A stretch of DNA of 64,000 bases from Nitratiruptor sp. YY08-10 (GTDB lineage Bacteria; Campylobacterota; Campylobacteria; Campylobacterales; Nitratiruptoraceae). Position numbers and translations under genes: made by a program. How positions within the stretch are numbered: the stretch's first letter is position 1; every line of letters begins with the position of its first letter. Where the stretch lies: positions 1,178,001-1,242,000 of the forward strand of contig NZ_AP023057.1 in NCBI RefSeq assembly GCF_016629565.1, written 5' to 3'. Positions 1 to 64,000 of this stretch are shown one piece after another. The notes under the pieces are model-generated. The model was not told where the DNA came from. It did not search any database and saw only the letters and a list, made by a program, of their open reading frames with translations.

Positions 1-54
1 CTCATCATTGAGTATAATCTTCCAAAAAGTTTGATTATTCGAACACAGGAATGA
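1..54 (+). CDS. C-terminal end of an upstream gene (partial, unidentified)
   Basis: The first 18 codons of the window form an open frame that ends with TGA at 52-54; the last residues read SLIIRTQE. The stop overlaps the AAGGAG ribosome site (54-59) of the next gene, which starts 10 bases later, so the two genes are probably cotranscribed. Seventeen residues are too few to assign a family. It could also be a chance open frame at the window edge. Confidence 0.4.
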   Translation, partial: LIIEYNLPKSLIIRTQE

Positions 55-64
55 AGGAGTTTGT

Positions 65-991
65 TTGGATTATATTATCTTCATTATTTCTATGGCTGCC
101 TTGATCAAAGGAGCCGATTTTATTATCAAAGAGTCTGAAAAGATTGCCCTACATTTTGATATTTCCGAATTCGTCATCGGAGCTACGCTCGTTGCTTTAG
201 GCACGAGTCTACCCGAAATGGCTGCTAGTATAGCAGCCAGCTACAACCATAAAAGCGATCTTGCCATATCCAACGTTATAGGAAGTGTCATCATCAATAT
301 CACTCTCGTATTGGGCATCGTTTTCCTTTTTGCAAAAAAAGTGGTTCCAAAACGTGATATTTTTCAAAAAGATAGCGCATGGGCACTTTTTCCACTTTTT
401 ATGTTCCTAATGGTCTCTTTTGATGGGACAATCTCCTTTGTTGAAGGGCTCTTTTTTCTTGTACTCATGGGAGGGTATCTGCTTTTTCTATCCCAAGAGC
501 CCTCTTTGGTAGCAGAAGAGATAGATGAAGACATCGTCAAAGAAAAATTTGCCTGGATTCCTACGCTGATTCTCCTTTTTGTTGGCTTTGTTATGGTCGT
601 ATATGGCGCAGACTTTGCAGTCGGAAGTGCAAGCCGTATCGCAAGATCATTAGGAGTTTCTGAGTGGCTTATAGGGCTGTTTTTAATCGCCTTTGGAACG
701 AGTCTGCCCGAACTTGTTGTAAGTATCGTAGCAGCAATGAACGATAAAGCCGATATGAGCATTGGAAATATTATCGGATCAAATGTGGCAAACTTCAGTG
801 TCGTTCTTGGAAGCGCTGCCCTAGTCAATCCACTTCATATCGACATCCATACCTATGCTTTTGATATCCTTACTGCCATCATCGCATCTGTTATGCTCAT
901 CTTTATCACAGCTTCGAAACTCTACAACAAATCCGCTGGTATAGTTCTTTTGGCCACATTGGGGGTATTTATCGTCGCCCATCTGCCTTGA
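65..991 (+). CDS. Calcium/sodium antiporter, YrbG-type (CaCA superfamily)
   Basis: A 308-aa inner-membrane antiporter that probably exchanges Ca2+ for Na+ or H+. It has two homologous halves of about five membrane helices each. Each half carries the alpha-repeat signature: GTSLPE at about residues 46-51 followed by a G-S-x(3)-N stretch, and again LIAFGTSLPE in the second half near residue 215. The central loop is acidic (EEIDEDIVKEK), typical of the hydrophilic loop between the halves. The start is TTG at 65, chosen because AAGGAG at 54-59 lies five bases upstream; the ATG at 51 is in another frame. Its last 23 bases overlap the convergent end of the PBP2 gene. Length is normal for the prokaryotic family (300-330 aa). 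Confidence 0.9.
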   Translation: MDYIIFIISMAALIKGADFIIKESEKIALHFDISEFVIGATLVALGTSLPEMAASIAASYNHKSDLAISNVIGSVIINITLVLGIVFLFAKKVVPKRDIFQKDSAWALFPLFMFLMVSFDGTISFVEGLFFLVLMGGYLLFLSQEPSLVAEEIDEDIVKEKFAWIPTLILLFVGFVMVVYGADFAVGSASRIARSLGVSEWLIGLFLIAFGTSLPELVVSIVAAMNDKADMSIGNIIGSNVANFSVVLGSAALVNPLHIDIHTYAFDILTAIIASVMLIFITASKLYNKSAGIVLLATLGVFIVAHLP

Positions 992-2756
992 GATATCCAA
1001 GCTCAATCAACTTATCATAAATTTTTGAAACAATTGGACCTGCAGCGGATCCTCCGTGTCCGCCATGTTCTACAAGCACCGTCACAACGATTTTCGGATC
1101 TTTATATGGTGCATATGTTGTCAACCAGGCATGAGACCTTGAAAAATATTTAAGCTCTTCCTCTTTCATGCGTTTCTTTTCATCTTGAGGAATGGAAACG
1201 ATCTGAGCCGTACCAGTTTTACCTGCAACAACCACCCTGGTTTTCAGTGCGTGAAATGCCGTCCCGTGTGGTGCATTGCACACCTCATACATTCCTCTTT
1301 GCACATATGGCAAAAGCCTCTTTTGCCTTTTTGTCAGCACATCTTCATATTGTGGTTTTACAATATGATCTTGAAACCTTTTCCCAAGATAGGGTTTGGG
1401 AAGTTTGGAAGTTGCCAGCAAAGCGGTATACCGGGCAATCTGCATAGGGGTTACAAGATCATACCCCTGACCTATTGCAGAGACAACGGTCTCTCCCGTA
1501 TACCAAGGCAGATGATATTTTCTCTTTTTCCAATCTTTGTCAGGTATGACTCCGATAAATTCATTGGGCAAATCGATTCCTGTCTTTTTTGAAAAGCCCA
1601 TTTTTCTCAAATCTTTTGCTATCTTATTGATACCAACTCTCAAACTTCCTTCATAAAAATAGACATCACAACTTTCTCTAATAGCATCGATAAGACGCAC
1701 TTCCCCATGTCCGGTCAACTTCCAGCATCGAAACTGTCTTTTGCCAAGTTCAATAGCACCACTACAATAAAAGGGCGTATAAGGAGAAATTTTTCCTGTA
1801 TCCAAAAACGAAAGGGCTACGCCCATTTTGATTGTTGAACCAGGAGGATACAAACCATTCACCAATTTATTTGTGAACGGATGATTGAAATCTGTTATCA
1901 AATCACGCCACGCTTTTCTACTGATACCATTGACAAAAAGATTAAGATCGTACTCTGGATAGCTCCCCGCTGCTAAAATCTCTCCATCGGTTTTCATTAC
2001 AACCACTGCACCGGCTTTGTCATGAAATATCTTTTGGATATCTTTTTGTAAGCGAACATCAATACTGAGGTAGAGATTTCTGTTTTGCACAGGCTTTTTT
2101 TCTTCCAAAACGCCTATCTCTTCATTAAATGCTGTTACTTTAAGCTTTTTATATCCAAGTTCTCCCTCAAGATAGTCGTTATAGTATCGCTCGATACCAC
2201 TTTTGCCGATAATGCCGGTCATTTTTGCAACACGATCTTTTTTTGCCTCCTTTGTATTGGTTCTTGAGACATATCCGATAATGTGAGATGCCACGCTTTT
2301 TAGTGGATAGTATCGTTGAAAAGAGGGTTTGATCAAAATATGTTCATAAAAGGAGAGTTTCGTAAAAAAAGGGAGCATTCTTTGATACTCGATAAAAGGA
2401 ACGACGGTGATGGGATCATGATTGTATGCAGAATTGTATCGTTTGTATCGTTTTTCCATCTTTATTGGATCTTTATCAGGAAAAAAATGGGCAATAGTTT
2501 GCATCAATTTTGTTCTTGATGCTTTATCAAGATGGGGATCGAGAAGAATTTTAAAACCGATTTTATTGATAGCAAGAGGAATACCGTTACGGTCATAAAT
2601 TTCTCCACGAACTGGTAATGTCCATTCCGTTTTGATCATATTCTGTTTCGCCAACGTCTCATAATAGCTGTTTGATTTAATAGCAAGATAATAGACACGC
2701 ACAAGTAGTAAAGCGATAATTGAGAAGAAGAGAAAAAGAACGATTTTAATCCTCAT
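969..2756 (-). CDS. mrdA: Penicillin-binding protein 2 (peptidoglycan D,D-transpeptidase)
   Basis: A 595-aa class B PBP that crosslinks peptidoglycan during elongation, partnered with the SEDS glycosyltransferase RodA encoded at 29371. One N-terminal membrane anchor (about residues 4-25) is followed by a dimerisation domain and the transpeptidase domain. All three active-site motifs are visible: STIK at 307-310 (acylated serine), SCD at 362-364 and KTGT at 514-517. The gene starts inside the last 11 bases of the MreD-position gene, so it is translated as part of the same operon. Length and motifs match PBP2 rather than FtsI. It is the last gene of the long minus-strand run and converges on the antiporter gene. 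Confidence 0.95.
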   Translation of the reverse strand: MRIKIVLFLFFSIIALLLVRVYYLAIKSNSYYETLAKQNMIKTEWTLPVRGEIYDRNGIPLAINKIGFKILLDPHLDKASRTKLMQTIAHFFPDKDPIKMEKRYKRYNSAYNHDPITVVPFIEYQRMLPFFTKLSFYEHILIKPSFQRYYPLKSVASHIIGYVSRTNTKEAKKDRVAKMTGIIGKSGIERYYNDYLEGELGYKKLKVTAFNEEIGVLEEKKPVQNRNLYLSIDVRLQKDIQKIFHDKAGAVVVMKTDGEILAAGSYPEYDLNLFVNGISRKAWRDLITDFNHPFTNKLVNGLYPPGSTIKMGVALSFLDTGKISPYTPFYCSGAIELGKRQFRCWKLTGHGEVRLIDAIRESCDVYFYEGSLRVGINKIAKDLRKMGFSKKTGIDLPNEFIGVIPDKDWKKRKYHLPWYTGETVVSAIGQGYDLVTPMQIARYTALLATSKLPKPYLGKRFQDHIVKPQYEDVLTKRQKRLLPYVQRGMYEVCNAPHGTAFHALKTRVVVAGKTGTAQIVSIPQDEKKRMKEEELKYFSRSHAWLTTYAPYKDPKIVVTVLVEHGGHGGSAAGPIVSKIYDKLIELGYLKADGRR

Positions 2757-3165
2757 ATAAAACCACCAAAATCAAATCTACAAAATAGTAGTAAACGATG
2801 AGATTTGGAAATATTGTGCCATCCATATGTAATGGCGTATGCATAACACGAAGCATAAGAAAAATAGATCCATACAATAAGGTCGTTGCCAACACTTTTT
2901 GACAAATTTGGCATAAAATAAATTTTGCAAAAAAACGGACGAAAAGATAGATTATAAAAAATATTCCAAACAGACTTAAAACAGGCAAATTATGATCTAT
3001 CTCAAAAATATAGATATAGATAGCCCATAGCCACCGCTCCAAATTTGTATCACTGCTGTATATTTTCCAAAACGCCAATGCTAAAAAAGGTGGAAGATAG
3101 ACGTAAATGGTGGTAAAGGGCTCATATAAAAAGAGAAGAAAGAAAGAAACAACAAGATGTATCAA
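2746..3165 (-). CDS. Small multi-pass membrane protein in the MreD position
   Basis: A hydrophobic protein of about 139 residues with four or five predicted membrane helices, encoded directly upstream of mrdA and overlapping it by 11 bases. In many bacteria this slot holds mreD, and the length and hydrophobicity fit an MreD-like elongasome protein, but sequence identity cannot be confirmed by eye. Start choice: the frame is open to 3234 with ATG codons at 3234 and 3198, but a TTG at 3165 overlaps the GNAT stop codon (TTGA) and places the first residues just before the first helix. That coupling pattern recurs through this operon, so it is preferred. No clear Shine-Dalgarno decides it. Confidence 0.6.
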   Translation of the reverse strand: MIHLVVSFFLLFLYEPFTTIYVYLPPFLALAFWKIYSSDTNLERWLWAIYIYIFEIDHNLPVLSLFGIFFIIYLFVRFFAKFILCQICQKVLATTLLYGSIFLMLRVMHTPLHMDGTIFPNLIVYYYFVDLILVVLYED

Positions 3166-3629
3166 CCAAGATCGATCATCATTGCCACTTCGTTGCATAT
3201 AGGAAAATGTTTGCATTTTATACAATCTTGCCATATTTTGTGTTCGGGAACATCCTCTTTGTTAATTTCATAAAAACCTATTTTTTGAAAAAACTCTTTA
3301 TTGTACGTAAGTGAAAGTATCTTTTTGACTTTTAGAAATTTGCCTTCTTTGATCGCCTTTTCAACCAGTGCTTTTCCAATACCTTTTCCTTGATACACTC
3401 TTGAAACCACTAAACTTCTGATTTCAGCCAATGTTTTACTATGAATATGCAAAGCCACATATCCTATGATATTCTTGTCGGTCTTTGCAACAGTATATGA
3501 ACGAATATTTGTAGCTATCTCATCATCGCTTCTTGGAAGAATAATCCCCTCTTTTACATATGGTTCCACCAGCTTTTGCATATCGTCAATATCTAAAAGC
3601 GTCGGTTTACAGTAGTGAATCTTTTCCAA
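3162..3629 (-). CDS. GNAT-family N-acetyltransferase, short ArgA-like type with C-terminal Cys cluster
   Basis: A 155-aa acetyltransferase. The acetyl-CoA binding loop is visible as QGKGIG (about residues 82-87), following the beta-4 segment AEIRSLVVS. The overall pattern (EGIILPRS near residue 30, KKILSLTYN, FFQKIGF) resembles the short stand-alone N-acetylglutamate synthases that start arginine synthesis in several phyla, so that role is likely but not proven. Unusual for GNATs, the C-terminus carries C-x2-C-x5-C (CIKCKHFPIC), which could bind metal. The gene overlaps engB by 23 bases and the downstream membrane-protein gene by 4 bases or more, consistent with translational coupling. Confidence 0.75.
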   Translation of the reverse strand: MEKIHYCKPTLLDIDDMQKLVEPYVKEGIILPRSDDEIATNIRSYTVAKTDKNIIGYVALHIHSKTLAEIRSLVVSRVYQGKGIGKALVEKAIKEGKFLKVKKILSLTYNKEFFQKIGFYEINKEDVPEHKIWQDCIKCKHFPICNEVAMMIDLG

Positions 3630-4215
3630 ATATATGCTCCAAAATTTTGCGTTTTAGCTCTTCTATCCCTTTTTTTGTCACATTAGAAATCAAAAGTGCG
3701 TCGGGATATCGCTTTTTTAACGCCGCCAACTCTTTTTGCTTCAATTTATCCGCTTTTGTAAAAACTTCAATAACAATTTGATCTTTTTTTTTGATGCTTT
3801 GCAAAAACGCTCTAGTTTGATCATCTATACTCATTGATGGATGTCTCGCATCAATCAGATGAACAAATACTCGAATAGCATCTCTATTGGCCAGAAACTG
3901 CGTCAGATGTTTTTGCCACTCATTCTTTAAACTTTTACTGGCTTTCGCATAACCGTAACCTGGCAGATCCACAAACCGAAGAGGAAACCGTTGCTCATCT
4001 ATTTTGTATTCAACATCAAAAAAGTTAATTAATTTTGTTTTTCCCGGTGTAGCAGAACTTTTTGCAAGATTTTTTCTATCAGTCAAAGCATTCAGTAAAG
4101 AACTTTTCCCTACATTGCTTCTTCCAAGAAACGCCACTTCACTCATACTGGCAGGTGGGGCCTGCTTGATTGTCGGCGCAGAAGTTACAAACTTGGAAGC
4201 AACGGGACGAATCAT
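3607..4215 (-). CDS. engB: Ribosome biogenesis GTPase YsxC/EngB
   Basis: A 202-aa cytosolic TrmE-Era-class GTPase required for assembly of the large ribosomal subunit. The G1 P-loop GRSNVGKSS is near residues 32-40, switch I carries the threonine in the SSATPGKT segment, G3 is DLPGYGYA near residue 83, G4 is TKADK near residue 153 and G5 is within LLISNVTKKG. Length is normal for the family. It starts by overlapping the lptA stop by 4 bases (ATGA) and ends inside the GNAT gene. Confidence 0.95.
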   Translation of the reverse strand: MIRPVASKFVTSAPTIKQAPPASMSEVAFLGRSNVGKSSLLNALTDRKNLAKSSATPGKTKLINFFDVEYKIDEQRFPLRFVDLPGYGYAKASKSLKNEWQKHLTQFLANRDAIRVFVHLIDARHPSMSIDDQTRAFLQSIKKKDQIVIEVFTKADKLKQKELAALKKRYPDALLISNVTKKGIEELKRKILEHIFGKDSLL

Positions 4216-4670
4216 TTTTCCTCAATATTCAGGATCATCTTCACAGGTCTCTTTTTTGTTCCTGCTACATTGACTTTTGATGCAATGAGATCGAGATAAA
4301 TTTTGTCTCCATACACCTCTTTTTTATCCGGATAGGTAACTACATGGACATTGTCAAAAAATTGATATACCTTTTTATTTGGATAATAAACCAGTTTTTT
4401 ACATTTCCCTTTATACTCTTTATTCTTTTGATCAAAAAGATCAAAACGTACATTATCGATAGCGACAAATTTTATAGGTTTTTTCTGTTTATTAAAATAG
4501 ACAAAAAGCTTTTCAGCCCACAGTCGATTTTTTCCTCTTTTGACCTGTACATTCCCGAGAAATTTCGATATCAGTTCGTTTTCACTTGCTTCAAATTTCT
4601 GTGAAGTAATCTCTATCTCTTGAGCAAACAGGATAAGAGAAACAGACAGTACTAATAAGATCTTTTTCAT
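4212..4670 (-). CDS. lptA: LPS transport periplasmic protein LptA (OstA-like)
   Basis: A 152-aa exported protein with a signal peptide (MKKILLVLSVSLILFAQE, cleavage near residue 16) followed by a single OstA/LptA beta-jellyroll domain. It has the repeating strand pattern typical of the family: ITSQKFEASENELISKF, then NVQVKRGKNRLWAEKL, then VHVVTYPDKKEVYGDKI. It would carry lipopolysaccharide across the periplasm between LptC and LptD. Its position right after lptC and kdsC supports the call. It overlaps lptC by 4 bases and engB by 4 bases. Confidence 0.85.
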   Translation of the reverse strand: MKKILLVLSVSLILFAQEIEITSQKFEASENELISKFLGNVQVKRGKNRLWAEKLFVYFNKQKKPIKFVAIDNVRFDLFDQKNKEYKGKCKKLVYYPNKKVYQFFDNVHVVTYPDKKEVYGDKIYLDLIASKVNVAGTKKRPVKMILNIEEK

Positions 4671-5167
4671 TCTTCACTCTTTATAATCGCTTTTACTTTC
4701 TTTGACCAAATTCTACCAAGTTTTTTATTAACTTTAAGTTCTTTTCCAAAAATCGTATATTTTTGTGACACTATCACAAACGGTGCATCAACGTTCAAAA
4801 TCTCTTTTTGTATATCATAATGGGCTTTTGAACTTTTCAAAGTATACTCTTTTCCCTGATAAACGATTTTTTCAAAAAGATCGATACTGTTTGTGTCTTG
4901 GTGAAATATACCTTTAAGAGCCGTTATCTTTTCCCCATTGCGATGTGCTACCGGTTGTAACACCTCTATCTCTTTTGGTCTTTTGATACCTTTTTTACCA
5001 TATAAAACAAATGAGCTTCCATCTGTTGCAAAAGAGCGATACAAAAAGTCATAAAAAACCACACTTTCCTGTGTGCTTGGTCGCACCTCATAGGTAAAAG
5101 GTTTAAAAAAAATGAACCATATAAAAAGATAACCAACGATGAAGCCTAGAAACAAAAAGTATCGCAA
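4667..5167 (-). CDS. lptC: LPS export protein LptC-like
   Basis: A 166-aa bitopic protein: one N-terminal membrane helix (about residues 3-22) and a periplasmic beta-rich domain. The domain strands (ALKGIFHQDTNSIDLFEKIVYQ, then LKSSKAHYDIQKEILNV) show the alternating pattern of the LptC/LptA fold. It would hand lipopolysaccharide from the LptBFG transporter to LptA, encoded next. Sequence conservation in this family is weak, so the call rests on topology, strand pattern and the kdsC-lptC-lptA gene order. Confidence 0.8.
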   Translation of the reverse strand: MRYFLFLGFIVGYLFIWFIFFKPFTYEVRPSTQESVVFYDFLYRSFATDGSSFVLYGKKGIKRPKEIEVLQPVAHRNGEKITALKGIFHQDTNSIDLFEKIVYQGKEYTLKSSKAHYDIQKEILNVDAPFVIVSQKYTIFGKELKVNKKLGRIWSKKVKAIIKSEE

Positions 5168-5668
5168 TCACTCTCCTATCCAAAAAGAGAGATACTCCTC
5201 ATACAGTCCCTCCTGTTGAAGCAGATATTCGATCATTTCACGCACAGCACCTTTTCCACCGCCTTTTGACAGGACCACATCTACATTTTCTTTAATAAAA
5301 TCGATTGCATCTACAGGTGCGAAAGAAAGCCCTGTTAGTTTCAACAATCTATAATCATTCAGATCATCTCCTATTGCAGCAACATTCTCAAGTGGAATAG
5401 AAAGTTTTTGACACAATTCAAAAAGCTTCTCTTCTTTACGCTGTACTCGTTGATAGAGATACGGTATACCAAGTTCTTTCGCCCTATACTCTACTATTTT
5501 TGATGTTCTTCCTGTAATAATTGCAACTTTTTTCCCAAGTCTCAGCCATTGAACGATCGCAAAACCGTCTTTGACGTTAAAGCTTTTAGCTTCATCCAAT
5601 GCATTTGTATAGGTGATCGAGCCATCTGTCATGCATCCGTCTACATCGAGCACCAAAAGCTCAATCAT
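5168..5668 (-). CDS. kdsC: 3-deoxy-D-manno-octulosonate 8-phosphate phosphatase KdsC
   Basis: A 166-aa HAD-family phosphatase that releases Kdo from Kdo-8-phosphate for lipid A core synthesis. Motif I, LDVDGCMTDG, holds the nucleophile D8 and D10. Motif II is ITGR near residue 52. Motif IV is AAIGDDLND near residue 117, with K-G-G-x-G-A-V-R-E near the C-terminus as in KdsC proteins. It lacks a cap domain, as the tetrameric C0-type enzymes do. It overlaps the hisB stop by 4 bases and abuts lptC. Confidence 0.93.
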   Translation of the reverse strand: MIELLVLDVDGCMTDGSITYTNALDEAKSFNVKDGFAIVQWLRLGKKVAIITGRTSKIVEYRAKELGIPYLYQRVQRKEEKLFELCQKLSIPLENVAAIGDDLNDYRLLKLTGLSFAPVDAIDFIKENVDVVLSKGGGKGAVREMIEYLLQQEGLYEEYLSFWIGE

Positions 5669-6243
5669 AAAACGCCCTTCGTACTCGGCATACCCGCTCT
5701 TTTGTCTTCTGCAAGTGCACGTCTAAGAGCAACAGCTAATGCTTTGAAAGAAGCTTCGGCAAGATGGTGCCTGTTTTTGCCTCTTTTTTGGACGATATGG
5801 GCAGTTATCCTAGCATTAAAGACAAAAGCTCGGAAAAACTCTTCAATAAGTTCTGCATCAAACCGGCCAATTGTTCCATCAATATCAACCTCATAGACCA
5901 AAAAAGGCCTATTGGAAAGGTCTATTGCACACTCTACCGCACTCTCATCCATGACAATCACCGCATCACCAAAACGCTCTTTGTTCTGGATAGGAAAAAC
6001 AGACTGGTGGAAGGCCTGTCCAAGAACAATCCCAACATCTTCCACGCTGTGGTGGAAATCGACATGAATATCCCCTTTGCAGACAAGATTAATGTCAAAA
6101 CGTGCATGTTTTGCAAAGGATTCGAGCATGTGATCGAAAAAGCCAATACCAGTTTCAATATTTGCTATACCTGTTCCGTTCACTTCCAATTCAACGACAA
6201 TATCTGTCTCTTTTGTCTGCCTCTGTATTTTAATCATTTCCAT
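5665..6243 (-). CDS. hisB: Imidazoleglycerol-phosphate dehydratase
   Basis: A 192-aa monofunctional enzyme for step 6 of histidine biosynthesis, converting imidazole-glycerol phosphate to imidazole-acetol phosphate. The manganese-binding motifs are present: FFDHM near residue 34, DFHHSVEDVGI near residue 63, and HHLAEASFKA near residue 163. It lacks the histidinol-phosphatase domain that is fused in E. coli HisB. It overlaps rlpA upstream by 14 bases and kdsC downstream by 4 bases. No other his gene is nearby, so it lies apart from any his operon. Confidence 0.95.
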   Translation of the reverse strand: MEMIKIQRQTKETDIVVELEVNGTGIANIETGIGFFDHMLESFAKHARFDINLVCKGDIHVDFHHSVEDVGIVLGQAFHQSVFPIQNKERFGDAVIVMDESAVECAIDLSNRPFLVYEVDIDGTIGRFDAELIEEFFRAFVFNARITAHIVQKRGKNRHHLAEASFKALAVALRRALAEDKRAGMPSTKGVL

Positions 6244-7012
6244 TCCTTATGATGAATGCACCTGGATACAACCCTTGTGCAATGAAATCTCGTGCCTCTT
6301 TTTCACTACGAAATCCTGTAAGCCATACCCGATAGAGTGGTAAGCCATCCACATAAAATTTTTTGATCACCGCTTTGTATCTTCCTTGTACCAATATATT
6401 GCGATCCCGTGTGATTTTTGCACCTTGATATCGTCTAAACGATCCGATCTGCACTGCAAAATTGTTTAAAACAACCTTTCTTTTCGGGATACCTGGCAAA
6501 TTTTCCACTTTCCCGCCAAATCCAAGGACCTCCAGTTCTACCGGAGCCGTACCGGTTTTGATCATGTCTATTTTTTTCGCCGCACTGTAAGAAAGATCAA
6601 TGATTCTATTGCCGACAAATGGACCTCTATCGTTGATGCGTACCACTGTGCTTTTCCCGTTATTGAGATTTGTCACTCGTACCATCGTATTCATAGGAAG
6701 TGTCTTATGGGCTGCTGTATACTCATACATGTTATAGGTTTCACCATTACTTGTTTTTTTCCCATGAAAATTTGGACCATACCAACTTGCAATCCCTCGA
6801 TATTTTGTCCCAACTTCTACGACAGTGGGATAGTACCGCACACCATTAACGACATAGGGACGCATTGTCGCCCGATGCACAGAAGGAGAATTATTGATTT
6901 TACCGTAACTGGTATGATAGGTTGTATAGGACAGATTGGAAACACTCTCACCGCACCCTGCAAACAAAAGCATAAAAATGAAGAAAAAAAGGTATTTAAT
7001 TATAAATGACAA
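6230..7012 (-). CDS. rlpA: Septal-ring lytic transglycosylase RlpA family lipoprotein
   Basis: A 260-aa outer-membrane lipoprotein. The lipobox LFAGC puts the lipidated cysteine at about residue 20. A double-psi beta-barrel domain follows (about residues 65-160) with RGIASWYGPNFHGKKTSNGE and the RINDRGPFVGNRIIDLS segment, which includes the catalytic-type Asp. A C-terminal SPOR-like domain (about 185-258) begins at NFAVQIGSF and would bind denuded glycan strands. In Pseudomonas RlpA cleaves glycan strands lacking stem peptides. The TTG start lies within the last 17 bases of mltD, so the two wall hydrolases are coupled. Confidence 0.9.
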   Translation of the reverse strand: MSFIIKYLFFFIFMLLFAGCGESVSNLSYTTYHTSYGKINNSPSVHRATMRPYVVNGVRYYPTVVEVGTKYRGIASWYGPNFHGKKTSNGETYNMYEYTAAHKTLPMNTMVRVTNLNNGKSTVVRINDRGPFVGNRIIDLSYSAAKKIDMIKTGTAPVELEVLGFGGKVENLPGIPKRKVVLNNFAVQIGSFRRYQGAKITRDRNILVQGRYKAVIKKFYVDGLPLYRVWLTGFRSEKEARDFIAQGLYPGAFIIRNGND

Positions 7013-8207
7013 GTGTCTCTCCTATGCGAAGTCTGCTATCTCTTTTTTTATTCCACTGCTTTATTTTATGTGCGGTCACACCAAACTTTTTTGCAATGAA
7101 ACTCAATGTATCACCCTTTTTGACTCTGTATACTCTTTTTTTGACAATTTTCTTAGGAATCGGCACTATCAGCTTTTGTCCAATTCGGATAATACTTCGT
7201 TTTAAATTGTTAAAACGCTTCAACATCGATACTTTCACCCCATATGTTCTTGCAATTTTATAGAGCGATTCCCCTTTTTTCACCCGATGGGTCAAAAATC
7301 CCTCTGTGAAATTGGACGGTTTATAATAGCGCTTAAAATCGTTATATTTCATTCGTGGAATGTAAATGGTGTATTTTTGAACATCGGGTGGAGTAAAAGC
7401 TCTTTTAAGATGGGGGTTGAGCTCTTTAAGATAGTTGTAATTGAGTCGTATGGAGTCGCTGATATATCCAAGAAGTTCTGCACCTTTTACTTGTACGGGA
7501 ATCACATCATACTCTTCACCTCGAAGCAAAATATAGGCCAAATCAGCATTGAGCTGATATCTCGCATCGTTTGCCATCAATGCCAACATGACTATTTTGT
7601 AGATATAACGCCTACTCTCTTTTGGAAGATAGCGCTTTTTCGGATCGATCAAGGTTACAATATCATCCGTCCCGGCTCTTTTTATCGCTCTTAAAACCCG
7701 ACCTTCGCCACAATTGTATGCCAATGCGGCAAGATACCATTTTCCAAATATCGTATGGAGATGTTTGAGATATTTGATGGCCGCATTCGTTGATTTGTAA
7801 GGATCTTTTCTCTCATCAACAAACTCATCGACTCTGAGTCCAAATTTTTTAGCTGTTGCCGGCATAAACTGCCATAACCCTATCGCTTTCTTTCTCGATT
7901 TTGCATGAATGGCAAAACCCGATTCTGCCAGAGCCATAAATAAAAATACATCGGGAATGTTTTGTGCATTGATAATTTTGATAAGGTCCGGCACAAAGTA
8001 GGTTTCTACTCTGGAAACATCAAAAAAATGGGAATTTCGATACCGTTTGAACTCCTGTTGGATTGCATGAAAATTTTTTGTATAGATAAAGTGTTGAGGA
8101 ATATCGAGACTTTGCAGTACATGACTGTAAATAGCTGTATTTTTGTTGAAATTCAAAGAGGCGAAACTGATACTCAGTATGAAAAAAAGTGTGAAAACAA
8201 AACGCAT
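6996..8207 (-). CDS. mltD: Membrane-bound lytic murein transglycosylase D with two LysM domains
   Basis: A 403-aa exported enzyme that cleaves glycan strands to 1,6-anhydro ends. A signal peptide (residues 1-16) precedes a goose-lysozyme-like SLT domain: the catalytic glutamate is in FMALAESGFA near residue 94, followed by GLWQFMPATAKKFGL, AAIKYL and AALAYNCGEGRV. Two LysM repeats occupy the C-terminus (about residues 308-352 and 359-403), each starting YRVKKGDTL or THRVKKGES-like. E. coli MltD is a lipoprotein; here no lipobox is evident. A minus-strand TATAAT at 8226-8231 and the AAAAGGAG site upstream of the ATG suggest this gene has its own promoter inside the end of tatD. Confidence 0.92.
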   Translation of the reverse strand: MRFVFTLFFILSISFASLNFNKNTAIYSHVLQSLDIPQHFIYTKNFHAIQQEFKRYRNSHFFDVSRVETYFVPDLIKIINAQNIPDVFLFMALAESGFAIHAKSRKKAIGLWQFMPATAKKFGLRVDEFVDERKDPYKSTNAAIKYLKHLHTIFGKWYLAALAYNCGEGRVLRAIKRAGTDDIVTLIDPKKRYLPKESRRYIYKIVMLALMANDARYQLNADLAYILLRGEEYDVIPVQVKGAELLGYISDSIRLNYNYLKELNPHLKRAFTPPDVQKYTIYIPRMKYNDFKRYYKPSNFTEGFLTHRVKKGESLYKIARTYGVKVSMLKRFNNLKRSIIRIGQKLIVPIPKKIVKKRVYRVKKGDTLSFIAKKFGVTAHKIKQWNKKRDSRLRIGETLVIYN

Positions 8208-8225
8208 TCTTCTCCTTTTAGCGCT

Positions 8226-8231
8226 ATTATA
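8226..8231 (-). promoter_or_regulatory. -10 element for mltD and downstream wall/LPS genes
   Basis: On the minus strand the hexamer TATAAT lies 19 bases upstream of the mltD ATG, overlapping the end of tatD, with AAAAGGAG between it and the start. No convincing -35 hexamer is seen, which is usual for sigma-70 promoters of Campylobacterota. Confidence 0.55.
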
Positions 8232-8997
8232 CTATATGAAAGAGTTTTTTTGCATTTTGTGTAGTCCTCTCTTCTATCTCTTGCGGCAACACATCTAAAA
8301 TCTGCGCCATCTTCTGTACAACAAATCGCAGATAGGCAGGTTCGTTTCTCTTTCCTCGATACGGTTCCGGCGTCAGATAGGGAGCATCTGTTTCTAAGAC
8401 GATTCTGTTTCGAGGAATATCTGGCAGGATTTGCACCAATTTTTTTGCATTTTTGAATGTCACAACACCACCGATTCCATAATAGAATCGATCGCTGAGT
8501 TCTAACAAAATCGGACTTGCATTATAGCAGTGAAGCACGCCTCCTCGAGGACCGCTTTTTTGTTCCAAAATCTCTTTTGCATCATTGCTCGCTTCACGGA
8601 TATGGACAATCAAAGGAAGATCGAGTTCGTTTGCTATCTCTATTTGCCGGATAAAAATCTCTTTTTGCTGTTTTTTGATACGTTCTTTGTCTTCATTCTC
8701 CTTTGGAAGTCGGTAGTAATCAAGCCCACACTCACCAATCGCAACACACTTTTCATGTGTCGCATAGGTTGCAAACAAAGATTCATCAAAATAGTCAATA
8801 TCATATGGATGAACACCGACTGCAAAAAAGACCTCATCATATTTTTGAGCAAGTTCTACTGCTCTTGGTAAATCTTTGGGATCGGCTCCTGGAATGATGA
8901 AACGTTTCACTCCTACTTCTTTCGCTCTTTGTATAACTTCATCCACATCTTCTTGGAACATCTGATGGTCCAGATGTGTATGCGTCTCGATAATCAA
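8227..8997 (-). CDS. tatD: TatD-family metal-dependent deoxyribonuclease
   Basis: A 256-aa cytosolic TIM-barrel hydrolase of the TatD family (3'-5' DNase and D-aminoacyl-tRNA-deacylase-like activities are reported in relatives). Metal ligands are visible: ETHTHLDH at the N-terminus, E in IGECGLDYY near residue 90, H in PLIVHIREA near residue 130, H in GVLHCYN near residue 155 and D in LETDAPYLTPEP near residue 200. Length is normal. It overlaps recN by 4 bases. Confidence 0.93.
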   Translation of the reverse strand: MIIETHTHLDHQMFQEDVDEVIQRAKEVGVKRFIIPGADPKDLPRAVELAQKYDEVFFAVGVHPYDIDYFDESLFATYATHEKCVAIGECGLDYYRLPKENEDKERIKKQQKEIFIRQIEIANELDLPLIVHIREASNDAKEILEQKSGPRGGVLHCYNASPILLELSDRFYYGIGGVVTFKNAKKLVQILPDIPRNRIVLETDAPYLTPEPYRGKRNEPAYLRFVVQKMAQILDVLPQEIEERTTQNAKKLFHIV

Positions 8998-10517
8998 CGA
9001 CTCTCCTTTCGCATCTTTTTGGCAAACTCTATCGCTTCAGGCGTTATCTTTTCTCCACTGATGATTCTTGCTATCTCACGGATACGTTCATTTTCATTGA
9101 GTTCTTTCACGCTGCTTTTGTCACTTTTTGTCACTAAAAAGTGCCTATCGGCCAGACTTGCCAATTGGGCTTGGTGACTGATAGCAAAAATCTGATAATC
9201 TTTGGAAAGTTTTTTTAAAATTTTTGCTACGGCCATAGACTCCTCGCCACTTACATTGGCATCGATCTCATCTAAAACCAAAACACCGCTTTTGGATTTC
9301 ACATCGCTCCAAGCCGCCATAAAAGCAAGCCTGAGCCTGTTATACTCTCCTGAACTTATTTTTTCAAAAGGCACAGATTCAAGAGCGACCTCGACTTTGT
9401 CGATACCCGTTTTATCGATCTCTTGTTCAAAAAATCGAATAGAAACATTAGAGAGCTTTAGAGGTTTGAGATATTCATTGATCTTTTTTGTAAATCTTAT
9501 TGCCGCATCTTTTCTCATCTTCGAAATTTTTTGAGCCAGTTGCTTGCACGATTGTTCCAATTGTGCTATTTCTTTGTGAAGATGCTCTTTTTCAAACTCC
9601 AGGTTCATTATCTTTTCAAGCTCTTTTTGCTTTTCTTGGCGGACATTCAATGCCTCTTCGATACTTCCATATCGCCGTTTCAGTGAGGAAAGCGCCTCAA
9701 TACGCTCCAAAATCGACTCGATATCAAGCTCGTCCAACTCTTCGAGATGATCTAAAGCTGTCGCAAAAGTCTCTTTGAGCCAATTCATCACTTCATCAAA
9801 CAGTTGGCTCTCTTCATCTAACAGCTCCAAAGCCTCGTTCACATATCCTTCATATTCAAAAATGAGTTGCGCCTTTTGAATGGCTTCCGTAATTTTCTCT
9901 TTTTTAGAAAGCTCTTTTTTAATCTCCATCAAACGTTCATACTCGCCAGGTTCTGGAGCGATAGAATCTATTTTTTGTATCTCGAACTCCAAAAACTCCT
10001 TGAGTTCTTCACGCTTTTTCTCATTCTCTTCAATCAATGAAAGCTCCGTTTTCAAATCAAAGAGCTCTTTTACCTGCTGAGCAAGCGTTTGCTTCAATGA
10101 CAAAAAGTTTGGTTCTTGAACATAATCATCTATCATCTGCAAGACATGCGCACTTGAGAAAAAATTGGAATCTTTCGGATTGAGATAGGCTATATAATCT
10201 TGGAAAATTTGCTGCAGGCTCTTTTTCGATATTGTTTGATCATTGAGAAAAAAACGGATCTTCTCCTTTTTTATTCCCCGTATTACGATATTCTCATCCG
10301 GATCGATATCCAAAGCTTCACTCTCTATCTCCGTATCCAAAACTGCTTCTGCAACTTTTGCTTCCAAAGGAGCAAGCCCAAAAAGAGAAAGCAAGGCATT
10401 GATTATAAGACTTTTTCCTGCCCCACTGGGACCCGTAAAAACCATCAAGCCTTGAGAAAACTCCAGCGTCTCCTCTTCAAAGGTAAGATAATTTTTGATA
10501 TATAAACGCTCTATCAC
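8994..10517 (-). CDS. recN: DNA repair protein RecN
   Basis: A 507-aa SMC-like ATPase of double-strand-break repair. Walker A is GPSGAGKSL at about residues 30-38. Two coiled-coil arms (about 150-235 and 280-345) flank a central region. The signature ISSGEYNRLRLAFMAA and Walker B GVLVLDEIDANVSGEES come near residue 390-420, and the switch histidine in IFAISHQAQLASLADRHF follows. It is somewhat shorter than E. coli RecN (553 aa), mostly within the coiled coils. It abuts nadK directly, the same neighbour as in many bacteria. Confidence 0.93.
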   Translation of the reverse strand: MIERLYIKNYLTFEEETLEFSQGLMVFTGPSGAGKSLIINALLSLFGLAPLEAKVAEAVLDTEIESEALDIDPDENIVIRGIKKEKIRFFLNDQTISKKSLQQIFQDYIAYLNPKDSNFFSSAHVLQMIDDYVQEPNFLSLKQTLAQQVKELFDLKTELSLIEENEKKREELKEFLEFEIQKIDSIAPEPGEYERLMEIKKELSKKEKITEAIQKAQLIFEYEGYVNEALELLDEESQLFDEVMNWLKETFATALDHLEELDELDIESILERIEALSSLKRRYGSIEEALNVRQEKQKELEKIMNLEFEKEHLHKEIAQLEQSCKQLAQKISKMRKDAAIRFTKKINEYLKPLKLSNVSIRFFEQEIDKTGIDKVEVALESVPFEKISSGEYNRLRLAFMAAWSDVKSKSGVLVLDEIDANVSGEESMAVAKILKKLSKDYQIFAISHQAQLASLADRHFLVTKSDKSSVKELNENERIREIARIISGEKITPEAIEFAKKMRKESR

Positions 10518-11360
10518 CTATATGCCCCAACCCAGTTTTTCTCTCAATACATTGAAGTAGTTTCTCTCCACCCTATGTATCAATTTCGCTCCTATGGGTG
10601 CTTTTCGAACCAATACGATATCTTCGGGCGTAAACTCATACATATCTTGACCATCTATTACCAAAAGTGCTGATTTGCTTTTTGTCGTCACCTTAATCTC
10701 AAAATCACTTGGCAAGACAAGAGGTCTTTGTGTCAATGAATGGGGACAAATGGGAGTGAAAACGATCGCTTCTGTAAATGGATACACCACTGGCCCTCCA
10801 GCAGAGAGATTATACGCAGTCGATCCGGTAGGTGTAGAAATGATCAAACCATCTCCATAGTAACTATTGAGCAGTACATCGTTACTCACCGCATCGATAT
10901 AGATCATTTTTGAAACAGCAGGCCTCGTGACAACAACATCATTAAACGCGACAATTTTCTCTCTTTTTCCCAATATCGAGACCTCTATCATCATCCGTTC
11001 ATCGATTCTGTATTCACCTTTTTTGAGTTTTTTGACAAAATCCTCTACCTGATCTGGTTGGATGTCTGTCAAAAACCCTAAAGTACCCACATTGACCCCA
11101 AGAACGGGTTTGTGGTATGCGTAACTCCTTCTTGCCACTGAAATAAGCGTTCCATCTCCTCCTAAAGACAAAAGCATATCGCACTTTTTGCACAGCTCAT
11201 CAAAACTGTGTCCATCTTTTTCACCGATAATCTGGGCACTTGCTTTATCAATTTCCACACGAATCTGCTCTTTTTCGAAAATCTTTTTTATCTTTTTATA
11301 AACACCCTTCAGATCAGATCCGCCTGGTTTTATCACCACTCCTACACAATCGAGTTTCAT
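10518..11360 (-). CDS. nadK: NAD kinase
   Basis: A 280-aa kinase that makes NADP from NAD. The catalytic GGDGT motif is in LSLGGDGTLIS near residue 91, and the conserved TPTGSTAYNLSAGGPVV segment near residue 180 forms the NAD site. The DGQ near residue 240 is also typical. It is the first gene of the minus-strand run ending at mrdA. An extended -10 (TGTTAAAAT) lies about 37 bases upstream, back to back with the aspS promoter. Confidence 0.95.
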   Translation of the reverse strand: MKLDCVGVVIKPGGSDLKGVYKKIKKIFEKEQIRVEIDKASAQIIGEKDGHSFDELCKKCDMLLSLGGDGTLISVARRSYAYHKPVLGVNVGTLGFLTDIQPDQVEDFVKKLKKGEYRIDERMMIEVSILGKREKIVAFNDVVVTRPAVSKMIYIDAVSNDVLLNSYYGDGLIISTPTGSTAYNLSAGGPVVYPFTEAIVFTPICPHSLTQRPLVLPSDFEIKVTTKSKSALLVIDGQDMYEFTPEDIVLVRKAPIGAKLIHRVERNYFNVLREKLGWGI

Positions 11361-11396
11361 ATCTTCTCACTTCCATTCGTTACATTTTCTATATGT

Positions 11397-11405
11397 ATTT
11401 TAACA
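11397..11405 (-). promoter_or_regulatory. Extended -10 element for nadK-recN-tatD run
   Basis: The minus strand reads TGTTAAAAT here, an extended -10 shape, followed by a purine-rich ribosome site (GTGAGAAG) before the nadK ATG at 11360. It sits in the 94-bp divergent gap shared with the aspS promoter. Confidence 0.45.
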
Positions 11406-11420
11406 TAAGAGGTTTTTTTG

Positions 11421-11426
11421 TATAAT
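11421..11426 (+). promoter_or_regulatory. -10 element (TATAAT) for aspS
   Basis: A perfect TATAAT is preceded by a run of seven T and a G (TTTTTTTG), the T-rich upstream pattern typical of Campylobacterota sigma-70 promoters without a clear -35. Transcription would start near 11433. This makes the TTG at 11437 unusable as a normal start and supports the TTG at 11455. Confidence 0.75.
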
Positions 11427-11454
11427 TGCCCCAAAATTGTTCAAAGGAAAAGGG

Positions 11455-13224
11455 TTGAGAACCGACTATTGCGCAGAACTGAATGAAAAAGATGTAGGGA
11501 AAGAGGTAGTACTTTGTGGATGGGCCAACAGTTATAGAGACCATGGTGGGGTCATCTTCATTGACCTCAGAGACAAAACAGGCCTTGTACAGCTTGTCTG
11601 TGATCCAGCAGATAGTGAAGAGGCACACAAAGTTGCCACGCGTGTACGGGACGAATATGTGTTGATTGCAAAAGGAAAAGTCCGCCTCAGAGGCGAAGGC
11701 CTTGAAAATCCGAAACTAAAGACTGGAAAAATAGAAGTCATTGTCGATGAGCTTGTAATAGAAAACGAGAGTGAACCACTGCCATTTTTGATTGGCGACA
11801 ACACCGTGAATGAAGAGATTCGGCTCAAATACCGGTATCTCGATCTTCGGACAAAAGAGGCTTTCAACACCTTTGAGCTTCGAAGCAAAGTCGCCATTGC
11901 GGCCAGAAACTTTTTGGATAAAAACGGCTTCTTGGAAGTAGAAACGCCAATCTTGACTAAATCGACTCCTGAAGGGGCAAGGGACTATCTTGTTCCAAGC
12001 AGACTCTATCCTGGAGAGTTTTATGCCTTGCCACAATCACCGCAACTTTTCAAACAGCTTTTGATGGTTGCAGGATTTGATCGCTACTTTCAGATTGCAA
12101 AATGTTTCCGGGATGAAGACCTCCGGGCCGATAGACAGCCTGAATTTACACAAATAGATGTTGAGATGAGTTTCTGTACAGAAGATGAAGTTATCGAAGT
12201 AGCAGAAGGACTTATCAAATCAATTTTCGAAGCTGCAGGTATAGAAGTAAAGACACCCATACGACGAATGCCATACAAAGAGGCTATGGAAAAATATGGG
12301 AGTGACAAACCCGATCTACGATTTGGCCTTGAGCTTGTCGATGTTATCGACATTTTTGAAAACACCGAACTCAAAGTCTTTCGAGATATCGCCCAGTACA
12401 AAAAGCTCAACCGCATCAAAGCACTTCCAGTCAAAGGCGGAGCGGATGCATTAACGCGAAAAGATATCGATGCATTGACAAATTTCGTGGCAAAATTTGG
12501 AGCGAAGGGTCTTGCTTGGGTAAAAGTAAAAGAAGGTGGTGAGTTGCAAGGTCCTATCGTAAAATTTTTAAGCGATGAAGAGAAAAGAGCGCTTGTTGAA
12601 CGATGTGCAGTAGAAACTGGCGATCTCATATTCTTCGGTGCAGGCCCCAAAAAGATCGTACTTGACTATATGGGAAGATTGAGAAACGAAGTGGCAAAAA
12701 AACTTGGACTCATCGATCATGACAGATTCGAATTTGTCTGGATTGTCGATTTTCCGATGTTTGAAATTGAAGAGGGCGAAGTGAAGATAAAAGCCCTGCA
12801 CCACCCTTTTACTATGCCAAAAAATATCGATACAGAAGATTATGAAGCCATGACAAGCCAGGCATACGATATTGTACTCAATGGTGTTGAGCTTGGTGGG
12901 GGAAGTATCCGTATCCACAAGCCTGAAATTCAAAAGAAAATTTTTGAAATTTTGGGAATTGGTGATGAAGAGGCAAAAGAGAAGTTTGGCTTCTTACTCG
13001 ATGCACTCAAATTTGGGGCACCTCCTCACGGAGGATTTGCACTTGGATTTGACAGACTCGTGATGCTTCTGACAAAACGGGACAATATCCGTGACGTGAT
13101 CGCTTTTCCAAAAACACAAAAAGCGCAGTGTCTGTTGACCCAGGCACCAAGTAAAGTTGATCCAGAACAACTCAAAGAGCTCCATATTAGAATAAGAGAA
13201 CCGAAAAAGTATGAAGCTCAGTGA
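11455..13224 (+). CDS. aspS: Aspartyl-tRNA synthetase
   Basis: A 589-aa class II synthetase of bacterial type. It has an N-terminal OB-fold anticodon-binding domain (about residues 1-110), a catalytic core with motif 2 [20 protein letters not shown] near residue 215, a GAD insertion domain (about 290-410), and motif 3 [13 protein letters not shown] near residue 530. Start: the frame opens with a TTG at 11437, but the TTG at 11455 gives MRTDYCAEL, matches the usual AspRS N-terminus, and is preceded by AAAGGAAAAGG at 11443-11453. Campylobacterota often use a non-discriminating AspRS with GatCAB to make Asn-tRNA; that cannot be decided here. It overlaps the FeoA-like gene by 14 bases. Confidence 0.96.
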
Positions 13225-13435
13225 GGCCAGACAGGGAAGTCAGGTACGAGTTTTGGGTTTCGAGAAAGATTGCGACGAGTTCAAATGCAAACTCGAATCG
13301 ATGGGTTTAAGAAGAGGTGACGTTGTTTTTGTCCAAAATAAAAGTTTTTTTGGGCCTATCCAAATAGAAGTCAACGGGACAAAAATAGCTTTATGCCGTG
13401 GACAGGCAGACAAAATCAGAGTCGAATATATCTAA
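13211..13435 (+). CDS. FeoA-like small domain protein
   Basis: A 74-aa protein that is a single FeoA/SH3-like core domain: [15 protein letters not shown] at the start, then [17 protein letters not shown], then [22 protein letters not shown]. In other bacteria FeoA helps the ferrous iron transporter FeoB; stand-alone copies also exist. No feoB is in the window. The ATG lies within the last codons of aspS, so expression is coupled to it, and adk follows after 14 bases. Confidence 0.85.
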
Positions 13436-13449
13436 AAGGAGACGATAGT

Positions 13450-14034
13450 ATGAAAAAACTGTTTTTAATTATAGGTGCACCGGGAAGTGGAAAAACGACA
13501 GATGCTGAAATTATTGCGAAAAAGCATAGTGATTTGATTGCCCACTACTCTACAGGCGATCTTTTACGAGAAGAGGTTAAAAAAGGAACACCACTTGGAG
13601 CGACTATCGCAAGTTTTATCGACAACGGCCAACTTGTGCCTCTTGAAATTGTCATGGATACTATCAAAAACGCTATTTTAAACAGCGATAAAGAGGTTAT
13701 TATCATCGACGGTTTTCCAAGAAGTGTCGAGCAGATGGAAGCTTTGGACAAGATGCTTCAAGAAAACCCTTCTATCAAACTAGAAGCCGTTATCGAAGTG
13801 GTTGTAAGCGAAGAAACAGCACGTGAACGAGTACTTGGTCGAGCAAGAGGTGCCGATGACAATGTAGAAGTCTTCAATAACCGAATGAAACTCTATCTTG
13901 AACCACTCAATCAGATAGAAGAGTTCTATGAAAAAAAAGGGCTACTGAAAAAAATAGATGGTGAGCGAACCATTGAAGAGATCGTAGCAGATATGGAAAG
14001 CTTTATCCTGCAAAAAATCGATGAAAACGCCTAA
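13450..14034 (+). CDS. adk: Adenylate kinase, short-LID form
   Basis: A 194-aa nucleotide kinase that balances AMP, ADP and ATP. The P-loop is GAPGSGKTT near residue 9, the NMP-binding region contains [10 protein letters not shown], and DGFPRS is near residue 84. The LID is only [15 protein letters not shown], without the roughly 30-residue zinc or beta insert of E. coli Adk, so this is the short form resembling eukaryotic cytosolic AK1. Start: the frame is open from 13393 through the end of the FeoA-like gene, but AAAAGGAG at 13434-13441 points to ATG 13450. Confidence 0.95.
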
Positions 14035-14770
14035 TTTCTATGCCCTCATCATCGGTACAGAAATCCTCAACGGCAGAAGAGAAGATAAACATTTCCCTTT
14101 TTTGAGAGAGGAACTGCTCAGACGCGGTTTCACTCTCAAAGCCTCCATGATTATTGAAGATGATCCATCATTGATGGAGTCTGTCTATAGCCTTATTAAA
14201 GATGATCCTCATAGCGTTCTTTTTAGTTTTGGTGGCATAGGAGCTACACCCGATGATTATACAAGAATGGTAGCAGCGAAAGTTTTTGGAGATGGAAAGC
14301 TGTATGAACATCCAGAGGCTAAAAGGCGCATAATTGATCAATTTAAAGAGGATGCCTATCCTTATCGTATCAACATGGCAAAACTTCCAATAGGAGCAAA
14401 TCTTTTGGATAATCCCATCAACAATGTGCCTGGTTTTTATCTTCAAAACAGGTTCTTCTTTGTTCCTGGTTTTCCCCAAATGGCCCATCCTATGGTACGA
14501 CAGGCACTCGATCTTTTCTTTCCCAAAAACAGCAAAAAATTTCGTTACACCGTCTGTATCAAGGCGAGTGAAAACGATCTGTTGGATATTATGAAAAAGA
14601 TCCCAAAAGAACTCGAGTTCTCCTCTCTCCCTTCTATAAAAAATGGACAATATATGGATGTACTCTCCATCGCTTCCTATGACAAGGAAGTGGCAAAGGA
14701 GTGGTTTGATTACATTATCCATGAAGTTGAAAAAAGAGGATTTTCCTACAAGGTAGATAATTGCAGATAG
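14021..14770 (+). CDS. Molybdopterin-binding-fold protein (CinA N-terminal/MoaB-like)
   Basis: A 249-aa protein. The N-terminal 170 residues have the MoCF-biosynthesis fold: [19 protein letters not shown] at residues 10-28, then [16 protein letters not shown], the G-G-x-G-x-T-x-D-D-x-T signature of MoaB, MogA and CinA. The C-terminal nicotinamide-nucleotide deamidase domain of full CinA is absent. A role in molybdenum cofactor insertion or in cofactor repair are both possible. The start overlaps the end of adk by 14 bases. Confidence 0.8.
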
Positions 14771-15036
14771 TTCATGTCTTTATAACCATCGATCTTCCAT
14801 TCGTCCAATCTCTCAAAGGTCGACGCAAAATCCTGCATTCAATCAAAGATAAGCTTAAAAACAAAAATATGTGCGTTGCCGACATCAGTGGAGAATATGC
14901 CAAAGAGGGCCACCTAGAGTTACTCTTTTTTGCAAACAGTCCGCAAGATGCCAATGAAAAAATAGAAAATCTCGAAAAGATGTTGGAAACCAATTTCCCC
15001 GACATAGAAATATCCCTTCAATATGAACTAATCTAA
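14761..15036 (+). CDS. DUF503-family small protein (YlxP-like)
   Basis: A 91-aa protein starting at TTG 14761, inside the last codons of the preceding gene (10-base overlap). It shows the DUF503 pattern: SLKGRRKILHSIKDKLKNK at residues 17-35 followed by VADISGEYAKEGHLELLFFA, a ferredoxin-like fold. Family members are often encoded next to translation factors (YlxP), but their function is not established. Followed by the ppa promoter. Confidence 0.7.
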   Translation: MQIVHVFITIDLPFVQSLKGRRKILHSIKDKLKNKNMCVADISGEYAKEGHLELLFFANSPQDANEKIENLEKMLETNFPDIEISLQYELI

Positions 15037-15054
15037 TTTACAACTATTTTTCAA

Positions 15055-15060
15055 TATAAT
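15055..15060 (+). promoter_or_regulatory. -10 element (TATAAT) for ppa
   Basis: TATAAT lies 26 bases upstream of the ppa ATG, after a T-rich stretch, with AAGAGGAGAG as the ribosome site between them. Confidence 0.65.
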
Positions 15061-15086
15061 ACGCAAAACCATCAAGAGGAGAGCAT

Positions 15087-15605
15087 ATGAATCTAGAAAA
15101 AATCGGACATGGAGAGTCTCCAGATAAAGTACACGCACTCATTGAGATTCCTTACGGATCAAACATAAAGTATGAACTGGACAAAGAGAGTGGAGCCGTA
15201 TGGGTAGATCGAGTCATGTACAGTGCGATGTTTTATCCGGCAAACTACGGTTTTGTTCCAAACACCCTTGCAGCAGACGGCGATCCTGCCGATATCATGG
15301 TGTTATGCGACTATCCTGTCATTCCTGGAAGTGTTATAAAATGTAGACTCATTGGTGTTCTTGTTATGGAAGATGAAAGCGGAATGGACGAAAAACTCCT
15401 GGCTGTACCTGTATCAAAAGTCGATCCGACATATGACAATATCAATACAATCGAAGATCTTCCGAAACATACTCTTGATAAAATCAAAAACTTTTTTGAA
15501 ACATATAAAATCCTTGAACCAAATAAATGGGTGAAAGTAAAAGAGTACAAAGGAAAAGAAGAAGCAGCAAAAATATTGGAAGAGGCCATTAAAAACTACA
15601 AATAG
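15087..15605 (+). CDS. ppa: Inorganic pyrophosphatase (family I)
   Basis: A 172-aa soluble enzyme that hydrolyses pyrophosphate and drives biosynthetic reactions forward. Family I signatures: EIPYGSNIKYELDKESG near residue 20, FYPANYGFVPNT near residue 50, and the metal-binding DGDPADIMVL near residue 65 (D-x-D-P-x-D). A later D-P-T-Y-D-N-I also fits. Length is normal for bacterial family I enzymes. It has its own promoter and RBS. Confidence 0.96.
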   Translation: MNLEKIGHGESPDKVHALIEIPYGSNIKYELDKESGAVWVDRVMYSAMFYPANYGFVPNTLAADGDPADIMVLCDYPVIPGSVIKCRLIGVLVMEDESGMDEKLLAVPVSKVDPTYDNINTIEDLPKHTLDKIKNFFETYKILEPNKWVKVKEYKGKEEAAKILEEAIKNYK

Positions 15606-15644
15606 GCCTCCTCTCTTCATATTCTACAATTTCAATCTATTTAC

Positions 15645-15673
15645 TTGACTTTTTTATCTCTCTTCATTATAAT
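15645..15673 (+). promoter_or_regulatory. Near-consensus sigma-70 promoter for the DUF4395-rrf2 pair
   Basis: TTGACT at 15645-15650 and TATAAT at 15668-15673 are separated by exactly 17 bases. GGAGAG at 15690-15695 is the ribosome site for ATG 15700. A clear -35 box is uncommon in this window, so this promoter should be strong unless repressed, for example by the Rrf2 protein it expresses. Confidence 0.8.
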
Positions 15674-15699
15674 GGCAATATATCTATTTGGAGAGACGT

Positions 15700-16125
15700 A
15701 TGCATTTCAATTCCTGCCCTATTTCATCAGAAAGAGTCGACGTCATACAGCTTCGTATCAGTGGACTTTTTTTCATTTTTTTTACGCTTTTGTATCTATT
15801 TTCACACAATATTCTCTTTTTCCTTCCTGTTGCGCTTGAAATGACTTTGAGACTTTTTGATAAAAGATTGGCTCCTTTCTTGCTTACTGCCAGATGGATA
15901 CAAAACCTCTTCGCAATACAACCAAAAATAGAAGATGGAGCTTCCAAAAATTTTGCTTTAAAACTAGGACTTCTTATTGCAATATGTATTATAATGAGTT
16001 TTTCAATTCCAGTGGTATCAAATATGTTTGCGACCATTTTACTTTTATGTATAATGCTTGAAACACTCTTTGGATTTTGTGTAGGTTGTGTTGTATATCA
16101 GCAAATACAAAAATGGAGTAATTGA
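15700..16125 (+). CDS. DUF4395-family membrane protein with conserved cysteines
   Basis: A 141-aa integral membrane protein. Near the N-terminus is NSCPIS, then a hydrophobic pair around residues 20-45, and two helices in the last 60 residues ending with FCVGCVVYQQ. The N-terminal Cys and the C-x2-C at the last helix are the recognisable features of DUF4395, a family often found next to rhodanese, thioredoxin or redox regulators; its function is unknown. Start: TTG 15688 is possible but overlaps the ribosome site, so ATG 15700 is chosen. The stop TGA shares its A with the rrf2 ATG, so the two are translationally coupled. Confidence 0.7.
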   Translation: MHFNSCPISSERVDVIQLRISGLFFIFFTLLYLFSHNILFFLPVALEMTLRLFDKRLAPFLLTARWIQNLFAIQPKIEDGASKNFALKLGLLIAICIIMSFSIPVVSNMFATILLLCIMLETLFGFCVGCVVYQQIQKWSN

Positions 16126-16541
16126 TGGCACTCGTTTCAGCAAAAGGATCCTATGCGATTGCAGCAATTTTTGTCCTGTATGAACATCACAATGAAAACA
16201 AGCCACTCAAGACAGAATTGATAGCAAAACTTGGCTCTATCCCTAAAAATTTTCTGGAGCAGATTTTGTTGGATCTGAAGAAAAGCGGTATCGTTCAATC
16301 CATCCGAGGAGCCAAAGGAGGATATATACTAGCAAAACCTCCACAAGACATCCTATTGATAGATATCATAAACAGTGTTGAGCCAGAATGCTGTACCGGT
16401 ATTTGTAGAACGCGAAATCCTGCATTAGAAGCACTATGGAGTGATTTCAATAAAACCATTCACAATTTTCTTGCAAGACCTATTACCATTTTTGATGAAT
16501 ACAGCCTCAAAGCAAGATCACAGATAGATTACTGCATCTGA
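16125..16541 (+). CDS. Rrf2-family transcriptional regulator
   Basis: A 138-aa winged-helix regulator. The N-terminal helix-turn-helix region reads KGSYAIAAIFVLYEH, then LIAKLGSIPKNFLEQILLDLKKSGIVQSIRGAKGGYILA, which is the standard Rrf2 wing. IscR, NsrR and RirA carry three spaced cysteines that bind an iron-sulfur cluster; here the cysteines are C89, C90 and C94 (ECCTGIC) plus C137 near the end. The spacing is tighter than in IscR, so cluster binding or thiol sensing are both possible. It shares one base with the DUF4395 gene and abuts amiC tail to tail. Confidence 0.88.
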   Translation: MALVSAKGSYAIAAIFVLYEHHNENKPLKTELIAKLGSIPKNFLEQILLDLKKSGIVQSIRGAKGGYILAKPPQDILLIDIINSVEPECCTGICRTRNPALEALWSDFNKTIHNFLARPITIFDEYSLKARSQIDYCI

Positions 16542-17906
16542 TCACTTCTCAATATTGTGAAAATAACTCCGTACCCCTTCTACAACGCCTTTGGCTATCA
16601 ATTTTTGATACACAGGATTGCTCAAACGCGTCGCTTCGGTTGGATTGGTGATATAGCCTACCTCTATCAAAATCGATGGCATCTGTGCCCCCACAAGAAC
16701 CCAAAAGGGACCTGGACGAACACCACCATCTTTAACTCTGTATCTTTTTCGAAGATTATATAAGATATTTTTTTGTATATCGATCGCCAATTTATTGGAA
16801 AGTATCGTTTTTTCCCGATTTAAAAAGTCAAGATAGACATTTTTACTATAATAGTTCATCCCTTGCATATCCACTCTGTTTTCCAAAGCCGCAATTCTCT
16901 TTGCTCTTGCACTTCTTGCAGGCGAGAGATAAAATGTCTCCAGACCGTGCATTGCCAAATACTTGCTTCGTTTTGGAGCCGCATTGGCATGGATGGAGAT
17001 AAAAAGATTTGCCCGGACCTTGTTAGCAAATTTTGTTCTATTTCGAAGAGTGATAAAATAGTCACCTCTTCTTGTAAGATAGACCTTATAGCCCTCATTT
17101 TTCAAGGCCTTATACACTTTTTTGGCAATAGCTAAAACAATATCTTTTTCTTTTTTCCTTTTATAGCCTATAGCACCACTGTCTTTACCGCCATGTCCGG
17201 GATCAATCACAATAGTATAACTGCTATTTTTTATTACCTGTGGAATTACCTGGACCTTTTTTCTATATTTTTTAAAAGTACTCCATGAACCGTTTTTTTT
17301 CAAATATATATCGAGTCTATTATTTGTAAGTGTAAAGTGTGAGTTTATGGGAGTGCTGTTTTCAAATACTATACGGACTATATTTTGTTTGTATTGTGCT
17401 ATTTTCATTTTTTTTACAGTACGCAGTTTTTTTATGACCTTTGTAAATCCAAGACGAGCCTTGATATCGTAGATATCTTTATAAAAACTTCCTTTTTTGA
17501 GCGTAAAATGATGGATATCCTTTGTATCTATAGACCGATTAAAGAAAAATTGTACATATCCAGATCTCAATCGATAGCTCGTTAAGGTGCTGTTTTGTGT
17601 AGTCGTTTTATTTTTTGCCAACTTGGGTTTATAGATTTTGCTACCTGTGAGATAGGAGAGCTCCCGTTTATAATCGTCATATTTGAGACGAAGTTTCTTC
17701 GAGCACTCTATCAATCCTTGTAAAGCCTCAATCTTCTCTTTTTTATTATTGTCAATTAGCGACTTTATATAAATAGACTTATAGAGATTATAGGCTTTTA
17801 ACTGGGCATTTTTGGAAGAAAGCTGGCAATAATATTTTGCCTTTTCTAACTGAACGTTCTTAGCAAACAGTGTCAATGCCAATACAATGATAATAAAAAA
17901 ACGAAT
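16542..17906 (-). CDS. amiC: N-acetylmuramoyl-L-alanine amidase AmiC, probable ATT start
   Basis: A 454-aa exported zinc amidase that cuts the peptide stem from murein, usually at the division septum. The catalytic Amidase_3 domain fills the last 220 residues: IVIDPGHGGKDSGAIG (first Zn His), E in LAIAKKVYK-flanked segments, FISIHANA (Zn His) and PSILIEVGYITNP (catalytic Glu). An AMIN-like beta domain precedes it. No ATG, GTG or TTG start exists before TTG 17882, which would cut into the signal peptide. ATT at 17906 gives a complete signal peptide (MRFFIIIVLALTLFA) and has GGAGAG five bases upstream. The gene begins two bases after the upstream stop. Confidence 0.88.
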   Translation of the reverse strand: MRFFIIIVLALTLFAKNVQLEKAKYYCQLSSKNAQLKAYNLYKSIYIKSLIDNNKKEKIEALQGLIECSKKLRLKYDDYKRELSYLTGSKIYKPKLAKNKTTTQNSTLTSYRLRSGYVQFFFNRSIDTKDIHHFTLKKGSFYKDIYDIKARLGFTKVIKKLRTVKKMKIAQYKQNIVRIVFENSTPINSHFTLTNNRLDIYLKKNGSWSTFKKYRKKVQVIPQVIKNSSYTIVIDPGHGGKDSGAIGYKRKKEKDIVLAIAKKVYKALKNEGYKVYLTRRGDYFITLRNRTKFANKVRANLFISIHANAAPKRSKYLAMHGLETFYLSPARSARAKRIAALENRVDMQGMNYYSKNVYLDFLNREKTILSNKLAIDIQKNILYNLRKRYRVKDGGVRPGPFWVLVGAQMPSILIEVGYITNPTEATRLSNPVYQKLIAKGVVEGVRSYFHNIEK

Positions 17907-17908
17907 GA

Positions 17909-19006
17909 CTACTCTCCGTGAACCAGTTTTTGCATCAACTCTTTAACACTGATAATCTTATTGACTCGATACCCGTTGGCTCCACTAAAAAACAGGCCGG
18001 TATCGGCTTTTCCTTCATACGCATCACTGAGCCTATCGGCAATGCAGTATCCAACGGCCTTGGCTTCCACCCCTCTATGACATGGAGCCACACAGTTGCT
18101 GATACATTTGATAGGTGGCCCTTCCCGTTTTTCTACAAGCTCTATCAGATTGGTTCGAATGCCACGAGCAGGATATCCCACAGGAGATTTTAAAAGCAAA
18201 ATATCCTCTTTTTTTGCATTGATCAAAATCTTTTTAAATGTCTCGCTTGCATCACACTCATACGTCCCAATAAATCTTGTTCCTATCTGTACACCGCTTG
18301 CTCCAAGATTTAAAAACTTTTTGATATCATTATGGTCCCAGATACCGCCTGCTGCAATGATTGGTATATCTCCCCATTTTTTGGCCTCTTCCACCACTTG
18401 CGGAACGATATTTTCGAGCTGAAATTCTTCCATAAAACACTGCTCATAGGTAAAGCCTTGATGCCCTCCGCTTAAAGGGCCTTCCACAACAACGGCATCC
18501 GGGATTTTGTTATATCGCTGACTCCAACGTTTACAGATGATTTTTAAAGCTTTTGCACTTGATACGATGGGAACAAGTGCTACATCTGGAAAATCTTTTG
18601 TAAATTCCGGCATATTTGTCGGAAGTCCTGCACCGGTTATGATGATATTTGCACCCGCTTCACATGAGTCTCGTACAACTCTTCCATAATCGTTGATAGC
18701 ATATAAAACATTCGCACCAAGAGGCGCGTCGCCACAAATTTTTCTCGCATTTTCAAAAATTTTAAAAAGTGCTTTTTTTGAATAGAAGTTTGCTGTCTCT
18801 AAAGGCCTTCCGGCAACCTCTTTTTCGATATATTTTTTGTTTTCATAGTATCCCGTACCAACACTGCTGATAACTCCAAGTCCTCCCTCTTTGCTGACAT
18901 TGCCAGCAAGCCTGTCCCAGCTTATCCCTACTCCCATACCCCCTTGTACAATTGGATAGGGAATCGTGTATTTTCCAATTTTGAGTGGTGGAAGTGTCTC
19001 CATCAT
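17909..19006 (-). CDS. Nitronate monooxygenase / FabK-like FMN enzyme
   Basis: A 365-aa FMN-dependent TIM-barrel protein. The N-terminus IPYPIVQGGMGVGIS is the family signature; further conserved parts are GANVLYAIND, ITGAGLPTNMP, VVEGPLSGGHQG near residue 170, and IIAAGGIWDHNDIKKFLNLGASGVQIGTRF near residue 225. The family includes 2-nitropropane dioxygenases and enoyl-ACP reductase FabK; these cannot be separated by eye. A three-Cys segment near residue 305 (CISNCVAPCH) is a notable addition. The ATG overlaps the tyrS stop by 4 bases. Confidence 0.85.
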   Translation of the reverse strand: MMETLPPLKIGKYTIPYPIVQGGMGVGISWDRLAGNVSKEGGLGVISSVGTGYYENKKYIEKEVAGRPLETANFYSKKALFKIFENARKICGDAPLGANVLYAINDYGRVVRDSCEAGANIIITGAGLPTNMPEFTKDFPDVALVPIVSSAKALKIICKRWSQRYNKIPDAVVVEGPLSGGHQGFTYEQCFMEEFQLENIVPQVVEEAKKWGDIPIIAAGGIWDHNDIKKFLNLGASGVQIGTRFIGTYECDASETFKKILINAKKEDILLLKSPVGYPARGIRTNLIELVEKREGPPIKCISNCVAPCHRGVEAKAVGYCIADRLSDAYEGKADTGLFFSGANGYRVNKIISVKELMQKLVHGE

Positions 19007-20202
19007 CCTACCTTTACTTTTGCAAATTTTCTTTTTCCGACTTGTACGATATACTCTCCCGGTTGGAGATGAAAATCTTTATCCATTACTTTCTCTTTAT
19101 TCACTCGAACAGCACCTGCTTGAATGTCTCGCCTTGCCTGTGAAGTTGAAGGCTCCAATCCAGCTTCTACAAGCGCTTTTGCTATCCAAACAGGTCCTTG
19201 CATCTCCACCTCTTTGATATCAGTAGGAATATCGTTTTTCTTATGAATTCTGTCGAACTCCTCTTTCGCTGCTTTTGCGGCTTCAGCATTATGATAGCGT
19301 TCTACAATCTCCATCGCAAGAAGTTCTTTGACAAATTTTGGATGAATCTCCCCTTTTTCAACACCCTCTTTCAATGCTTGTATCTCTTCAAGGGATTTGC
19401 TGCTCAAAAGTTCATAATACCGCCACATCAATTCATCGCTGATGCTCATCAGCTTTGCAAACATCTCATTGGGCTCTTCCGTGACTCCCACATAGTTTCC
19501 AAGAGATTTGCTCATCTTCTGCACACCATCAAGTCCCTCAAGTATCGGCATCATCAATACAGCCTGTTCTTTGCCTATACCAAAACTTCGTTGCAGATGT
19601 CTACCCATCAAAAGATTGAATTTTTGATCTGTTCCACCTATTTCGATATCACTTTTTAAGTGAACACTGTCGTATCCTTGCAATAATGGATAGATAAATT
19701 CGCTAATTGCAATCGGTCGACCCGCTTTATATCGCTTTTCAAAATCATCTCTTTCAAGCATCCTCGCAACACTAAAGAGCGTTGTCAGCTCAACCAGTCC
19801 GCTTGCTCCCAAGGCATCAAGCCAAGAGGAGTTGAAAACGACCTCTGTTTTTGCGGGGTCCAACACTTTAAAAACTTGATCTTTATAACTTTGCGCATTT
19901 TTTAAAACAGTTTCACGGTCCAGTTTCTTTCGTGTTTCACTTTTTCCCGTAGGATCACCTATCATCGCAGTAAAATCACCGATAATAAACTGAACGATTC
20001 CTCCATACTTTTGAAATGTAGCCAGTTTTTGCAAAAGTACCGTATGCCCCAAGTGCAAATCCGGAGCCGTCGGATCAAACCCGGCTTTGACATAGTAGTT
20101 TTTGCCATGTTCAAAATAGTCTTTCAAAAGAGCTTCTATTCTTTCTTGATCAATAATTTCAGCTGTTCCTCGTGCAATTTCAGCCAACGCTTCTTGTAAC
20201 AT
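19003..20202 (-). CDS. tyrS: Tyrosyl-tRNA synthetase
   Basis: A 399-aa class I synthetase. The HIGH-type motif is LHLGHTVLL near residue 50 and KMSKS is in QKMSKSLGN near residue 232. The C-terminus is an S4-like RNA-binding domain (SQARRDIQAGAVRVNKE), as in the TyrRS subtype with HIGH = HLGH. Upstream of the HIGH motif, AGFDPTAPDLHLGH matches this family exactly. It is followed after 8 bases upstream by spoT in the same direction. Confidence 0.96.
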   Translation of the reverse strand: MLQEALAEIARGTAEIIDQERIEALLKDYFEHGKNYYVKAGFDPTAPDLHLGHTVLLQKLATFQKYGGIVQFIIGDFTAMIGDPTGKSETRKKLDRETVLKNAQSYKDQVFKVLDPAKTEVVFNSSWLDALGASGLVELTTLFSVARMLERDDFEKRYKAGRPIAISEFIYPLLQGYDSVHLKSDIEIGGTDQKFNLLMGRHLQRSFGIGKEQAVLMMPILEGLDGVQKMSKSLGNYVGVTEEPNEMFAKLMSISDELMWRYYELLSSKSLEEIQALKEGVEKGEIHPKFVKELLAMEIVERYHNAEAAKAAKEEFDRIHKKNDIPTDIKEVEMQGPVWIAKALVEAGLEPSTSQARRDIQAGAVRVNKEKVMDKDFHLQPGEYIVQVGKRKFAKVKVG

Positions 20203-20210
20203 TCCCTCTC

Positions 20211-22352
20211 CTATTGATTGTACGCATCGCTTGTTTTAATAAATTCTATAATTTTAACCTTTTGAGCTATTTTTTTCCTTAACTGCTCCAGATCGAAAAC
20301 GGGTGCTTCAATCTCCATTTCACATAAGTTCGTCTGCTCCACATTTTTTCCAAGCTCAATAGAAACAAGATTGATGCCCAGTTTTGACAAAAACTGTAAA
20401 AAATCCGCCAAAGCCCCCTTTTTATCCGGAAGCAGAGCAATAAGCTTGTAATGGGGCAATGTATCCTCTTTCCACTCTACATAGAGCATCGGCTTGCCCT
20501 CTTCGATAAGTTTTTGCGCCTTTTGGCACATTTTATGATGGACAACAGCATGATGATCCATACGAAAAGCAACAATCTCATCACCCCTTTTGGGATGACA
20601 ACAATAGTCAAACTCCACTCTGTTAATTGTATAGTGGGTATAGAAGACAAAATTGTCCACCGCCTTTTTTTCCAGTTTTATCTGTTTAGGCGATAGAAGA
20701 TAAAGAACCCCTTTTTTCTTTCGATATTCGCTCAAAAATCTATTCTTAATCTCTTGCAAATAGTTGATTTCCGTCGAGATTCTATGAAGTGCCGTAATTT
20801 CATGACTTTCAAGCCACTCTTTGATTTTTTGCGGCTCTTCTTTCAACTCACTTGCTAAAATGTTTATTGCGGCTTTTGCACTGACCTCTTTATATTTATG
20901 TCGGCATAACAGCCGCATCTGATCTTTGGCTTTGGAGGTTTTCACTGCATCAATCCAACTGCAACGTAAAATGGGCTCATCTGCAACTTCTATCCGGACA
21001 ATGTCTCCATTTTTCAGTTCTGTTAATAGTGTACTTTTTTGCTTATTGATATAGGCCGCTTTTGCTCTATTCCCTACATCGGTATGGACCGCATAGGCAA
21101 AATCGAGGGCCACTGCTCCTCTTGGCAATGTAAAAATATCCCCTTTTGGAGAAAAAACCGATATATCTTCACTAAACAGATCATTTTTCACAAGTTCATA
21201 AAACTCTTCGATATTTTCATTTTGGTACTGAAGATTTTCCAGCCATGCAAGATTGACCCCTACATGTCCGATCTTATACTTCCAGTGTGCGGCCACACCA
21301 TATTCAGCAGTGTGATGCATATCAAAGGTACGGATCTGCACCTCAAAAATACTTGTTTGATCAAATACCGTCGTATGTATCGTTTGGTAGCCATTCTCTT
21401 TTGGAACGGCTATATAATCTTTAAACCGCATAATGAGTGGTTTGAAATGGGTATGGACAATCCCCAAAACTTTGTAGCAATCCAGTTTTTGGTGTACAAG
21501 TATTCTGATAGCCAACAGGTCCAAAACCTCTTCGATCGAGATCCCTTTTCGCTGCATTTTCAGATATATGGAGTAATAGTGTTTGATACGTCCGATCACT
21601 TCAAATGAGTTGCTTGCAAATCCGTTTTTGACAAGCAGTTTTTTTACTTTATCGATAAATTCGTTGAGTTTCATTTGAAGCTCGACTTTGTGCGAGCTGA
21701 TGAATTGATCAATTTTTTCATACTCTTTTGGAAAAAGATAGTAAAAGCTCAAATCCTCCAAAACATTTTTCAGTGAGGCAATACCTAATCTATGTGCAAT
21801 AGGCGCATAAACAACAAGAGTCTCTTCAGCAATTCTGAGCTGTTTCTTCTTTGGCAATGCATCAAGAGTGAGCATATTGTGCAACCGATCACACAGTTTC
21901 ACGATCAAAACTCTCACATCCTTGATGGAGGCAATGAGCATTTTACGAAAAGAGAGCGCAGAAGTGATGAGTTTTTCATTGGATGTGGAAGGCAACAACT
22001 CTTCACTGCGTATCGCAACAATTTTCGTCATCCCTTCCACCAAATGAGCCACATCCTTGCCAAAATGCTCTTCAATCTCTTCGATTGTATGTGGAGTATC
22101 TTCTACCACATCGTGCAATAAAGCAGCAAGAACCATATCGGGATCATTTGTTACAAATGCTGTGATAGCAGCTACTAGCAGTGGGTGGATCACATATGGT
22201 TCACCACTTTTTCGTTTCTGGCCCGCATGGGCCATTTTCGCAAACTCGATTGCTTGAGGAAGTCTGTCCGATTTTGGAGCGATTTGAAGTAGAAGTTTTT
22301 GCGCCTCTTCTACATTGTGTATACTCTTTACTTTTTCTAAAAACTCATTCAT
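20211..22352 (-). CDS. spoT: Bifunctional (p)ppGpp synthetase/hydrolase (Rel/SpoT)
   Basis: A 713-aa stringent-response enzyme. The HD hydrolase domain has YVIHPLLVA and ALLHDVVEDT near residue 75 and LCDRLHNMLTL near residue 150. The synthetase domain has RIKHYYSIYLKMQRKG near residue 255 and YIAVPKENGYQTIHTTV near residue 320. A TGS domain (ISVFSPKGDIFTLPRGAVALDFAYAVH) is near residue 400. An ACT domain lies in the last 70 residues. Campylobacterota usually have this single Rel/SpoT enzyme. It sits four bases from rpoZ, the same arrangement as E. coli rpoZ-spoT, which fits the binding of ppGpp to the omega subunit in relatives. Confidence 0.95.
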   Translation of the reverse strand: MNEFLEKVKSIHNVEEAQKLLLQIAPKSDRLPQAIEFAKMAHAGQKRKSGEPYVIHPLLVAAITAFVTNDPDMVLAALLHDVVEDTPHTIEEIEEHFGKDVAHLVEGMTKIVAIRSEELLPSTSNEKLITSALSFRKMLIASIKDVRVLIVKLCDRLHNMLTLDALPKKKQLRIAEETLVVYAPIAHRLGIASLKNVLEDLSFYYLFPKEYEKIDQFISSHKVELQMKLNEFIDKVKKLLVKNGFASNSFEVIGRIKHYYSIYLKMQRKGISIEEVLDLLAIRILVHQKLDCYKVLGIVHTHFKPLIMRFKDYIAVPKENGYQTIHTTVFDQTSIFEVQIRTFDMHHTAEYGVAAHWKYKIGHVGVNLAWLENLQYQNENIEEFYELVKNDLFSEDISVFSPKGDIFTLPRGAVALDFAYAVHTDVGNRAKAAYINKQKSTLLTELKNGDIVRIEVADEPILRCSWIDAVKTSKAKDQMRLLCRHKYKEVSAKAAINILASELKEEPQKIKEWLESHEITALHRISTEINYLQEIKNRFLSEYRKKKGVLYLLSPKQIKLEKKAVDNFVFYTHYTINRVEFDYCCHPKRGDEIVAFRMDHHAVVHHKMCQKAQKLIEEGKPMLYVEWKEDTLPHYKLIALLPDKKGALADFLQFLSKLGINLVSIELGKNVEQTNLCEMEIEAPVFDLEQLRKKIAQKVKIIEFIKTSDAYNQ

Positions 22353-22355
22353 CTA

Positions 22356-24532
<2,177 letters not shown>

Positions 24533-24536
<4 letters not shown>

Positions 24537-25348
24537 CTATTCGAACTAGGCTCTTTCAAAGAGATAATCACTATCGTAATAAAAGAAACAATGAATCCTA
24601 TCAAAAACAACCAGCCGGAATCTTTCAGCAAAATCGTATTTGGATCTAATGTTAAATCCAATCCCAAAAAAGATTGAAAAAGATGCGTATGAAGCAGATA
24701 CCAAACTACTCCTGCAACCAATGCTACACTCACAATGGTATCTGTTATTGCAAGTTTAAACAAAACGGCATTGCGCATCCACCAAGATGCACCAAATAGT
24801 GACATAATATACATTCGCTCTTTGTGTTCCAAAAACCATATCTCGATCTGCTTGAAAACAAGCATACCACTCGTTAGAACAATAATCACTAAAAATAGTT
24901 GGGTTATATTTTTCACAAAAAGCAAAAATTGATACATTGTATGGTGCGCCTGACTAAAGATTTCTACTCTTGTCACTTCAGGAAGATGCAACAGATCCTC
25001 TTTCATTTTTTCAACTTCATCATTGGAAAGAAATTTTCGTAAAGTGATTTTGTAAAAATAGGGTAAAAAGTTTTCTAAGGATTGGAAATCAACTTCTATC
25101 CCTCTCATTTTCAATCTCTTTACCACTTGTTTACGATCAATGCTTTCAATAGTTTCTATAAGAGAAAATTTTTTCTTAACATTTTCCATATCCAATGGTT
25201 TTTTTGCAACAAGAATAATGGAATAGTCTTGAGCCAATTTTCTCTCATAAGAATGGATAGAGCGCTCTATCAGGAGATAAAACTCCACAGCAAATAGTAT
25301 TGCAAAAAGAGGAATAATCAAAGAGAGATGATTTTTAAGAGATCGCAT
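24533..25348 (-). CDS. ftsX: Cell division protein FtsX
   Basis: A 271-aa permease-like protein with four membrane helices: one near residues 8-27, then about 150-170, 195-220 and 245-265. Between helices 1 and 2 is a periplasmic loop of about 120 residues, which in other bacteria contacts EnvC. With FtsE it forms an ABC-type complex that transmits force or a conformational change rather than moving a solute. It overlaps ftsE by 14 bases. Confidence 0.88.
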
Positions 25349-26009
25349 GCACCATCCCGTTTTCTATATGATAATGTTTGAAGTGGATTCCAAGATATTT
25401 TGGGATAGAGTGTGTTACAACCACAACTGTTGTTCCCAGTTGTACATTTGCGCCTTCTAATAACCCCCAAATCACTTTGGAAGAGTACTCATCAAGATTA
25501 CCAGTGGGCTCATCAGCTAAAATGATAAAAGGATTGTGTGCCAGGGCTCGAGCCATAGCAACTCTTTGCTGCTCTCCACCGCTTAATTCAAGTGGATAGG
25601 CAAACTCCTTTCCACTTAATTTCACATGTTTGAGCAGTTTTTTGGTCTGCTCTTCACAAACCTCTTTGGGAAAACCCGCTATAATCAATGGCAGCATGAC
25701 ATTACGTTTGACATTCCATTCGTTGATGAGCCTGTAATCTTGAAAGATAATCCCCAGATTTCTTCTCAACAGTGAGAGCTTTGAAGAGCTGATATCATGT
25801 AAAGAGATCCCCCCAATCTTCAAAAGACCTTGTAAAGGCTTCATCTCCCCGTAAAAAGATTTCAAAAGTGTCGATTTTCCGCTCCCGCTCGCACCTGTTA
25901 TCAAAACAAAACTGCCGCTTTTTATATCAAACGAGCTATTTTTTATCACGGGCTTATCTTTTTTATACGCTAAAGTGAGATCTTTTGCGATGATGACACT
26001 TTTAGCCAT
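25335..26009 (-). CDS. ftsE: Cell division ATP-binding protein FtsE
   Basis: A 224-aa ABC ATPase. Walker A GASGSGKST is near residue 39, Q-loop IIFQDYRLI near 88, signature LSGGEQQRVAMARAL near 141, Walker B IILADEPTGNLD near 161 and the switch His in VVVTHS near 197. It powers the FtsX switch at the septum. It overlaps trmB by 8 bases. Confidence 0.94.
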   Translation of the reverse strand: MAKSVIIAKDLTLAYKKDKPVIKNSSFDIKSGSFVLITGASGSGKSTLLKSFYGEMKPLQGLLKIGGISLHDISSSKLSLLRRNLGIIFQDYRLINEWNVKRNVMLPLIIAGFPKEVCEEQTKKLLKHVKLSGKEFAYPLELSGGEQQRVAMARALAHNPFIILADEPTGNLDEYSSKVIWGLLEGANVQLGTTVVVVTHSIPKYLGIHFKHYHIENGMVHAIS

Positions 26010-27180
26010 GGAGCAGCTCCAAAATCTTTTTATGTGCTGCTACGTTTGCTTTGGACAAAACCGGCTTTTTAGGAAAATAGGAAACCTTGCCATCTTTGAA
26101 GAGCAAGTACTTATGTTCCGGACGATCAAAACTTCCAAAAGAGAGACGCATCAATCGTCCACCATTCTCAATGGCATACAACTTTTCAAAGTGGACAAAA
26201 TATCCATCAAACACTTTAGGGGCAAAACTTACTTGTTCAAGTTTGTCTTCATCATACGAAAAGGTATTAAACGAAAAATCACATTCCAAAACCGGCTGTT
26301 CAGAAAACTCCAGATTAAACATACGGATATCATAGATATCTTTCCCCAGTCTAGTCCATCGATCTTCGTATTTGCTACTGATTGGAGGCTCGATATTTTT
26401 CGTTACTTCAAATCTGACCCTTTTTTCCTGCAACAAAAGATCCAATGCATACTCAAAATAGTTGATACTGTCTGTACGCAACTCCAAGACCCCATCTACT
26501 TTCAAGACTCGCTTAGCTTCTTCAATAAAAGGTTTGGAGAAAACTCTTCTATGGGGTTTTTTATCCCAAGGTACGGGGAAATGAACAAATATCTTTCCCA
26601 CCACATTCGAAGGAACAAATTCCAAAAAAAGCCTCGCATCGTAATCGATAATATAGAGATTTTTGAGATCTTTCAACGCTATTTGCTTAAGGGTTTGTTC
26701 AATGGAAGGTTTGTGGATTTCAATTCCGATAAATATCGTATCGGGATGCTGCTGTGCTTGATACAGTAGATGTCTTCCACTGCCAAATCCTATCTCTATC
26801 CAAACCTCTTTGTTTTTGGGAAACTGTTCAATGAAAAAGTCTATCTCTTTCAGAAACTCTCTTGCTTTTTGTGCATGAGAAGTTTTAATCGTTGAAAGAT
26901 TGTCGTGCAACACATCACACTGTGCCAGATCACAAAAATTTTTCAGAGCCATTTTCATTAAGACAGTAGGAGAGAGTCTTGTTATCTTATCACCCTTTAT
27001 GACAAAAGTACCATCCCTTTTGGGTTTTATCGTAAGTAAAAAAGGTTTTTTATCATATTCGACAGCAACCAGTTCATCTTTGGCATTGACCAAAGGCCTT
27101 GCAAACCATAAAAATCGATACCCCTCTTTCGTAACGGGCGTATCGAAATGGTGAAAATGCTTCGCTACGATATGCGGCAT
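26002..27180 (-). CDS. trmB: tRNA (guanine-N7-)-methyltransferase, extended epsilon type
   Basis: A 392-aa SAM-dependent enzyme that makes m7G46 in tRNA. The core (about residues 120-300) has EIGFGSGRHLLYQA (SAM loop), FIGIEIHKPSIEQ, and the TrmB-specific HFPVPWDKKPHRRVFSKPF. E. coli TrmB has 239 residues; here about 110 extra N-terminal and 95 extra C-terminal residues flank the core, as in Helicobacter and Campylobacter homologues. The role of the extensions is unknown. Confidence 0.9.
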   Translation of the reverse strand: MPHIVAKHFHHFDTPVTKEGYRFLWFARPLVNAKDELVAVEYDKKPFLLTIKPKRDGTFVIKGDKITRLSPTVLMKMALKNFCDLAQCDVLHDNLSTIKTSHAQKAREFLKEIDFFIEQFPKNKEVWIEIGFGSGRHLLYQAQQHPDTIFIGIEIHKPSIEQTLKQIALKDLKNLYIIDYDARLFLEFVPSNVVGKIFVHFPVPWDKKPHRRVFSKPFIEEAKRVLKVDGVLELRTDSINYFEYALDLLLQEKRVRFEVTKNIEPPISSKYEDRWTRLGKDIYDIRMFNLEFSEQPVLECDFSFNTFSYDEDKLEQVSFAPKVFDGYFVHFEKLYAIENGGRLMRLSFGSFDRPEHKYLLFKDGKVSYFPKKPVLSKANVAAHKKILELLHG

Positions 27181-28419
27181 CTACTCTTGTTCCGGTATTT
27201 TGATCTCAATCTTTTCACTCGGTTTGGAAACAAGCCCATATTTATCCACAGCATAGATTTTATACACATATGTAACGCCTGGTCTCAAACCTGCATCAGT
27301 AAATGAAGTGCTTTTGATATTTTTATATTCAAACTCTTTTACATTCAAAATACCATCAATCTCTTTTTTATCTACGATATAGCTCACTGCTCTTTGATCA
27401 GGAGAAGCCCATCGTATAAACAGCGTTCCATTTTCCAACTTGTGTTCCATTACAACAGGTGGCAATGGTTTTGGGAGTGTTTGTCCCACAGCAGGAACAT
27501 CTTGCTTGAAGCTTTCCAAACCATCTGCATCCACTGCAGTTACTTTGTAGTACCGTTTTACGCCATCCTCATCCAAAAGATCAACATACTTCGTACTTTT
27601 TGTTTTGGCAACCACAAGATATGGTCCGATTTGGAAAATACTTTTGTAGACTTTGTAATATTGTAAATCTGGTTCACTATTTGGCTGCCAGGTCACCACA
27701 ATCTTTTTAGGCAAATTCGTTGTAGCTTTTAAACCTTGTACTACTTTCGGTCTTGGCTTCGTAGAGGCTTTGATAGGAAGTGTCGGTTTGGACTCTACCC
27801 CATCACATGTAATTGCTTTGATACGATACAGATATATTTTCTTATCCTCAAGTCCTCTGTCGATATATTCGGCATTGAGTCTGCCTTGTAGTCTGGCAAC
27901 TTCTTTCCATTTTTCATTTTCAGGGGTACTGCGTTCAATCACATACCACTGGACTCGCGGGTTTGGATGAGGGCGCCAGATCAATTTTACTTCTCTTGGC
28001 AAATGATCGATCGCTTCCGCAAATGCGATAGGTTCTGGATATGGAGCTGTTGAAACTTCGTGAGGCTGACTCAGTCTAGATTCTCTTTTGTCTTTGTTAT
28101 AAGTACTCATTGTATAAAAATATTTCGTTGCAGGTTTGAGTTTTTTGTCGAGATAGTGAGAGCTGTATCGATCTTTTATAATTGCAATGCGTTTATATTT
28201 TTTTCCGTTAATGGAGCGATAAATATTATATCCGGCAACTCTATCATCATATACTGGATTCCATTCTAAAGCAATAGAAGTCATATCTGATAGACTACGA
28301 ATCTTTGAAACAGTTGGTAAATTTGGATCGATTTTCGGTTTGGATGGCTGAGGTTGAACGGCACATCCGCTAAAAAGAAGCAAAACGCTGAATAAAGCTA
28401 TCCACATGAATCGTTTCAT
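27181..28419 (-). CDS. Lipoprotein with tandem fibronectin type III domains
   Basis: A 412-aa lipoprotein. The signal peptide ends with LFSGC (lipidated C19). Four FN3-like repeats of about 90 residues follow, each with a D-R-x-x-Y-x-I-Y or Y-x-V-Y-K-S strand and a terminal Y-x-V-x-A-V-D (PVYDDRVAGYNIYRS, RVQWYVIERS, DLQYYKVYKS, AVSYIVDKKE). Start: the frame is open to 28590, but ATG 28419 has GAGGAGAA upstream and begins the signal peptide. It overlaps rluD by 50 bases. A protein at this place between rluD and trmB is conserved in Helicobacter; its function is not established. Confidence 0.85.
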   Translation of the reverse strand: MKRFMWIALFSVLLLFSGCAVQPQPSKPKIDPNLPTVSKIRSLSDMTSIALEWNPVYDDRVAGYNIYRSINGKKYKRIAIIKDRYSSHYLDKKLKPATKYFYTMSTYNKDKRESRLSQPHEVSTAPYPEPIAFAEAIDHLPREVKLIWRPHPNPRVQWYVIERSTPENEKWKEVARLQGRLNAEYIDRGLEDKKIYLYRIKAITCDGVESKPTLPIKASTKPRPKVVQGLKATTNLPKKIVVTWQPNSEPDLQYYKVYKSIFQIGPYLVVAKTKSTKYVDLLDEDGVKRYYKVTAVDADGLESFKQDVPAVGQTLPKPLPPVVMEHKLENGTLFIRWASPDQRAVSYIVDKKEIDGILNVKEFEYKNIKSTSFTDAGLRPGVTYVYKIYAVDKYGLVSKPSEKIEIKIPEQE

Positions 28420-29329
28420 CAATATTCTCCTCGAAATATTTTTGCAAAAAGTCAAGCATATCTTCCGGAACAGGTACCAAAAAACGCATCTTTTCCCCAC
28501 TCTTTGGATGCTTGAGATAGAGTATATAAGCATGTAAAAAAACTCTAGGTATTGTAACGCTTTTGCTCTTAAAGCCATATAAACTATCACCCAGAATATG
28601 GCGGTTTATCGAAGCCAAATGTACTCTTATTTGATGTGTCCTACCGGTAAAAAGTTTTGCTCCGATTAATTCATATTTATTATTTTTACTCGTCGTTAGT
28701 TTTATAAAAGCAGATTTAGCATATCTTCCGCCTTCCACTACTCCCATTTTCAATCTATTTTTGGGATTTCTTGCAATCGGTTTTTCTATTATGAGGTCCT
28801 CTTTTAAAGGCGGCTCGACAATTGCTAGGTAGTATCTCCCCATACTTTTATCCTGTAACTGCTTCGATAGAGCCTGATGGGTCTCATTATTTTTAGCAAT
28901 TACAATCAATCCGCTCGTTTCCTTGTCAAGTCTATGTACTATACCATGGCGCTCTTCTCCACTGAGTGTAGAAAGAGATATATCATTTGCCTTGAGCCAA
29001 TCCACAAGCGTTGGCTCTTTGACACTTGGAGCCGGGTGGACAACGAGACCAGCAGGTTTGTTCAATACCAAAATATCCTCATCTTCATAAATTCTTTCTA
29101 CATCGAAATGGACATCTTTTGGCTGTGAAACCTTTGGTTCAGGAATCGTTGCCTCTACCATATCACCACTTTTGAGTTTATATCCGGTCTTTTTCTCCAC
29201 TTTGCCATTGATACGAACATACCCTTGTTTGATCAATTGTTCGATCTGATTTCTTGGTTGTTGCAATTTCTTAGCAAGTGCTTTATCAAGTCTCTCTTTA
29301 CCTATATTTGTAAATGTTATTTTTTCCAA
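28370..29329 (-). CDS. rluD: 23S rRNA pseudouridine synthase, RluD family
   Basis: A 319-aa RluA/RluD-family enzyme. The N-terminal S4 domain (about residues 1-70) includes RLDKALAKKLQQPRNQIEQLIKQGYVRING. The catalytic motif HRLDKETSGLIV near residue 132 carries the nucleophilic Asp. LFTGRTHQIRVHLA near residue 225 is the second signature. It starts at TTG with AAAGGAT upstream, divergent from rodA across a gap of about 40 bases. Confidence 0.93.
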   Translation of the reverse strand: MEKITFTNIGKERLDKALAKKLQQPRNQIEQLIKQGYVRINGKVEKKTGYKLKSGDMVEATIPEPKVSQPKDVHFDVERIYEDEDILVLNKPAGLVVHPAPSVKEPTLVDWLKANDISLSTLSGEERHGIVHRLDKETSGLIVIAKNNETHQALSKQLQDKSMGRYYLAIVEPPLKEDLIIEKPIARNPKNRLKMGVVEGGRYAKSAFIKLTTSKNNKYELIGAKLFTGRTHQIRVHLASINRHILGDSLYGFKSKSVTIPRVFLHAYILYLKHPKSGEKMRFLVPVPEDMLDFLQKYFEENIDETIHVDSFIQRFASF

Positions 29330-29344
29330 TAATATCCTTTAAGA

Positions 29345-29350
29345 TATAAT
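29345..29350 (+). promoter_or_regulatory. -10 element (TATAAT) for rodA
   Basis: TATAAT overlaps a TTG at 29350 that opens the rodA frame. Transcription would begin near 29357, so the usable start must be further down, at ATG 29371. Confidence 0.65.
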
Positions 29351-29370
29351 TGCATGAAAAAAGTAGCTCC

Positions 29371-30474
29371 ATGATAGGAATCGACAGACGGATTTTTTTG
29401 CATTTTGACACTGTACTTTTAGTTTTGATTATACCATTTCTTATCATTTCGCACTATCTCATAAAAGATGTCAATCCCGTTTTGGCCCACAAACAGATGA
29501 TCTACTATGCTCTCGGATTTGCAAGCTTCGTTATCGCATTCCTCTCTCCTATTAGAGAGTATAAGTGGCTCATCCCATCAATGTATTGGTTTATGATTGT
29601 CTTGCTTATTAGTGTAGATCTTTTTGGTGTGAGTAAACTCGGTGCCAAAAGATGGCTTGAAATCCCTTTTACACATTTTACCCTTCAACCATCGGAACTT
29701 TTCAAACCGGCTTTCATCCTCATGCTTGCCTACCTTGTTCAAAACAATCCGCCACCAAAATCCGGTTATGGCTGGAAAGAGTTTTTTAAAATCTCTTTTT
29801 ATATCTTGTTTCCATTTCTTCTTATCGCAAAAGAGCCTGATCTTGGAACTGCCTTGATTTTGCTCATCATTGGGTATGGCGTACTCTTTATCATTGGAGT
29901 CCATTGGAAAATATGGGCAACTTTGTTTATTATTTTTTCTTTCATGGTTCCTATCTCATATCAATATCTCTTACATGACTACCAGAAAAAAAGAATTGAA
30001 GATTTTTTAAGTGAAAAACCAAGTTATCACGTCCAACAATCAATCATTGCAATAGGTTCGGGAGGTTTAACAGGCAAGCCCTCTCAAGAGGCTACACAGA
30101 CGCAACTTAAATTCTTACCAATTGCAACAAGTGATTTTATTTTCGCATACTTTATCGAACGTTTCGGTTTTTTTGGTGCACTGCTGCTTCTTTTTCTCTA
30201 TGGGCTCCTTATACTGCATCTTTTTAGTATCTATGTCAAATTAAAAGGGGACTTTTTTACACAGGTCGTGGCTGCCAGTATTGCTCTTTTGATTTTTACC
30301 TATATGAGCGTCAATATCGCCATGACAGTGGGTTTGGCTCCGGTTGTAGGAGTTCCGTTGCCATTTATGAGTTATGGGGGAAGCAGTTTTATCAATTTTA
30401 TGATTTTATTCGGTATTTTAGAGCATCTTCTTGCATTCAGATTTAGATTTTTGTATAATTCCAGACAACTTTGA
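29371..30474 (+). CDS. rodA: SEDS peptidoglycan glycosyltransferase RodA
   Basis: A 367-aa protein with about ten membrane helices, polymerising lipid II during elongation together with PBP2 (969-2756). SEDS features: GAKRWLEIPFTHFTLQPSELFKPAFIL near residue 100, KEPDLGTALIL near 155, and the C-terminal VGVPLPFMSYGGSSFI near 335. The large loop between helices 7 and 8 contains FLPIATSDFIFAYFIERFG. The start ATG 29371 is preferred over TTG 29350 because the latter lies in the -10 box. The leader is short with only a weak ribosome site. Confidence 0.95.
   Translation: MIGIDRRIFLHFDTVLLVLIIPFLIISHYLIKDVNPVLAHKQMIYYALGFASFVIAFLSPIREYKWLIPSMYWFMIVLLISVDLFGVSKLGAKRWLEIPFTHFTLQPSELFKPAFILMLAYLVQNNPPPKSGYGWKEFFKISFYILFPFLLIAKEPDLGTALILLIIGYGVLFIIGVHWKIWATLFIIFSFMVPISYQYLLHDYQKKRIEDFLSEKPSYHVQQSIIAIGSGGLTGKPSQEATQTQLKFLPIATSDFIFAYFIERFGFFGALLLLFLYGLLILHLFSIYVKLKGDFFTQVVAASIALLIFTYMSVNIAMTVGLAPVVGVPLPFMSYGGSSFINFMILFGILEHLLAFRFRFLYNSRQL
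30454..30459 (+). promoter_or_regulatory. -10 element (TATAAT) for tRNA-CAT gene
   Basis: TATAAT preceded by TTTTTG lies 16 bases before the tRNA, inside the last codons of rodA, so the tRNA can be made independently of rodA. Confidence 0.55.
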
Positions 30475-30475
30475 A

Positions 30476-30552
30476 GGGCTCGTAGCTCAGTTGGTTAGAG
30501 CAACCGGCTCATAACCGGTTGGTCGCAGGTTCGAGTCCTGCCGAGCCCACCA
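30476..30552 (+). tRNA. tRNA with anticodon CAT (elongator Met, or Ile2 if modified)
   Basis: A complete 77-nt cloverleaf with encoded CCA. Acceptor GGGCTCG (30476-30482) pairs with CGAGCCC (30542-30548). The anticodon stem ACCGG/CCGGT carries the loop CTCATAA, with anticodon CAT at 30510-30512. The T arm is GCAGG-TTCGAGT-CCTGC. The first pair is G-C, so it is not the initiator. Elongator Met is the likelier identity; tRNA-Ile2 (lysidine-modified CAT) cannot be excluded without comparing identity elements. Its 3' half is partly duplicated just downstream. Confidence 0.93.
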
Positions 30553-30568
30553 AGCATTCTGAGGACAA

Positions 30569-30601
30569 AACCGGTTGGTTGCCAGGTCTGGATCCTGCCA
30601 A
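30569..30601 (+). repeat. Degenerate duplicate of the tRNA 3' half (decayed attachment-site-like repeat)
   Basis: Starting at 30569 the sequence AACCGGTTGGT matches the tRNA from 30513 exactly for 11 bases, then continues with CAGGT and TCCTGCC in the right order with a one-base insertion and several substitutions. The offset is 56 bp. Only the 3' half is present, so it is not a second tRNA. A partial 3' tRNA copy at the start of an accessory region is what site-specific integration followed by decay leaves behind. Confidence 0.6.
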
Positions 30602-30610
30602 ACTTATCAC

Positions 30611-30895
30611 TTATTCTATCCCCAAAGCTTTAAAAACAGCATCAATTGGATCAGAATATATAATCAACTGAAATCTACTTAACAAATCAGCTGGTACTTT
30701 TCCCATTTGAGCCATATCAATCGCTGGAATCAAAATACGCTTGGCCCCACTATCACTCGCAATTTGCATAAAATCAGCAAGATTTTGACTTCCAATAATT
30801 GCTCCACCTATACTCATGCTTCCTCAAATCACCATTTGAAGATGATTTATCTGAAAAACAGTTCTTTCCTCATCAAATGGTTTATTTAGCCTGCT
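30611..30895 (-). pseudogene. C-terminal fragment of a BrxL/Lon-like protease (BREX remnant)
   Basis: An open frame of 94 residues with one in-frame TGA at 30826-30824. The part after the stop reads GSMSIGGAIIGSQNLADFMQ and SGAKRILIPAIDMAQMGKVP, and ends DPIDAVFKALGIE. This is the layout of the C-terminal S16 (Lon-type) domain as found in BrxL proteins of BREX phage-defence systems, which commonly end in a D-A-V-F-K-A-L-G tail. Full BrxL has roughly 670-700 residues, so almost all of it is missing, including the AAA+ domain. The upstream break falls within a few bases of the 27-bp repeat at 30901. Confidence 0.65.
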
Positions 30896-30900
30896 TTATA

Positions 30901-30927
30901 TATCCGTTATTTCCCTTTGTAAAGCCC
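30901..30927 (+). repeat. 27-bp direct repeat, copy A
   Basis: Matches copy B (31921-31947) at 25 of 27 positions, with differences at the 4th and 20th base. It spans the last codons and stop of the nucleotidyltransferase gene. The offset is exactly 1020 bp. Confidence 0.85.
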
Positions 30928-31590
30928 TTTAATTGTTTTTATCAACATTTCTTTCAAATCTTCAAACAATAAATATTCATTTGAATTTTCTTTTAGATAT
31001 ACCGTCTCATCTTCAATCGGTTCAGACATATTTCTTATAAAATTGAGAAGATTTTCTTTATCGATTATTGCAAAATGAATATTTTGAGCAATATCAACAG
31101 TTTCATTAATAGTTAATATGCTGTTTTTTAAAATTTCATTTACATCAAAAATATCTCTGCTTTTTCCTCTTTGAAAAAAAGCTATGGTTTTTAACTTGGA
31201 AATAGTTTTAATATCCAATATTTTTATATTACCGATATATTCTATTCGAGATGATTTTATGATTTTTTTCATAAGAGGTGTAGAGGCTTGAAAAAATTCT
31301 ATTTTTACACCATCTATAAAAAACTTCAATATCCATTCATCTGGAAATAAACCGGCAATTCTTAATCTACTGGCATTTTCATCTTCTATAAATTTGGCAT
31401 TGAGGGAGGACATCTCTTTTTTTATCAAGCGATGGTTGAGGGGGAGTGAAGATATAAAATCTATATCCTCAGAAATTCTATGATTTAAGTAGTAACTTAA
31501 AGCAGTTCCACCTATAAAATAGAGATCATTTTCTTTTAAAAACTCTTTTTTTGCGAAAATGTCTAAAATCTCTTTGACTTGCAAAGTCAC
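30907..31590 (-). CDS. AbiEii/MNT-type nucleotidyltransferase (probable toxin of a two-gene module)
   Basis: A 227-aa nucleotidyltransferase-fold protein. The motif FIGGTALSYYLNHRISEDIDF at residues 25-45 holds the GG-T and the D-x-D (EDIDF) of the AbiEii toxin family, which modifies tRNA or other targets with nucleotides in type IV toxin-antitoxin systems. A third acidic residue would be in ILDIKTISKLKT and the K-x-R-x-x-D segment SRDIFDVNEIL near residue 145, typical of this family. It starts at GTG, overlapping the upstream gene by 65 bases. It looks intact. Phage defence by abortive infection is the inferred role. Confidence 0.75.
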   Translation of the reverse strand: MTLQVKEILDIFAKKEFLKENDLYFIGGTALSYYLNHRISEDIDFISSLPLNHRLIKKEMSSLNAKFIEDENASRLRIAGLFPDEWILKFFIDGVKIEFFQASTPLMKKIIKSSRIEYIGNIKILDIKTISKLKTIAFFQRGKSRDIFDVNEILKNSILTINETVDIAQNIHFAIIDKENLLNFIRNMSEPIEDETVYLKENSNEYLLFEDLKEMLIKTIKGLYKGK

Positions 31591-31900
31591 ATATATAACC
31601 TTTTATCTCTTTATAGAGAGGATCTTTTTTATAATTTCTTTGTTTTAGAGGCACTTTTAATCCTCTAAAATCATAAAATCCTTTTTTATATAACTCTTTA
31701 TAATAGGCATCAAGCTCATTTTGAACAGTTTTTATTCCATATACTTTACAAATAGTAAAAATATCTTCTTTCTTTAACCCCTTTAGTACAGCCCTTATAA
31801 GAGACCTTTTGCTTTGCACTGAAGAGTTTTTGCTTTGCCAAAAATAGTTTATCTCATAATCTTTAGGATTAAAAACTGTATATCTCATTTTTTTTACCAT
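31526..31900 (-). CDS. Partner of the AbiEii-type nucleotidyltransferase (probable antitoxin)
   Basis: A 124-aa basic protein; a second ATG at 31888 (MRYTVFNPKDYEI) is an alternative start. A segment near residues 15-55 (YFWQSKNSSVQSKRSLIRAVLKGLKKEDIF) resembles the small proteins commonly encoded just before AbiEii-like nucleotidyltransferases, which have a short helical domain and act as antitoxins. The 65-base overlap with the toxin gene favours coupled expression. A minus-strand TATAAT at 31912-31917 lies so close that the mRNA leader is very short. Assignment as antitoxin rests on position, not on a recognised DNA-binding motif. Confidence 0.55.
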   Translation of the reverse strand: MVKKMRYTVFNPKDYEINYFWQSKNSSVQSKRSLIRAVLKGLKKEDIFTICKVYGIKTVQNELDAYYKELYKKGFYDFRGLKVPLKQRNYKKDPLYKEIKGYICDFASQRDFRHFRKKRVFKRK

Positions 31901-31907
31901 TATTTTT

Positions 31908-32090
31908 TTACATTATAACATATACGTTATTTCCCTTTGCAAAGCCCACTGTTGGATACAAAATATCTTTAAATTTACAATAATTTACCTTTACTCCATC
32001 ATCCAAATCTATCTCTATTAAGTTATTGGCATATTTTTCAAGATAGTTTTTATCAAATTCATAAAGCTCTTTTAGCTTTTTTTCTATCTC
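31908..32090 (-). pseudogene. C-terminal fragment of a PglX/BrxX-like adenine methyltransferase (BREX remnant)
   Basis: A 60-residue open frame without any start codon at its head. It reads EIEKKLKELYEFDKNYLEKY and then NNLIEIDLDDGVKVNY. The I-D-L-D-D-G-V-K-V-N-Y string is a hallmark of the extreme C-terminus of PglX-type N6-adenine methyltransferases from BREX systems and related enzymes. A TAA at 32091-32093 and a likely frameshift precede it; the other frame upstream reads ASGREKGL, which may be its continuation. Full PglX has about 1200 residues, so only the tail survives. It includes repeat copy B and ends just before the small two-gene module. Confidence 0.65.
31921..31947 (+). repeat. 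27-bp direct repeat, copy B
   Basis: Matches copy A (30901-30927) at 25 of 27 positions. It lies inside the PglX-like fragment. Together the two copies bracket the nucleotidyltransferase module. Confidence 0.85.
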
Positions 32091-32284
32091 TTATAAGCCC
32101 TTTTTCTCTTCCACTTGCGACTTTTGTCGGCTAACTTAGATTATGCAATTCGTTTTATTTAATGATCATGATCGTTGTCACATTTCGTTCGATGACTGTT
32201 TCTTAATTTACTTTAGAGGCGATATAGTAAAAAGATATCACGATTATACAAACTCATATAAACGTGACATCTTGATCCTATTTT
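32091..32284. other. Gene-free stretch between the methyltransferase remnant and ugd
   Basis: No supported gene. It contains a 10-bp perfect palindrome GATCATGATC (about 32163-32172), a longer imperfect dyad with a minus-strand -10 box (listed separately), and frameshifted residue of the methyltransferase fragment up to about 32130. A tiny minus-strand frame of eight codons starts at an ATG inside the dyad and is probably meaningless. Confidence 0.5.
32234..32271 (-). promoter_or_regulatory. Operator-like inverted repeat overlapping a minus-strand -10 box
   Basis: Two 15-bp arms (32234-32248 and 32257-32271) match in inverted orientation at 13 of 15 positions around an 8-bp spacer. On the minus strand TATAAT (32243-32248) falls in one arm, so a protein bound here would occlude the promoter. 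The direction points towards the methyltransferase remnant and the nucleotidyltransferase pair. BREX loci are often repressed by a WYL-domain protein (BrxR) at inverted repeats, so this may be the surviving operator; no regulator gene is present here. It is AT-rich with no T tract, so it is unlikely to be a terminator. Confidence 0.5.
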
Positions 32285-33652
32285 TTATATTGCGGCTTGC
32301 ACACCCACTTGGTGGTACTCGAAACCATACTCTTTGAGTTTTTCTTTGTTATATTGGTTTCTTCCATCAAAAATGAGAGGATTTTTGAGTCGTTTTTGCA
32401 TCTCTATAAAGTCTGGACTTCGAAACTCTTTCCATTCAGTAACAAGAATCATTGCATCTGCATCATTTAATGCATCATATTTATTATCGCAATATTCGAT
32501 ATTAGAAACATCTTTAAGCCAAAAATTTTTTGCTTCTTCCATCGCTTTTGGATCATAGGCTTTGATTTTGGCACCACGGCTTGTCAACTCTTTAACAATC
32601 GTTATCGATGGAGCTTCTCTCATATCATCCGTTTCCGGTTTAAAACTGAGACCCCATAACGCAAAGGATTTCCCTCGCAAATCTTCTCCAAATCTTTGAA
32701 GAATTTTGTTTAGAAAATAAACTCTTTGCTCTTTGTTGACAGCCTCTACAGCTTTGATGATTTTTGGCTCCACTCCAGCATCTATAGCAATCTTCTCAAG
32801 CGCTTTCACATCTTTTGGAAAGCAACTTCCGCCATATCCGACACCTGGGTAGATAAAGCTATAACCGATACGGCTATCGCTTCCTATGCCGACACGCACT
32901 TTGTTGATATCAGCACCTACCGCTTCAGCTATTTTAGCCATCTCGTTCATAAAGCTGATTTTTGTAGCAAGCATGGCATTTGCTGCATATTTTGTGAGTT
33001 CTGCGCTTCGTATATCCATAGCAATAAATCGCTCATGATTTCTTGTAAATGGAGCATATAACTCTTTAAGAATCTGCATGCTCTTCTCTTTATCTGCTCC
33101 AATGACCACACGATCCGGTTTCATAAAATCATTGACCGCATCACCCTCTTTTAAAAACTCAGGATTGCTTACTACATCAAATTCCATAAGTTCCTGATAT
33201 TCGCCCTCTGTAATCTCGCCGTTTTCAAGACGTTTTTTGAGTTCATTTTGGATCGTTGCTCGTACTTTATCGGCAGTTCCTACAGGGACGGTAGATTTAT
33301 CCACTACAATCAACGGATGGGTCATATATTTTCCAATATCTTTTGCTACTACTAAAACATACTGTAGATCAGCACTTCCATCCTCTCCTTGCGGTGTTCC
33401 CACCGCGATAAATACTATATCGCTTCTTTGCAAAGCCTCCTTGATATCTGTCGTAAAATGAAGTGTCCCTATTTTAAAATTTTCTTTAACTATCTCTTCA
33501 AGACCCGGTTCATAAATGGGAATGATCCCTTTTTTGAGTTTTTCAATTTTTTCTTCATCGATATCGACACAAATGACACTGTTTCCCATTTGTGCCATAC
33601 AAGCTCCGGTTACAAGTCCCACATATCCTGTACCAATAATTGATAATCGCAT
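32285..33652 (-). CDS. ugd: UDP-glucose 6-dehydrogenase
   Basis: A 455-aa NAD-dependent enzyme that makes UDP-glucuronate for surface polysaccharides. The N-terminal Rossmann motif is [18 protein letters not shown], the central domain has [15 protein letters not shown], and the catalytic cysteine is in [13 protein letters not shown] near residue 265. The C-terminal UDP-binding domain has [14 protein letters not shown]. Start: ATG 33652, with AAAGGAAATT upstream, rather than 33691. It borders the decayed BREX-like islet on its 3' side. A sugar biosynthetic gene apart from the pgl locus. Confidence 0.95.
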
Positions 33653-33662
33653 AATTTCCTTT

Positions 33663-34109
33663 CTATAAGAGTGTTCGAATCTGCATAGCAAACCACAATA
33701 TTATAAGATTGAGTATAAAAATAGCCATACTGCTTCCTCGAGAAAGGAGGAGTTGAAGTTTTGTTCGCTCTTTTCCGTTGGTTTTAAATGCAATATACAT
33801 ATGGACAATAGTTGCAATCGTAATGAGAGCAACAAGTATAAGTTTATATTGAAGTAAAAATGCGAGTCTCTTCACTTCACCATTGAATATGTTTTGCAAT
33901 CCCAAATGGAAAAACATCCATAAGCCAGTAATTATCAGGATTGTTAACCATATACTCTCAACATATCCATAGATAGGACCAACATGAAAATAGACCTTTT
34001 TTTGTGCTTCTTTATCACGTAAAAATATCCCAAGTGCAAAGAGAAATACACTTCCTCCAATCCAAACAGTGGCAGCCAATAGATGAAGATATAAGACGAG
34101 ATCAAACAT
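33663..34109 (-). CDS. Four-helix membrane protein, CopD-like
   Basis: A 148-aa membrane protein with four predicted helices. Helix 1 contains [16 protein letters not shown], with the H and W-x-G-G pattern of CopD/DUF-type membrane proteins that often bind heme or copper; further His residues are in FFHLGLQN and VHMYIAF. Start: ATG 34109 shares its A with the stop of the upstream peptidase gene, favouring coupling. It abuts ugd. Function is uncertain. Confidence 0.6.
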
Positions 34110-34648
34110 TATGATTTTGGATATCTCCAAGATCTTGGTCTTCCGCTATCAATATGGATAAACCCAGATTTTGGATAGTATCCAACACCTCCTTTATGTA
34201 GTGATAGAGCAGCATTTCGAATGTGATGTATTGAAATTCCCGGAATTCTAAAATCGATCGCTTTTCCAAAAAGATGATAACTACGTTTTGCAACACCTCC
34301 ACCATGGTGGCGTAGGTACTCGTTTGTGGAGGGAGATCGATATGCAGAGAGTATATGTATTTCGCGATTATGAGAGCATTTTTTTGATATTTCATAAAGA
34401 TATTCAATAACTTTTACATCGATCGGATGTATCTCATCATTTCTGAAATCTCGAAGAAAATATTGTAAGCTTTCTATCTCTTCTGGAATATATTCTCCAT
34501 CAATCCAAAAAGTCACTTTCCGTCTTTCACCTGTATGAACATGATACAAATAAAGTTCTTTTTCATATTGGGCTGTTTTCGCAAAAGAAGGGATAAGTAT
34601 TGAAATACTCAAAAGTGAACTTTTTTTCAAAAAATCTCTTCTTTTCAT
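34109..34648 (-). CDS. DUF882/M15-type murein peptidase with Tat signal
   Basis: A 179-aa protein. MKRRDFLKKSSLLSISILI at the N-terminus is a twin-arginine-type signal. The peptidase_M15_2 (DUF882) domain follows: ILSAYRSPSTNEYLR, then the zinc ligands in SYHLFGKAIDFRIPG (H-x6-D) and FIHIDSGRPRSW (H-x-D). Relatives such as E. coli MepK cut meso-Dap crosslinks made by L,D-transpeptidases; the gene upstream is such a transpeptidase, a fitting pair. Start ATG 34648 has GAGGAGG upstream. The folded, metal-loaded export implied by Tat is consistent with a zinc enzyme. Confidence 0.85.
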   Translation of the reverse strand: MKRRDFLKKSSLLSISILIPSFAKTAQYEKELYLYHVHTGERRKVTFWIDGEYIPEEIESLQYFLRDFRNDEIHPIDVKVIEYLYEISKKCSHNREIHILSAYRSPSTNEYLRHHGGGVAKRSYHLFGKAIDFRIPGISIHHIRNAALSLHKGGVGYYPKSGFIHIDSGRPRSWRYPKS

Positions 34649-34659
34649 CAACCCTCCTC

Positions 34660-36144
34660 TCAGCGCAAAATTGTAGCATATTCTTTCATTTTTCTATCCA
34701 GTTGATAGATGTCTGGATAAAAATAGATATTACCATCATCTTCTTTCATAATAGTCATATACATCAAATAAACAGGAAATTTTGGACGGATCCGTACTTT
34801 TTTTGTTTGATGGTCCCACAATCTATCAAAAATTTCTCGGTAACTTAAAGTTCCTTCAACAAGATGGAACAGTTCGATAGGTTTCTCTACTCGAACGCAT
34901 CCAGAACTCAGTGCGCGATATGAGTATCGAAACAGATCTCTTGCATTGGTATCATGCAAATAGACATCATATTTATTCGGAAACATCAGTTTCACAAAAC
35001 CAAGAAAGTTTTTTGGTCCAGGTTTTTGCAAAAAAACAATAGGAAAAGTGGACAAATCTATCGCATTCCAATCAATTGAATCAAAAGGGATTGTCTCATT
35101 TGCATATCGATCCAAAGAAGCTATTATTCCCTCTTTTTCAAGCTCTTCAAATTTGCCAACTTTGAGTTTTGGCAAAATATCTTCAGCAATAATCGTTTTT
35201 GGAGCCCTCCAGTATGGATTAAGAACCGCATAGGAGATCTTTTGCCTCATTAATGGAGTCGGTCTCTCTTTTCTACCCACAATAACCTTCGAGTCAAAAA
35301 CCATATCCCCGTCATGCCACAAAAAAAGCCTAAATTGTGGAATATTAACAAATACATATTCCTTATCCTCTTGCAAATACCATCTCAAACGTTCGATATT
35401 GATCAAAATCTTTTCAATAATACTCTCTACACTCTCGTTTAACGCTTTTAACGTAGCAGGTCCTACAATCCCATCAGGTTTAAGAAAGTGCCTTTTTTGA
35501 AACGCTTCCACAGCTGATTTAAGATTTTCATCATACAAGGTATTTGCAAGATTATTATCATCTTTTAAATATCCCTCTTGAATAAGCCGCCATCTCAGTT
35601 GGATAACTTCGTCATATTTTTTGCCAGGAAGCAAGTACGCATAATTGTTACTCAGGATTATCACACCCCAGCCCCCACGTTTTTTAATACTCTCATATTT
35701 GTTTAAAATATCATACTGCATTTCAAGATAGGGATTTCGCAAAATATGATCGTACAATTTTTTCTTTGGAGGCAAGTAATGGTCTTGCAAGATCATTTCC
35801 GGACGATAACATCCATTGTTCCGGACATAAAGATATTGTAACTGAAGGGTATAAGCCAACTTCTCAATATCTTTTTTTAAAACTTCATTTGCATCGACTC
35901 TATACGTTCGTAATAATCTTTCTAGTTTTTGTAAAGGTTTGTTCAAACGATCTTTACATAAAAGAGTATTATCGTTTTTAATTTGCTGCATAAGCGTATA
36001 AAGTTCCTCTTTTTCCGCTCCATTGTCATAAAACCAGACCGATTGAAAGATGGGAGTTGGATCTGAATCGTTGTTCACTACATTCATTTCACTGTTTTGA
36101 GAAAACAAAATAAGTGGAATCAGGAAAAGAAAAAAAAATCTCAT
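34660..36144 (-). CDS. L,D-transpeptidase, YcbB (LdtD) type
   Basis: A 494-aa exported protein that would form meso-Dap to meso-Dap crosslinks. Signal peptide to about residue 17; a YcbB-type N-terminal domain; a peptidoglycan-binding domain near residues 200-235 (AVEAFQKRHFLKPDGIVGPATLKALN); and the YkuD catalytic domain with VYLHDTNARDLF and YRALSSGCVRVEKP near residue 420, where the Cys is the nucleophile. It is followed by the DUF882 peptidase in the same direction, so crosslink making and cutting are encoded together. Confidence 0.92.
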   Translation of the reverse strand: MRFFFLFLIPLILFSQNSEMNVVNNDSDPTPIFQSVWFYDNGAEKEELYTLMQQIKNDNTLLCKDRLNKPLQKLERLLRTYRVDANEVLKKDIEKLAYTLQLQYLYVRNNGCYRPEMILQDHYLPPKKKLYDHILRNPYLEMQYDILNKYESIKKRGGWGVIILSNNYAYLLPGKKYDEVIQLRWRLIQEGYLKDDNNLANTLYDENLKSAVEAFQKRHFLKPDGIVGPATLKALNESVESIIEKILINIERLRWYLQEDKEYVFVNIPQFRLFLWHDGDMVFDSKVIVGRKERPTPLMRQKISYAVLNPYWRAPKTIIAEDILPKLKVGKFEELEKEGIIASLDRYANETIPFDSIDWNAIDLSTFPIVFLQKPGPKNFLGFVKLMFPNKYDVYLHDTNARDLFRYSYRALSSGCVRVEKPIELFHLVEGTLSYREIFDRLWDHQTKKVRIRPKFPVYLMYMTIMKEDDGNIYFYPDIYQLDRKMKEYATILR

Positions 36145-36200
36145 AAAATTTTATATTCCTTTAAGGCAAATTTGATTAATATTTCGGAACCATAAATCGT

Positions 36201-36275
36201 GGCCCCATCGTCTAGCGGTTAGGACACCGCCCTTTCACGGCGGTGACGGGGGTTCGAGTCCCCCTGGGGTCGCCA
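36201..36275 (+). tRNA. tRNA-Glu (TTC)
   Basis: A complete 75-nt cloverleaf with encoded CCA. Acceptor GGCCCCA pairs with TGGGGTC (one G-T). Anticodon stem CCGCC/GGCGG holds loop CTTTCAC with anticodon TTC at 36234-36236. T arm GGGGG-TTCGAGT-CCCCC. It stands alone on plus between two minus-strand operons. No strong promoter hexamers are evident upstream, though TAATAT at about 36177-36182 could serve. Confidence 0.95.
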
Positions 36276-36277
36276 CT

Positions 36278-36691
36278 TCAGCTTTCTGGCTTTTCCTGCT
36301 CTTCAAGATCATCGAGATATTCTGCCATTGGATCGTTTGGATCTTTAATTGCCTTATCCATTGTTTTATCTACATATTTTGCATCTTCGTCCCGAGGATC
36401 ACTACTTGCATCTTTGAACATATGTACATCGATATGATTATGGCGTCGTATCTCTTCCAAAATCTCTTCTTGAATAGCTGCTTCCTCATCGTCAATAGCA
36501 CATATTTTTGTCGCTTTCTCTTCATCGAGGAGCTTTTGTTCCAATTCCAACTCTTTTTTGACAATCTCTTCATTTTGCATATATTTATGAAGGAGTTTTA
36601 AAACCTCAAGTTGTGCTTCTGTACCCAATTTCCCAAAACTCTCAGCCACATATGCCTTTAATTCGGCGATATTTCCTGGTATTTTCATCAT
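36278..36691 (-). CDS. Acidic helical protein of unknown function
   Basis: A 137-aa soluble protein, strongly acidic, with a helical and probably coiled-coil centre (about residues 40-85, rich in E, K, L) and a disordered, Asp-rich C-terminus (DPRDEDAKYVDKTMDKAIKD). I do not recognise a family. Its ATG overlaps the ABC exporter stop by 4 bases (ATGA), so it is the last gene of that operon. It ends two bases from the tRNA-Glu 3' end. Confidence 0.7.
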   Translation of the reverse strand: MMKIPGNIAELKAYVAESFGKLGTEAQLEVLKLLHKYMQNEEIVKKELELEQKLLDEEKATKICAIDDEEAAIQEEILEEIRRHNHIDVHMFKDASSDPRDEDAKYVDKTMDKAIKDPNDPMAEYLDDLEEQEKPES

Positions 36692-38463
36692 TCATCCTTT
36701 TTATGTTGTTCTTCAGATAGTATACACAAATTTCTTTCTAATTCCTCTTTATATTTATGAAAATCCATATGACGGACAATTTGGCCATGTTCCATAAAAA
36801 ATATTTCGTCAGCTTCTTGAATGGTGCTTGGCCTATGAGCAATTAAAAGCGTGGTCCGACGGCTGAAAAAATCTTTTAATGCACAAAAAAGAAGTTTTTC
36901 CGTCTCCATATCAATAGCAGACGTTGCCTCATCCAAAATCACGACTGCTGGATCTTGCAAAATCATCCTAGCAATTGCTATTCTTTGTCTCTCTCCCCCA
37001 CTCAGTCTCACCCCACCTTTGCCAACAACTGTCTGTAATCCATCAGGCAGTTTTGCTACTACATCATAAATTTGAGCTAGTTTTAAAGCTTTTGTGACCT
37101 CTTCTTCTTTAAAATCTCTTCCAAGAGTTACATTAAACCAGATGGTATCATTAAATAGCACTGGCGTTTGAAGCACTAACATCACATTTTCTCTAATAAC
37201 ATCTAGACCGATTCTTTTATAAGAGATGTCATTATAAAAAATATCTCCTCTATCTGGCTCATAAAAGCCTACCAAAAGCCTACTAAGTGTCGTTTTGCCA
37301 CTGCCACTTGCACCAACTATCGCTGTTATTTTTTCGGCTTCAATTTTTAAATCAATCCCTTTTAGCACAGGCTTATTTTCATAATACTCAAACCACACAT
37401 CTTTGAGTTCAATTTGAACTGGTGTTTTTTTAAATGGATTATTTATATGAGGATAATTTGGCTCATTTTTTAGCATCAAAAGCTCATTAATTCTTTGAAG
37501 AGCTATATCGGCACTCTTTTTTGTATAAATGATATTAATTAAATCTTGAATTGGTATCATCATAAACCACAAATACCCAAATACAGCTAACATCAGTCCG
37601 ATAGAAAGATTACTGTATGCAACTGCAATAATACCAGCAGCTCGAAAGATTTCAAAGCCAGCTACAAAGAGTAAAAAACTTACTCTAGCACCTGCTTCGC
37701 TTTTATAGGAAAAAGCAATTGATTTGTTTTTAATCTCTTTTGCCAAGAAAAAAAGATTTTGAAAAAAGTATCGCTCTTTATTGACAGCTCGGATTTGATC
37801 AAAAAGCTCCAACGTCTCTGTTAGAGCATTTTGAAATATCTCGATAGAGAGATTTTCTTGTTTTTTCAGTTTTGCCACATTTCTTGCAAGTTTGCTTGAA
37901 AAAACAACTACTAAAGGATTTAAAAAAATTATAAACAGCGCTAACTGCCAATGAATCCAAACTAAAACTATACAAACTCCAACAAGCGTTAAAAGACTTA
38001 TCAAAAACTTGCTAATTCCAGAACTTAAAAAGGTATCAATCGTTTCAATATCTGTAATAAGCCTTGAAACAACTTTACCGCTTCCAAGAAGCTCAAACTC
38101 TTTCAGTGCCACCTTTTCTAAATGCTCTAAAACCCTCTTTCTTAGATTGTAACTAATCGTTTTGGATATTGTTTGAAACACTCTTATTTGCATCACTTGC
38201 AAAAAAACATACATTCCCCGCAAAATAAGCGTCAATGCCAAAACAATGAGTGTGTAATATAGCGGTGATCCACTGCCAAAAGTTACATCAATAAAAGCAA
38301 TAAGTTTACCTGGTTTATGAAGCAATACCTCATCCACAAGCAAAGGCATCAAAAGAGGCGTTGGCACACTGGCAATAACAGCTAAAAGGGCAAAAATCTG
38401 CCCTAGCAAAAAGGCTTTTTTATGTTTTACAATCTGTTTATAAATAGTTTGCCAACTATACAT
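36688..38463 (-). CDS. ABC exporter, fused permease-ATPase (MsbA-like)
   Basis: A 591-aa half-transporter. Six membrane helices occupy residues 15-300; the ATPase domain follows with Walker A VGASGSGKTTLS near residue 375, Q-loop LQTPVLFN, signature RLSGGERQRIAIARM near 478, Walker B AVVILDEATSAID near 500 and the switch His in LLIAHRPST. The type covers lipid A flippases (MsbA), glycan flippases such as PglK, and peptide exporters; substrate cannot be told by eye. It is far from the pgl cluster, and its neighbours are a multiheme cytochrome and hemH. It overlaps the cytochrome gene by 8 bases. Confidence 0.88.
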   Translation of the reverse strand: MYSWQTIYKQIVKHKKAFLLGQIFALLAVIASVPTPLLMPLLVDEVLLHKPGKLIAFIDVTFGSGSPLYYTLIVLALTLILRGMYVFLQVMQIRVFQTISKTISYNLRKRVLEHLEKVALKEFELLGSGKVVSRLITDIETIDTFLSSGISKFLISLLTLVGVCIVLVWIHWQLALFIIFLNPLVVVFSSKLARNVAKLKKQENLSIEIFQNALTETLELFDQIRAVNKERYFFQNLFFLAKEIKNKSIAFSYKSEAGARVSFLLFVAGFEIFRAAGIIAVAYSNLSIGLMLAVFGYLWFMMIPIQDLINIIYTKKSADIALQRINELLMLKNEPNYPHINNPFKKTPVQIELKDVWFEYYENKPVLKGIDLKIEAEKITAIVGASGSGKTTLSRLLVGFYEPDRGDIFYNDISYKRIGLDVIRENVMLVLQTPVLFNDTIWFNVTLGRDFKEEEVTKALKLAQIYDVVAKLPDGLQTVVGKGGVRLSGGERQRIAIARMILQDPAVVILDEATSAIDMETEKLLFCALKDFFSRRTTLLIAHRPSTIQEADEIFFMEHGQIVRHMDFHKYKEELERNLCILSEEQHKKDE

Positions 38464-39550
38464 GGAACTCTTTTTTCTTAAAGACTATAAATTTTGTTGG
38501 GAGTCCAAACTTTTTAGCCATCTTTGGATTCACTTTATAAAAACCAAATATTATCTCTATGGTATATCCTTTTTTAGGATGCAAATCAAAAGTTACTACT
38601 CTTTTCTCGCCTGCTTTTAGCATCGTGTCTTTTACCACCTCAGTTGCTACCCAAGGAGGAGTTGGTTTGCCATCTTTTCCAATAATTCGTACAAATGTAA
38701 GCTCTTGCTCTTTTAAAAGCTTGCCTCCTCGCTTATGTTTTACAATAAGCTTTGCCAAACGCAATGGATGGAGTAAAAACGCATGCGGTGCGTCGTTTGT
38801 TAGGCGAATTTGAAGAGGATCTTTTTTTATTAAATCTATATGAAGATATTTTGCTAAAAATTCTGGCTTTATACTTACTCCTGCAAATCCATGAAATGCG
38901 TGCGTTGGTGTCTCAACGCGATCGCTAAGGTTCCCTTCAACTTGGGGCATATGGCAGGTTATGCAGTTTTGCTTCAGAGTATTGTTATTCTCAGTTTGGC
39001 ATACAACAAACCCATGCTCATTTTGTTTATGGGAGTGGCAGCCCATGCAAGTTTCGCCATTTTTGTGGATTGGATTGGTATTGATGATTTTATGGTATTC
39101 ACTTCTTACTTCCGGATTGCGCGTTCCATAATAAACCCCTTTTTTAGGTAGTATCTCATTTTTATTTGCTTTGGCATGCTTTTCAATAGATTTGATTCTA
39201 TGACAATAGGCACAAGAAATTGCCTGCTCATATCCAAATTTTTTTGGATCCATAGAAGCGATTCTTTTATCTTTGAGAGTCGGAGTGTGGCATTTCGCAC
39301 ATACATACTCTTTTGCTTTACTTGCTTTTGCGTGTAACTCAAAAATCTTTTTATGGACAGGATCTCTGTAAATTGTGGAGTTAAAGTGAGGAGATGTTTT
39401 ATACTCATCATAGATATCAAGATGGCAACGAATACATTGATGGGTTTTGGCGAAGTCCCCTTTGATATCCATTGAGTGTTTGGTAGTACTTCCTGCAAAG
39501 ATATTGGCATAAGCCCATACGGCAACTCCCAAAAGAATCAGACGTCTCAT
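38456..39550 (-). CDS. Pentaheme c-type cytochrome (cytochrome c554-like), paralog 1
   Basis: A 364-aa periplasmic protein with a signal peptide (about residues 1-20) and five CxxCH heme sites at residues 39-43, 84-88, 113-117, 168-172 and 196-200. The heme part resembles cytochrome c554 (H-x-x-Y near heme 1, THAFHGFAG after heme 5). A C-terminal domain of about 130 residues without hemes has GKDGKPTPPWVATEVVKDTM. A second gene at 54675-55763 encodes a clear paralog with identical heme spacing order. Redox partner and substrate are unknown; nitrogen or sulfur respiration are possibilities. It overlaps the deacetylase gene by 4 bases. Confidence 0.88.
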   Translation of the reverse strand: MRRLILLGVAVWAYANIFAGSTTKHSMDIKGDFAKTHQCIRCHLDIYDEYKTSPHFNSTIYRDPVHKKIFELHAKASKAKEYVCAKCHTPTLKDKRIASMDPKKFGYEQAISCAYCHRIKSIEKHAKANKNEILPKKGVYYGTRNPEVRSEYHKIINTNPIHKNGETCMGCHSHKQNEHGFVVCQTENNNTLKQNCITCHMPQVEGNLSDRVETPTHAFHGFAGVSIKPEFLAKYLHIDLIKKDPLQIRLTNDAPHAFLLHPLRLAKLIVKHKRGGKLLKEQELTFVRIIGKDGKPTPPWVATEVVKDTMLKAGEKRVVTFDLHPKKGYTIEIIFGFYKVNPKMAKKFGLPTKFIVFKKKEFHV

Positions 39551-40455
39551 AGCTCATCCTTTGTAAGTTCTTCCAGTGTGACAGCTACACTTGTCGCTAA
39601 AGAATCAAGGTTATACCCACCCTCTAATAAAAAAGCCACTGGCTTATCACCTGCAAATTGCAAGATTTTTTGCACTAATGCCCGCAAACCCTCAAATGTA
39701 ATCTGTGCAGTTGATATCGCTTCATCCCTCATCAAATCATATCCGGCACTCACTAGCACTATATCAAAATCAAACCATTTTGGAAGATCTTCATAAAGCT
39801 TCAAAAGCTCTTCATCTTTGCAGTAATCCCCATATGGCCTGTTGATATTAAAACCCTCGCCTTTTCCTTCTCCTTTTTCTTCTACGCTTCCGGTAAAATA
39901 GGGATAATTGTTGTGCTCATGCGTGCTAAAATAACACACTGTATCATCGCTATAAAAGATATCTTGCGTGCCATTTCCATGATGCACATCAAAGTCTATT
40001 ATCATCACCTTTCTAAATCCTTTGCTTTGCGCATACCTCGCCATCAACGCAACATTGTTAAAGATGCAAAACCCTTGTCCCGTTCTTCTTTCGGCATGAT
40101 GACCTGGAGGGCGAATATTGAGAAATGCTCTTTTGATTTCATCACTTGTAAAAGCATCGATAATTGGCATCGTCGATCCTGCTGCATAGCTTGCAACCTC
40201 AAAGCTTTTTGGAGTTAAAAGCGTATCTTCGTTTAAGATAAAACGGTACCCTTCTTCATAGGCTCTCTCAACCCACTCTACATAGTGCGCTTCATGTATC
40301 TTTTTCAGATCCTCTTTGCTGGCTTTTTTTATAGGAAAACGCTTTAAAGGAAAATTACGCGCTACTTCATCAATCACTTCTACACGTGCAGGCCGCTCAA
40401 TATGCTCATCGCTTCCATGTTCAGTAAATATTGGATCGTAGACGTAGCCTACCAT
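39547..40455 (-). CDS. Histone-deacetylase-family (class II-like) amidohydrolase
   Basis: A 302-aa zinc hydrolase. All signatures are present: RPPGHHAE near residue 133 (catalytic His pair), FCIFNNVALMA, IIDFDVHHGNGTQDIF near 175 (zinc Asp and His), VSAGYD near 253 (zinc Asp) and LLEGGYN near 288. In bacteria such enzymes remove acetyl groups from small polyamines or from proteins; substrate is unknown. It is embedded between the cytochrome (4-base overlap) and hemH (1-base gap), so it is cotranscribed with them. Confidence 0.9.
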   Translation of the reverse strand: MVGYVYDPIFTEHGSDEHIERPARVEVIDEVARNFPLKRFPIKKASKEDLKKIHEAHYVEWVERAYEEGYRFILNEDTLLTPKSFEVASYAAGSTMPIIDAFTSDEIKRAFLNIRPPGHHAERRTGQGFCIFNNVALMARYAQSKGFRKVMIIDFDVHHGNGTQDIFYSDDTVCYFSTHEHNNYPYFTGSVEEKGEGKGEGFNINRPYGDYCKDEELLKLYEDLPKWFDFDIVLVSAGYDLMRDEAISTAQITFEGLRALVQKILQFAGDKPVAFLLEGGYNLDSLATSVAVTLEELTKDEL

Positions 40456-40456
40456 T

Positions 40457-41386
40457 TTACATCCTTTGATAAATATCTACTAAAGCCTCCACAAAAAGAT
40501 CGCTATCATTGACACACTGGGCAACTCTATACTCTTTGATACCAAGCACTTTTGCTATCTCTTTATATTCGATATGGAGTTCAAACTCTGTTTCACTGTT
40601 GTCGAGGGTAAAAGAGATCGGATAAACAAGAACTTTTTTCCCTTTCATCTCTTTAAGCTTTTCATCGAGTCCAGGCTCTAACCATTTTACAGGTCCGAGT
40701 TTGGATTGAAATGCAAGATGATAATCTGAAAATCTATTTCCAAGCATCGAAGATAAAATCTTTACATGTTCTTGCACCTCTTGCAAATAGGGATCACCCT
40801 TTTCGATGATTTTTTGGGGCAGTGAATGGGCACTAAAAATAAGTTCATACTCATTTGCATCCTCACCATCCAAAGCCTCTTCAATTTTATCTATTATCGC
40901 TTGGTTATAAACTCTATTTTCATAAAATTTTGTTATATCGTGAAATCTGGCATGAAATCCTAGCCCTTTTGCCGTGTTGTAAAAATCTTCCAGACTCGAT
41001 TTTGTAGTAGTTGTAGAATAATGAGGATAAAGCGGTATCAAAAAAACCTCATGTACATTATGATACATAAGCTCTTTTATCGCTTCTTTTGCAAATGGAG
41101 GGGTATAGCGCATCGCTTTAGTTACATATACATTAGGTAAACGTTTTTGCAGTTTTTCTATCAATCTATCGGTATAGTAATTAAGTGGACTCTTTCCACC
41201 AAGTTTTTCATAGTTGCTTTTTGCTTCTTTTTTTCTACTTTGCGTAATCATATACGCGACAAATTTTCTTAGAAGATCATTTCGAATCGGTAAAATATTT
41301 TGGTCATTGAACATATTTTTTAAAAAAAGCTCTACCTCATCTAAATTGTTTGGACCACCCATATTGAGTAAAACTATCGCTTTCAT
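40457..41386 (-). CDS. hemH: Ferrochelatase
   Basis: A 309-aa enzyme that inserts Fe2+ into protoporphyrin IX. Signatures: VLLNMGGPNNLDEVELFLKNMF at the start, FLIPLYPHYSTTTTKSS near residue 118, the catalytic His in IFSAHSLPQKIIEKGDPY near residue 183, and WLEPGLDEKL near 240 with the conserved Glu in YPISFTLDNSETEFEL. Heme supply fits its place next to a multiheme cytochrome gene. It overlaps the FAD enzyme gene by 4 bases. Confidence 0.95.
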   Translation of the reverse strand: MKAIVLLNMGGPNNLDEVELFLKNMFNDQNILPIRNDLLRKFVAYMITQSRKKEAKSNYEKLGGKSPLNYYTDRLIEKLQKRLPNVYVTKAMRYTPPFAKEAIKELMYHNVHEVFLIPLYPHYSTTTTKSSLEDFYNTAKGLGFHARFHDITKFYENRVYNQAIIDKIEEALDGEDANEYELIFSAHSLPQKIIEKGDPYLQEVQEHVKILSSMLGNRFSDYHLAFQSKLGPVKWLEPGLDEKLKEMKGKKVLVYPISFTLDNSETEFELHIEYKEIAKVLGIKEYRVAQCVNDSDLFVEALVDIYQRM

Positions 41387-42411
41387 CTCTTTCCTTTTTT
41401 CAAGTAGCGTATGAAATATCGATCCACATCAAGTTCCCAAGGAATGGGACAGTTTCCGATCAAATGATCACTCAGTATTTTAGCCACAAAGGGACCAAAA
41501 ACAAAACCTCTGCCACCAAGACCATTGATAATATAGATACCTTTGCGTGGCATTTGAGATAGATCCAATCTTTTAAAATTGGTTATACGGGGTACTTTTT
41601 TTGTATCAATCAATTCCCCAATGATTGGGAGATGATCGTTGACGCTACTGCGTATGCCGCAATACATCTGTTCAATTTCATAGGAAAACTCTCCTACTAC
41701 TTTTTTCGCCTCATCAAACAAAAAAGATGGGGGTTGAGGCTTGGATGGAGATTCAAGCCTTTGATGCGTTGCCCCAATTGCAACGATACCATCGATATTG
41801 GCCGAGACTGAAACCTTTTGATGGATCGAATATGGTAAAGCTAGCTTGGTGCGAACATCGAATCGCACGCCACTTGTTTTCCCAATCGTTACATAGGGCT
41901 CATCGATCAGCTGATCCCATGCCCCGGTAGCCAAGATAACCTTTTTTGCTTGCAAAGCGCCGACTTGGAAAAAATCTCCTTTTTTCTCAATTGATGCTTC
42001 AAAAAAAAATGTATCGATATTATGTAAAAGGTGTTCTAAATAAGGTTTTGCTTTAAGTATACCGGCTTTTGGAAAGAAAAAGCCATTTGCTTTTTTCTCA
42101 TATTCAATATCTAAATAGCGCTCTAATCCTTCAAATGTCTCATTTTCCTTAGGAAGTCTTAGAAGTCCAGTTTGATAAAAATAGCGTGATTGTTCATATC
42201 GTTTTACAGTAAACCGAAAAGCCTCATTTGTCCATCGCTGAATAGGACCACCTTTGCCAATGCGAGGCGTGATAAACGCCCCTGCAGCACCACTGCCCCC
42301 GGCAGCTATATCGCTTTGCTCTACAACTGCAACTTTTACACCAGCTTTTTTTAAAAAATAGGCAGTATGTGCGCCGGCACTCCCCGCCCCTATGATAAGA
42401 AAATCGTACAT
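41383..42411 (-). CDS. FAD-dependent oxidoreductase, DAO family (MnmC C-domain/glycine-oxidase-like)
   Basis: A 342-aa flavoenzyme. The N-terminal FAD-binding motif is IIGAGSAGAHTAYFLKKAGVKVAVVEQ; next comes GGSGAAGAFITPRIGKGGP, close to the GGSG-x-A-G-A segment of the MnmC oxidase domain that works on the tRNA wobble uridine; the C-terminal YIINGLGGRGFVFGPFVAKIL is also MnmC-like. MnmC in E. coli is a fusion of methyltransferase and oxidase; here only the oxidase half exists. A simple amino-acid oxidase is the alternative. It shares one base with glyS. Confidence 0.75.
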   Translation of the reverse strand: MYDFLIIGAGSAGAHTAYFLKKAGVKVAVVEQSDIAAGGSGAAGAFITPRIGKGGPIQRWTNEAFRFTVKRYEQSRYFYQTGLLRLPKENETFEGLERYLDIEYEKKANGFFFPKAGILKAKPYLEHLLHNIDTFFFEASIEKKGDFFQVGALQAKKVILATGAWDQLIDEPYVTIGKTSGVRFDVRTKLALPYSIHQKVSVSANIDGIVAIGATHQRLESPSKPQPPSFLFDEAKKVVGEFSYEIEQMYCGIRSSVNDHLPIIGELIDTKKVPRITNFKRLDLSQMPRKGIYIINGLGGRGFVFGPFVAKILSDHLIGNCPIPWELDVDRYFIRYLKKGKR

Positions 42412-44447
42412 TACACGCTGATCTCTTTAATGTCAGCTATCTCTTTAAAAGCTTTATAGATTGAGGCAATCAGATTTTTTCTGTTTTGACGCAAACGTTC
42501 ATCTTCAGCATTGACCAAAACATTGTCAAAGAAAAGATCGATATCATGCTTGAGGCCAAAAAGTGCATCTAAACGGGATTCATAATCTGGATATGATTTT
42601 TCGTATACTTCTTGAAACCGATCCCAAAGCCTTTTTTCATAATCGCTTTCAAAAAGATTTTCATCTACTGGAGTCTCTTTTGATACATCCACATCTTTGA
42701 CAATGTTCGCAACTCTCTTGAAAGTGGTAAAAATATCTTTAAAATCGCTGCTTTCTACAATTGCGGCCAATGCTTTAATTTTCTTGTCTATTTGAACAAG
42801 ATCTCTTTCACCACTCTCAATAACTGCTTTGATCACAGATGGATTGACATCATAAAATTGATTAATCCGCTCAATAAAGAAGTTTTCTAACTTTTTCGTA
42901 TCAAAATCTTTGTACTCACTCTTAATCTCATCAAAAATCTTTGAAATATCAAAATCAAGATTATAGGCTAACACAATTCGAATCACGCCATTTGCTGCAC
43001 GTCGCAATCCAAAAGGATCTCTTGATCCTGTTGGAATTTTTCCTACACTAAATAGAGCCATCAACGTATCAAGTTTTTTTGATAAAGCAACGATCGCACT
43101 AAAAAGCGTTGAAGGAAGCTCACTCTCTTCCCCGCTCGGCAGGTACTGCTCTTTGATAGCAAGCGCTACCACTTCATCTTCACCCTGCGCGAGAGCGTAG
43201 TAATAGCCCATAATCCCTTGAAGCTCTGTAAATTCATAGACCATTTCTGTAAGCAGATCTGCGTAACTGAGCATGATAGCACGTTCCAATAGTGCCTTTG
43301 TAACACCTGGTTCGCTAAAAAGCGCATTATAGTGTTCTAAAAGATGGTTAGCAATTTTGAGTTCACGTACCTCTTTATCAAAAAGTGTTCCAAGCCCATC
43401 CATAAACACTACATTTTCAAGCTCTTCGAAATTGAGTCCTTTTTTGAGATCATTTTCCCAAAAAAAGAGGGCATCGGAAAGTCTGGCTTTTAGTACCCGC
43501 TCGTTTCCTTTAACAATCAGCGAAAAATCATCTGTATAGGCATTGCTAACAAAAACGAATCCATTTTGCAATTTCCCCTCTTTATACACAGGGAAATAGC
43601 GCTGATGCTCTTTCATACTGGTTACGATAACCTCAGGAGGAAGTTGCAAAAACTTCTCTTCAAAACTTCCTTTCAAAGCCGTCGGAAACTCTGTGATAGC
43701 AACAACCTCAGCAAGAAGGTTTTCATCTTTTTCTATAACAACTCCCTCTTTCTCAATATTTGCAAATTCTGCATCTATCTTTTCATATCGAGCCTCAGGA
43801 AAGAGAAGCACACCGCCATTCTTCAGCTTCTCAAAATACTCTTTTGCATTCGCCACTTGGACCGGTTCAGTAGATACGCTTCTATGCAAATAGGTATAGT
43901 TGGCGGTAGTAATGCCAAAAAGTTCAGCTTTGATAAAACTTTCACCAAGATTGATAATCCCCCACCGAATAGGTCTAATAAAAGAATCTTTCAAATTTCC
44001 CCATCGCATAGATTTGCCAAAATCGAGGGATTTGAGCCACTCATAGACCATCCCTGGAAGTATTTCGACAGATGGCTTACCAGCTATCTCTTTTTTATAA
44101 TATAAAATCTCAGTTGAACCACGTTTTGTTGTTGACAACTCTTCCACACGTACACCGCATTTTCTCGCAAAACCGGTTGCAGCAAGCGTCGGCTGACCAT
44201 CTTTAAAAGCTATGTGAAGCGGGGCTCCAAAAAATTCCTGATAGGTAGTATCTTGTTTCGTTTTAAAATTTCGATGCCACAAAACCAATCTTCTTGGAGT
44301 ATAGAAAAATTCAAATTCACATAAAAGACCATTGGCTTCGAGGATCTTTTCCCATTTTTTCTCAATATTTGGAAGCTCTTTCAAAAAAGGAATTGCAGGA
44401 AGCTCTTCGACGCCTATTTCGATCAGTAAAGGCTCTGTCATCATCAC
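42411..44447 (-). CDS. glyS: Glycyl-tRNA synthetase beta subunit
   Basis: A 678-aa beta chain of the alpha2-beta2 class II GlyRS. The N-terminus TEPLLIEIGVEELPA and PRRLVLWHRNF near residue 50 are family marks; SMRWGNLKDSFIRPIRWGIINLG, TSMKEHQRYFPVY near 285, and GSRDPFGLRRAANGVIRI near 470 follow, then a C-terminal anticodon-binding DALR-like part. The alpha subunit gene glyQ is not in the window. The exact start is one of three adjacent codons (GTG 44447, ATG 44444, ATG 44441) after AAAAAAGGG. Confidence 0.95.
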   Translation of the reverse strand: MMMTEPLLIEIGVEELPAIPFLKELPNIEKKWEKILEANGLLCEFEFFYTPRRLVLWHRNFKTKQDTTYQEFFGAPLHIAFKDGQPTLAATGFARKCGVRVEELSTTKRGSTEILYYKKEIAGKPSVEILPGMVYEWLKSLDFGKSMRWGNLKDSFIRPIRWGIINLGESFIKAELFGITTANYTYLHRSVSTEPVQVANAKEYFEKLKNGGVLLFPEARYEKIDAEFANIEKEGVVIEKDENLLAEVVAITEFPTALKGSFEEKFLQLPPEVIVTSMKEHQRYFPVYKEGKLQNGFVFVSNAYTDDFSLIVKGNERVLKARLSDALFFWENDLKKGLNFEELENVVFMDGLGTLFDKEVRELKIANHLLEHYNALFSEPGVTKALLERAIMLSYADLLTEMVYEFTELQGIMGYYYALAQGEDEVVALAIKEQYLPSGEESELPSTLFSAIVALSKKLDTLMALFSVGKIPTGSRDPFGLRRAANGVIRIVLAYNLDFDISKIFDEIKSEYKDFDTKKLENFFIERINQFYDVNPSVIKAVIESGERDLVQIDKKIKALAAIVESSDFKDIFTTFKRVANIVKDVDVSKETPVDENLFESDYEKRLWDRFQEVYEKSYPDYESRLDALFGLKHDIDLFFDNVLVNAEDERLRQNRKNLIASIYKAFKEIADIKEISV

Positions 44448-44475
44448 CCTTTTTTAGCTGCTATTGTATACTAAA

Positions 44476-44586
44476 TTAGTTTTCATCTCGCTTATGATGC
44501 CCCTTTTGATGATGATAACCCACAATAAGCCATATCATAAAAAGAACAAACGCCACTGTCATGATACCATCTACAATCTCTTTCAT
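44476..44586 (-). CDS. 36-aa single-helix membrane protein with His-rich tail
   Basis: A small frame below usual ORF cut-offs. It begins with ATG at 44586, eight bases after a good Shine-Dalgarno (AAAGGGG), and ends TAA at 44476-44478. The protein starts MKEIVDGIMTV, has one membrane helix (about residues 8-23, ending MIWLIVGY), and a tail YHHQKGHHKRDEN with four histidines. Good RBS, hydrophobic helix and positive-charged cytosolic tail argue for a real gene. It lies 28 bases before glyS in the same direction and divergent from the gene at 44612. A metal-binding or complex-stabilising role is a guess. Confidence 0.6.
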   Translation of the reverse strand: MKEIVDGIMTVAFVLFMIWLIVGYHHQKGHHKRDEN

Positions 44587-44599
44587 AGATCCCCTTTGT

Positions 44600-44605
44600 T
44601 ATAAT
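44600..44605 (+). promoter_or_regulatory. -10 element (TATAAT) implying a leaderless transcript
   Basis: TATAAT ends seven bases before the A of ATG 44612. With the normal spacing from -10 to +1, transcription begins at the start codon itself. No Shine-Dalgarno can fit between them. Confidence 0.65.
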
Positions 44606-44611
44606 GTCGCC

Positions 44612-45130
44612 ATGACGTATAAAACCCATATCGCATTTGCCGAATCGGTAGCGGTACCACCAATACTGGTATTGTACACACAAAATGCAATTTCCTATTT
44701 TGACTTACAAAATTTCATTATAGCCGTTGCTGTAGCGGCACTTTTGCCAGATCTAGATCATTTACACTCATACATTTCCAAAAAGATACCTATTCTACCG
44801 TTTATTATCACGCTGTTTGCAAAGCATAGAGGATTCACACACTCTCTCAAAGGAATAATTTCTGTCTATATTCTGACGATGCTTGCATTCATACCTCATA
44901 TCATACCTCTTAGCATTGCTGCAGGCATCATGATTGGATACCCTTTACATATTTTGGGAGATGCCATGACAACTCGAGGTATCAGCAACTTTTGTTGCGG
45001 TAAAAAACTTCTTATTCTTCCAAAACCCCTTCGCTTCTCCACAGGGTCATTCAAAGAGCATCTCTATTTTCTTTTTTTCTCAGGACTCATAGGTTTAGAA
45101 ATTTGGTTGATTAATCCATCTCTTTTGTAA
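44612..45130 (+). CDS. YdjM-type membrane-bound metal-dependent hydrolase (DUF457)
   Basis: A 172-aa membrane protein with four or five helices. The family motifs are present: YKTHIAFAES at the start, AALLPDLDHLHS near residue 47 (D-x-D-H), KHRGFTHSL near residue 70 and IGYPLHILGDAMTTRG near 110. These His and Asp residues suggest a metal site at the membrane. Start: the frame is open from 44561, but the -10 box at 44600-44605 places the RNA start at or just before ATG 44612, so translation is probably leaderless. Converges on trmL, overlapping it by 20 bases. Confidence 0.82.
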   Translation: MTYKTHIAFAESVAVPPILVLYTQNAISYFDLQNFIIAVAVAALLPDLDHLHSYISKKIPILPFIITLFAKHRGFTHSLKGIISVYILTMLAFIPHIIPLSIAAGIMIGYPLHILGDAMTTRGISNFCCGKKLLILPKPLRFSTGSFKEHLYFLFFSGLIGLEIWLINPSLL

Positions 45131-45581
45131 ACGCTTCAAAATTTTGCCGTATCCCTTCATATACGACAATGCCGACACTCACTGCTAAATTCAGACTTCG
45201 TCCCTCTTTTGTCATCGGGATAGTTACTGCATGCTCCCAATGTTTTTCCAAGAGTTCCATCGGTAAACCCTTTGTTTCATTCCCAAAAAAAAGAAAATCT
45301 CCCGGTTGGTATTTGACTTGAAAATAGGGCTTACTACTTTTTGTGGTTGCAAAAAATGCTCTTGAAAGATTACAATTGTGCAATAACTTATCAAGAGAAT
45401 CCCACACCTTCAACTCAAGCTTGTCCCAGTAATCAAGTCCAGCTCTTTTCACTGCTTTTTCGCTAATATCAAACCCAAGGGGTTTGACAAGATGCAAAGT
45501 TGAACCTGTATTGACACAAAGCCTTCCGATATTACCAGTATTGGGTGGAATTTGCGGATGGACAAGAACAATATTGAACAT
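45111..45581 (-). CDS. trmL: tRNA (cytidine/uridine-34-2'-O)-methyltransferase TrmL
   Basis: A 156-aa SPOUT methyltransferase acting on the wobble base of leucine tRNAs in E. coli. NTGNIGRLCVNTGS near residue 14, FGNETKGLP near 100, and IPMTKEGRSLNLAVSVGIVVYE near 128 are the three SpoU motifs forming the knot. Length equals E. coli TrmL. It shares one base with the purU stop region. Confidence 0.93.
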   Translation of the reverse strand: MFNIVLVHPQIPPNTGNIGRLCVNTGSTLHLVKPLGFDISEKAVKRAGLDYWDKLELKVWDSLDKLLHNCNLSRAFFATTKSSKPYFQVKYQPGDFLFFGNETKGLPMELLEKHWEHAVTIPMTKEGRSLNLAVSVGIVVYEGIRQNFEAFTKEMD

Positions 45582-46417
45582 TAAAAAATAACCGTTTTAT
45601 TGGCATAAACAAAGATTCGATCTTCCACAGCCAACTTCAATGCCCTTGCCAAAACAATCTTCTCGATATCACGTCCGGCTTTTCGCATCTCCTGCCAGCT
45701 GAACGTGTGATCGACTGGCAACACATCTTGTGCGATAATCGGCCCTTCATCCAAATTGTCATTGACAAAATGAGCAGTTGCTCCAATAATCTTCACCCCC
45801 CTATCATATGCCTGCTTATATGGATTTGCTCCAATAAACGCAGGTAAGAATGAATGGTGAATATTGATGATTTTATTTTCATACTTTTTGACAAAATCCG
45901 GCGTTAAAATTCGCATATATTTGGCCAAGACAATATAGTCAATATGTTCAAACATCTCCAAAAGAGACAAAATTTTCTCTTCATGTTCGCTTCGAGACAG
46001 ATCCCCATGGGGAACATGAAAATAGTCTATTCCAAACTTTTCTACTAAAGGACGCAAAAGATCATAGTTACTGATGACCGCCACGATATCTATAGGAAGT
46101 TCTCCATCAAAATGTCGGATAAGAATATCTCCCAAAACATGGCTTTCCTTCGTGGCCATCAGAACAACTTTCTTTTTTCTCGGAGTAATGACTCTTACAT
46201 TGGACTCTTCTGGCAAAGCCTCTAGCAAAAGTCGCAACAGCTCTTCTCTTTCAATCTTTCCTTTTACCACACTTCGCATGAAAAATTTATTGTTTTCAAT
46301 ATCCACAAATTCGTCATTTTTTTCAATATTCAAATCATTCTCATAAAAGATTTTTGAGATATGAAAAACAAGTCCCTTTTGATCTTTACAATCGATTAAA
46401 ACGCGATACGTTTTCAT
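45581..46417 (-). CDS. purU: Formyltetrahydrofolate deformylase
   Basis: A 278-aa enzyme releasing formate from 10-formyl-THF. An N-terminal ACT domain (about residues 1-80, DCKDQKGLVFHISKIFYEN) senses effectors. The formyltransferase-fold domain has VAVISNYDLLRPLVEKFGIDYFHVP, then INIHHSFLPAFIGANPYKQAYDRGVKIIGATAHFVNDNLDEGPII near residue 200 with the catalytic Asn-His-Asp set. It overlaps the tRNA nucleotidyltransferase gene by 4 bases. Confidence 0.94.
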   Translation of the reverse strand: MKTYRVLIDCKDQKGLVFHISKIFYENDLNIEKNDEFVDIENNKFFMRSVVKGKIEREELLRLLLEALPEESNVRVITPRKKKVVLMATKESHVLGDILIRHFDGELPIDIVAVISNYDLLRPLVEKFGIDYFHVPHGDLSRSEHEEKILSLLEMFEHIDYIVLAKYMRILTPDFVKKYENKIINIHHSFLPAFIGANPYKQAYDRGVKIIGATAHFVNDNLDEGPIIAQDVLPVDHTFSWQEMRKAGRDIEKIVLARALKLAVEDRIFVYANKTVIF

Positions 46418-47592
46418 TTGGCAAACCTTTGTCTGATTATTTGAAGCGTCCGCTTACGCAGCTCTTTTCCTAGTTCAGCCCCAAAAAAACCTTCTTGCAT
46501 CAACTCTTTTGCCTGCACTGGCTGAAACTTTTCTTCCCAAATACCAAACTTTTTTGCCCGTATTGTAACATCTTGTTTGTAATTCCCAAGCCAGTTTTTG
46601 ATAGGATAGTTGGTGGCAAGTCCTGCAAGGAAACGATCACTGCGATATGTTGGAATAGCTTTTTGCTTTTTAAAAGCTTTATAATATTCTTTCGGTGTTT
46701 GTAAAACCTCTAAAAAGCGAAAAACATTTTTATGAAGTCTCATACTCAAAATATACAAAAATTCAAATTTATATAGATGCTCTTGAAAGTATATTCTGTT
46801 TCTCATCATTTCTTTGGCAATTTGAAAAAAATTTTTTCTTGAAATTCGCAATCCAAACAGTTTTTGATCAATATTCAAGGCAGTAAACGCATAAAGACCA
46901 AAATGTAAGAATGAAGCTTTAAACATCTTTTCAAATTCCCAAAAAATACGCTCATGACTCAGATCATCCAAAGCAATTTCTCGCATCACTTCGCAGCTTC
47001 TTTTCTCAATTTTATATTTAAATCTGGCACTAAACTGCATGGCCCTAAGCACTCGCAAACTATCTTCTTTGAATTTCTCTTCATCGATAATAGAAATACG
47101 CTTGTGCGCTATATCTTCAATCCCACCCCAAAAATCGAGCAGTTCACCAGTAAAGATATTAAGCATCAGCGCATTCATTTTAAAATCTCTTCGAATACTG
47201 GCACTCTTTTCATCTTTGGCCAGTTCCACAGCAAATGCTTTATGGCCTTTGCCAATTTTTGATTCGATTCGAGGCAATGAAAGATCGATATTTTCTTTAT
47301 ATTTATAAACAAAAAAGCTCTTTCCGACCCCTTTTGCACCAAGCTCATGCATCAATGCATCAAACTCTTTTGGTTTGATACCGTATACTTCAATATCAAG
47401 GTCAATTATGTCAATAGGTTGCTTTTCTAAAACGATTCGGATCAAATCTCGAACAGCTCCACCCACCATATAGACGCGAGTTGTTTTTTCTTGGAAAAAG
47501 ATTCTTAGTTTTTGAAGTTCTGATTGTAAATCTTCAGGAAGAAGAGTAAAAAGCTCGGGGTAGTATCCCCGATGTTTAAAGTTCACTTGCAT
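46414..47592 (-). CDS. tRNA nucleotidyltransferase / poly(A) polymerase family (CCA-adding-like)
   Basis: A 392-aa class II nucleotidyltransferase. The head has [12 protein letters not shown] near residue 40, [11 protein letters not shown] (D-x-D) near 60, and [31 protein letters not shown] near 135; the neck has [20 protein letters not shown] near 180. It could add CCA or only C or A. All tRNA genes seen here encode CCA, so its role is probably repair. Start ATG 47592 ([14 protein letters not shown]) lies in the last codons of leuB; TTG 47601 is an alternative. Confidence 0.85.
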
Positions 47593-48646
47593 ATTGAGCA
47601 ATAAGTGAACCCATCTCGCTGGTTGTGATTACCTCTTTGGCATCAAATGAGGCAATATCTTTTGTTCTATATCCCTCTTTTAAAACCTTTTTGATAGCAT
47701 TTTCTATGCGATTGGCAGCATCTATCTCCCCAAACTGATACCTTAGCATCATCGCTGCACTGGCAATCGTAGCAATCGGATTTGCTATGCCTTGTCCTGC
47801 GATATCCGGTGCACTTCCGTGAATAGGCTCATAAAGCCCATACTGTTCACCTATACTTGCACTTGGAAGCAGTCCGATAGAACCGCTGAGCATACTCGCT
47901 TCATCGCTCAAAATATCTCCAAAGATATTACCGGTCAAAATAACATCAAACTGCTTTGGATCTCGAATGAGCTGCATTGCTGCATTGTCCACATACATAT
48001 GTTCAACAACGACTTCTGGATACTCTTTTGCTACTTCATTCACTGTATCTCTCCAAAGCTGACTTACTTCAAGCACATTTGCTTTATCAACAGAAGTCAC
48101 CTTCTTTTTTCGTTTCATTGCAATTTCAAAGGCTTTTTTAGCAATTCTTTTTACCTCTGCTTTCGTATAGACCATCGTGTTGTAGGCTCGATCTTCTTCA
48201 AGGGCTCTTGGCTGGCCAAAATAGATTCCGCCAATTAGTTCACGAACAACCATAAGATCGGTGCCTTTTATCACTTCTGGTTTTAAAGTTGATGCGTTTA
48301 CCAGTTCATCATATACCGTTACAGGTCGTAAGTTTGCAAACACTTCCAAGGCTTTTCGAAGTTTGAGTAGTCCAGTTTCTGGGCGCTTATCTCTTGGCAA
48401 TTCATCCCATTTTGGTCCTCCAATTGCGCCAAAAAGCACTGCATCGCACGATTTTGCTATCTCTATAGTTTCCGTTGGAATAGGTTCTCCTGTTACATCG
48501 ATAGCAGCACCACCAAGAAGAGCCTCTTTATACGTGATCTCAAACCCCTCTTTCACACTGACAGCATCTAAAACTTTCACCGCTTCATCGATGATTTCTG
48601 GTCCAATTCCGTCCCCTTTAATAAGGGCTACTTTGTATTTTCTCAT
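47576..48646 (-). CDS. leuB: 3-isopropylmalate dehydrogenase
   Basis: A 356-aa NAD-dependent decarboxylating dehydrogenase of leucine synthesis. [24 protein letters not shown] starts the protein; [17 protein letters not shown] holds substrate arginines near residue 95; [28 protein letters not shown]-type metal site ([13 protein letters not shown]) is near residue 240; and [19 protein letters not shown] near 275. Start ATG 48646 overlaps the leuD stop by 4 bases; the frame open to 48697 is inside leuD. Confidence 0.96.
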
Positions 48647-49146
48647 TTGTTTTCCTCCAAAATTTGCGCTTTGGCATAATTCATGAGTCCTCCACAAGCC
48701 AAAAGCTCTTGCATAAACGGAGGAATGGGAGCAAATTTATACTCAACATGTTTATTGAGATCTTTAATCACACCTTTCTCCATGTCGATAGAGATAAGAT
48801 CCCCTTCATTGATTTTATCCGTCTCACTTAGCTCAAATATTGGTAGCCCCATATTGAATGCATTTCGATAAAAGATTCGTGCAAAACTTTTTGCGACCAC
48901 AGCTGCGACACCCGCGGCTTTCAGTGCGATAGGAGCGTGCTCTCGACTACTTCCGCATCCAAAGTTTTCTCCTGCGACAATAATATCTCCAGGTTGTAAC
49001 TTCTTCACAAAATCTGGATCCGCATCCTCCATCACATGTTTTGCAAGCTCGTGAGGATCTGATGTATTAAGGTAGCGTGCAGCAATTATCAGGTCGGTGT
49101 CGATATTGTCTCCAAACTTCCAGACCTTTCCGGTAATCATATTCAT
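48643..49146 (-). CDS. leuD: 3-isopropylmalate dehydratase small subunit
   Basis: A 167-aa subunit of isopropylmalate isomerase. Swivel-domain marks: [17 protein letters not shown] near residue 10, and [43 protein letters not shown] near residue 55-100. Start ATG 49146 follows GAGGAG. The iron-sulfur large subunit leuC is not in the window, so leuCD are split here or leuC lies elsewhere. A minus-strand GATAAAAT at 49173-49180 is a likely -10. Confidence 0.96.
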
Positions 49147-49172
49147 CAAAGCTCCTCAATAAATTTTTGCTG

Positions 49173-49180
49173 ATTTTATC
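49173..49180 (-). promoter_or_regulatory. -10 element (GATAAAAT) for leuD-leuB run
   Basis: On the minus strand GATAAAAT follows a T run, 27 bases upstream of leuD ATG. It sits in the AT-rich 178-bp divergent gap before the chemoreceptor gene, which otherwise shows only A/T tracts and a plus-strand TACAAT at 49266-49271. Confidence 0.5.
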
Positions 49181-49324
49181 AAAAAAGATTTCCAAAAAGC
49201 AAAAAGCATACAAATCAAATATCATATTTATAAAAAAAAATTGAATAAAATATTCTAATTTATGTTACAATAGTCCAAAATTAATAAAACAAATTATTTA
49301 TTATTTAATGTAAAAGGTGCCGGA

Positions 49325-50470
49325 ATGTTACGATCTTTGTTTCTGCGCATGCGTCTTGTACATTGGATTGGAATTGCGTTGCTGATTACCAATGCTCTTT
49401 TTTTCACACCTAATATAATCGGTAAAATTATACAATTTCTCATTGCTTTCGTTATTTTACTCCATGATTTAGATGAGAAATTCAACGGAGTTGAGCCTGC
49501 TAAAAAAATGATAACTTTTTTGTCTGAACTCAAACTTGGATCCACTCTCAATTTCTCACTCCCCTTTTCCCTTGAATTCGACCAGATGAAAAATTTAATC
49601 AATAATTTTGTTCAAAAACTCTCCAAACTTCTTGACATTGAGACGATTGTCAAAAAAAGTGAAGACCTAACGTTAAAGATAGAAAATCTTGTTCAATCAG
49701 TCGAAACTAATACAACCTCTATGGAAGAGAACTTTACAAAAATGACTGAAAAAATCAAATTTACTAAAAAAGAAAGTGACAACAATTTGGAATTTTCCAA
49801 ACAGATTCAAACTACTCTTGATCATTCCATCGACAATATCCTTACCACAAAGGAGAGTTTAGAAAATCTCAACGAAAAAATTGACAAATCAAGCAAAAAA
49901 CAGCTTAATGCCAGTCATAAACTCGAATCTTTATCCAAACAAACTAATGAAATCAAAGAAGTTTTAAAAATAATAGCTGATATTGCCGATCATACAAATC
50001 TTCTTGCACTCAATGCTTCCATTGAAGCAGCCCGAGTAGGTGAGCAAGGCAAAGGATTTGCCGTGGTTGCAGATGAAGTCAGAAAATTAGCTGAACATAC
50101 CCAAAAGAATTTGGAAGATATCAACAGAACAATCAATTCCATCGTTCAATCTATTTTCAGTACAACAAAAGAGATTGAAGCTATCGCGAATGACTCGATT
50201 AATATTGTTCAAACTTCCAAAGTTGTAGAAGAACACCTTGATAACCTTGAAAAGAGTATTGCAACTATAGTATCTATGAGTGCCAATGATATCCAAAATT
50301 CTGAACTTATAGAAAAAACGCTTGACGAAATAACACAAATTTCAACAACAATCAAGGAAGAAATGAAAATGAACACAGAGTCTTTCTATCAAATGTTGAA
50401 CTATTTTCAAGATCTCAATGGCGATATTCATCAAATTAAAAACAATCTGTTGCAAATCAAAGCTAAATAG
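49325..50470 (+). CDS. Methyl-accepting chemotaxis protein without periplasmic sensor domain
   Basis: A 381-aa chemoreceptor. The N-terminus has one hydrophobic hairpin (about residues 14-46) with only a few residues between its two helices, so there is no external ligand domain. No HAMP domain is obvious. The rest is coiled coil with the conserved tip [44 protein letters not shown]-like segment split around residue 220-260 ([30 protein letters not shown]). It should sense something within the membrane or cytoplasm and signal to CheA/CheW. Start ATG is preceded by AAAAGG. Confidence 0.88.
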
Positions 50471-50481
50471 CTGGTCAAATC

Positions 50482-50510
50482 TTGACAATTTTTAAGTTGC
50501 ATATTATAAT
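50482..50510 (+). promoter_or_regulatory. Consensus sigma-70 promoter of the tRNA-Gln/tRNA-fMet unit
   Basis: TTGACA at 50482-50487 and TATAAT at 50505-50510 are both perfect, with the optimal 17-bp spacer. The first tRNA begins 16 bases after the -10 box. Confidence 0.85.
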
Positions 50511-50525
50511 TTCGCCTGAATTTAT

Positions 50526-50600
50526 TGGGGTGTCGCCAAGCGGTAAGGCAGCGGGTTTTGGTCCCGCCATTCGGGGGTTCGAATCCTCCCACCCCAGCCA
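50526..50600 (+). tRNA. tRNA-Gln (TTG)
   Basis: A 75-nt cloverleaf with encoded CCA. Acceptor TGGGGTG pairs with CACCCCA; anticodon stem GCGGG/CCCGC holds loop TTTTGGT with anticodon TTG at 50558-50560; T arm GGGGG-TTCGAAT-CCTCC. The first pair is T-A, as in most bacterial tRNA-Gln. Confidence 0.95.
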
Positions 50601-50607
50601 CTTCTGT

Positions 50608-50684
<77 letters not shown>

Positions 50685-50690
50685 AATCCC

Positions 50691-50982
50691 CTAACAATCT
50701 TTATTTATTCGATCATATTCATCATGAGTGAGTATGTGACGCAATTCATATATTTCTTCAATAACAGTAAGTAAAATCCGATATTGCGTATTTAATACTC
50801 TTACTGAATATCGATATTTATCTTTTTTGCAATTTTTTATAATGAAGCCTATAATCCGTTGGATCATTTTGTAAAATTGATAAAGTTTCTTCTATGAGTT
50901 TTTTTAATTGGGGATTTTTTTGAATAAGCTTTTTATAATCTCTTTTATATCTGGTGGAAAAAAGAAATTTTAAATTAAACAG
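50691..50982 (-). pseudogene. ParE/RelE-family toxin, frameshifted
   Basis: Read across one frameshift, the minus strand encodes a RelE/ParE-like toxin of about 96 residues: STRYKRDYKKLIQKNPQLKK, then DPTDYRLHYKKLQ, then KYRYSVRVLNTQYRILLTVI, ending ELRHILTHDEYDRINKDC. The shift falls at a run of six A (minus, 50828-50823), where one A fewer restores the frame. There is also no ATG, GTG or TTG at its head; CTG at 50982, inside the end of the upstream gene, is the only plausible start. It is therefore probably inactive. The upstream 143-aa gene may be its old antitoxin partner. Confidence 0.7.
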
Positions 50983-51406
50983 CCTTTTTCAATGTAAATA
51001 TATCTCTATATGACTCTAAAGTACTGATTCTATCATCGATTTGTAGTGTAAGAGTATATAAGTCATCCACAATATCATAGAGTCTTTTGAAATATTTATC
51101 TATGCTCTTTTTATTTTCCAAATATTTTAAAAGATTAAACAAGTTTTCTTTTGAAGTATCAATATACGAATAAAACTCTTCTAAATTTACATCATCTATA
51201 ATTGAAAAATCCTCTTTTGCTATATAATCATCCAAATTATTTAGTATTTTTTGCATATCGTTTTTATTATTGATTAATTGAAAAATCAACGAATCCATTA
51301 TCTTTTCATATACAACTTTTTTCGTTTGAAAATATGAATCTTTTAATGCATCTAAGACATTTAAATACAGATCAGTAAAATTTGATGGAAAATAGATAAC
51401 ACTCAT
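50975..51406 (-). CDS. Hypothetical 143-aa protein of the tRNA-fMet islet
   Basis: An intact gene with its own extended -10 (TGATATAAT, 51436-51444 region) and a good ribosome site (AGGAG) before ATG 51406. The protein is acidic, rich in I, L, N, D and K, and predicted all-helical, with heptad-like stretches (DALKDSYFQTKKVVYEKIM, NLFNLLKYLENKKS, RLYDIVDDLYTLTL). I do not recognise a family. Its C-terminal codons overlap the head of the broken toxin frame, so it could be an antitoxin or a remnant companion. Its low GC stands out even in this AT-rich window. Confidence 0.6.
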   Translation of the reverse strand: MSVIYFPSNFTDLYLNVLDALKDSYFQTKKVVYEKIMDSLIFQLINNKNDMQKILNNLDDYIAKEDFSIIDDVNLEEFYSYIDTSKENLFNLLKYLENKKSIDKYFKRLYDIVDDLYTLTLQIDDRISTLESYRDIFTLKKAV

Positions 51407-51435
51407 AACAAACTCCTATAAAATACTTTACTTAG

Positions 51436-51441
51436 ATTATA
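51436..51441 (-). promoter_or_regulatory. -10 element (TGATATAAT) of the islet gene
   Basis: Minus-strand TATAAT with the TG extension, 30 bases upstream of ATG 51406. Confidence 0.6.
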
Positions 51442-51507
51442 TCACATAAGGTCTATATATTTATTTCTCTTATAATATTATCCAGGAATCCTATGCTAGA
51501 AAATCAG

Positions 51508-51535
51508 AGGTTCAAATCCTGCCTCCGCAACCAAA
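51508..51535 (+). repeat. 28-bp direct repeat, right copy (tRNA-fMet 3' end duplicate)
   Basis: Exact copy of 50659-50686 at a distance of 849 bp, followed by ATCCCC where the left copy has TCCCC. No tRNA 5' half precedes it, so it is not a functional tRNA. Confidence 0.88.
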
Positions 51536-51632
51536 ATCCCCACAATTTTGCCACAATTCATCCTTTTCGATTAAACTTTCTTCAAATTTCATTATGATAC
51601 AATCTTTGCAAAACACCATATAAGGATAAAGC

Positions 51633-52466
51633 ATGGGACCAGTCGAACTGCTCAACTCGATAAAACTTCCTTTTGAAATACCACTGTTGTTGCACCCACC
51701 GATCGTGCATTTTGCCATAGCAATCCCGGTTATTGTATTGCTGCTTGAAATCGCAAATCTCATTGTCAAACGAAAATGCGTAGGTGTGATTTCATCTTTA
51801 CTTCTGTTATTGGCAACGCTCATCTATTTTGCAGCCTTTTTTACGGGAAAAACAGACGGATCAGAAGCGTATGCCTTGCTTTCGCACGATGGACAAGCTG
51901 AACTCAAAGAGCATAAACTTCTGGGACTTTATCTGGTATACGGAATTTCTTTACTTTTTATCCTAAAATTGATCATTGCTGCCATTAACAACAAAATCGC
52001 CAAAATTGTCTTCACGCTTCTTGTCGCGATATTTGTAGGTTTTGCTTTGAAACAGGGAAAAGATGGCGGTGAGCTTGTTTACAAATATGGCGCAAATGTT
52101 CAAGCTGTCAGTACTATGGATGACAAGATCATGGAACTTGAAGATGAGCTTGATAGCTGTAAAAGTGAGCTCAAAAAAGCCAAAGAGACAAAACCCGCTC
52201 CTGCACAGTCAACAACAACTGTACCAAAAGCTGAAGAAAATGCACCTGAACAAACTGAACCGGTAGAACAAAAGGAGACAGCATCGACTCCTGCAGAACC
52301 AAAGGCAGCAGCACCGGCACCAACAACGCAAAGTGAACCCTCAACAATTGAAGAAAAAGCGCAAGAGGCACTCAAACAGATCAAAGGTGAGATCGAAAAA
52401 ACAACTGAAGAAAACAGTACAGAGAATGCACAAGAAAATAACACAACTGAGCATGAGGGACATTGA
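51633..52466 (+). CDS. DUF2231-type membrane protein with long Pro/Ala/Glu-rich tail
   Basis: A 277-aa protein. The first 150 residues have four membrane helices and the DUF2231 pattern: LLLHPPIVHFAIAIPVIVLLLEI at residues 18-40 (conserved HPP-x-x-H-F), AAFFTGKTDGSEAYALL, and GQAELKEHKLLGLY with a second conserved His. These histidines suggest a heme or metal site. After a short coiled coil (MELEDELDSCKSELKKAKE) comes a low-complexity tail of about 85 residues rich in P, A, E, T and Q, ending HEGH. The tail is unusual for the family. TATGATACAAT at 51593-51603 is a likely -10, and AAGGAT precedes the ATG. Confidence 0.75.
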   Translation: MGPVELLNSIKLPFEIPLLLHPPIVHFAIAIPVIVLLLEIANLIVKRKCVGVISSLLLLLATLIYFAAFFTGKTDGSEAYALLSHDGQAELKEHKLLGLYLVYGISLLFILKLIIAAINNKIAKIVFTLLVAIFVGFALKQGKDGGELVYKYGANVQAVSTMDDKIMELEDELDSCKSELKKAKETKPAPAQSTTTVPKAEENAPEQTEPVEQKETASTPAEPKAAAPAPTTQSEPSTIEEKAQEALKQIKGEIEKTTEENSTENAQENNTTEHEGH

Positions 52467-52475
52467 TCCCTCTTG

Positions 52476-53570
52476 TTAAAAACTTCGTATCACTTCTTTA
52501 AAAACAAGATACAGCTTTTCTACTTCTTCTTTTGAAGTTCTCTCATTTGGCGCATGGATCGTATCGTTTTTCACACCAAACTCAATCGTTTTTACACCAT
52601 ATTCAGCGAAAAATCTTGCATCGCTTGTCCCGCCGGCAGTAGAGTGTTTTGGAGTTAATCCGGTTACTTTTTTGATCGCCTGATCGATCACTTGTACTAC
52701 TTTTGAATGGGGATCAGTTAAAAACGGTTTTGCACTTTGACTGAGCTTCAATGTGTAATTCATCCCGTCAAAATATCGATGCACAAAACGTTCCACGTCT
52801 TGCATCGTTATTTTTGTATTGTTTCGTACATTGAACATCATCTTCAGTCTGCCGGGTGTCACGTTTGTCACTTCCATCCCGGCTCTGATATCGGTAATGA
52901 CAAATTTGCTTGGCGCAAAATACTCATCGCCACTGTCAAGATCAACCCCAGCCATTTTTGGTAAAACTTGAGCCACTTTGTGGATTGGATTGACCGCTTT
53001 TTCAGGGTAAGCTGCATGACCTTGCTTTCCTATCTTTTCTATCACTCCATTGATCGAACCTCTACGTCCAATCTTTATCGCATCACCAAAACGTTCCTCA
53101 CATGTTGGCTCAGCGACGATTGTATATTCAGGAATCATTTGCATTCGATCAAGCTCTTCCAAAGCATATTTCGTACCCCACTTCGCCTCACCCTCTTCAT
53201 CACTTGTTAACAGCAACGAAAGGGTACCATGAAACGCCGTTGCCTCTTTGACTGCCTGTACAAAAGCGGCAACACCACTTTTCATATCCTGCGCGCCTCG
53301 TGCATAGATAAAACCATCTTTTTCTAACGGTTCAAATGGATCACTCTCCCAACCATCCCCTGGCGGAACCACATCTACGTGGCCTGCAAAACAGAGATGC
53401 TCCCCTTCGCCAAACTTTTTGTATAAAAAGAGATTTTTCACGCCATGTTTATTGAACCACAAAGCATGAAAGTCTGAAAGATATTCTCTAATAAACTCTA
53501 GACTCCCAGCATCATCAGGAGTGATGCTGGGAAAAGAGAGCAGCTTTTTAAATAGCTCAATGACTTCCAT
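52476..53570 (-). CDS. dapE: Succinyl-diaminopimelate desuccinylase
   Basis: A 364-aa M20 metallopeptidase that frees L,L-diaminopimelate for lysine and peptidoglycan. Metal site: CFAGHVDVVPPGD near residue 67, RGAQDMKSG near 100, TSDEEGEAKWGT with catalytic Glu near 130, and the final His near GVKNDTIHAPNE at 340. ATG is inside the esterase gene (14-base overlap). It lies tail to tail with the DUF2231 gene. Confidence 0.95.
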   Translation of the reverse strand: MEVIELFKKLLSFPSITPDDAGSLEFIREYLSDFHALWFNKHGVKNLFLYKKFGEGEHLCFAGHVDVVPPGDGWESDPFEPLEKDGFIYARGAQDMKSGVAAFVQAVKEATAFHGTLSLLLTSDEEGEAKWGTKYALEELDRMQMIPEYTIVAEPTCEERFGDAIKIGRRGSINGVIEKIGKQGHAAYPEKAVNPIHKVAQVLPKMAGVDLDSGDEYFAPSKFVITDIRAGMEVTNVTPGRLKMMFNVRNNTKITMQDVERFVHRYFDGMNYTLKLSQSAKPFLTDPHSKVVQVIDQAIKKVTGLTPKHSTAGGTSDARFFAEYGVKTIEFGVKNDTIHAPNERTSKEEVEKLYLVFKEVIRSF

Positions 53571-54108
53571 TTCCCTCCCTAAATCGTTTTATCATACATA
53601 AATAATCTTCTATATTTTCAAAACGGTGGTTGCCTCCATATTCTACTATTCGACGCTGATTTGCATATTTTTTTAACGCAACACGATAATCCAACACCTC
53701 ATCACCCGTTTGCAGTAAAACCAAAAAGAGGTGCTTTTTGAGATTATTCGTATCGTAGTTGAAAAGCTCTTTTATATACTCCTCTTTCCATTCAAACATA
53801 TCTTCATCGCAAAATCGCTCCTGCCATCCAATGTATGGCTTTAATGTCTCAAAAGGTCTCGTTGATGGATTGATCAAAACCGCTTTGATGACATACTTTT
53901 GTGCTAGATATGTAGCGTAGTATCCTCCTAAGGAAGATCCTACTAAAAGATCCACTTCATTTGATTGGATAATTTTTTCAAGGTTATGTATCGCTTTGGA
54001 TGGCGATGGAGGAAGATCTGGCGCCAACACATCACCAAAATAGCTTTGTAAGCCCCTTGATTTATTTCCCCAACCGCAACTTTTGAATCCGTGTATATAC
54101 AAAATCAT
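53557..54108 (-). CDS. YqiA-type small esterase (alpha/beta hydrolase)
   Basis: A 183-aa alpha/beta hydrolase. MILYIHGFKSCGWGNKS at the start gives the oxyanion region; the nucleophile elbow is LVGSSLGGYYATYLAQ near residue 59; the Asp is in LLQTGDEVLDY near 135 and the His in GGNHRFEN near 160. E. coli YqiA has esterase activity on short acyl chains; the natural substrate is unknown. ATG 54108 shares its A with the lipoprotein stop. Confidence 0.82.
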   Translation of the reverse strand: MILYIHGFKSCGWGNKSRGLQSYFGDVLAPDLPPSPSKAIHNLEKIIQSNEVDLLVGSSLGGYYATYLAQKYVIKAVLINPSTRPFETLKPYIGWQERFCDEDMFEWKEEYIKELFNYDTNNLKKHLFLVLLQTGDEVLDYRVALKKYANQRRIVEYGGNHRFENIEDYLCMIKRFREGNGSH

Positions 54109-54449
54109 CAAGGATGCTCATAAAAAAGGTATTGAGTGGAGTAGTCGCTAAATTCAAAATAGATCTTTTTGCGTTTCTCCTCTTTTTGCAAAATCCCATC
54201 TAAATTTGCATCAAGATAACCGTAGCCATATCGGTAAGGTCTTGGACGACTGTCGTCTGTTCCATAGGCAGTGGAGATTTTATCGATATGCATAATTCTT
54301 TTTACCACTTTCCCCCCGCTGTATATCTCAAGTACCCCATTTGTTCCCGTCCAGTTGACGATAGCGCGTCCGAGCTTGTTTTGCGTCTCCTGAGTACAGC
54401 CGGTCAAGAAAAATGCTATAATTGGCACCAAGAGCAAGAGCTTTTTCAT
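54108..54449 (-). CDS. Small lipoprotein with an EF-hand-type loop
   Basis: A 113-aa lipoprotein: MKKLLLLVPIIAFFLTGC ends with the lipobox Cys at 18. Near residue 80 is DANLDGILQKEE, a 12-residue loop with D, N, D, G and E at EF-hand positions 1, 3, 5, 6 and 12. That predicts calcium binding in the periplasm. I do not recognise the rest. It is the first gene of a minus operon with the esterase and dapE; TATAAT lies 21 bases upstream. Confidence 0.7.
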   Translation of the reverse strand: MKKLLLLVPIIAFFLTGCTQETQNKLGRAIVNWTGTNGVLEIYSGGKVVKRIMHIDKISTAYGTDDSRPRPYRYGYGYLDANLDGILQKEEKRKKIYFEFSDYSTQYLFYEHP

Positions 54450-54469
54450 TCGTTGTCCTTTTTCTTTGA

Positions 54470-54475
54470 ATTATA
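54470..54475 (-). promoter_or_regulatory. -10 element (TATAAT) for lipoprotein-esterase-dapE operon
   Basis: Minus-strand TATAAT, 20 bases upstream of ATG 54449, followed by AAAAAGGA as ribosome site. Confidence 0.6.
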
Positions 54476-54490
54476 GCAAAAAGGAGTTGC

Positions 54491-54682
54491 ATGGGTAGTT
54501 GGACCTGTTCTCACCAAATCGGGGAATATTGTGATCTTTTGAAAAAGCCGTGCGATCCGGGAGACAAAGGGTGTGTGCTGTATGGAAAAGCGCTTTTTAG
54601 CAATCCCCAGACACCGAGTAACGAAGCGTTGAAACGAAGAGAAGAGATCGCCAAAAAACGGAAGGAGCGTGGATATGAATAG
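54491..54682 (+). CDS. Small four-cysteine protein
   Basis: A 63-aa cytosolic protein. Cysteines lie at residues 6, 14, 21 and 28 (C-x7-C-x6-C-x6-C), enough for one zinc or iron-sulfur site. The C-terminal half is a charged helix (ALKRREEIAKKRKERGYE). AAAAAGGAG precedes the ATG. It overlaps the cytochrome gene by 8 bases, so it is coexpressed with it, and a role in cytochrome handling is possible but unproven. No family recognised. Confidence 0.65.
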   Translation: MGSWTCSHQIGEYCDLLKKPCDPGDKGCVLYGKALFSNPQTPSNEALKRREEIAKKRKERGYE

Positions 54683-55763
54683 AGTATGGTTGTTAGTGGC
54701 TACGGCTTGCGCCCTTTTTGCTTCCCATTTCGCACCAAACAGTGCCTGTAAAGAGTGCCATCCGTTGATTTACAAAGAGTATCAAACCAGTCAACATGCC
54801 AATGCCACGATCTTTAAAGATCCTATCCACGCTGCAGTCTGGAAGAAAAATCCACTGCACAAAAAAGGGGCCTACAAATGTGCCAAATGTCACACTCCAG
54901 CTGCGAAAAATTTCAAACAGCTCATTCAGCCAAACGGGATTGGCCCTGATCCAAAAGATCCAACACAAAATGACGCAGTAGCCTGCGCGTACTGCCACCG
55001 AATTAAAGCGATCAAAGAGGATCTCAAAACGAATCACAATATCATCAGCAAAACACCAAAAAAATATTTTGGCACAAGAAAAGATCACATCAAATCACCG
55101 TTTCATGAAATCGACACATCCAATAAACGTTTCTTGCAAGGAAACGTCTGTATGGGATGCCACTCTCACAAACGAAACAAATTTGGTCTCAACGTCTGCT
55201 CAACCAATCCTCACAGGGAGATAGAAAACGCCAACTGCGTCAGCTGCCATATGCCAAAAATAGCAGGAAGTGTCTCAACACTTAAAAAAAGAAAAACACA
55301 CGCATTCCACGGATTTGCAGGAGCTCATTCACATAACAAAATGCTTGCACAATATGTGGATATCGAGTTTTTACCACATCTCAAAGGTTTTGAAATCGCC
55401 ATCAACTCTAAACTTCCTCATGACCTTTTACTTCATCCGGCACGAGTAGCCTTTGTAAAAACAGTCGTAAAAAGAGATAAAAAAACAGTATTTCAAAAAA
55501 CAGAGATCCTTGTTCGCATTTTGGGAAAAGACGGCAAACCAACACCACCGTGGCTAGCACAAGAGGTAGTCAAAGACACGATGCTCAAAGCAAATGAAAA
55601 AAAAGTCTTCAAATATGGCTTTGCGCTCAAAAAAGCAGACAAAGTCATCGTAATCCTTGGATACAGGCTGGTGAAACCACCACTTGCCAAAAAACTTGGA
55701 ATCAAAGCTCCTGAAGCAACAAAACCGATCATTTTCAAAAAAGCGGTCTTTACAGTGAAGTAG
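54675..55763 (+). CDS. Pentaheme c-type cytochrome (cytochrome c554-like), paralog 2
   Basis: A 362-aa periplasmic protein with signal peptide (about residues 1-19) and five CxxCH sites at 25-29, 69-73, 104-108, 159-163 and 188-192. It is a paralog of the gene at 38456: shared CAYCHRIK, CMGCHSHK, CHMPK-type fifth heme, THAFHGFAG, and the C-terminal LGKDGKPTPPWLAQEVVKDTMLKA segment. Start ATG 54675 has AAGGAG at 54662-54667; GTG 54669 is too close to it. Here the partner gene is a four-Cys protein and not an exporter and hemH. Confidence 0.88.
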   Translation: MNRVWLLVATACALFASHFAPNSACKECHPLIYKEYQTSQHANATIFKDPIHAAVWKKNPLHKKGAYKCAKCHTPAAKNFKQLIQPNGIGPDPKDPTQNDAVACAYCHRIKAIKEDLKTNHNIISKTPKKYFGTRKDHIKSPFHEIDTSNKRFLQGNVCMGCHSHKRNKFGLNVCSTNPHREIENANCVSCHMPKIAGSVSTLKKRKTHAFHGFAGAHSHNKMLAQYVDIEFLPHLKGFEIAINSKLPHDLLLHPARVAFVKTVVKRDKKTVFQKTEILVRILGKDGKPTPPWLAQEVVKDTMLKANEKKVFKYGFALKKADKVIVILGYRLVKPPLAKKLGIKAPEATKPIIFKKAVFTVK

Positions 55764-55779
55764 GCTCAGCCTTCTTCAC
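55755..55779. terminator. Hairpin between converging genes (possible bidirectional terminator)
   Basis: GTGAAG at 55755-55760 can pair with CTTCAC at 55774-55779, enclosing a second short pairing GGCT/AGCC. Both flanking genes stop inside or at its edges. No strong T tract follows on plus, so intrinsic termination is uncertain. Confidence 0.4.
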
Positions 55780-56105
55780 GAAAAATAAAGATCATACACC
55801 TTTTGCACCTTTTCTTGCATACGCTGCAAACTCACATTGCGTCCCTCACGCAAAAACTCCTTTCCATCAAAAAAGAGCAGCATTGCCGGAGCTGAAAAGA
55901 TATTGAATGTACCAGAAATTTCAGGAATTTCGGCAACATTTACCTCTACCAAAACAACTTTTGGAAATTTTTGGGAAAAAAGCTCTTTCACTTTCTCTTT
56001 CAATACATCACAAACATTACAGTTTGGCGCACTGATGTACAAAAGCACGGCTTCATTTGACTTGATGGCGTTTTGTACTTCCTCAATTCGTTGCAGTCTC
56101 TTCAT
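55776..56105 (-). CDS. Thioredoxin-like protein (CNVC active site)
   Basis: A 109-aa thioredoxin-fold protein without a signal peptide. The redox motif is SAPNCNVCDVLKEK near residue 28 (C-x2-C), and the cis-Pro is in IFSAPAMLLFFDGKE near residue 72. The usual W-C-G-P-C is replaced, so substrate range may differ from thioredoxin. The start lies in the last codons of the helicase gene (23-base overlap). The final strand FDGKEFLREGR matches thioredoxins. Confidence 0.82.
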   Translation of the reverse strand: MKRLQRIEEVQNAIKSNEAVLLYISAPNCNVCDVLKEKVKELFSQKFPKVVLVEVNVAEIPEISGTFNIFSAPAMLLFFDGKEFLREGRNVSLQRMQEKVQKVYDLYFS

Positions 56106-58263
56106 CGCTCTCCTCCCATTCAACATATTTACCCTCTTTTTTTACATACTCCAAAAAAGCTTTATAAGTTTCATCGTGTATCAAAGTTGAGGCATCCCCT
56201 ATGCAGATAAGTTTTCGTTTAGCCCTTGTGATCGCGACATTAAGACGCCTGAGATCTTTTAAAAAGCCTATTTTCCCATCTTCGTTGGATCGAACAAAAC
56301 TGATGATAATCACCTCTTTTTCTCTGCCTTGAAAGCCATCGACTGTTTTGACTTCAATAATACGCTCATCTGTTTCCACAAGTTTCTTGATCCTTTTTAC
56401 CTGTGCCGCATAAGGAGAGATAATGCCGATATCTTTAGGCTCCATCCCCATCGCCAAAAGCTCTTCACTCAATACACTAACGATTTTTGCCTCTTTTTCA
56501 TTCTCATAGCTGGTACTGCGCTGGGCCAACATCTCTTTGGCTTCCACTCCTTTTGTATCCACAAATACCAAAGGCTCGCAACCCAGTATGGCTTCGGACC
56601 TTTTAGGCTCTTTTAGCTCAAAATCACAAATGGTGTGGCGTTTGACACTTGCATCGGCTATCAGTTTTCCCTCATAAAACTGCTCATTGCTAAAATGCAT
56701 AATCTTTTCATGCATTCTGTACTGTATTCGAAGCATAGAAGCATTTTTTGGATTTTGGTCAATCAACTTTTCAAACAAAGACTCTTTCAGCTCTTTTGAG
56801 TCACTCACAACAGTTGGTGGAAGCTGCTTGTGATCTCCGGCTATAATAAATCGATTGGCATGCATAATGGGAATCAAGGTAGATGGGATGATCTGCTGAC
56901 TTCCTTCATCGATCACCGCCACATCGAAATGAAAATTTTTGAGCATATCGGACATGATCATCCCATTGGTCGAAAGAACCACGTCTGCATTTTCGATAAT
57001 GTTTTTATAGACCTGTTCCTCTTCAAACCGCAAGTTTTTGATAAGCGAATCGATCTTTCGATCTAGTTTTATCCATTTGGCCATAGACTGCATCGTCGCT
57101 ACACTGACTCCTCGCATGCTTTTGCCTCTTGCTGCCAATGTCATGATGCGATCATGACTCATTCCTCTCGCTCTTGCCTGGGTTGGTTTGGAGTGTTGTT
57201 CTCGCTCTTTTACCAACACTCCTATCTCTTCCCACCCCTTTTTTATCGCCTCGGCTTCCAGACTCTTTTCATACTTTGCATGGATGCTGAACTCTTCCAA
57301 CTCATACAGGATCCTAGCTGGATGGCCGATACGGACAAGGCTGACGTCGTATCTGGCAAGGCGCTGCAGCATATTGTCAACGGCTGTATTGGAATCCGCC
57401 GTAGCTAAAACTTTGTTGCCCCGCTTTACCTCTTGCAAAATAAGTTCGATCAAAGTTGACGTTTTTCCTGTTCCAGGAGGTCCATGGACCAAAAAAACTT
57501 CACTTCCCAAAGCCTTTTGCACTGCCTCACTTTGTGAATCGTTAAGTTTTGTCACTGCTTGAAAACTCTGCTCTTTTGGCTCTTTTAGCTCCCATATGCC
57601 AAGAGCGTAATTTCGCATGCGACGCTGCACACCAGTAGCATGCTGCAAAATATGAAGATTTTCTTCCATCCTTTTAAATGTTACATCATTGATATACAGA
57701 TCGATTCGAATGCCATCTCCATGAACCCACTTTGGAGGTTTCTCTTCAAACGCTACTGTGATAAAGTTTTTTCTTACTTCACTCACCGTACCAGTCACAT
57801 CACTTTTAAGAGGCTCTCCCCGTGAAATAAGAACGATATCACCAGAACTGATCTCCGTATCGATAATACGGCTTCTTCCAAATTTGACAAAATAGAGATT
57901 GAGCCGACTTGGCTCTTTGGAGCCTTTTAATCCCAAAATCGCTCTGCCGTAGATTTCTCGCTCAACCCCGCTTAATGCCTTTATCTCCCCTATAGTCGCT
58001 TCGATCTCCGCTCTTCTTTCAGTATTGATCAAATAGCGGTACCGCTCGCAAAACTCATAAATCTCTTTGATCTCAGCTTCTTCATCGCGTGAAGGAAAAA
58101 GGGATTTATCCAGCCTCTTTTTGACCCGTTTTTTTAGGCACAGCAGCGTTTTACCGTTTGCATAGTAGCTCTTTTTGATATCGGAAAGCTTGATGCCTAT
58201 CTTTTTCAAAGCTTTTTGCAGGTCACTCCCACTCAAAACTTTTGGTACAATGAAACAGCTCAA
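56083..58263 (-). CDS. SF1 DNA/RNA helicase, UPF1/IGHMBP2-like
   Basis: A 726-aa superfamily 1B helicase. An N-terminal OB/beta-barrel region (about residues 120-200, SGDIVLISRGEPLKSDVTGTV) precedes motif Ia-I LVHGPPGTGKTSTLIELI near 260, motif II VAVIDEGSQQ near 455, motif III IIAGDHKQLPPTV near 475, motif IV RIQYRMHEKI, motif V VDGFQGREKEVIIISFVRS near 650 and motif VI RRLNVAITRAKRKLI near 680. Bacterial homologues exist, but their role is unclear; 5'-3' unwinding is expected. Start TTG 58263 follows AAGGAGG. Confidence 0.9.
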   Translation of the reverse strand: MSCFIVPKVLSGSDLQKALKKIGIKLSDIKKSYYANGKTLLCLKKRVKKRLDKSLFPSRDEEAEIKEIYEFCERYRYLINTERRAEIEATIGEIKALSGVEREIYGRAILGLKGSKEPSRLNLYFVKFGRSRIIDTEISSGDIVLISRGEPLKSDVTGTVSEVRKNFITVAFEEKPPKWVHGDGIRIDLYINDVTFKRMEENLHILQHATGVQRRMRNYALGIWELKEPKEQSFQAVTKLNDSQSEAVQKALGSEVFLVHGPPGTGKTSTLIELILQEVKRGNKVLATADSNTAVDNMLQRLARYDVSLVRIGHPARILYELEEFSIHAKYEKSLEAEAIKKGWEEIGVLVKEREQHSKPTQARARGMSHDRIMTLAARGKSMRGVSVATMQSMAKWIKLDRKIDSLIKNLRFEEEQVYKNIIENADVVLSTNGMIMSDMLKNFHFDVAVIDEGSQQIIPSTLIPIMHANRFIIAGDHKQLPPTVVSDSKELKESLFEKLIDQNPKNASMLRIQYRMHEKIMHFSNEQFYEGKLIADASVKRHTICDFELKEPKRSEAILGCEPLVFVDTKGVEAKEMLAQRSTSYENEKEAKIVSVLSEELLAMGMEPKDIGIISPYAAQVKRIKKLVETDERIIEVKTVDGFQGREKEVIIISFVRSNEDGKIGFLKDLRRLNVAITRAKRKLICIGDASTLIHDETYKAFLEYVKKEGKYVEWEESDEETATN

Positions 58264-58310
58264 TGAGCCTCCTTGATTTTTAAACGCATTTTAGTACAAA
58301 GGAAAAGAAT

Positions 58311-59048
58311 ATGCAAAAATCTGTCTTTGTAGCCGGATGGGAAGATTTTATGACAAAAAAATTTTTGGCTATCACTTTCGTTCCGTTTATTCTGACACTG
58401 ATGCTTTTCGCAGCTCTTTTTTATGGCGGTGGACAGGAAATCCTTCACATGCTTGAACAGCTTGCACAAAGTCCTGAAGCCATTAAGGATCCTGCCATCG
58501 CATTGTTTGCAAAAGAGCATCCTATCCTTGCATGGCTTGCAAGCAATTCCGTGACACACTTTGTCATAGCCACTCTGTTAACCGTACTTGGAGCGCTTTT
58601 TGTCATTTTGCTCTCCACTGCCACCGCTACGATCATCATGGGATTTTTTACCCCATATATCATTAAAGAGATTCATAAACGTCACTACAGCTATATCGAT
58701 CTTGGCAAAGGACTCACAATCTTTGAATATATGATCCTGATGGCAAAGATCATTGTAAAAAGTATCGGACTCTTTTTGCTCTCTTTTGTGCTCTACTTCA
58801 TACCGCTGTTCAACGCTATTGCACTCAATATCCCTTTTTACTATCTTTTTCACTCTTTTTTGAGTCTCGATGTGGGAGGAGAGATCATGAGCAAAGAGGA
58901 GTTAGAAAATCTTGTGAAAAAGTATCAATTCAAGATCATGGGAACAACAGGAGTACTCTATCTCATCACCCTCGTACCGATGGCGGGTATGATGCTGCAG
59001 GTCTATTTTGTCAGCGTCATGGCACACCTATTCTTTCGGCTCAAGTGA
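58311..59048 (+). CDS. EI24/CysZ-like membrane protein
   Basis: A 245-aa membrane protein with about four to six helices. The pattern GFFTPYIIKEIHKRHY near residue 118 and LYFIPLFNAIALNIPFYYLFHSFLSLDVGGE near 165, along with the final VPMAGMMLQVYFVSVMAHLFF, fits the EI24 domain family that includes the sulfate permease CysZ. Transport of sulfate is possible but not shown. AAAGGA precedes the ATG. Converges with galE, overlapping by 8 bases. Confidence 0.8.
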   Translation: MQKSVFVAGWEDFMTKKFLAITFVPFILTLMLFAALFYGGGQEILHMLEQLAQSPEAIKDPAIALFAKEHPILAWLASNSVTHFVIATLLTVLGALFVILLSTATATIIMGFFTPYIIKEIHKRHYSYIDLGKGLTIFEYMILMAKIIVKSIGLFLLSFVLYFIPLFNAIALNIPFYYLFHSFLSLDVGGEIMSKEELENLVKKYQFKIMGTTGVLYLITLVPMAGMMLQVYFVSVMAHLFFRLK

Positions 59049-60044
59049 GCTTCTTCTCCCACTCAAGCGCCGTTTTACAGATAAGCTCCAGATCATCGTA
59101 TTTTGGTTTCCATCCCATTTTTTGTTGAATTTTTTGGGAATTTGCTATAAGTATGGCTGGATCTCCAGCTCTTCTGCCAGTAATTTCCACCGGAAAATCA
59201 ACGCCGCTCACTTTTTTCATCATCTCGATCACCTCTTTGACACTGTATCCTCTGCCATAGCCTACATTAAAAACGTCGCTTTTCTCTTTATCCAAATACT
59301 CTAAAGCATCAAGATGTGCTTGTGACAAATCATCTACATGAATATAGTCACGTATACACGATCCATCAGGAGTTGGATAGTCATCTCCGAAAATATACAT
59401 CTTTTCTCGTTTTCCAAGCGCAGCTTCAGCAGCCACTTTGATCAAATGCGTAGCATCTTTGGTAGACTGCCCGATTTTTCCCTCGATATCAGCTCCGGCA
59501 ACATTGAAATAGCGCAGAGCCACATATTTGAAATCACTGTAAGCATTCGCAGTATCTTTTAAAATTTGCTCGCTCATCAGTTTACTTTGGCCGTAAGGAT
59601 TGATAGGATATGTGGGAGCCTCTTCCTTGATTCCACCCATCGGTACGCATTCTGGCTCTCCATAGACTGCAGCTGTAGAAGAGAAGATAAACTTTTTCAC
59701 TCCGTTTTCCATAGCTTCTTGTATTAAATTGGCGGTATTTGCGGTATTATTTAGATAATATTTCAAAGGGTTTTCTACAGACTCTGGAACAATGAGAGCT
59801 GCTGCAAAATGGATGATGGCATCAAACCTGTTTTTTTGCATAAATATATGTAAAGCATCCCAATCAGATAGATCAAGCCTTTCAAAAACAAAATCGCCAT
59901 AGTGCTGTTTCAAGCGATCAATCGTCTCTTGAAAGCCTGTCGAGAGATTGTCTATGACGGTAACTTCATATTTTCCTTTTTTTAGCAGCTCTTTGACTAC
60001 ATGTGAGCCTATATACCCTGCACCGCCAGTTAGTATTTTTGCAC
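59041..60044 (-). CDS. galE: UDP-glucose/GlcNAc 4-epimerase, N-terminus frameshifted or with an abnormal start
   Basis: A GalE-type short-chain epimerase of about 334 residues that would supply UDP-Gal or UDP-GalNAc for the glycan. NAD motif TGGAGYIGSHVVKELL at the N-terminus, SSTAAVYGEPE near 125 (catalytic Ser), Y-G-Q-S-K near 150 (Tyr and Lys). The frame has no ATG, GTG or TTG until TTG 59913, which would delete the NAD motif. GTG 60044, five bases after AAAAGGG, is the ideal start, but the frame is then off by one at a run of five A (60040-60036); six A would give MQKILTGG. Alternatively translation starts at ATA 60036. Confidence 0.82.
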
Positions 60045-60046
60045 AA

Positions 60047-61792
60047 TTACCCTTTTGGGTTAAATTCTTGAACTATCTCTTTTAATTTTTTTATGATTTC
60101 TTGTTTATTAGAAAGTTCCAGTAACTCTTTAATCTGATCATGCAACTTATTAATATCATAAAAAGTAGTTTTTGCTACAAAAATGTCTTTATATTTGGTC
60201 TCTTTCTGAGCCTCATCTAGTAATAGTTCCTCATATAGCTTTTCTCCGGGTCTTAGTCCAATAAATTCTAAAGCATTTTCATCCTTTCCATAAAGCTTGA
60301 GCATTTTTTTAGCTAAATCCACTATCTTTACAGGTTCTCCCATATCTAAAATAAATATTTCTCCACATTCAGCTAAACTTCCAGCTTGCAATACAAGTTG
60401 ACATGCTTCTGGTATAAGCATAAAATATCTCGTAATTTCTGGATGTGTTACTGGTAAAGGTTTGTCTTGTTCAATCAGTTTTTTAAATTTAGGTACGACA
60501 CTCCCACTGCTGCCTAATACATTACCAAATCGTACAGCACAAACTTTTGTATTTTTAGCATCAATATTTTGCGCATAAAGCTCACATACCCTTTTGGTAG
60601 CTCCCATAACACTTGTTGGACGAACTGCTTTATCGGTAGAAATCAATATAAAATCTTGTGTTTCATATTTTATTGCTAAATCTAACGTATTTTTTGTACC
60701 TAAAATATTGTTTATAACAGCATTTTTTGGATTTATTTCACATAATGGCACATGTTTATAAGCTGCTGCGTGTATTACAATTTGAGGTTTTTCTTTTGCA
60801 AATATTTCTTCAAGCATCTTTATATTTATTACATTGACAAGATAAGGCTTTCTAGAAATATTGAGTTCTTCATTTATTGCATATAAGTTATATTCACAAC
60901 TATCAACTAAAATCAACTCTTTAGCCCCATATTTTTCACACTGCCTGCACAATTCACTTCCAATACTCCCACCCGCTCCTGTAATTAAAATCTTTTTATT
61001 TTTAACAAATCTTTCAATCGCTTTTTTATCCAAATCTTTTGGTTTTCTAGCTAATAAATCTTCAATAGAAACATCTTTTATCTTATTTTCAAAAGGATTA
61101 TAGATTTTAATATTATTAATACCTTTAGTTTGTAAAAACTCAACTAATTTATCGAGTTCTTTTCGTGATAATTCTTTGGTTATAATTGCCGTCTTAATAT
61201 TAGTTTCTAATGTTTTTATAGGATTAATCTTGTAACCATATAGATATGTTCCGACTATACGTGGCTCATTATCATAAATTGCAACAATTGAGTATGGAAT
61301 ATTTTGTTTAAAGAGTGAAATTGCTTTTTCATTTGCTCCGATTATAATAGCAGGTGTTTTATCTGTTGAAATTTTTTCTAAAACTAATCTCTTCGATACT
61401 CTAAAAAATCCAATAAAAAGTATAGACAAAAAATAATCTATAATAATGACGCTTCTTGGATATGGAATAAAAAAATCTCTAAAAAATAAAAGTATACTTC
61501 CTGCAGCTATATACGCAAGTGTTGTAGCAATGACAAGAGATTTGAGCTCTTTTAAAGAAAAAAATCGCCAACTAATAAAATAAAATTTAAAATAAAAATA
61601 AAAAATTATCTTGAAAAGTATCAAAACAAAAGCAATATCAAAAAAATTATTCAAATATGCATTTGGAATTGAAAAATTAAATCGTAATAGATATGATATA
61701 AAAAGTGTTAAAAAAGATATTACAATATCCCCAATTAAAAAGAATAAAGCTCTTTTAAAATTTGTAGGTCTAAGAAGATTTGATAATTTCAC
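60047..61792 (-). CDS. pglF: UDP-GlcNAc 4,6-dehydratase, membrane-bound PglF type
   Basis: A 581-aa enzyme for the first step of bacillosamine-type sugar synthesis. Four membrane helices (about residues 12-130) are followed by a CoA-binding-like Rossmann domain and the catalytic SDR domain: ITGAGGSIGSELCRQ near 280, AAAYKHVPLCE near 350, and the active site LISTDKAVRPTSVMGATKRVCEL near 390-412 (T-D-K with a Met in place of Tyr, then Lys). Length matches C. jejuni PglF (590). Its ATG is within the last 23 bases of pglE. Confidence 0.9.
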   Translation of the reverse strand: MKLSNLLRPTNFKRALFFLIGDIVISFLTLFISYLLRFNFSIPNAYLNNFFDIAFVLILFKIIFYFYFKFYFISWRFFSLKELKSLVIATTLAYIAAGSILLFFRDFFIPYPRSVIIIDYFLSILFIGFFRVSKRLVLEKISTDKTPAIIIGANEKAISLFKQNIPYSIVAIYDNEPRIVGTYLYGYKINPIKTLETNIKTAIITKELSRKELDKLVEFLQTKGINNIKIYNPFENKIKDVSIEDLLARKPKDLDKKAIERFVKNKKILITGAGGSIGSELCRQCEKYGAKELILVDSCEYNLYAINEELNISRKPYLVNVINIKMLEEIFAKEKPQIVIHAAAYKHVPLCEINPKNAVINNILGTKNTLDLAIKYETQDFILISTDKAVRPTSVMGATKRVCELYAQNIDAKNTKVCAVRFGNVLGSSGSVVPKFKKLIEQDKPLPVTHPEITRYFMLIPEACQLVLQAGSLAECGEIFILDMGEPVKIVDLAKKMLKLYGKDENALEFIGLRPGEKLYEELLLDEAQKETKYKDIFVAKTTFYDINKLHDQIKELLELSNKQEIIKKLKEIVQEFNPKG

Positions 61793-62840
61793 AAATCTCC
61801 TTTACTAGATCCTTCGTAAGTGTCGTTCCACTAGGCAAACATAAACCCTTTTTAAAAAGCTCTTCACTTCTTCCATTGAGATAACTTTTGGCTCCACTAA
61901 ATAAAGGCTGTAAATGCATAGGGTTCCAAAGTGGACGACTTTCAATATTGTATTGTTGTAACTTTTTCATCACTTGCCATGGATTTTTGTTTTTAAAAAT
62001 AACAGTCGTAAGCCATCTTGTTCCTCTTGTATAAGGAAGTTCAGGCATAAACTCTTCATCCAAAAACTCTTTATACCAGTTAAAAATCTCTCTTTTTTTA
62101 GCTACTCTTTCTTCAATAACCTCCATCTGTCCTACACCAATTGCGGCTAAAATATTGCTCATTCGATAGTTATAACCAACTTCTTTGTGGACATATTCAA
62201 TAAATTCTGGCTCTTTTGCCTGAGTTGCAAGGAATTTTGCTTTTTTTATAAGTTCTTCATCATTGCTTACTAAAACCCCTCCTCCACCAGTTGTTAAAAG
62301 CTTATTTCCATTAAAACTAAATATCCCAAAAACTCCAAAAGTTCCAGCATGCTTGCCTTTATAAAAAGCTCCCAAACTCTCAGCCGAATCTTCTATTAAA
62401 TGAATACCATTTTTTTGACAAAGCTCTAAAATTGGCTCAATATCGGCTACTTGACCATAAATATGAGGTAAAATTACTACTTTTATATCATTTTCTCTAA
62501 TTGCTCTTTCTAAAAGTTCTACATCCATATGCCAATACTCATCCACATCGATAAAAATTGGCTTATTACTTTCATAAAGAAGAGGATTAACTGAGCCAAT
62601 AAACGTAAATGTTGAGACTGCTACTTTTGAATTTTGTATCCCTAAAACTTTTAAAGCCAAATGCAAAGCACTTGTTGCATTACATAAAGCAACTGCACTT
62701 TTTGCACCTGTAAAACTTTTTATAGATGTTTCAAACCGATCAATAAATTCTCCAATAGGAGCTATATAATTGCTTTTAAAAGCCTCTTTTACATATTCAA
62801 GCTCTTTTCCGCTCATATGAGGAGGGGAAAGATAAATCAC
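61770..62840 (-). CDS. pglE: PLP-dependent sugar aminotransferase, PglE type (DegT/DnrJ/EryC1)
   Basis: A 356-aa aminotransferase that would add the 4-amino group to the PglF product. The PLP region has LCNATSALHLALKVLGI near residue 55, HIYGQVADIEPI, and the Schiff-base Lys in FSFNGNKLLTTGGGG near residue 182 (the F-N-G-N-K pattern of PglE rather than the F-x-x-x-K of others). YNYRMSNILAAIGVGQ near 225 binds the sugar partner. It overlaps pglC by 4 bases and pglF by 23 bases. Confidence 0.9.
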   Translation of the reverse strand: MIYLSPPHMSGKELEYVKEAFKSNYIAPIGEFIDRFETSIKSFTGAKSAVALCNATSALHLALKVLGIQNSKVAVSTFTFIGSVNPLLYESNKPIFIDVDEYWHMDVELLERAIRENDIKVVILPHIYGQVADIEPILELCQKNGIHLIEDSAESLGAFYKGKHAGTFGVFGIFSFNGNKLLTTGGGGVLVSNDEELIKKAKFLATQAKEPEFIEYVHKEVGYNYRMSNILAAIGVGQMEVIEERVAKKREIFNWYKEFLDEEFMPELPYTRGTRWLTTVIFKNKNPWQVMKKLQQYNIESRPLWNPMHLQPLFSGAKSYLNGRSEELFKKGLCLPSGTTLTKDLVKEICEIIKSS

Positions 62841-63436
62841 CTGTTTCCTTTAAATGTTTGTAAAATATATTCAATATCTTTTTTCAGCGACCAATTTTGC
62901 AAATACTCTTTATTAATACGCACCTTATCAGGCCAAATCACTTCATCATTATACTTTTGTGGATCATCAACATTAGCTAAAATTTCTTCTTCATTTCTAT
63001 ATTTTAATGTAGCTGGGCCAGTCATGCCAGGTTTCATAGAAAGAAGTACTTTATCTTCACCTTCAAGCCTATCCATATATCCCGGCACATCCGGTCTTGG
63101 CCCTACAAAACTCATATCCCCTTTAAGGATATTAATAAGCTGAGGAAGCTCATCTATTTTATACCGACGAAAAAATCTCCCACTTTTTGTGATGCGTTTA
63201 TCTTTTGCAGTAGTTACACTAGAGCCTTTCATATATGGATACATAGTTTTAATTTTGATAATAGTAAAAAGCTTTCCCCCTTCACCTACCCTTTTTTGTA
63301 AAAAAAATCCATTACTTTTTGTTTCGATAGAGGCTATCAGCCAAGCAATAAGAATAATTGGCCACATTATAAGGAGCCCTATAGAGGCTCCTATCACATC
63401 AAAAGCTCTTTTTATTTTTTTTTGTTTTGGACTCAT
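62837..63436 (-). CDS. pglC: Phosphoglycosyl transferase, PglC type
   Basis: A 199-aa monotopic enzyme that transfers phospho-bacillosamine (or a similar sugar) to undecaprenyl phosphate. One re-entrant helix (about residues 12-35) is followed by FFLQKRVGEGGKLFTIIKIKTM, the catalytic Asp-Glu pair in YKIDELPQLINILKGDMSFVGPRPD near residue 93, and MKPGMTGPATL near 135. Length equals C. jejuni PglC (200). It overlaps pglB and pglE by 4 bases each, leaving no room for the acetyltransferase gene pglD that lies between them in C. jejuni. Confidence 0.92.
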   Translation of the reverse strand: MSPKQKKIKRAFDVIGASIGLLIMWPIILIAWLIASIETKSNGFFLQKRVGEGGKLFTIIKIKTMYPYMKGSSVTTAKDKRITKSGRFFRRYKIDELPQLINILKGDMSFVGPRPDVPGYMDRLEGEDKVLLSMKPGMTGPATLKYRNEEEILANVDDPQKYNDEVIWPDKVRINKEYLQNWSLKKDIEYILQTFKGNR

Positions 63437-64000
63437 TTGATTTTATATATTTTCATCCAAGGACTCATGACAACAGGCTCAAAAAGCTTAGGATTATACT
63501 TATCGAAAAGATATAATTGAAAAAAGATAGATTTTAGATAATAGTCATCGGCTAATATTGCTTCACCAAAACTTCTATTGATAATAAGATTAACTCCTCT
63601 CTCTCTAATCTGTTGTTCTTTATAATGACTTTTTCCTTCTTTATCAATACCTACAATATAAACACTCTTGACAGGAACTTGCTGATTACCAATAAGTATA
63701 AGTGCCCTTTTAAGATCTACGATAAAACGCCCTATATAGAGCCTATTTCCTCTTTGGACGATCCTGTTTTTGTAAAAGAAATGTCTTGGATAAAGCTCTC
63801 CAGTATTAAGATTGCGTTGGGAAAAATATGCAACTGTCGGGAAAATATCAAACATCCTATGAGGTAAAATCAAATAAACGTTTCTTTTTAAATTTGGTGC
63901 TTTATACTCTTTAGAAGAAATTTTGGTAAAAAATTCATCTACATTTATAGCTTTTCCATTTTTAATAAAAAGTTGTGGCGCAACCGTTTTATTGGTATCG
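63433..64000 (-). CDS. pglB: N-oligosaccharyltransferase PglB (STT3), C-terminal part, cut by window edge
   Basis: The frame is open from the window end (codon boundary at 63999) to the stop at 63433, 189 residues. They include KTVAPQLFIKNGKAINVDEF, VYLILPHRMFDIFPTVAYFS, LNTGELYPRHFFYKNRIV, a G-N-Q-Q-V-P-V strand, and the end LFEPVVMSPWMKIYKIK, which are close in layout to the periplasmic C-terminal domain of PglB of Campylobacter and relatives. The membrane part and the WWDYG motif lie outside the window. It would transfer the lipid-linked glycan to Asn in D/E-x-N-x-S/T. The ATG at 63858 is internal and not the true start. Confidence 0.82.
   Translation of the reverse strand, partial: DTNKTVAPQLFIKNGKAINVDEFFTKISSKEYKAPNLKRNVYLILPHRMFDIFPTVAYFSQRNLNTGELYPRHFFYKNRIVQRGNRLYIGRFIVDLKRALILIGNQQVPVKSVYIVGIDKEGKSHYKEQQIRERGVNLIINRSFGEAILADDYYLKSIFFQLYLFDKYNPKLFEPVVMSPWMKIYKIK

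Follow-up and report, generated by a model that had tools for sequence, protein, structure and literature searches.

The window, which is the whole stretch of 64,000 nucleotides from Nitratiruptor sp. YY08-10 that was analysed, contains a genuine gene under coding selection at positions 44476-44586 of the minus strand. These coordinates include the stop codon. The frame, taken from the listing of open reading frames (ORFs) in the window, has 36 codons with an ATG start and a TAA stop, and its predicted product is the microprotein MKEIVDGIMTVAFVLFMIWLIVGYHHQKGHHKRDEN, which has one predicted helix and a basic His-rich C-terminal tail. The first-pass annotation held that proteins of this kind are overlooked because of their length, and at 36 amino acids this one is short enough to escape annotation. 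As far as our searches show, it belongs to an uncharacterised microprotein family that is widespread in the Campylobacterota. We consider it probable, if modestly so, that it is a single-pass membrane microprotein which serves as a small accessory or regulatory subunit, with its helix packed against a larger membrane protein.

The gene is preceded by the Shine-Dalgarno sequence AAAGGGG (44591-44597, minus strand), which ends 4 bases 5' of the ATG. Read along the minus strand, the order is AAAGGGG (44597-44591), ATCT, and then the start codon, in agreement with the strong Shine-Dalgarno that had been reported, and an AGG or GGA core is present no more than 20 bases 5' of the start in 20 of 20 members from the Nitratiruptor family. 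The gene for the beta subunit of glycyl-tRNA synthetase, glyS (42411-44447, minus strand, PF02092), is located 28 bases downstream and has as its listed start the GTG at 44447. On the other side there are 25 bases between the start of the microprotein gene and that of a divergent YdjM-family gene (44612-45130, plus strand, PF04307), with 44612 being our own reading of the latter start. These two gaps confirm the placement between glyS and a divergent gene described in the first-pass annotation. The YdjM-family gene separates the microprotein gene from a gene for a SpoU-type methyltransferase (45111-45581, minus strand, PF00588), which we take to be trmL. In relatives, glyS is commonly found downstream of the microprotein gene and trmL is commonly found upstream.

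Frame length by itself is no proof of a gene, as 111 ORFs of at least 25 amino acids overlap the surrounding 9.5 kb. It is the conservation of the frame that exceeds chance. An absence of conservation in relatives, or an excess of frame-breaking changes, had been named as what would speak against the gene. When the comparison was made, a protein search (E<=1) matched the microprotein in 21 of the 22 genomes of the Nitratiruptor family, with best E-values of 1.2e-10 to 1.2e-21, and the frame was open in 20 of 20 genes, with the other two frames on that strand open in 0 of 20 and 1 of 20. The only genome without a match is G012, where glyS starts at the edge of a contig and the trmL match is truncated at another such edge, so the expected site is outside the assembly. 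The codons of 20 complete genes from the family were compared (105 bases each, 190 pairs; the gene of G004, which is cut by a contig end, was left out), and this resulted in a mean pN of 0.165, a mean pS of 0.798 and a pN/pS of 0.207. Constraint is strongest in the tail, with a pN/pS of 0.092 compared to 0.269 for the helix. Differences in the family amount to 0.52 at third codon positions, 0.23 at first positions and 0.12 at second positions, and the gene in the window is separated from its nearest relative by 8 synonymous changes and 1 non-synonymous change. The antisense frames are open in 16, 2 and 0 of the 20 genes; although the first of these is mostly open, the excess of third-position changes identifies the sense frame as the one under selection.

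The distribution of the family was examined with two profiles. A profile built from 27 members matched 187 of 398 genomes of the order at E<=0.01, in 42 of 87 genera, and a more diverse profile built from 32 members matched 230 of 397 genomes of a phylum-level sample at the same threshold, in 44 of 68 genera, the members of each profile matching it by construction. The genomes listed from the phylum-level sample are all of the same order, and 147 genomes without a match are not among them. One short pattern retrieved 22 loci from a collection of 84,980 species, assigned to Campylobacterales, Campylobacterota, Epsilonproteobacteria, Nitratiruptor or Hydrogenimonas, although a search of this kind is hardly informative on distant lineages. 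Outside the Nitratiruptor family, the nearest family (f4) goes with Hydrogenimonas, and the carriers in f11 and f9 are probably relatives of Campylobacter and Arcobacter, judging from gene content. The genomes sampled from f14, f16, f13, f2 and f3 (the last three with one genome each) gave no convincing match. Twenty genomes, also including f1, f6 and f15, were checked for the neighbouring genes; glyS was present in 20 of 20 and trmL in 16 of 20, and among the hydrophobic frames of 22 to 110 amino acids before glyS or after trmL in these genomes none had the family pattern by eye. Some lineages have both neighbours and lack the microprotein, which is therefore not essential throughout the phylum. 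Two weak matches in f15, L147 (E 4.7e-4) and L154 (E 0.007), resemble the microprotein in the segments FYIIRGYHLQK and IYIIRGYHRQK and are located on contigs other than those of glyS and trmL; from their sequences they may be distant members. The remaining weak profile matches were set aside as unconvincing, several having internal stops or lying inside long frames.

Where the contigs of the Nitratiruptor family show it, the gene order is purU - trmL - microprotein - glyS. The trmL gene is visible in 19 of the 20 complete family loci, and in 12 of these 19 its stop overlaps the start of the microprotein gene, in 8 cases by 4 bases, which is how coupled genes typically overlap. The other gaps between the two are 1 and 20 bases (two loci), 146 and 178 bases (two loci) and about 520 to 650 bases in three loci that carry the YdjM-family gene. 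This gene is found beside the microprotein gene in 4 of 21 family loci (L001, L002, L014 and L015; the contig of L014 ends before trmL); it is oriented against the operon and seems to be a lineage-specific insertion. Other genes intrude at other loci, for example a presumed endonuclease/phosphatase-like frame or a presumed AGCS-like transporter.

The association with trmL and glyS extends beyond the Nitratiruptor family. Neighbours were counted at 82 loci, which are distinct frames at E<=1e-6 that were picked among good matches rather than at random and include many close relatives; among the matches listed, L147, L148, L149, L150, L154, L164, L026, L028 and L029 were dropped because their E-values are above this threshold. 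At 74 of the 82 loci the microprotein gene is accompanied, on its own strand, by trmL upstream, glyS downstream or both, and at 71 one of them is a close neighbour. Both genes are present at 32 loci, only trmL at 23, only glyS at 19 and neither at 8, with some loci, including some of the last 8, being cut by contig ends.

This neighbourhood could suggest that the microprotein acts at the membrane together with GlyS or TrmL, assisting in the charging or modification of tRNA. In favour of such a role, the association is kept even where trmL and glyS have parted, the overlaps of the trmL stop with the microprotein start suggest coupled translation and also fit a joint role with TrmL, and at locus L110 the microprotein gene is found between frames that we assume, by resemblance, to be rsfS and rpsA. 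However, the microprotein stays with either neighbour alone, and the simplest account, which explains the pattern without any function, is that trmL - microprotein - glyS was the ancestral order and that one half or the other was kept. Neither neighbour is found at the 8 loci mentioned above, and the genomes of several lineages have both genes with no microprotein found. We regard a role in tRNA charging or modification as quite unlikely, and the neighbourhood is probably an old operon rather than a sign of a function in translation. Because the frame is small, hydrophobic and directly before glyS in many lineages, a leader peptide or a type I toxin could also be considered in place of a working protein, but conservation is at the amino-acid level, 23 of the 82 loci have trmL but no glyS in the stretch covered, and the gap to glyS in the window is merely 28 bases. 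In addition, each genome has one strong match at a recurring place, unlike what is seen for mobile or toxin genes. A leader peptide or toxin is for these reasons very improbable.

The likeliest function, a helix that packs against another membrane protein, draws on the features of the helix itself. The first-pass annotation had claimed one membrane helix; AlphaFold2, run on the single sequence, predicts one helix at residues 2-34 (mean pLDDT 86), and the sequence has a hydrophobic stretch, from which we infer its insertion into the membrane. By the positive-inside rule, the protein would be single-pass with the N-terminus outside the cell and the basic tail in the cytoplasm. In an alignment of 32 diverse members, F13 and G23 are invariant, D6 and F16 are conserved in at least 90%, V14, L15 and M17 are common, and Q accounts for 70% by weight at position 27. 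In all three ranges tried, the periodicity of conservation is strongest at 100 to 104 degrees per residue, with P at 100 degrees being 0.044 for residues 6-27 and 0.077 and 0.079 for the two other ranges. This borderline signal hints that the conserved positions D6, F13, F16, G23 and Q27 tend to one face of the helix, and it is this tendency that makes packing against another membrane protein the likeliest function. The conserved face, in which Q27 is frequent, would pack against the partner.

Searches of protein families and structures are consistent with a family that has not been described. The protein of the window has no match above the curated cut-off in Pfam or NCBIfam, and no PDB sequence matches the profile of the microprotein at E<=1. 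Single other members gave weak and scattered matches, the best with E-values of 7.6e-5 (DUF3149, two members) and 2.2e-4, among 53 Pfam and 46 NCBIfam unrelated families of which the best 25 of each were listed; in our judgement these are generic helix matches. KdpF, MgtS and AcrZ are small single-pass regulators of membrane proteins that are presumed to act by helix packing, and set beside them by description the microprotein is alike in size, in its single helix and in its presumed packing. Unlike these proteins, it has no Pfam or NCBIfam match above the curated cut-off and no known partner. A search for a partner by co-occurrence, in which cydA and ccoQ were tried, found none.

The size and form of the microprotein also resemble those of the one-helix subunits of terminal oxidases, and a subunit of the CcoQ or CydX/CioY type was considered on these grounds. 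CcoQ/FixQ (PF05545), the small subunit of cbb3 oxidase, shares with the microprotein a helix close to the N-terminus and a charged C-terminal tail, and it is present in the same genome in a different gene neighbourhood; the microprotein is encoded between trmL and glyS and not with the cbb3 oxidase genes. In genome G000 the FixQ match is at C1:1572611, about 350 kb from the microprotein gene. An hhalign comparison of the microprotein with the CcoQ of the same bacteria gave a probability of 56 over the helix, but 10 of 200 profiles with shuffled helix columns scored as high, so that the similarity does not clearly exceed what helix composition gives. The reversed profile scores 20.3 against 25.0. 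A CcoQ paralogue is not supported, and PF05545 was neither matched by the protein of the window nor present among the best 25 listed of the 53 Pfam families obtained with the 32 members. A FixQ match over the cut-off was found in 24 of 31 relatives, and the carriers of the same family that have none (G004, G006, G007 and G008) are less than 90% complete; for this reason cbb3 oxidase may still be a partner. For the bd-type oxidase, cydA (PF01654) was not found in 22 of the 31 relatives, including eight same-family carriers with a completeness of at least 98%; of all 18 carriers from that family in the set of 31 genomes, 14 gave no cydA match. A dedicated bd-oxidase subunit was rejected as many carriers are without a detected cydA. 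Since the genome has its own CcoQ as well, we hold a terminal-oxidase subunit of either type to be unlikely.

CioY and CydX, the small subunits of bd-type oxidases, are similar to the microprotein in having 30 to 40 amino acids and one helix and in having been overlooked for their size. In the sections covered of a census of small proteins in Campylobacter jejuni (PMC11955535), CioY was found downstream of the bd-type oxidase genes, whereas the microprotein is at trmL and glyS, also in genomes without a detected cydA. The main text of that census, to which the search was confined, contains no occurrence of glyS. A literature search turned up nothing on this microprotein gene, and it is unnamed in the portions covered of PMC11955535, PMC12795558 and PMC1557499.

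The His-rich tail of the frame is present as the first-pass annotation described it. In the Nitratiruptor family, H25, H30 and H31 are invariant in 20 of 20 genes and position 26 is H in 13, R in 6 and I in 1. Outside this family the cluster is not kept: the H30-H31 pair is found in 9 of 9 Nitratiruptor-family rows of alignment A2 and in 0 of the 23 other rows, and position 25 in these 23 is H in 10 and otherwise N, I, M, F or Q. Tails of other members read GYHANKYEERYG, GFNKQMNEKNRKR or GFMLQSQEKNR. It had been proposed that the His cluster could bind metal or heme, and such binding might serve the nearby hemH and cytochrome genes. Both of these are indeed downstream on the strand of the microprotein, with hemH (PF00762) being the third gene and the five-CXXCH protein at 38456-39553 matching Cytochrome_C554. 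The invariant histidines and the tail pN/pS of 0.092 also agree with ligand binding. However, the putative ligand residues are conserved throughout the Nitratiruptor family and not throughout the microprotein family, H26 varies even inside the former, and the links that hold across families are those to trmL and glyS. As a general function, the binding of metal or heme does not fit the members outside the Nitratiruptor family, and a service to hemH and the cytochrome genes appears improbable. The tail is under very strong constraint within the Nitratiruptor family, and a metal role specific to this lineage is possibly the reason. In the window a second five-CXXCH frame is found at 54633-55763, on the strand opposite to that of the first.

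For the preferred reading, a helix packed against a larger membrane protein, the histidines H25, H30 and H31 would add a lineage-specific contact in the Nitratiruptor family, possibly with a metal or with the membrane surface. In a bolder form, a central membrane complex of the Campylobacterota would have the microprotein as an accessory subunit throughout the phylum and the H25/H30/H31 tail of the Nitratiruptor family would be a metal-responsive switch, which we see as a long shot. If this were true, an accessory subunit found across the phylum would have been overlooked owing to its length. A gene conserved to this degree in a well-studied phylum, and lacking any convincing curated-family match, offers a concrete target, and its placement at glyS or trmL together with the invariant residues of the helix makes a knock-out and a pull-down in a laboratory strain straightforward.

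The gap between the divergent starts (44598-44612) contains TTATAAT, a near-symmetric -10-like element that can be read on both strands. ATTATA-like sequences are also present 5' of the start in the other loci that carry the YdjM-family gene (L002, L014 and L015). Going by its sequence, the element in the window could be a shared bidirectional promoter with very short leaders.

Follow-up and report, generated by a model that had tools for sequence, protein, structure and literature searches.

Behind one of the two initiator tRNA genes of Nitratiruptor sp. YY08-10, the last 28 bp of the tRNA region recur 849 bp further on, which raises the question of what the DNA between the two copies is and how it came to lie there. 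We analysed the locus within a window of 64,000 nucleotides (the whole stretch of DNA under analysis) from a genome comprising a chromosome of 1,792,750 bp and a second contig of 27,067 bases (Table 1). The repeat (AGGTTCAAATCCTGCCTCCGCAACCAAA) is identical in both copies, as a sequence-only reading of this DNA had described, and chance does not account for an exact match of this length at such a spacing. The islet is thus a duplicated fMet 3′ end with an insertion directly at the tRNA 3′ end; as that reading also held, the duplication leaves the tRNA whole. Its GC content is 24.1%, compared to 37.7% for the window, of which it forms the lowest-GC 821-bp stretch. Some additional similarity to the right of the 28-bp core (TCCCC..ACAAT, shuffle p=0.02) was discounted, given that it consists partly of toxin C-terminal codons. 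The native flank (AAATCCCCACAATTTTGCC...) lies directly 3′ of the distal copy.

Table 1. Features of the islet and its surroundings (positions in the window).
Feature	Position	Strand	Remark
tRNA-Gln (TTG)	50526..50600	+	Partner of fMet; same pair again at second fMet locus
tRNA-fMet, initiator, insertion site	50608..50684	+	One of two identical genomic copies
Proximal 28-bp repeat copy, attL-like; T-arm to CCA plus AA	50659..50686	+	
Toxin 3′ part, ParE/RelE-like	50691..50891	-	Profile A2 match 50694-50852, E=2.1e-16; stop codon 4 bp from proximal repeat end
Toxin 5′ part, other frame, no ATG/GTG/TTG start	50821..50988	-	Profile A2 match 50824-50955, E=6.6e-5
P0001, 143 aa, predicted all-helical putative antitoxin, intact	50975..51406	-	Family A1; AlphaFold2 pLDDT 85.9
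Ribosome-binding site of P0001, AGGAG	51413..51417	-	Sequence
Extended -10 box of P0001, TGATATAAT	51436..51444	-	Sequence
Distal 28-bp repeat copy, attR-like, then native host flank	51508..51535	+	
Native flank	51536..51632	.	93 of 97 intergenic bases identical to SB155-2, there directly after fMet

The sequence-only reading had staked its case on an empty site existing in some relative, and one does exist: in the sister species SB155-2 (1,877,931 bp), the single fMet gene at this locus runs straight into the flank, which agrees with that of YY08-10 up to the next, orthologous gene. Given this arrangement, the distal copy is the native tRNA end and the 849 bp are the inserted DNA. Comparison of the two sequences indicates a gain of 849 bp on the branch leading to YY08-10, clean loss in SB155-2 being the less simple alternative. 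Another strain, YY08-14 (AP023061.1), is nearly identical to YY08-10, with a chromosome longer by 13,966 bp (PMC9723563). The perfection of the repeat had been taken as a sign of recent insertion, which we do not follow: a flank divergence of 4% from SB155-2 predicts about 1.2 changes in 28 bp, the chance of observing none is about 0.3, and the perfect repeat therefore says little about age. All it shows is that insertion before the two species diverged is not required.

No integrase was found among the genes between the repeats, consistent with what had been noted before; the four Phage_integrase genes of the genome all lie elsewhere (0/4 in the 64,000-nt window). A Zot/pI ATPase, a secretin, and a replication protein are likewise absent from the islet, whose boundaries are cassette-tight, enclosing an operon and about 100 bp upstream of it between the repeats. 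The only intact ORF is P0001, with the ribosome-binding site and -10 box that the sequence-only reading had recognized, although this extended -10 box was missing from the listing of a scan for -35/-10 promoters. Single-sequence searches with P0001 (relatives, viral contigs, plasmids, and named genomes) gave nothing convincing, nor did PADLOC. The databases assigned it to no family, none of the known antitoxin families in the libraries searched was matched, and a structure search with the predicted all-helical bundle returned no fold match (best E=0.28). The second gene is the broken ParE/RelE-like toxin of the sequence-only reading, and both of its pieces match the family profile. We noted two lesions: a missing ATG/GTG/TTG start and a frameshift near the middle of the gene, within an A-rich stretch. 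An intact relative (L086) scores 25.1 bits against PF24732 (ParE_like; cut-off 24.4), while the family shows a weak match to YoeB structures (E=0.021). By these sequence comparisons, the islet toxin is assigned to the RelE/ParE superfamily.

P0001 was considered as an orphan, a view ruled out when an order-wide search and a profile revealed its family. The matches from the order-wide search are weak, of the same length, and directly upstream of a toxin-like gene of 94–96 aa. Using profiles, we identified relatives in 16 of 399 genomes of the order, nearly all beside or upstream of a ParE/RelE-like toxin. Judging by this conserved arrangement, P0001 and the broken toxin form a single two-gene toxin-antitoxin-like module and no chance pair, which the sequence-only reading had missed. 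It is from position and pairing only that we take P0001 to be the antitoxin.

This module is often the cargo of mobile elements. In another member of the order (L140), an intact copy lies inside an inovirus, beside TraX, secretin, and Zot genes, and in a further genome (L141) the module adjoins phage-type genes. The L140 inovirus (L140:7087-17766) sits between 22-bp direct repeats (TTCAAGAGAATTTACATTATGT) and not at a tRNA; no integrase was recognized in it, and a Xer recombinase acting on a dif-like site may have placed it there. Uncharacterised antitoxins in inoviruses have been described before (PMC6813254). Three other modules (L142:9416-10115, L148:9560-10266, and L151:3062-3851) follow stable RNA genes: tmRNA in two genomes, at a distance of about 150 bp, and an elongator tRNA-Met in one genome of the same family. 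No flanking repeat was detectable in the surrounding DNA examined for the tmRNA- and tRNA-Met-linked modules, and the tmRNA flanks in the genus of genome G227 are variable, with no clean empty site. A related toxin, paired with a partner comparable in size and placement, is present in the Nitratiruptor phages NrS-1, NrS-2, and NrS-3 and on one Sulfuricurvum plasmid. YY08-10 itself harbours NrS-2, reported at 282,568 in tRNA-Arg, where we found both the tRNA-Arg and an integrase; a second ParE-like toxin of this genome, with an overlapping 129-aa partner, lies there (L153:9360-10011), and NrS-1 and NrS-3 have a similar arrangement. Among viral contigs, toxin profile A2 retrieved no confirmed relative, and the P0001-family alignment (A1) held no stretch conserved enough for such a scan.

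The initiator tRNA had been called an unusual target whose loss would be lethal. Neither point held: YY08-10 has a second, identical tRNA-Gln/fMet pair, and loss of one fMet gene is therefore not obviously lethal, while Campylobacterota inoviruses habitually target fMet. The second fMet is itself occupied, as the sequence-only reading had not seen. Its 3′ end is repeated perfectly over 46 bp, 10.26 kb away, and it holds a complete-looking inovirus prophage outside the window (L006:4029-14365; G000:C1:718028-728364) encoding an integrase, SSB-like and pIII-like proteins, Zot, a secretin, and Rep; SB155-2 is empty at this locus too. The paper on Nitratiruptor phages (PMC9723563) uses neither the word filamentous nor the word inovirus in its main text. 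Inoviruses with related integrases occur at fMet in eight other genomes among those examined. Two are Campylobacter portucalensis and a Sulfurovaceae MAG, with the same core; the other six, picked from a census of fMet 3′ ends across the order, belong to another of its families and are arranged alike, with integrase, Zot, secretin, and Rep. Zot prophages have also been described in tRNA-Met of several Campylobacter species, e.g., CON_phi4, GRACI_phiZ, and HYO_phiZ (PMC5025632). Taken with the resident inovirus and the eight genomes, these reports make the initiator tRNA a normal target in the phylum.

Other observations at fMet genes are of separate interest. Two insertions of 13.6 and 14.2 kb in another family of the order (L306 and L308) have a related integrase and no Zot or secretin match, so elements of other kinds also use this target. 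In two congeners, 46-bp copies of the fMet core lie near contig ends (L082:153-198 in G003:C72 and L081:120-166 in G012:C2) and are probably the far ends of related prophages. Short spacings of fMet 3′ ends (100–530 bp) were also seen in other genomes, though the four loci checked proved to be tandem tRNA genes and no islets.

The attachment cores of the fMet inoviruses differ from that of the islet. All those inspected begin at the anticodon loop (CTCATAACCC...) and span about 46 bp, whereas the islet core starts in the T-arm and lacks the 18-nt anticodon-loop part, with nothing tRNA-like on its 5′ side. Given this missing part, the resident integrase probably cannot excise the islet. A core of 28 bp need not be a truncation, however, as zot prophages at tRNA-Ser have natural cores of 25–27 bp that start in the T-arm (PMC5025632).

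How, then, did the islet arise? The sequence-only reading had offered a minimal satellite mobilised in trans or the end point of a larger element's decay; the second is the better reading, while the first is a less likely possibility. With moderate confidence, we regard the islet as the remnant of a larger prophage-type element that was reduced to its addiction module, the toxin of which then died. This reading builds on the insertion, the empty site, the identity of the module, the lesions in the toxin, the short core, and the lack of an integrase, and from these we infer a larger ancestor, a deletion, and an order of events. A larger integrative element of prophage type would have inserted at the 3′ end of this fMet, in the simplest case once the lineage had separated from that of SB155-2. 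The left end of the islet would be the natural end of that element, since the toxin stops next to the repeat, in the way that the resident inovirus has its last gene ending beside the other fMet. A single large deletion, from just upstream of the module's promoter into the distal attachment core, may then have removed the rest, including the integrase, and cut the core to 28 bp. The addiction module could not have been lost while the toxin worked, so the operon and its promoter would have been left. Later, loss of the start codon and the frameshift would have inactivated the toxin, leaving a free-standing antitoxin-like gene with its promoter, and two separate lesions suit such decay. Against this reading stand the tight boundaries, the natural T-arm cores at tRNA-Ser, the failure to find a relative with the full element at this fMet, and the lack of any sequence in the islet matching the resident inovirus.

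The same tight ends, enclosing exactly one operon with its promoter and repeats, would also be expected of a minimal non-autonomous element, consisting of the attachment core and a toxin-antitoxin operon and inserted in that form by a trans-acting integrase, possibly one recognizing the T-arm and not the anticodon loop. Zot prophages at tRNA-Ser do use such T-arm cores. The modules behind tmRNA and elongator tRNA-Met suggest frequent delivery to RNA 3′ ends; however, they lack a detectable repeat, we found no further islet of this size flanked by tRNA repeats, and the 399 genomes of the order contain no second copy of the islet. The core used by the resident fMet integrase, moreover, includes the anticodon-loop part that is missing here. 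We therefore consider this origin rather unlikely, and it is doubtful that the islet represents a whole class of minimal cassettes that co-resident phage integrases place at tRNA and tmRNA 3′ ends and that hold their site by addiction.

Entry without an integrase, e.g., by natural uptake of a fragment carrying the module beside an fMet 3′ end, is improbable. The 28-bp shared stretch could have guided the joining, with only the T-arm part in common, and the congeners noted above have other duplicated fMet 3′ ends; however, the second junction would have to be illegitimate, and recurrent site-specific insertion at fMet makes an integrase the simpler cause. That the repeat or the frameshift is an assembly or sequencing artefact is scarcely credible, despite the A-rich stretch at the frameshift, given a complete genome, a distal flank that agrees with SB155-2, islet genes with relatives elsewhere, and the absent start codon as a second lesion.

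The islet illustrates what may be the residue of prophage decay at a habitual site, with the addiction module as the last part to persist and, within it, the antitoxin. Through it, an uncharacterised ParE-like module of Campylobacterota becomes linked to phages, and the habit of inoviruses to occupy the initiator tRNA, known from Campylobacter, now extends to the deep-branching vent genus Nitratiruptor. Were the islet a cassette after all, it would represent a very small class of mobile unit.

Compared with known systems, the module resembles type II toxin-antitoxin systems with RelE/ParE toxins in having two overlapping genes, a small ParE-like toxin in second place, and one promoter, and in being carried by phages and plasmids; it differs in that the first gene (the P0001 family) is unmatched to known antitoxins and the islet toxin is broken. 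The modules of NrS-1, NrS-2, and NrS-3 (AB746912, LC545443, and LC545444) have a related toxin (37.5% over the C-terminal half) that follows an overlapping gene of ~129 aa, but they are carried by intact siphoviruses at tRNA-Asn and tRNA-Arg, and profile comparison detected no relationship between the NrS-2 partner and P0001. With the fMet inoviruses, i.e., the Campylobacter zot prophages and the resident one, the islet shares an initiator tRNA as its site (adjacent to tRNA-Gln at the loci we examined), insertion downstream with a duplicated 3′ end, and an empty site in a relative; unlike them, it is 0.85 kb long, contains neither an integrase nor any phage gene, and is bounded by a 28-bp T-arm repeat in place of one of about 46 bp. 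Both of its components are of familiar types, namely a scar left by a prophage at a tRNA and a toxin-antitoxin-like module borne by phages, with a partner from an unnamed family.
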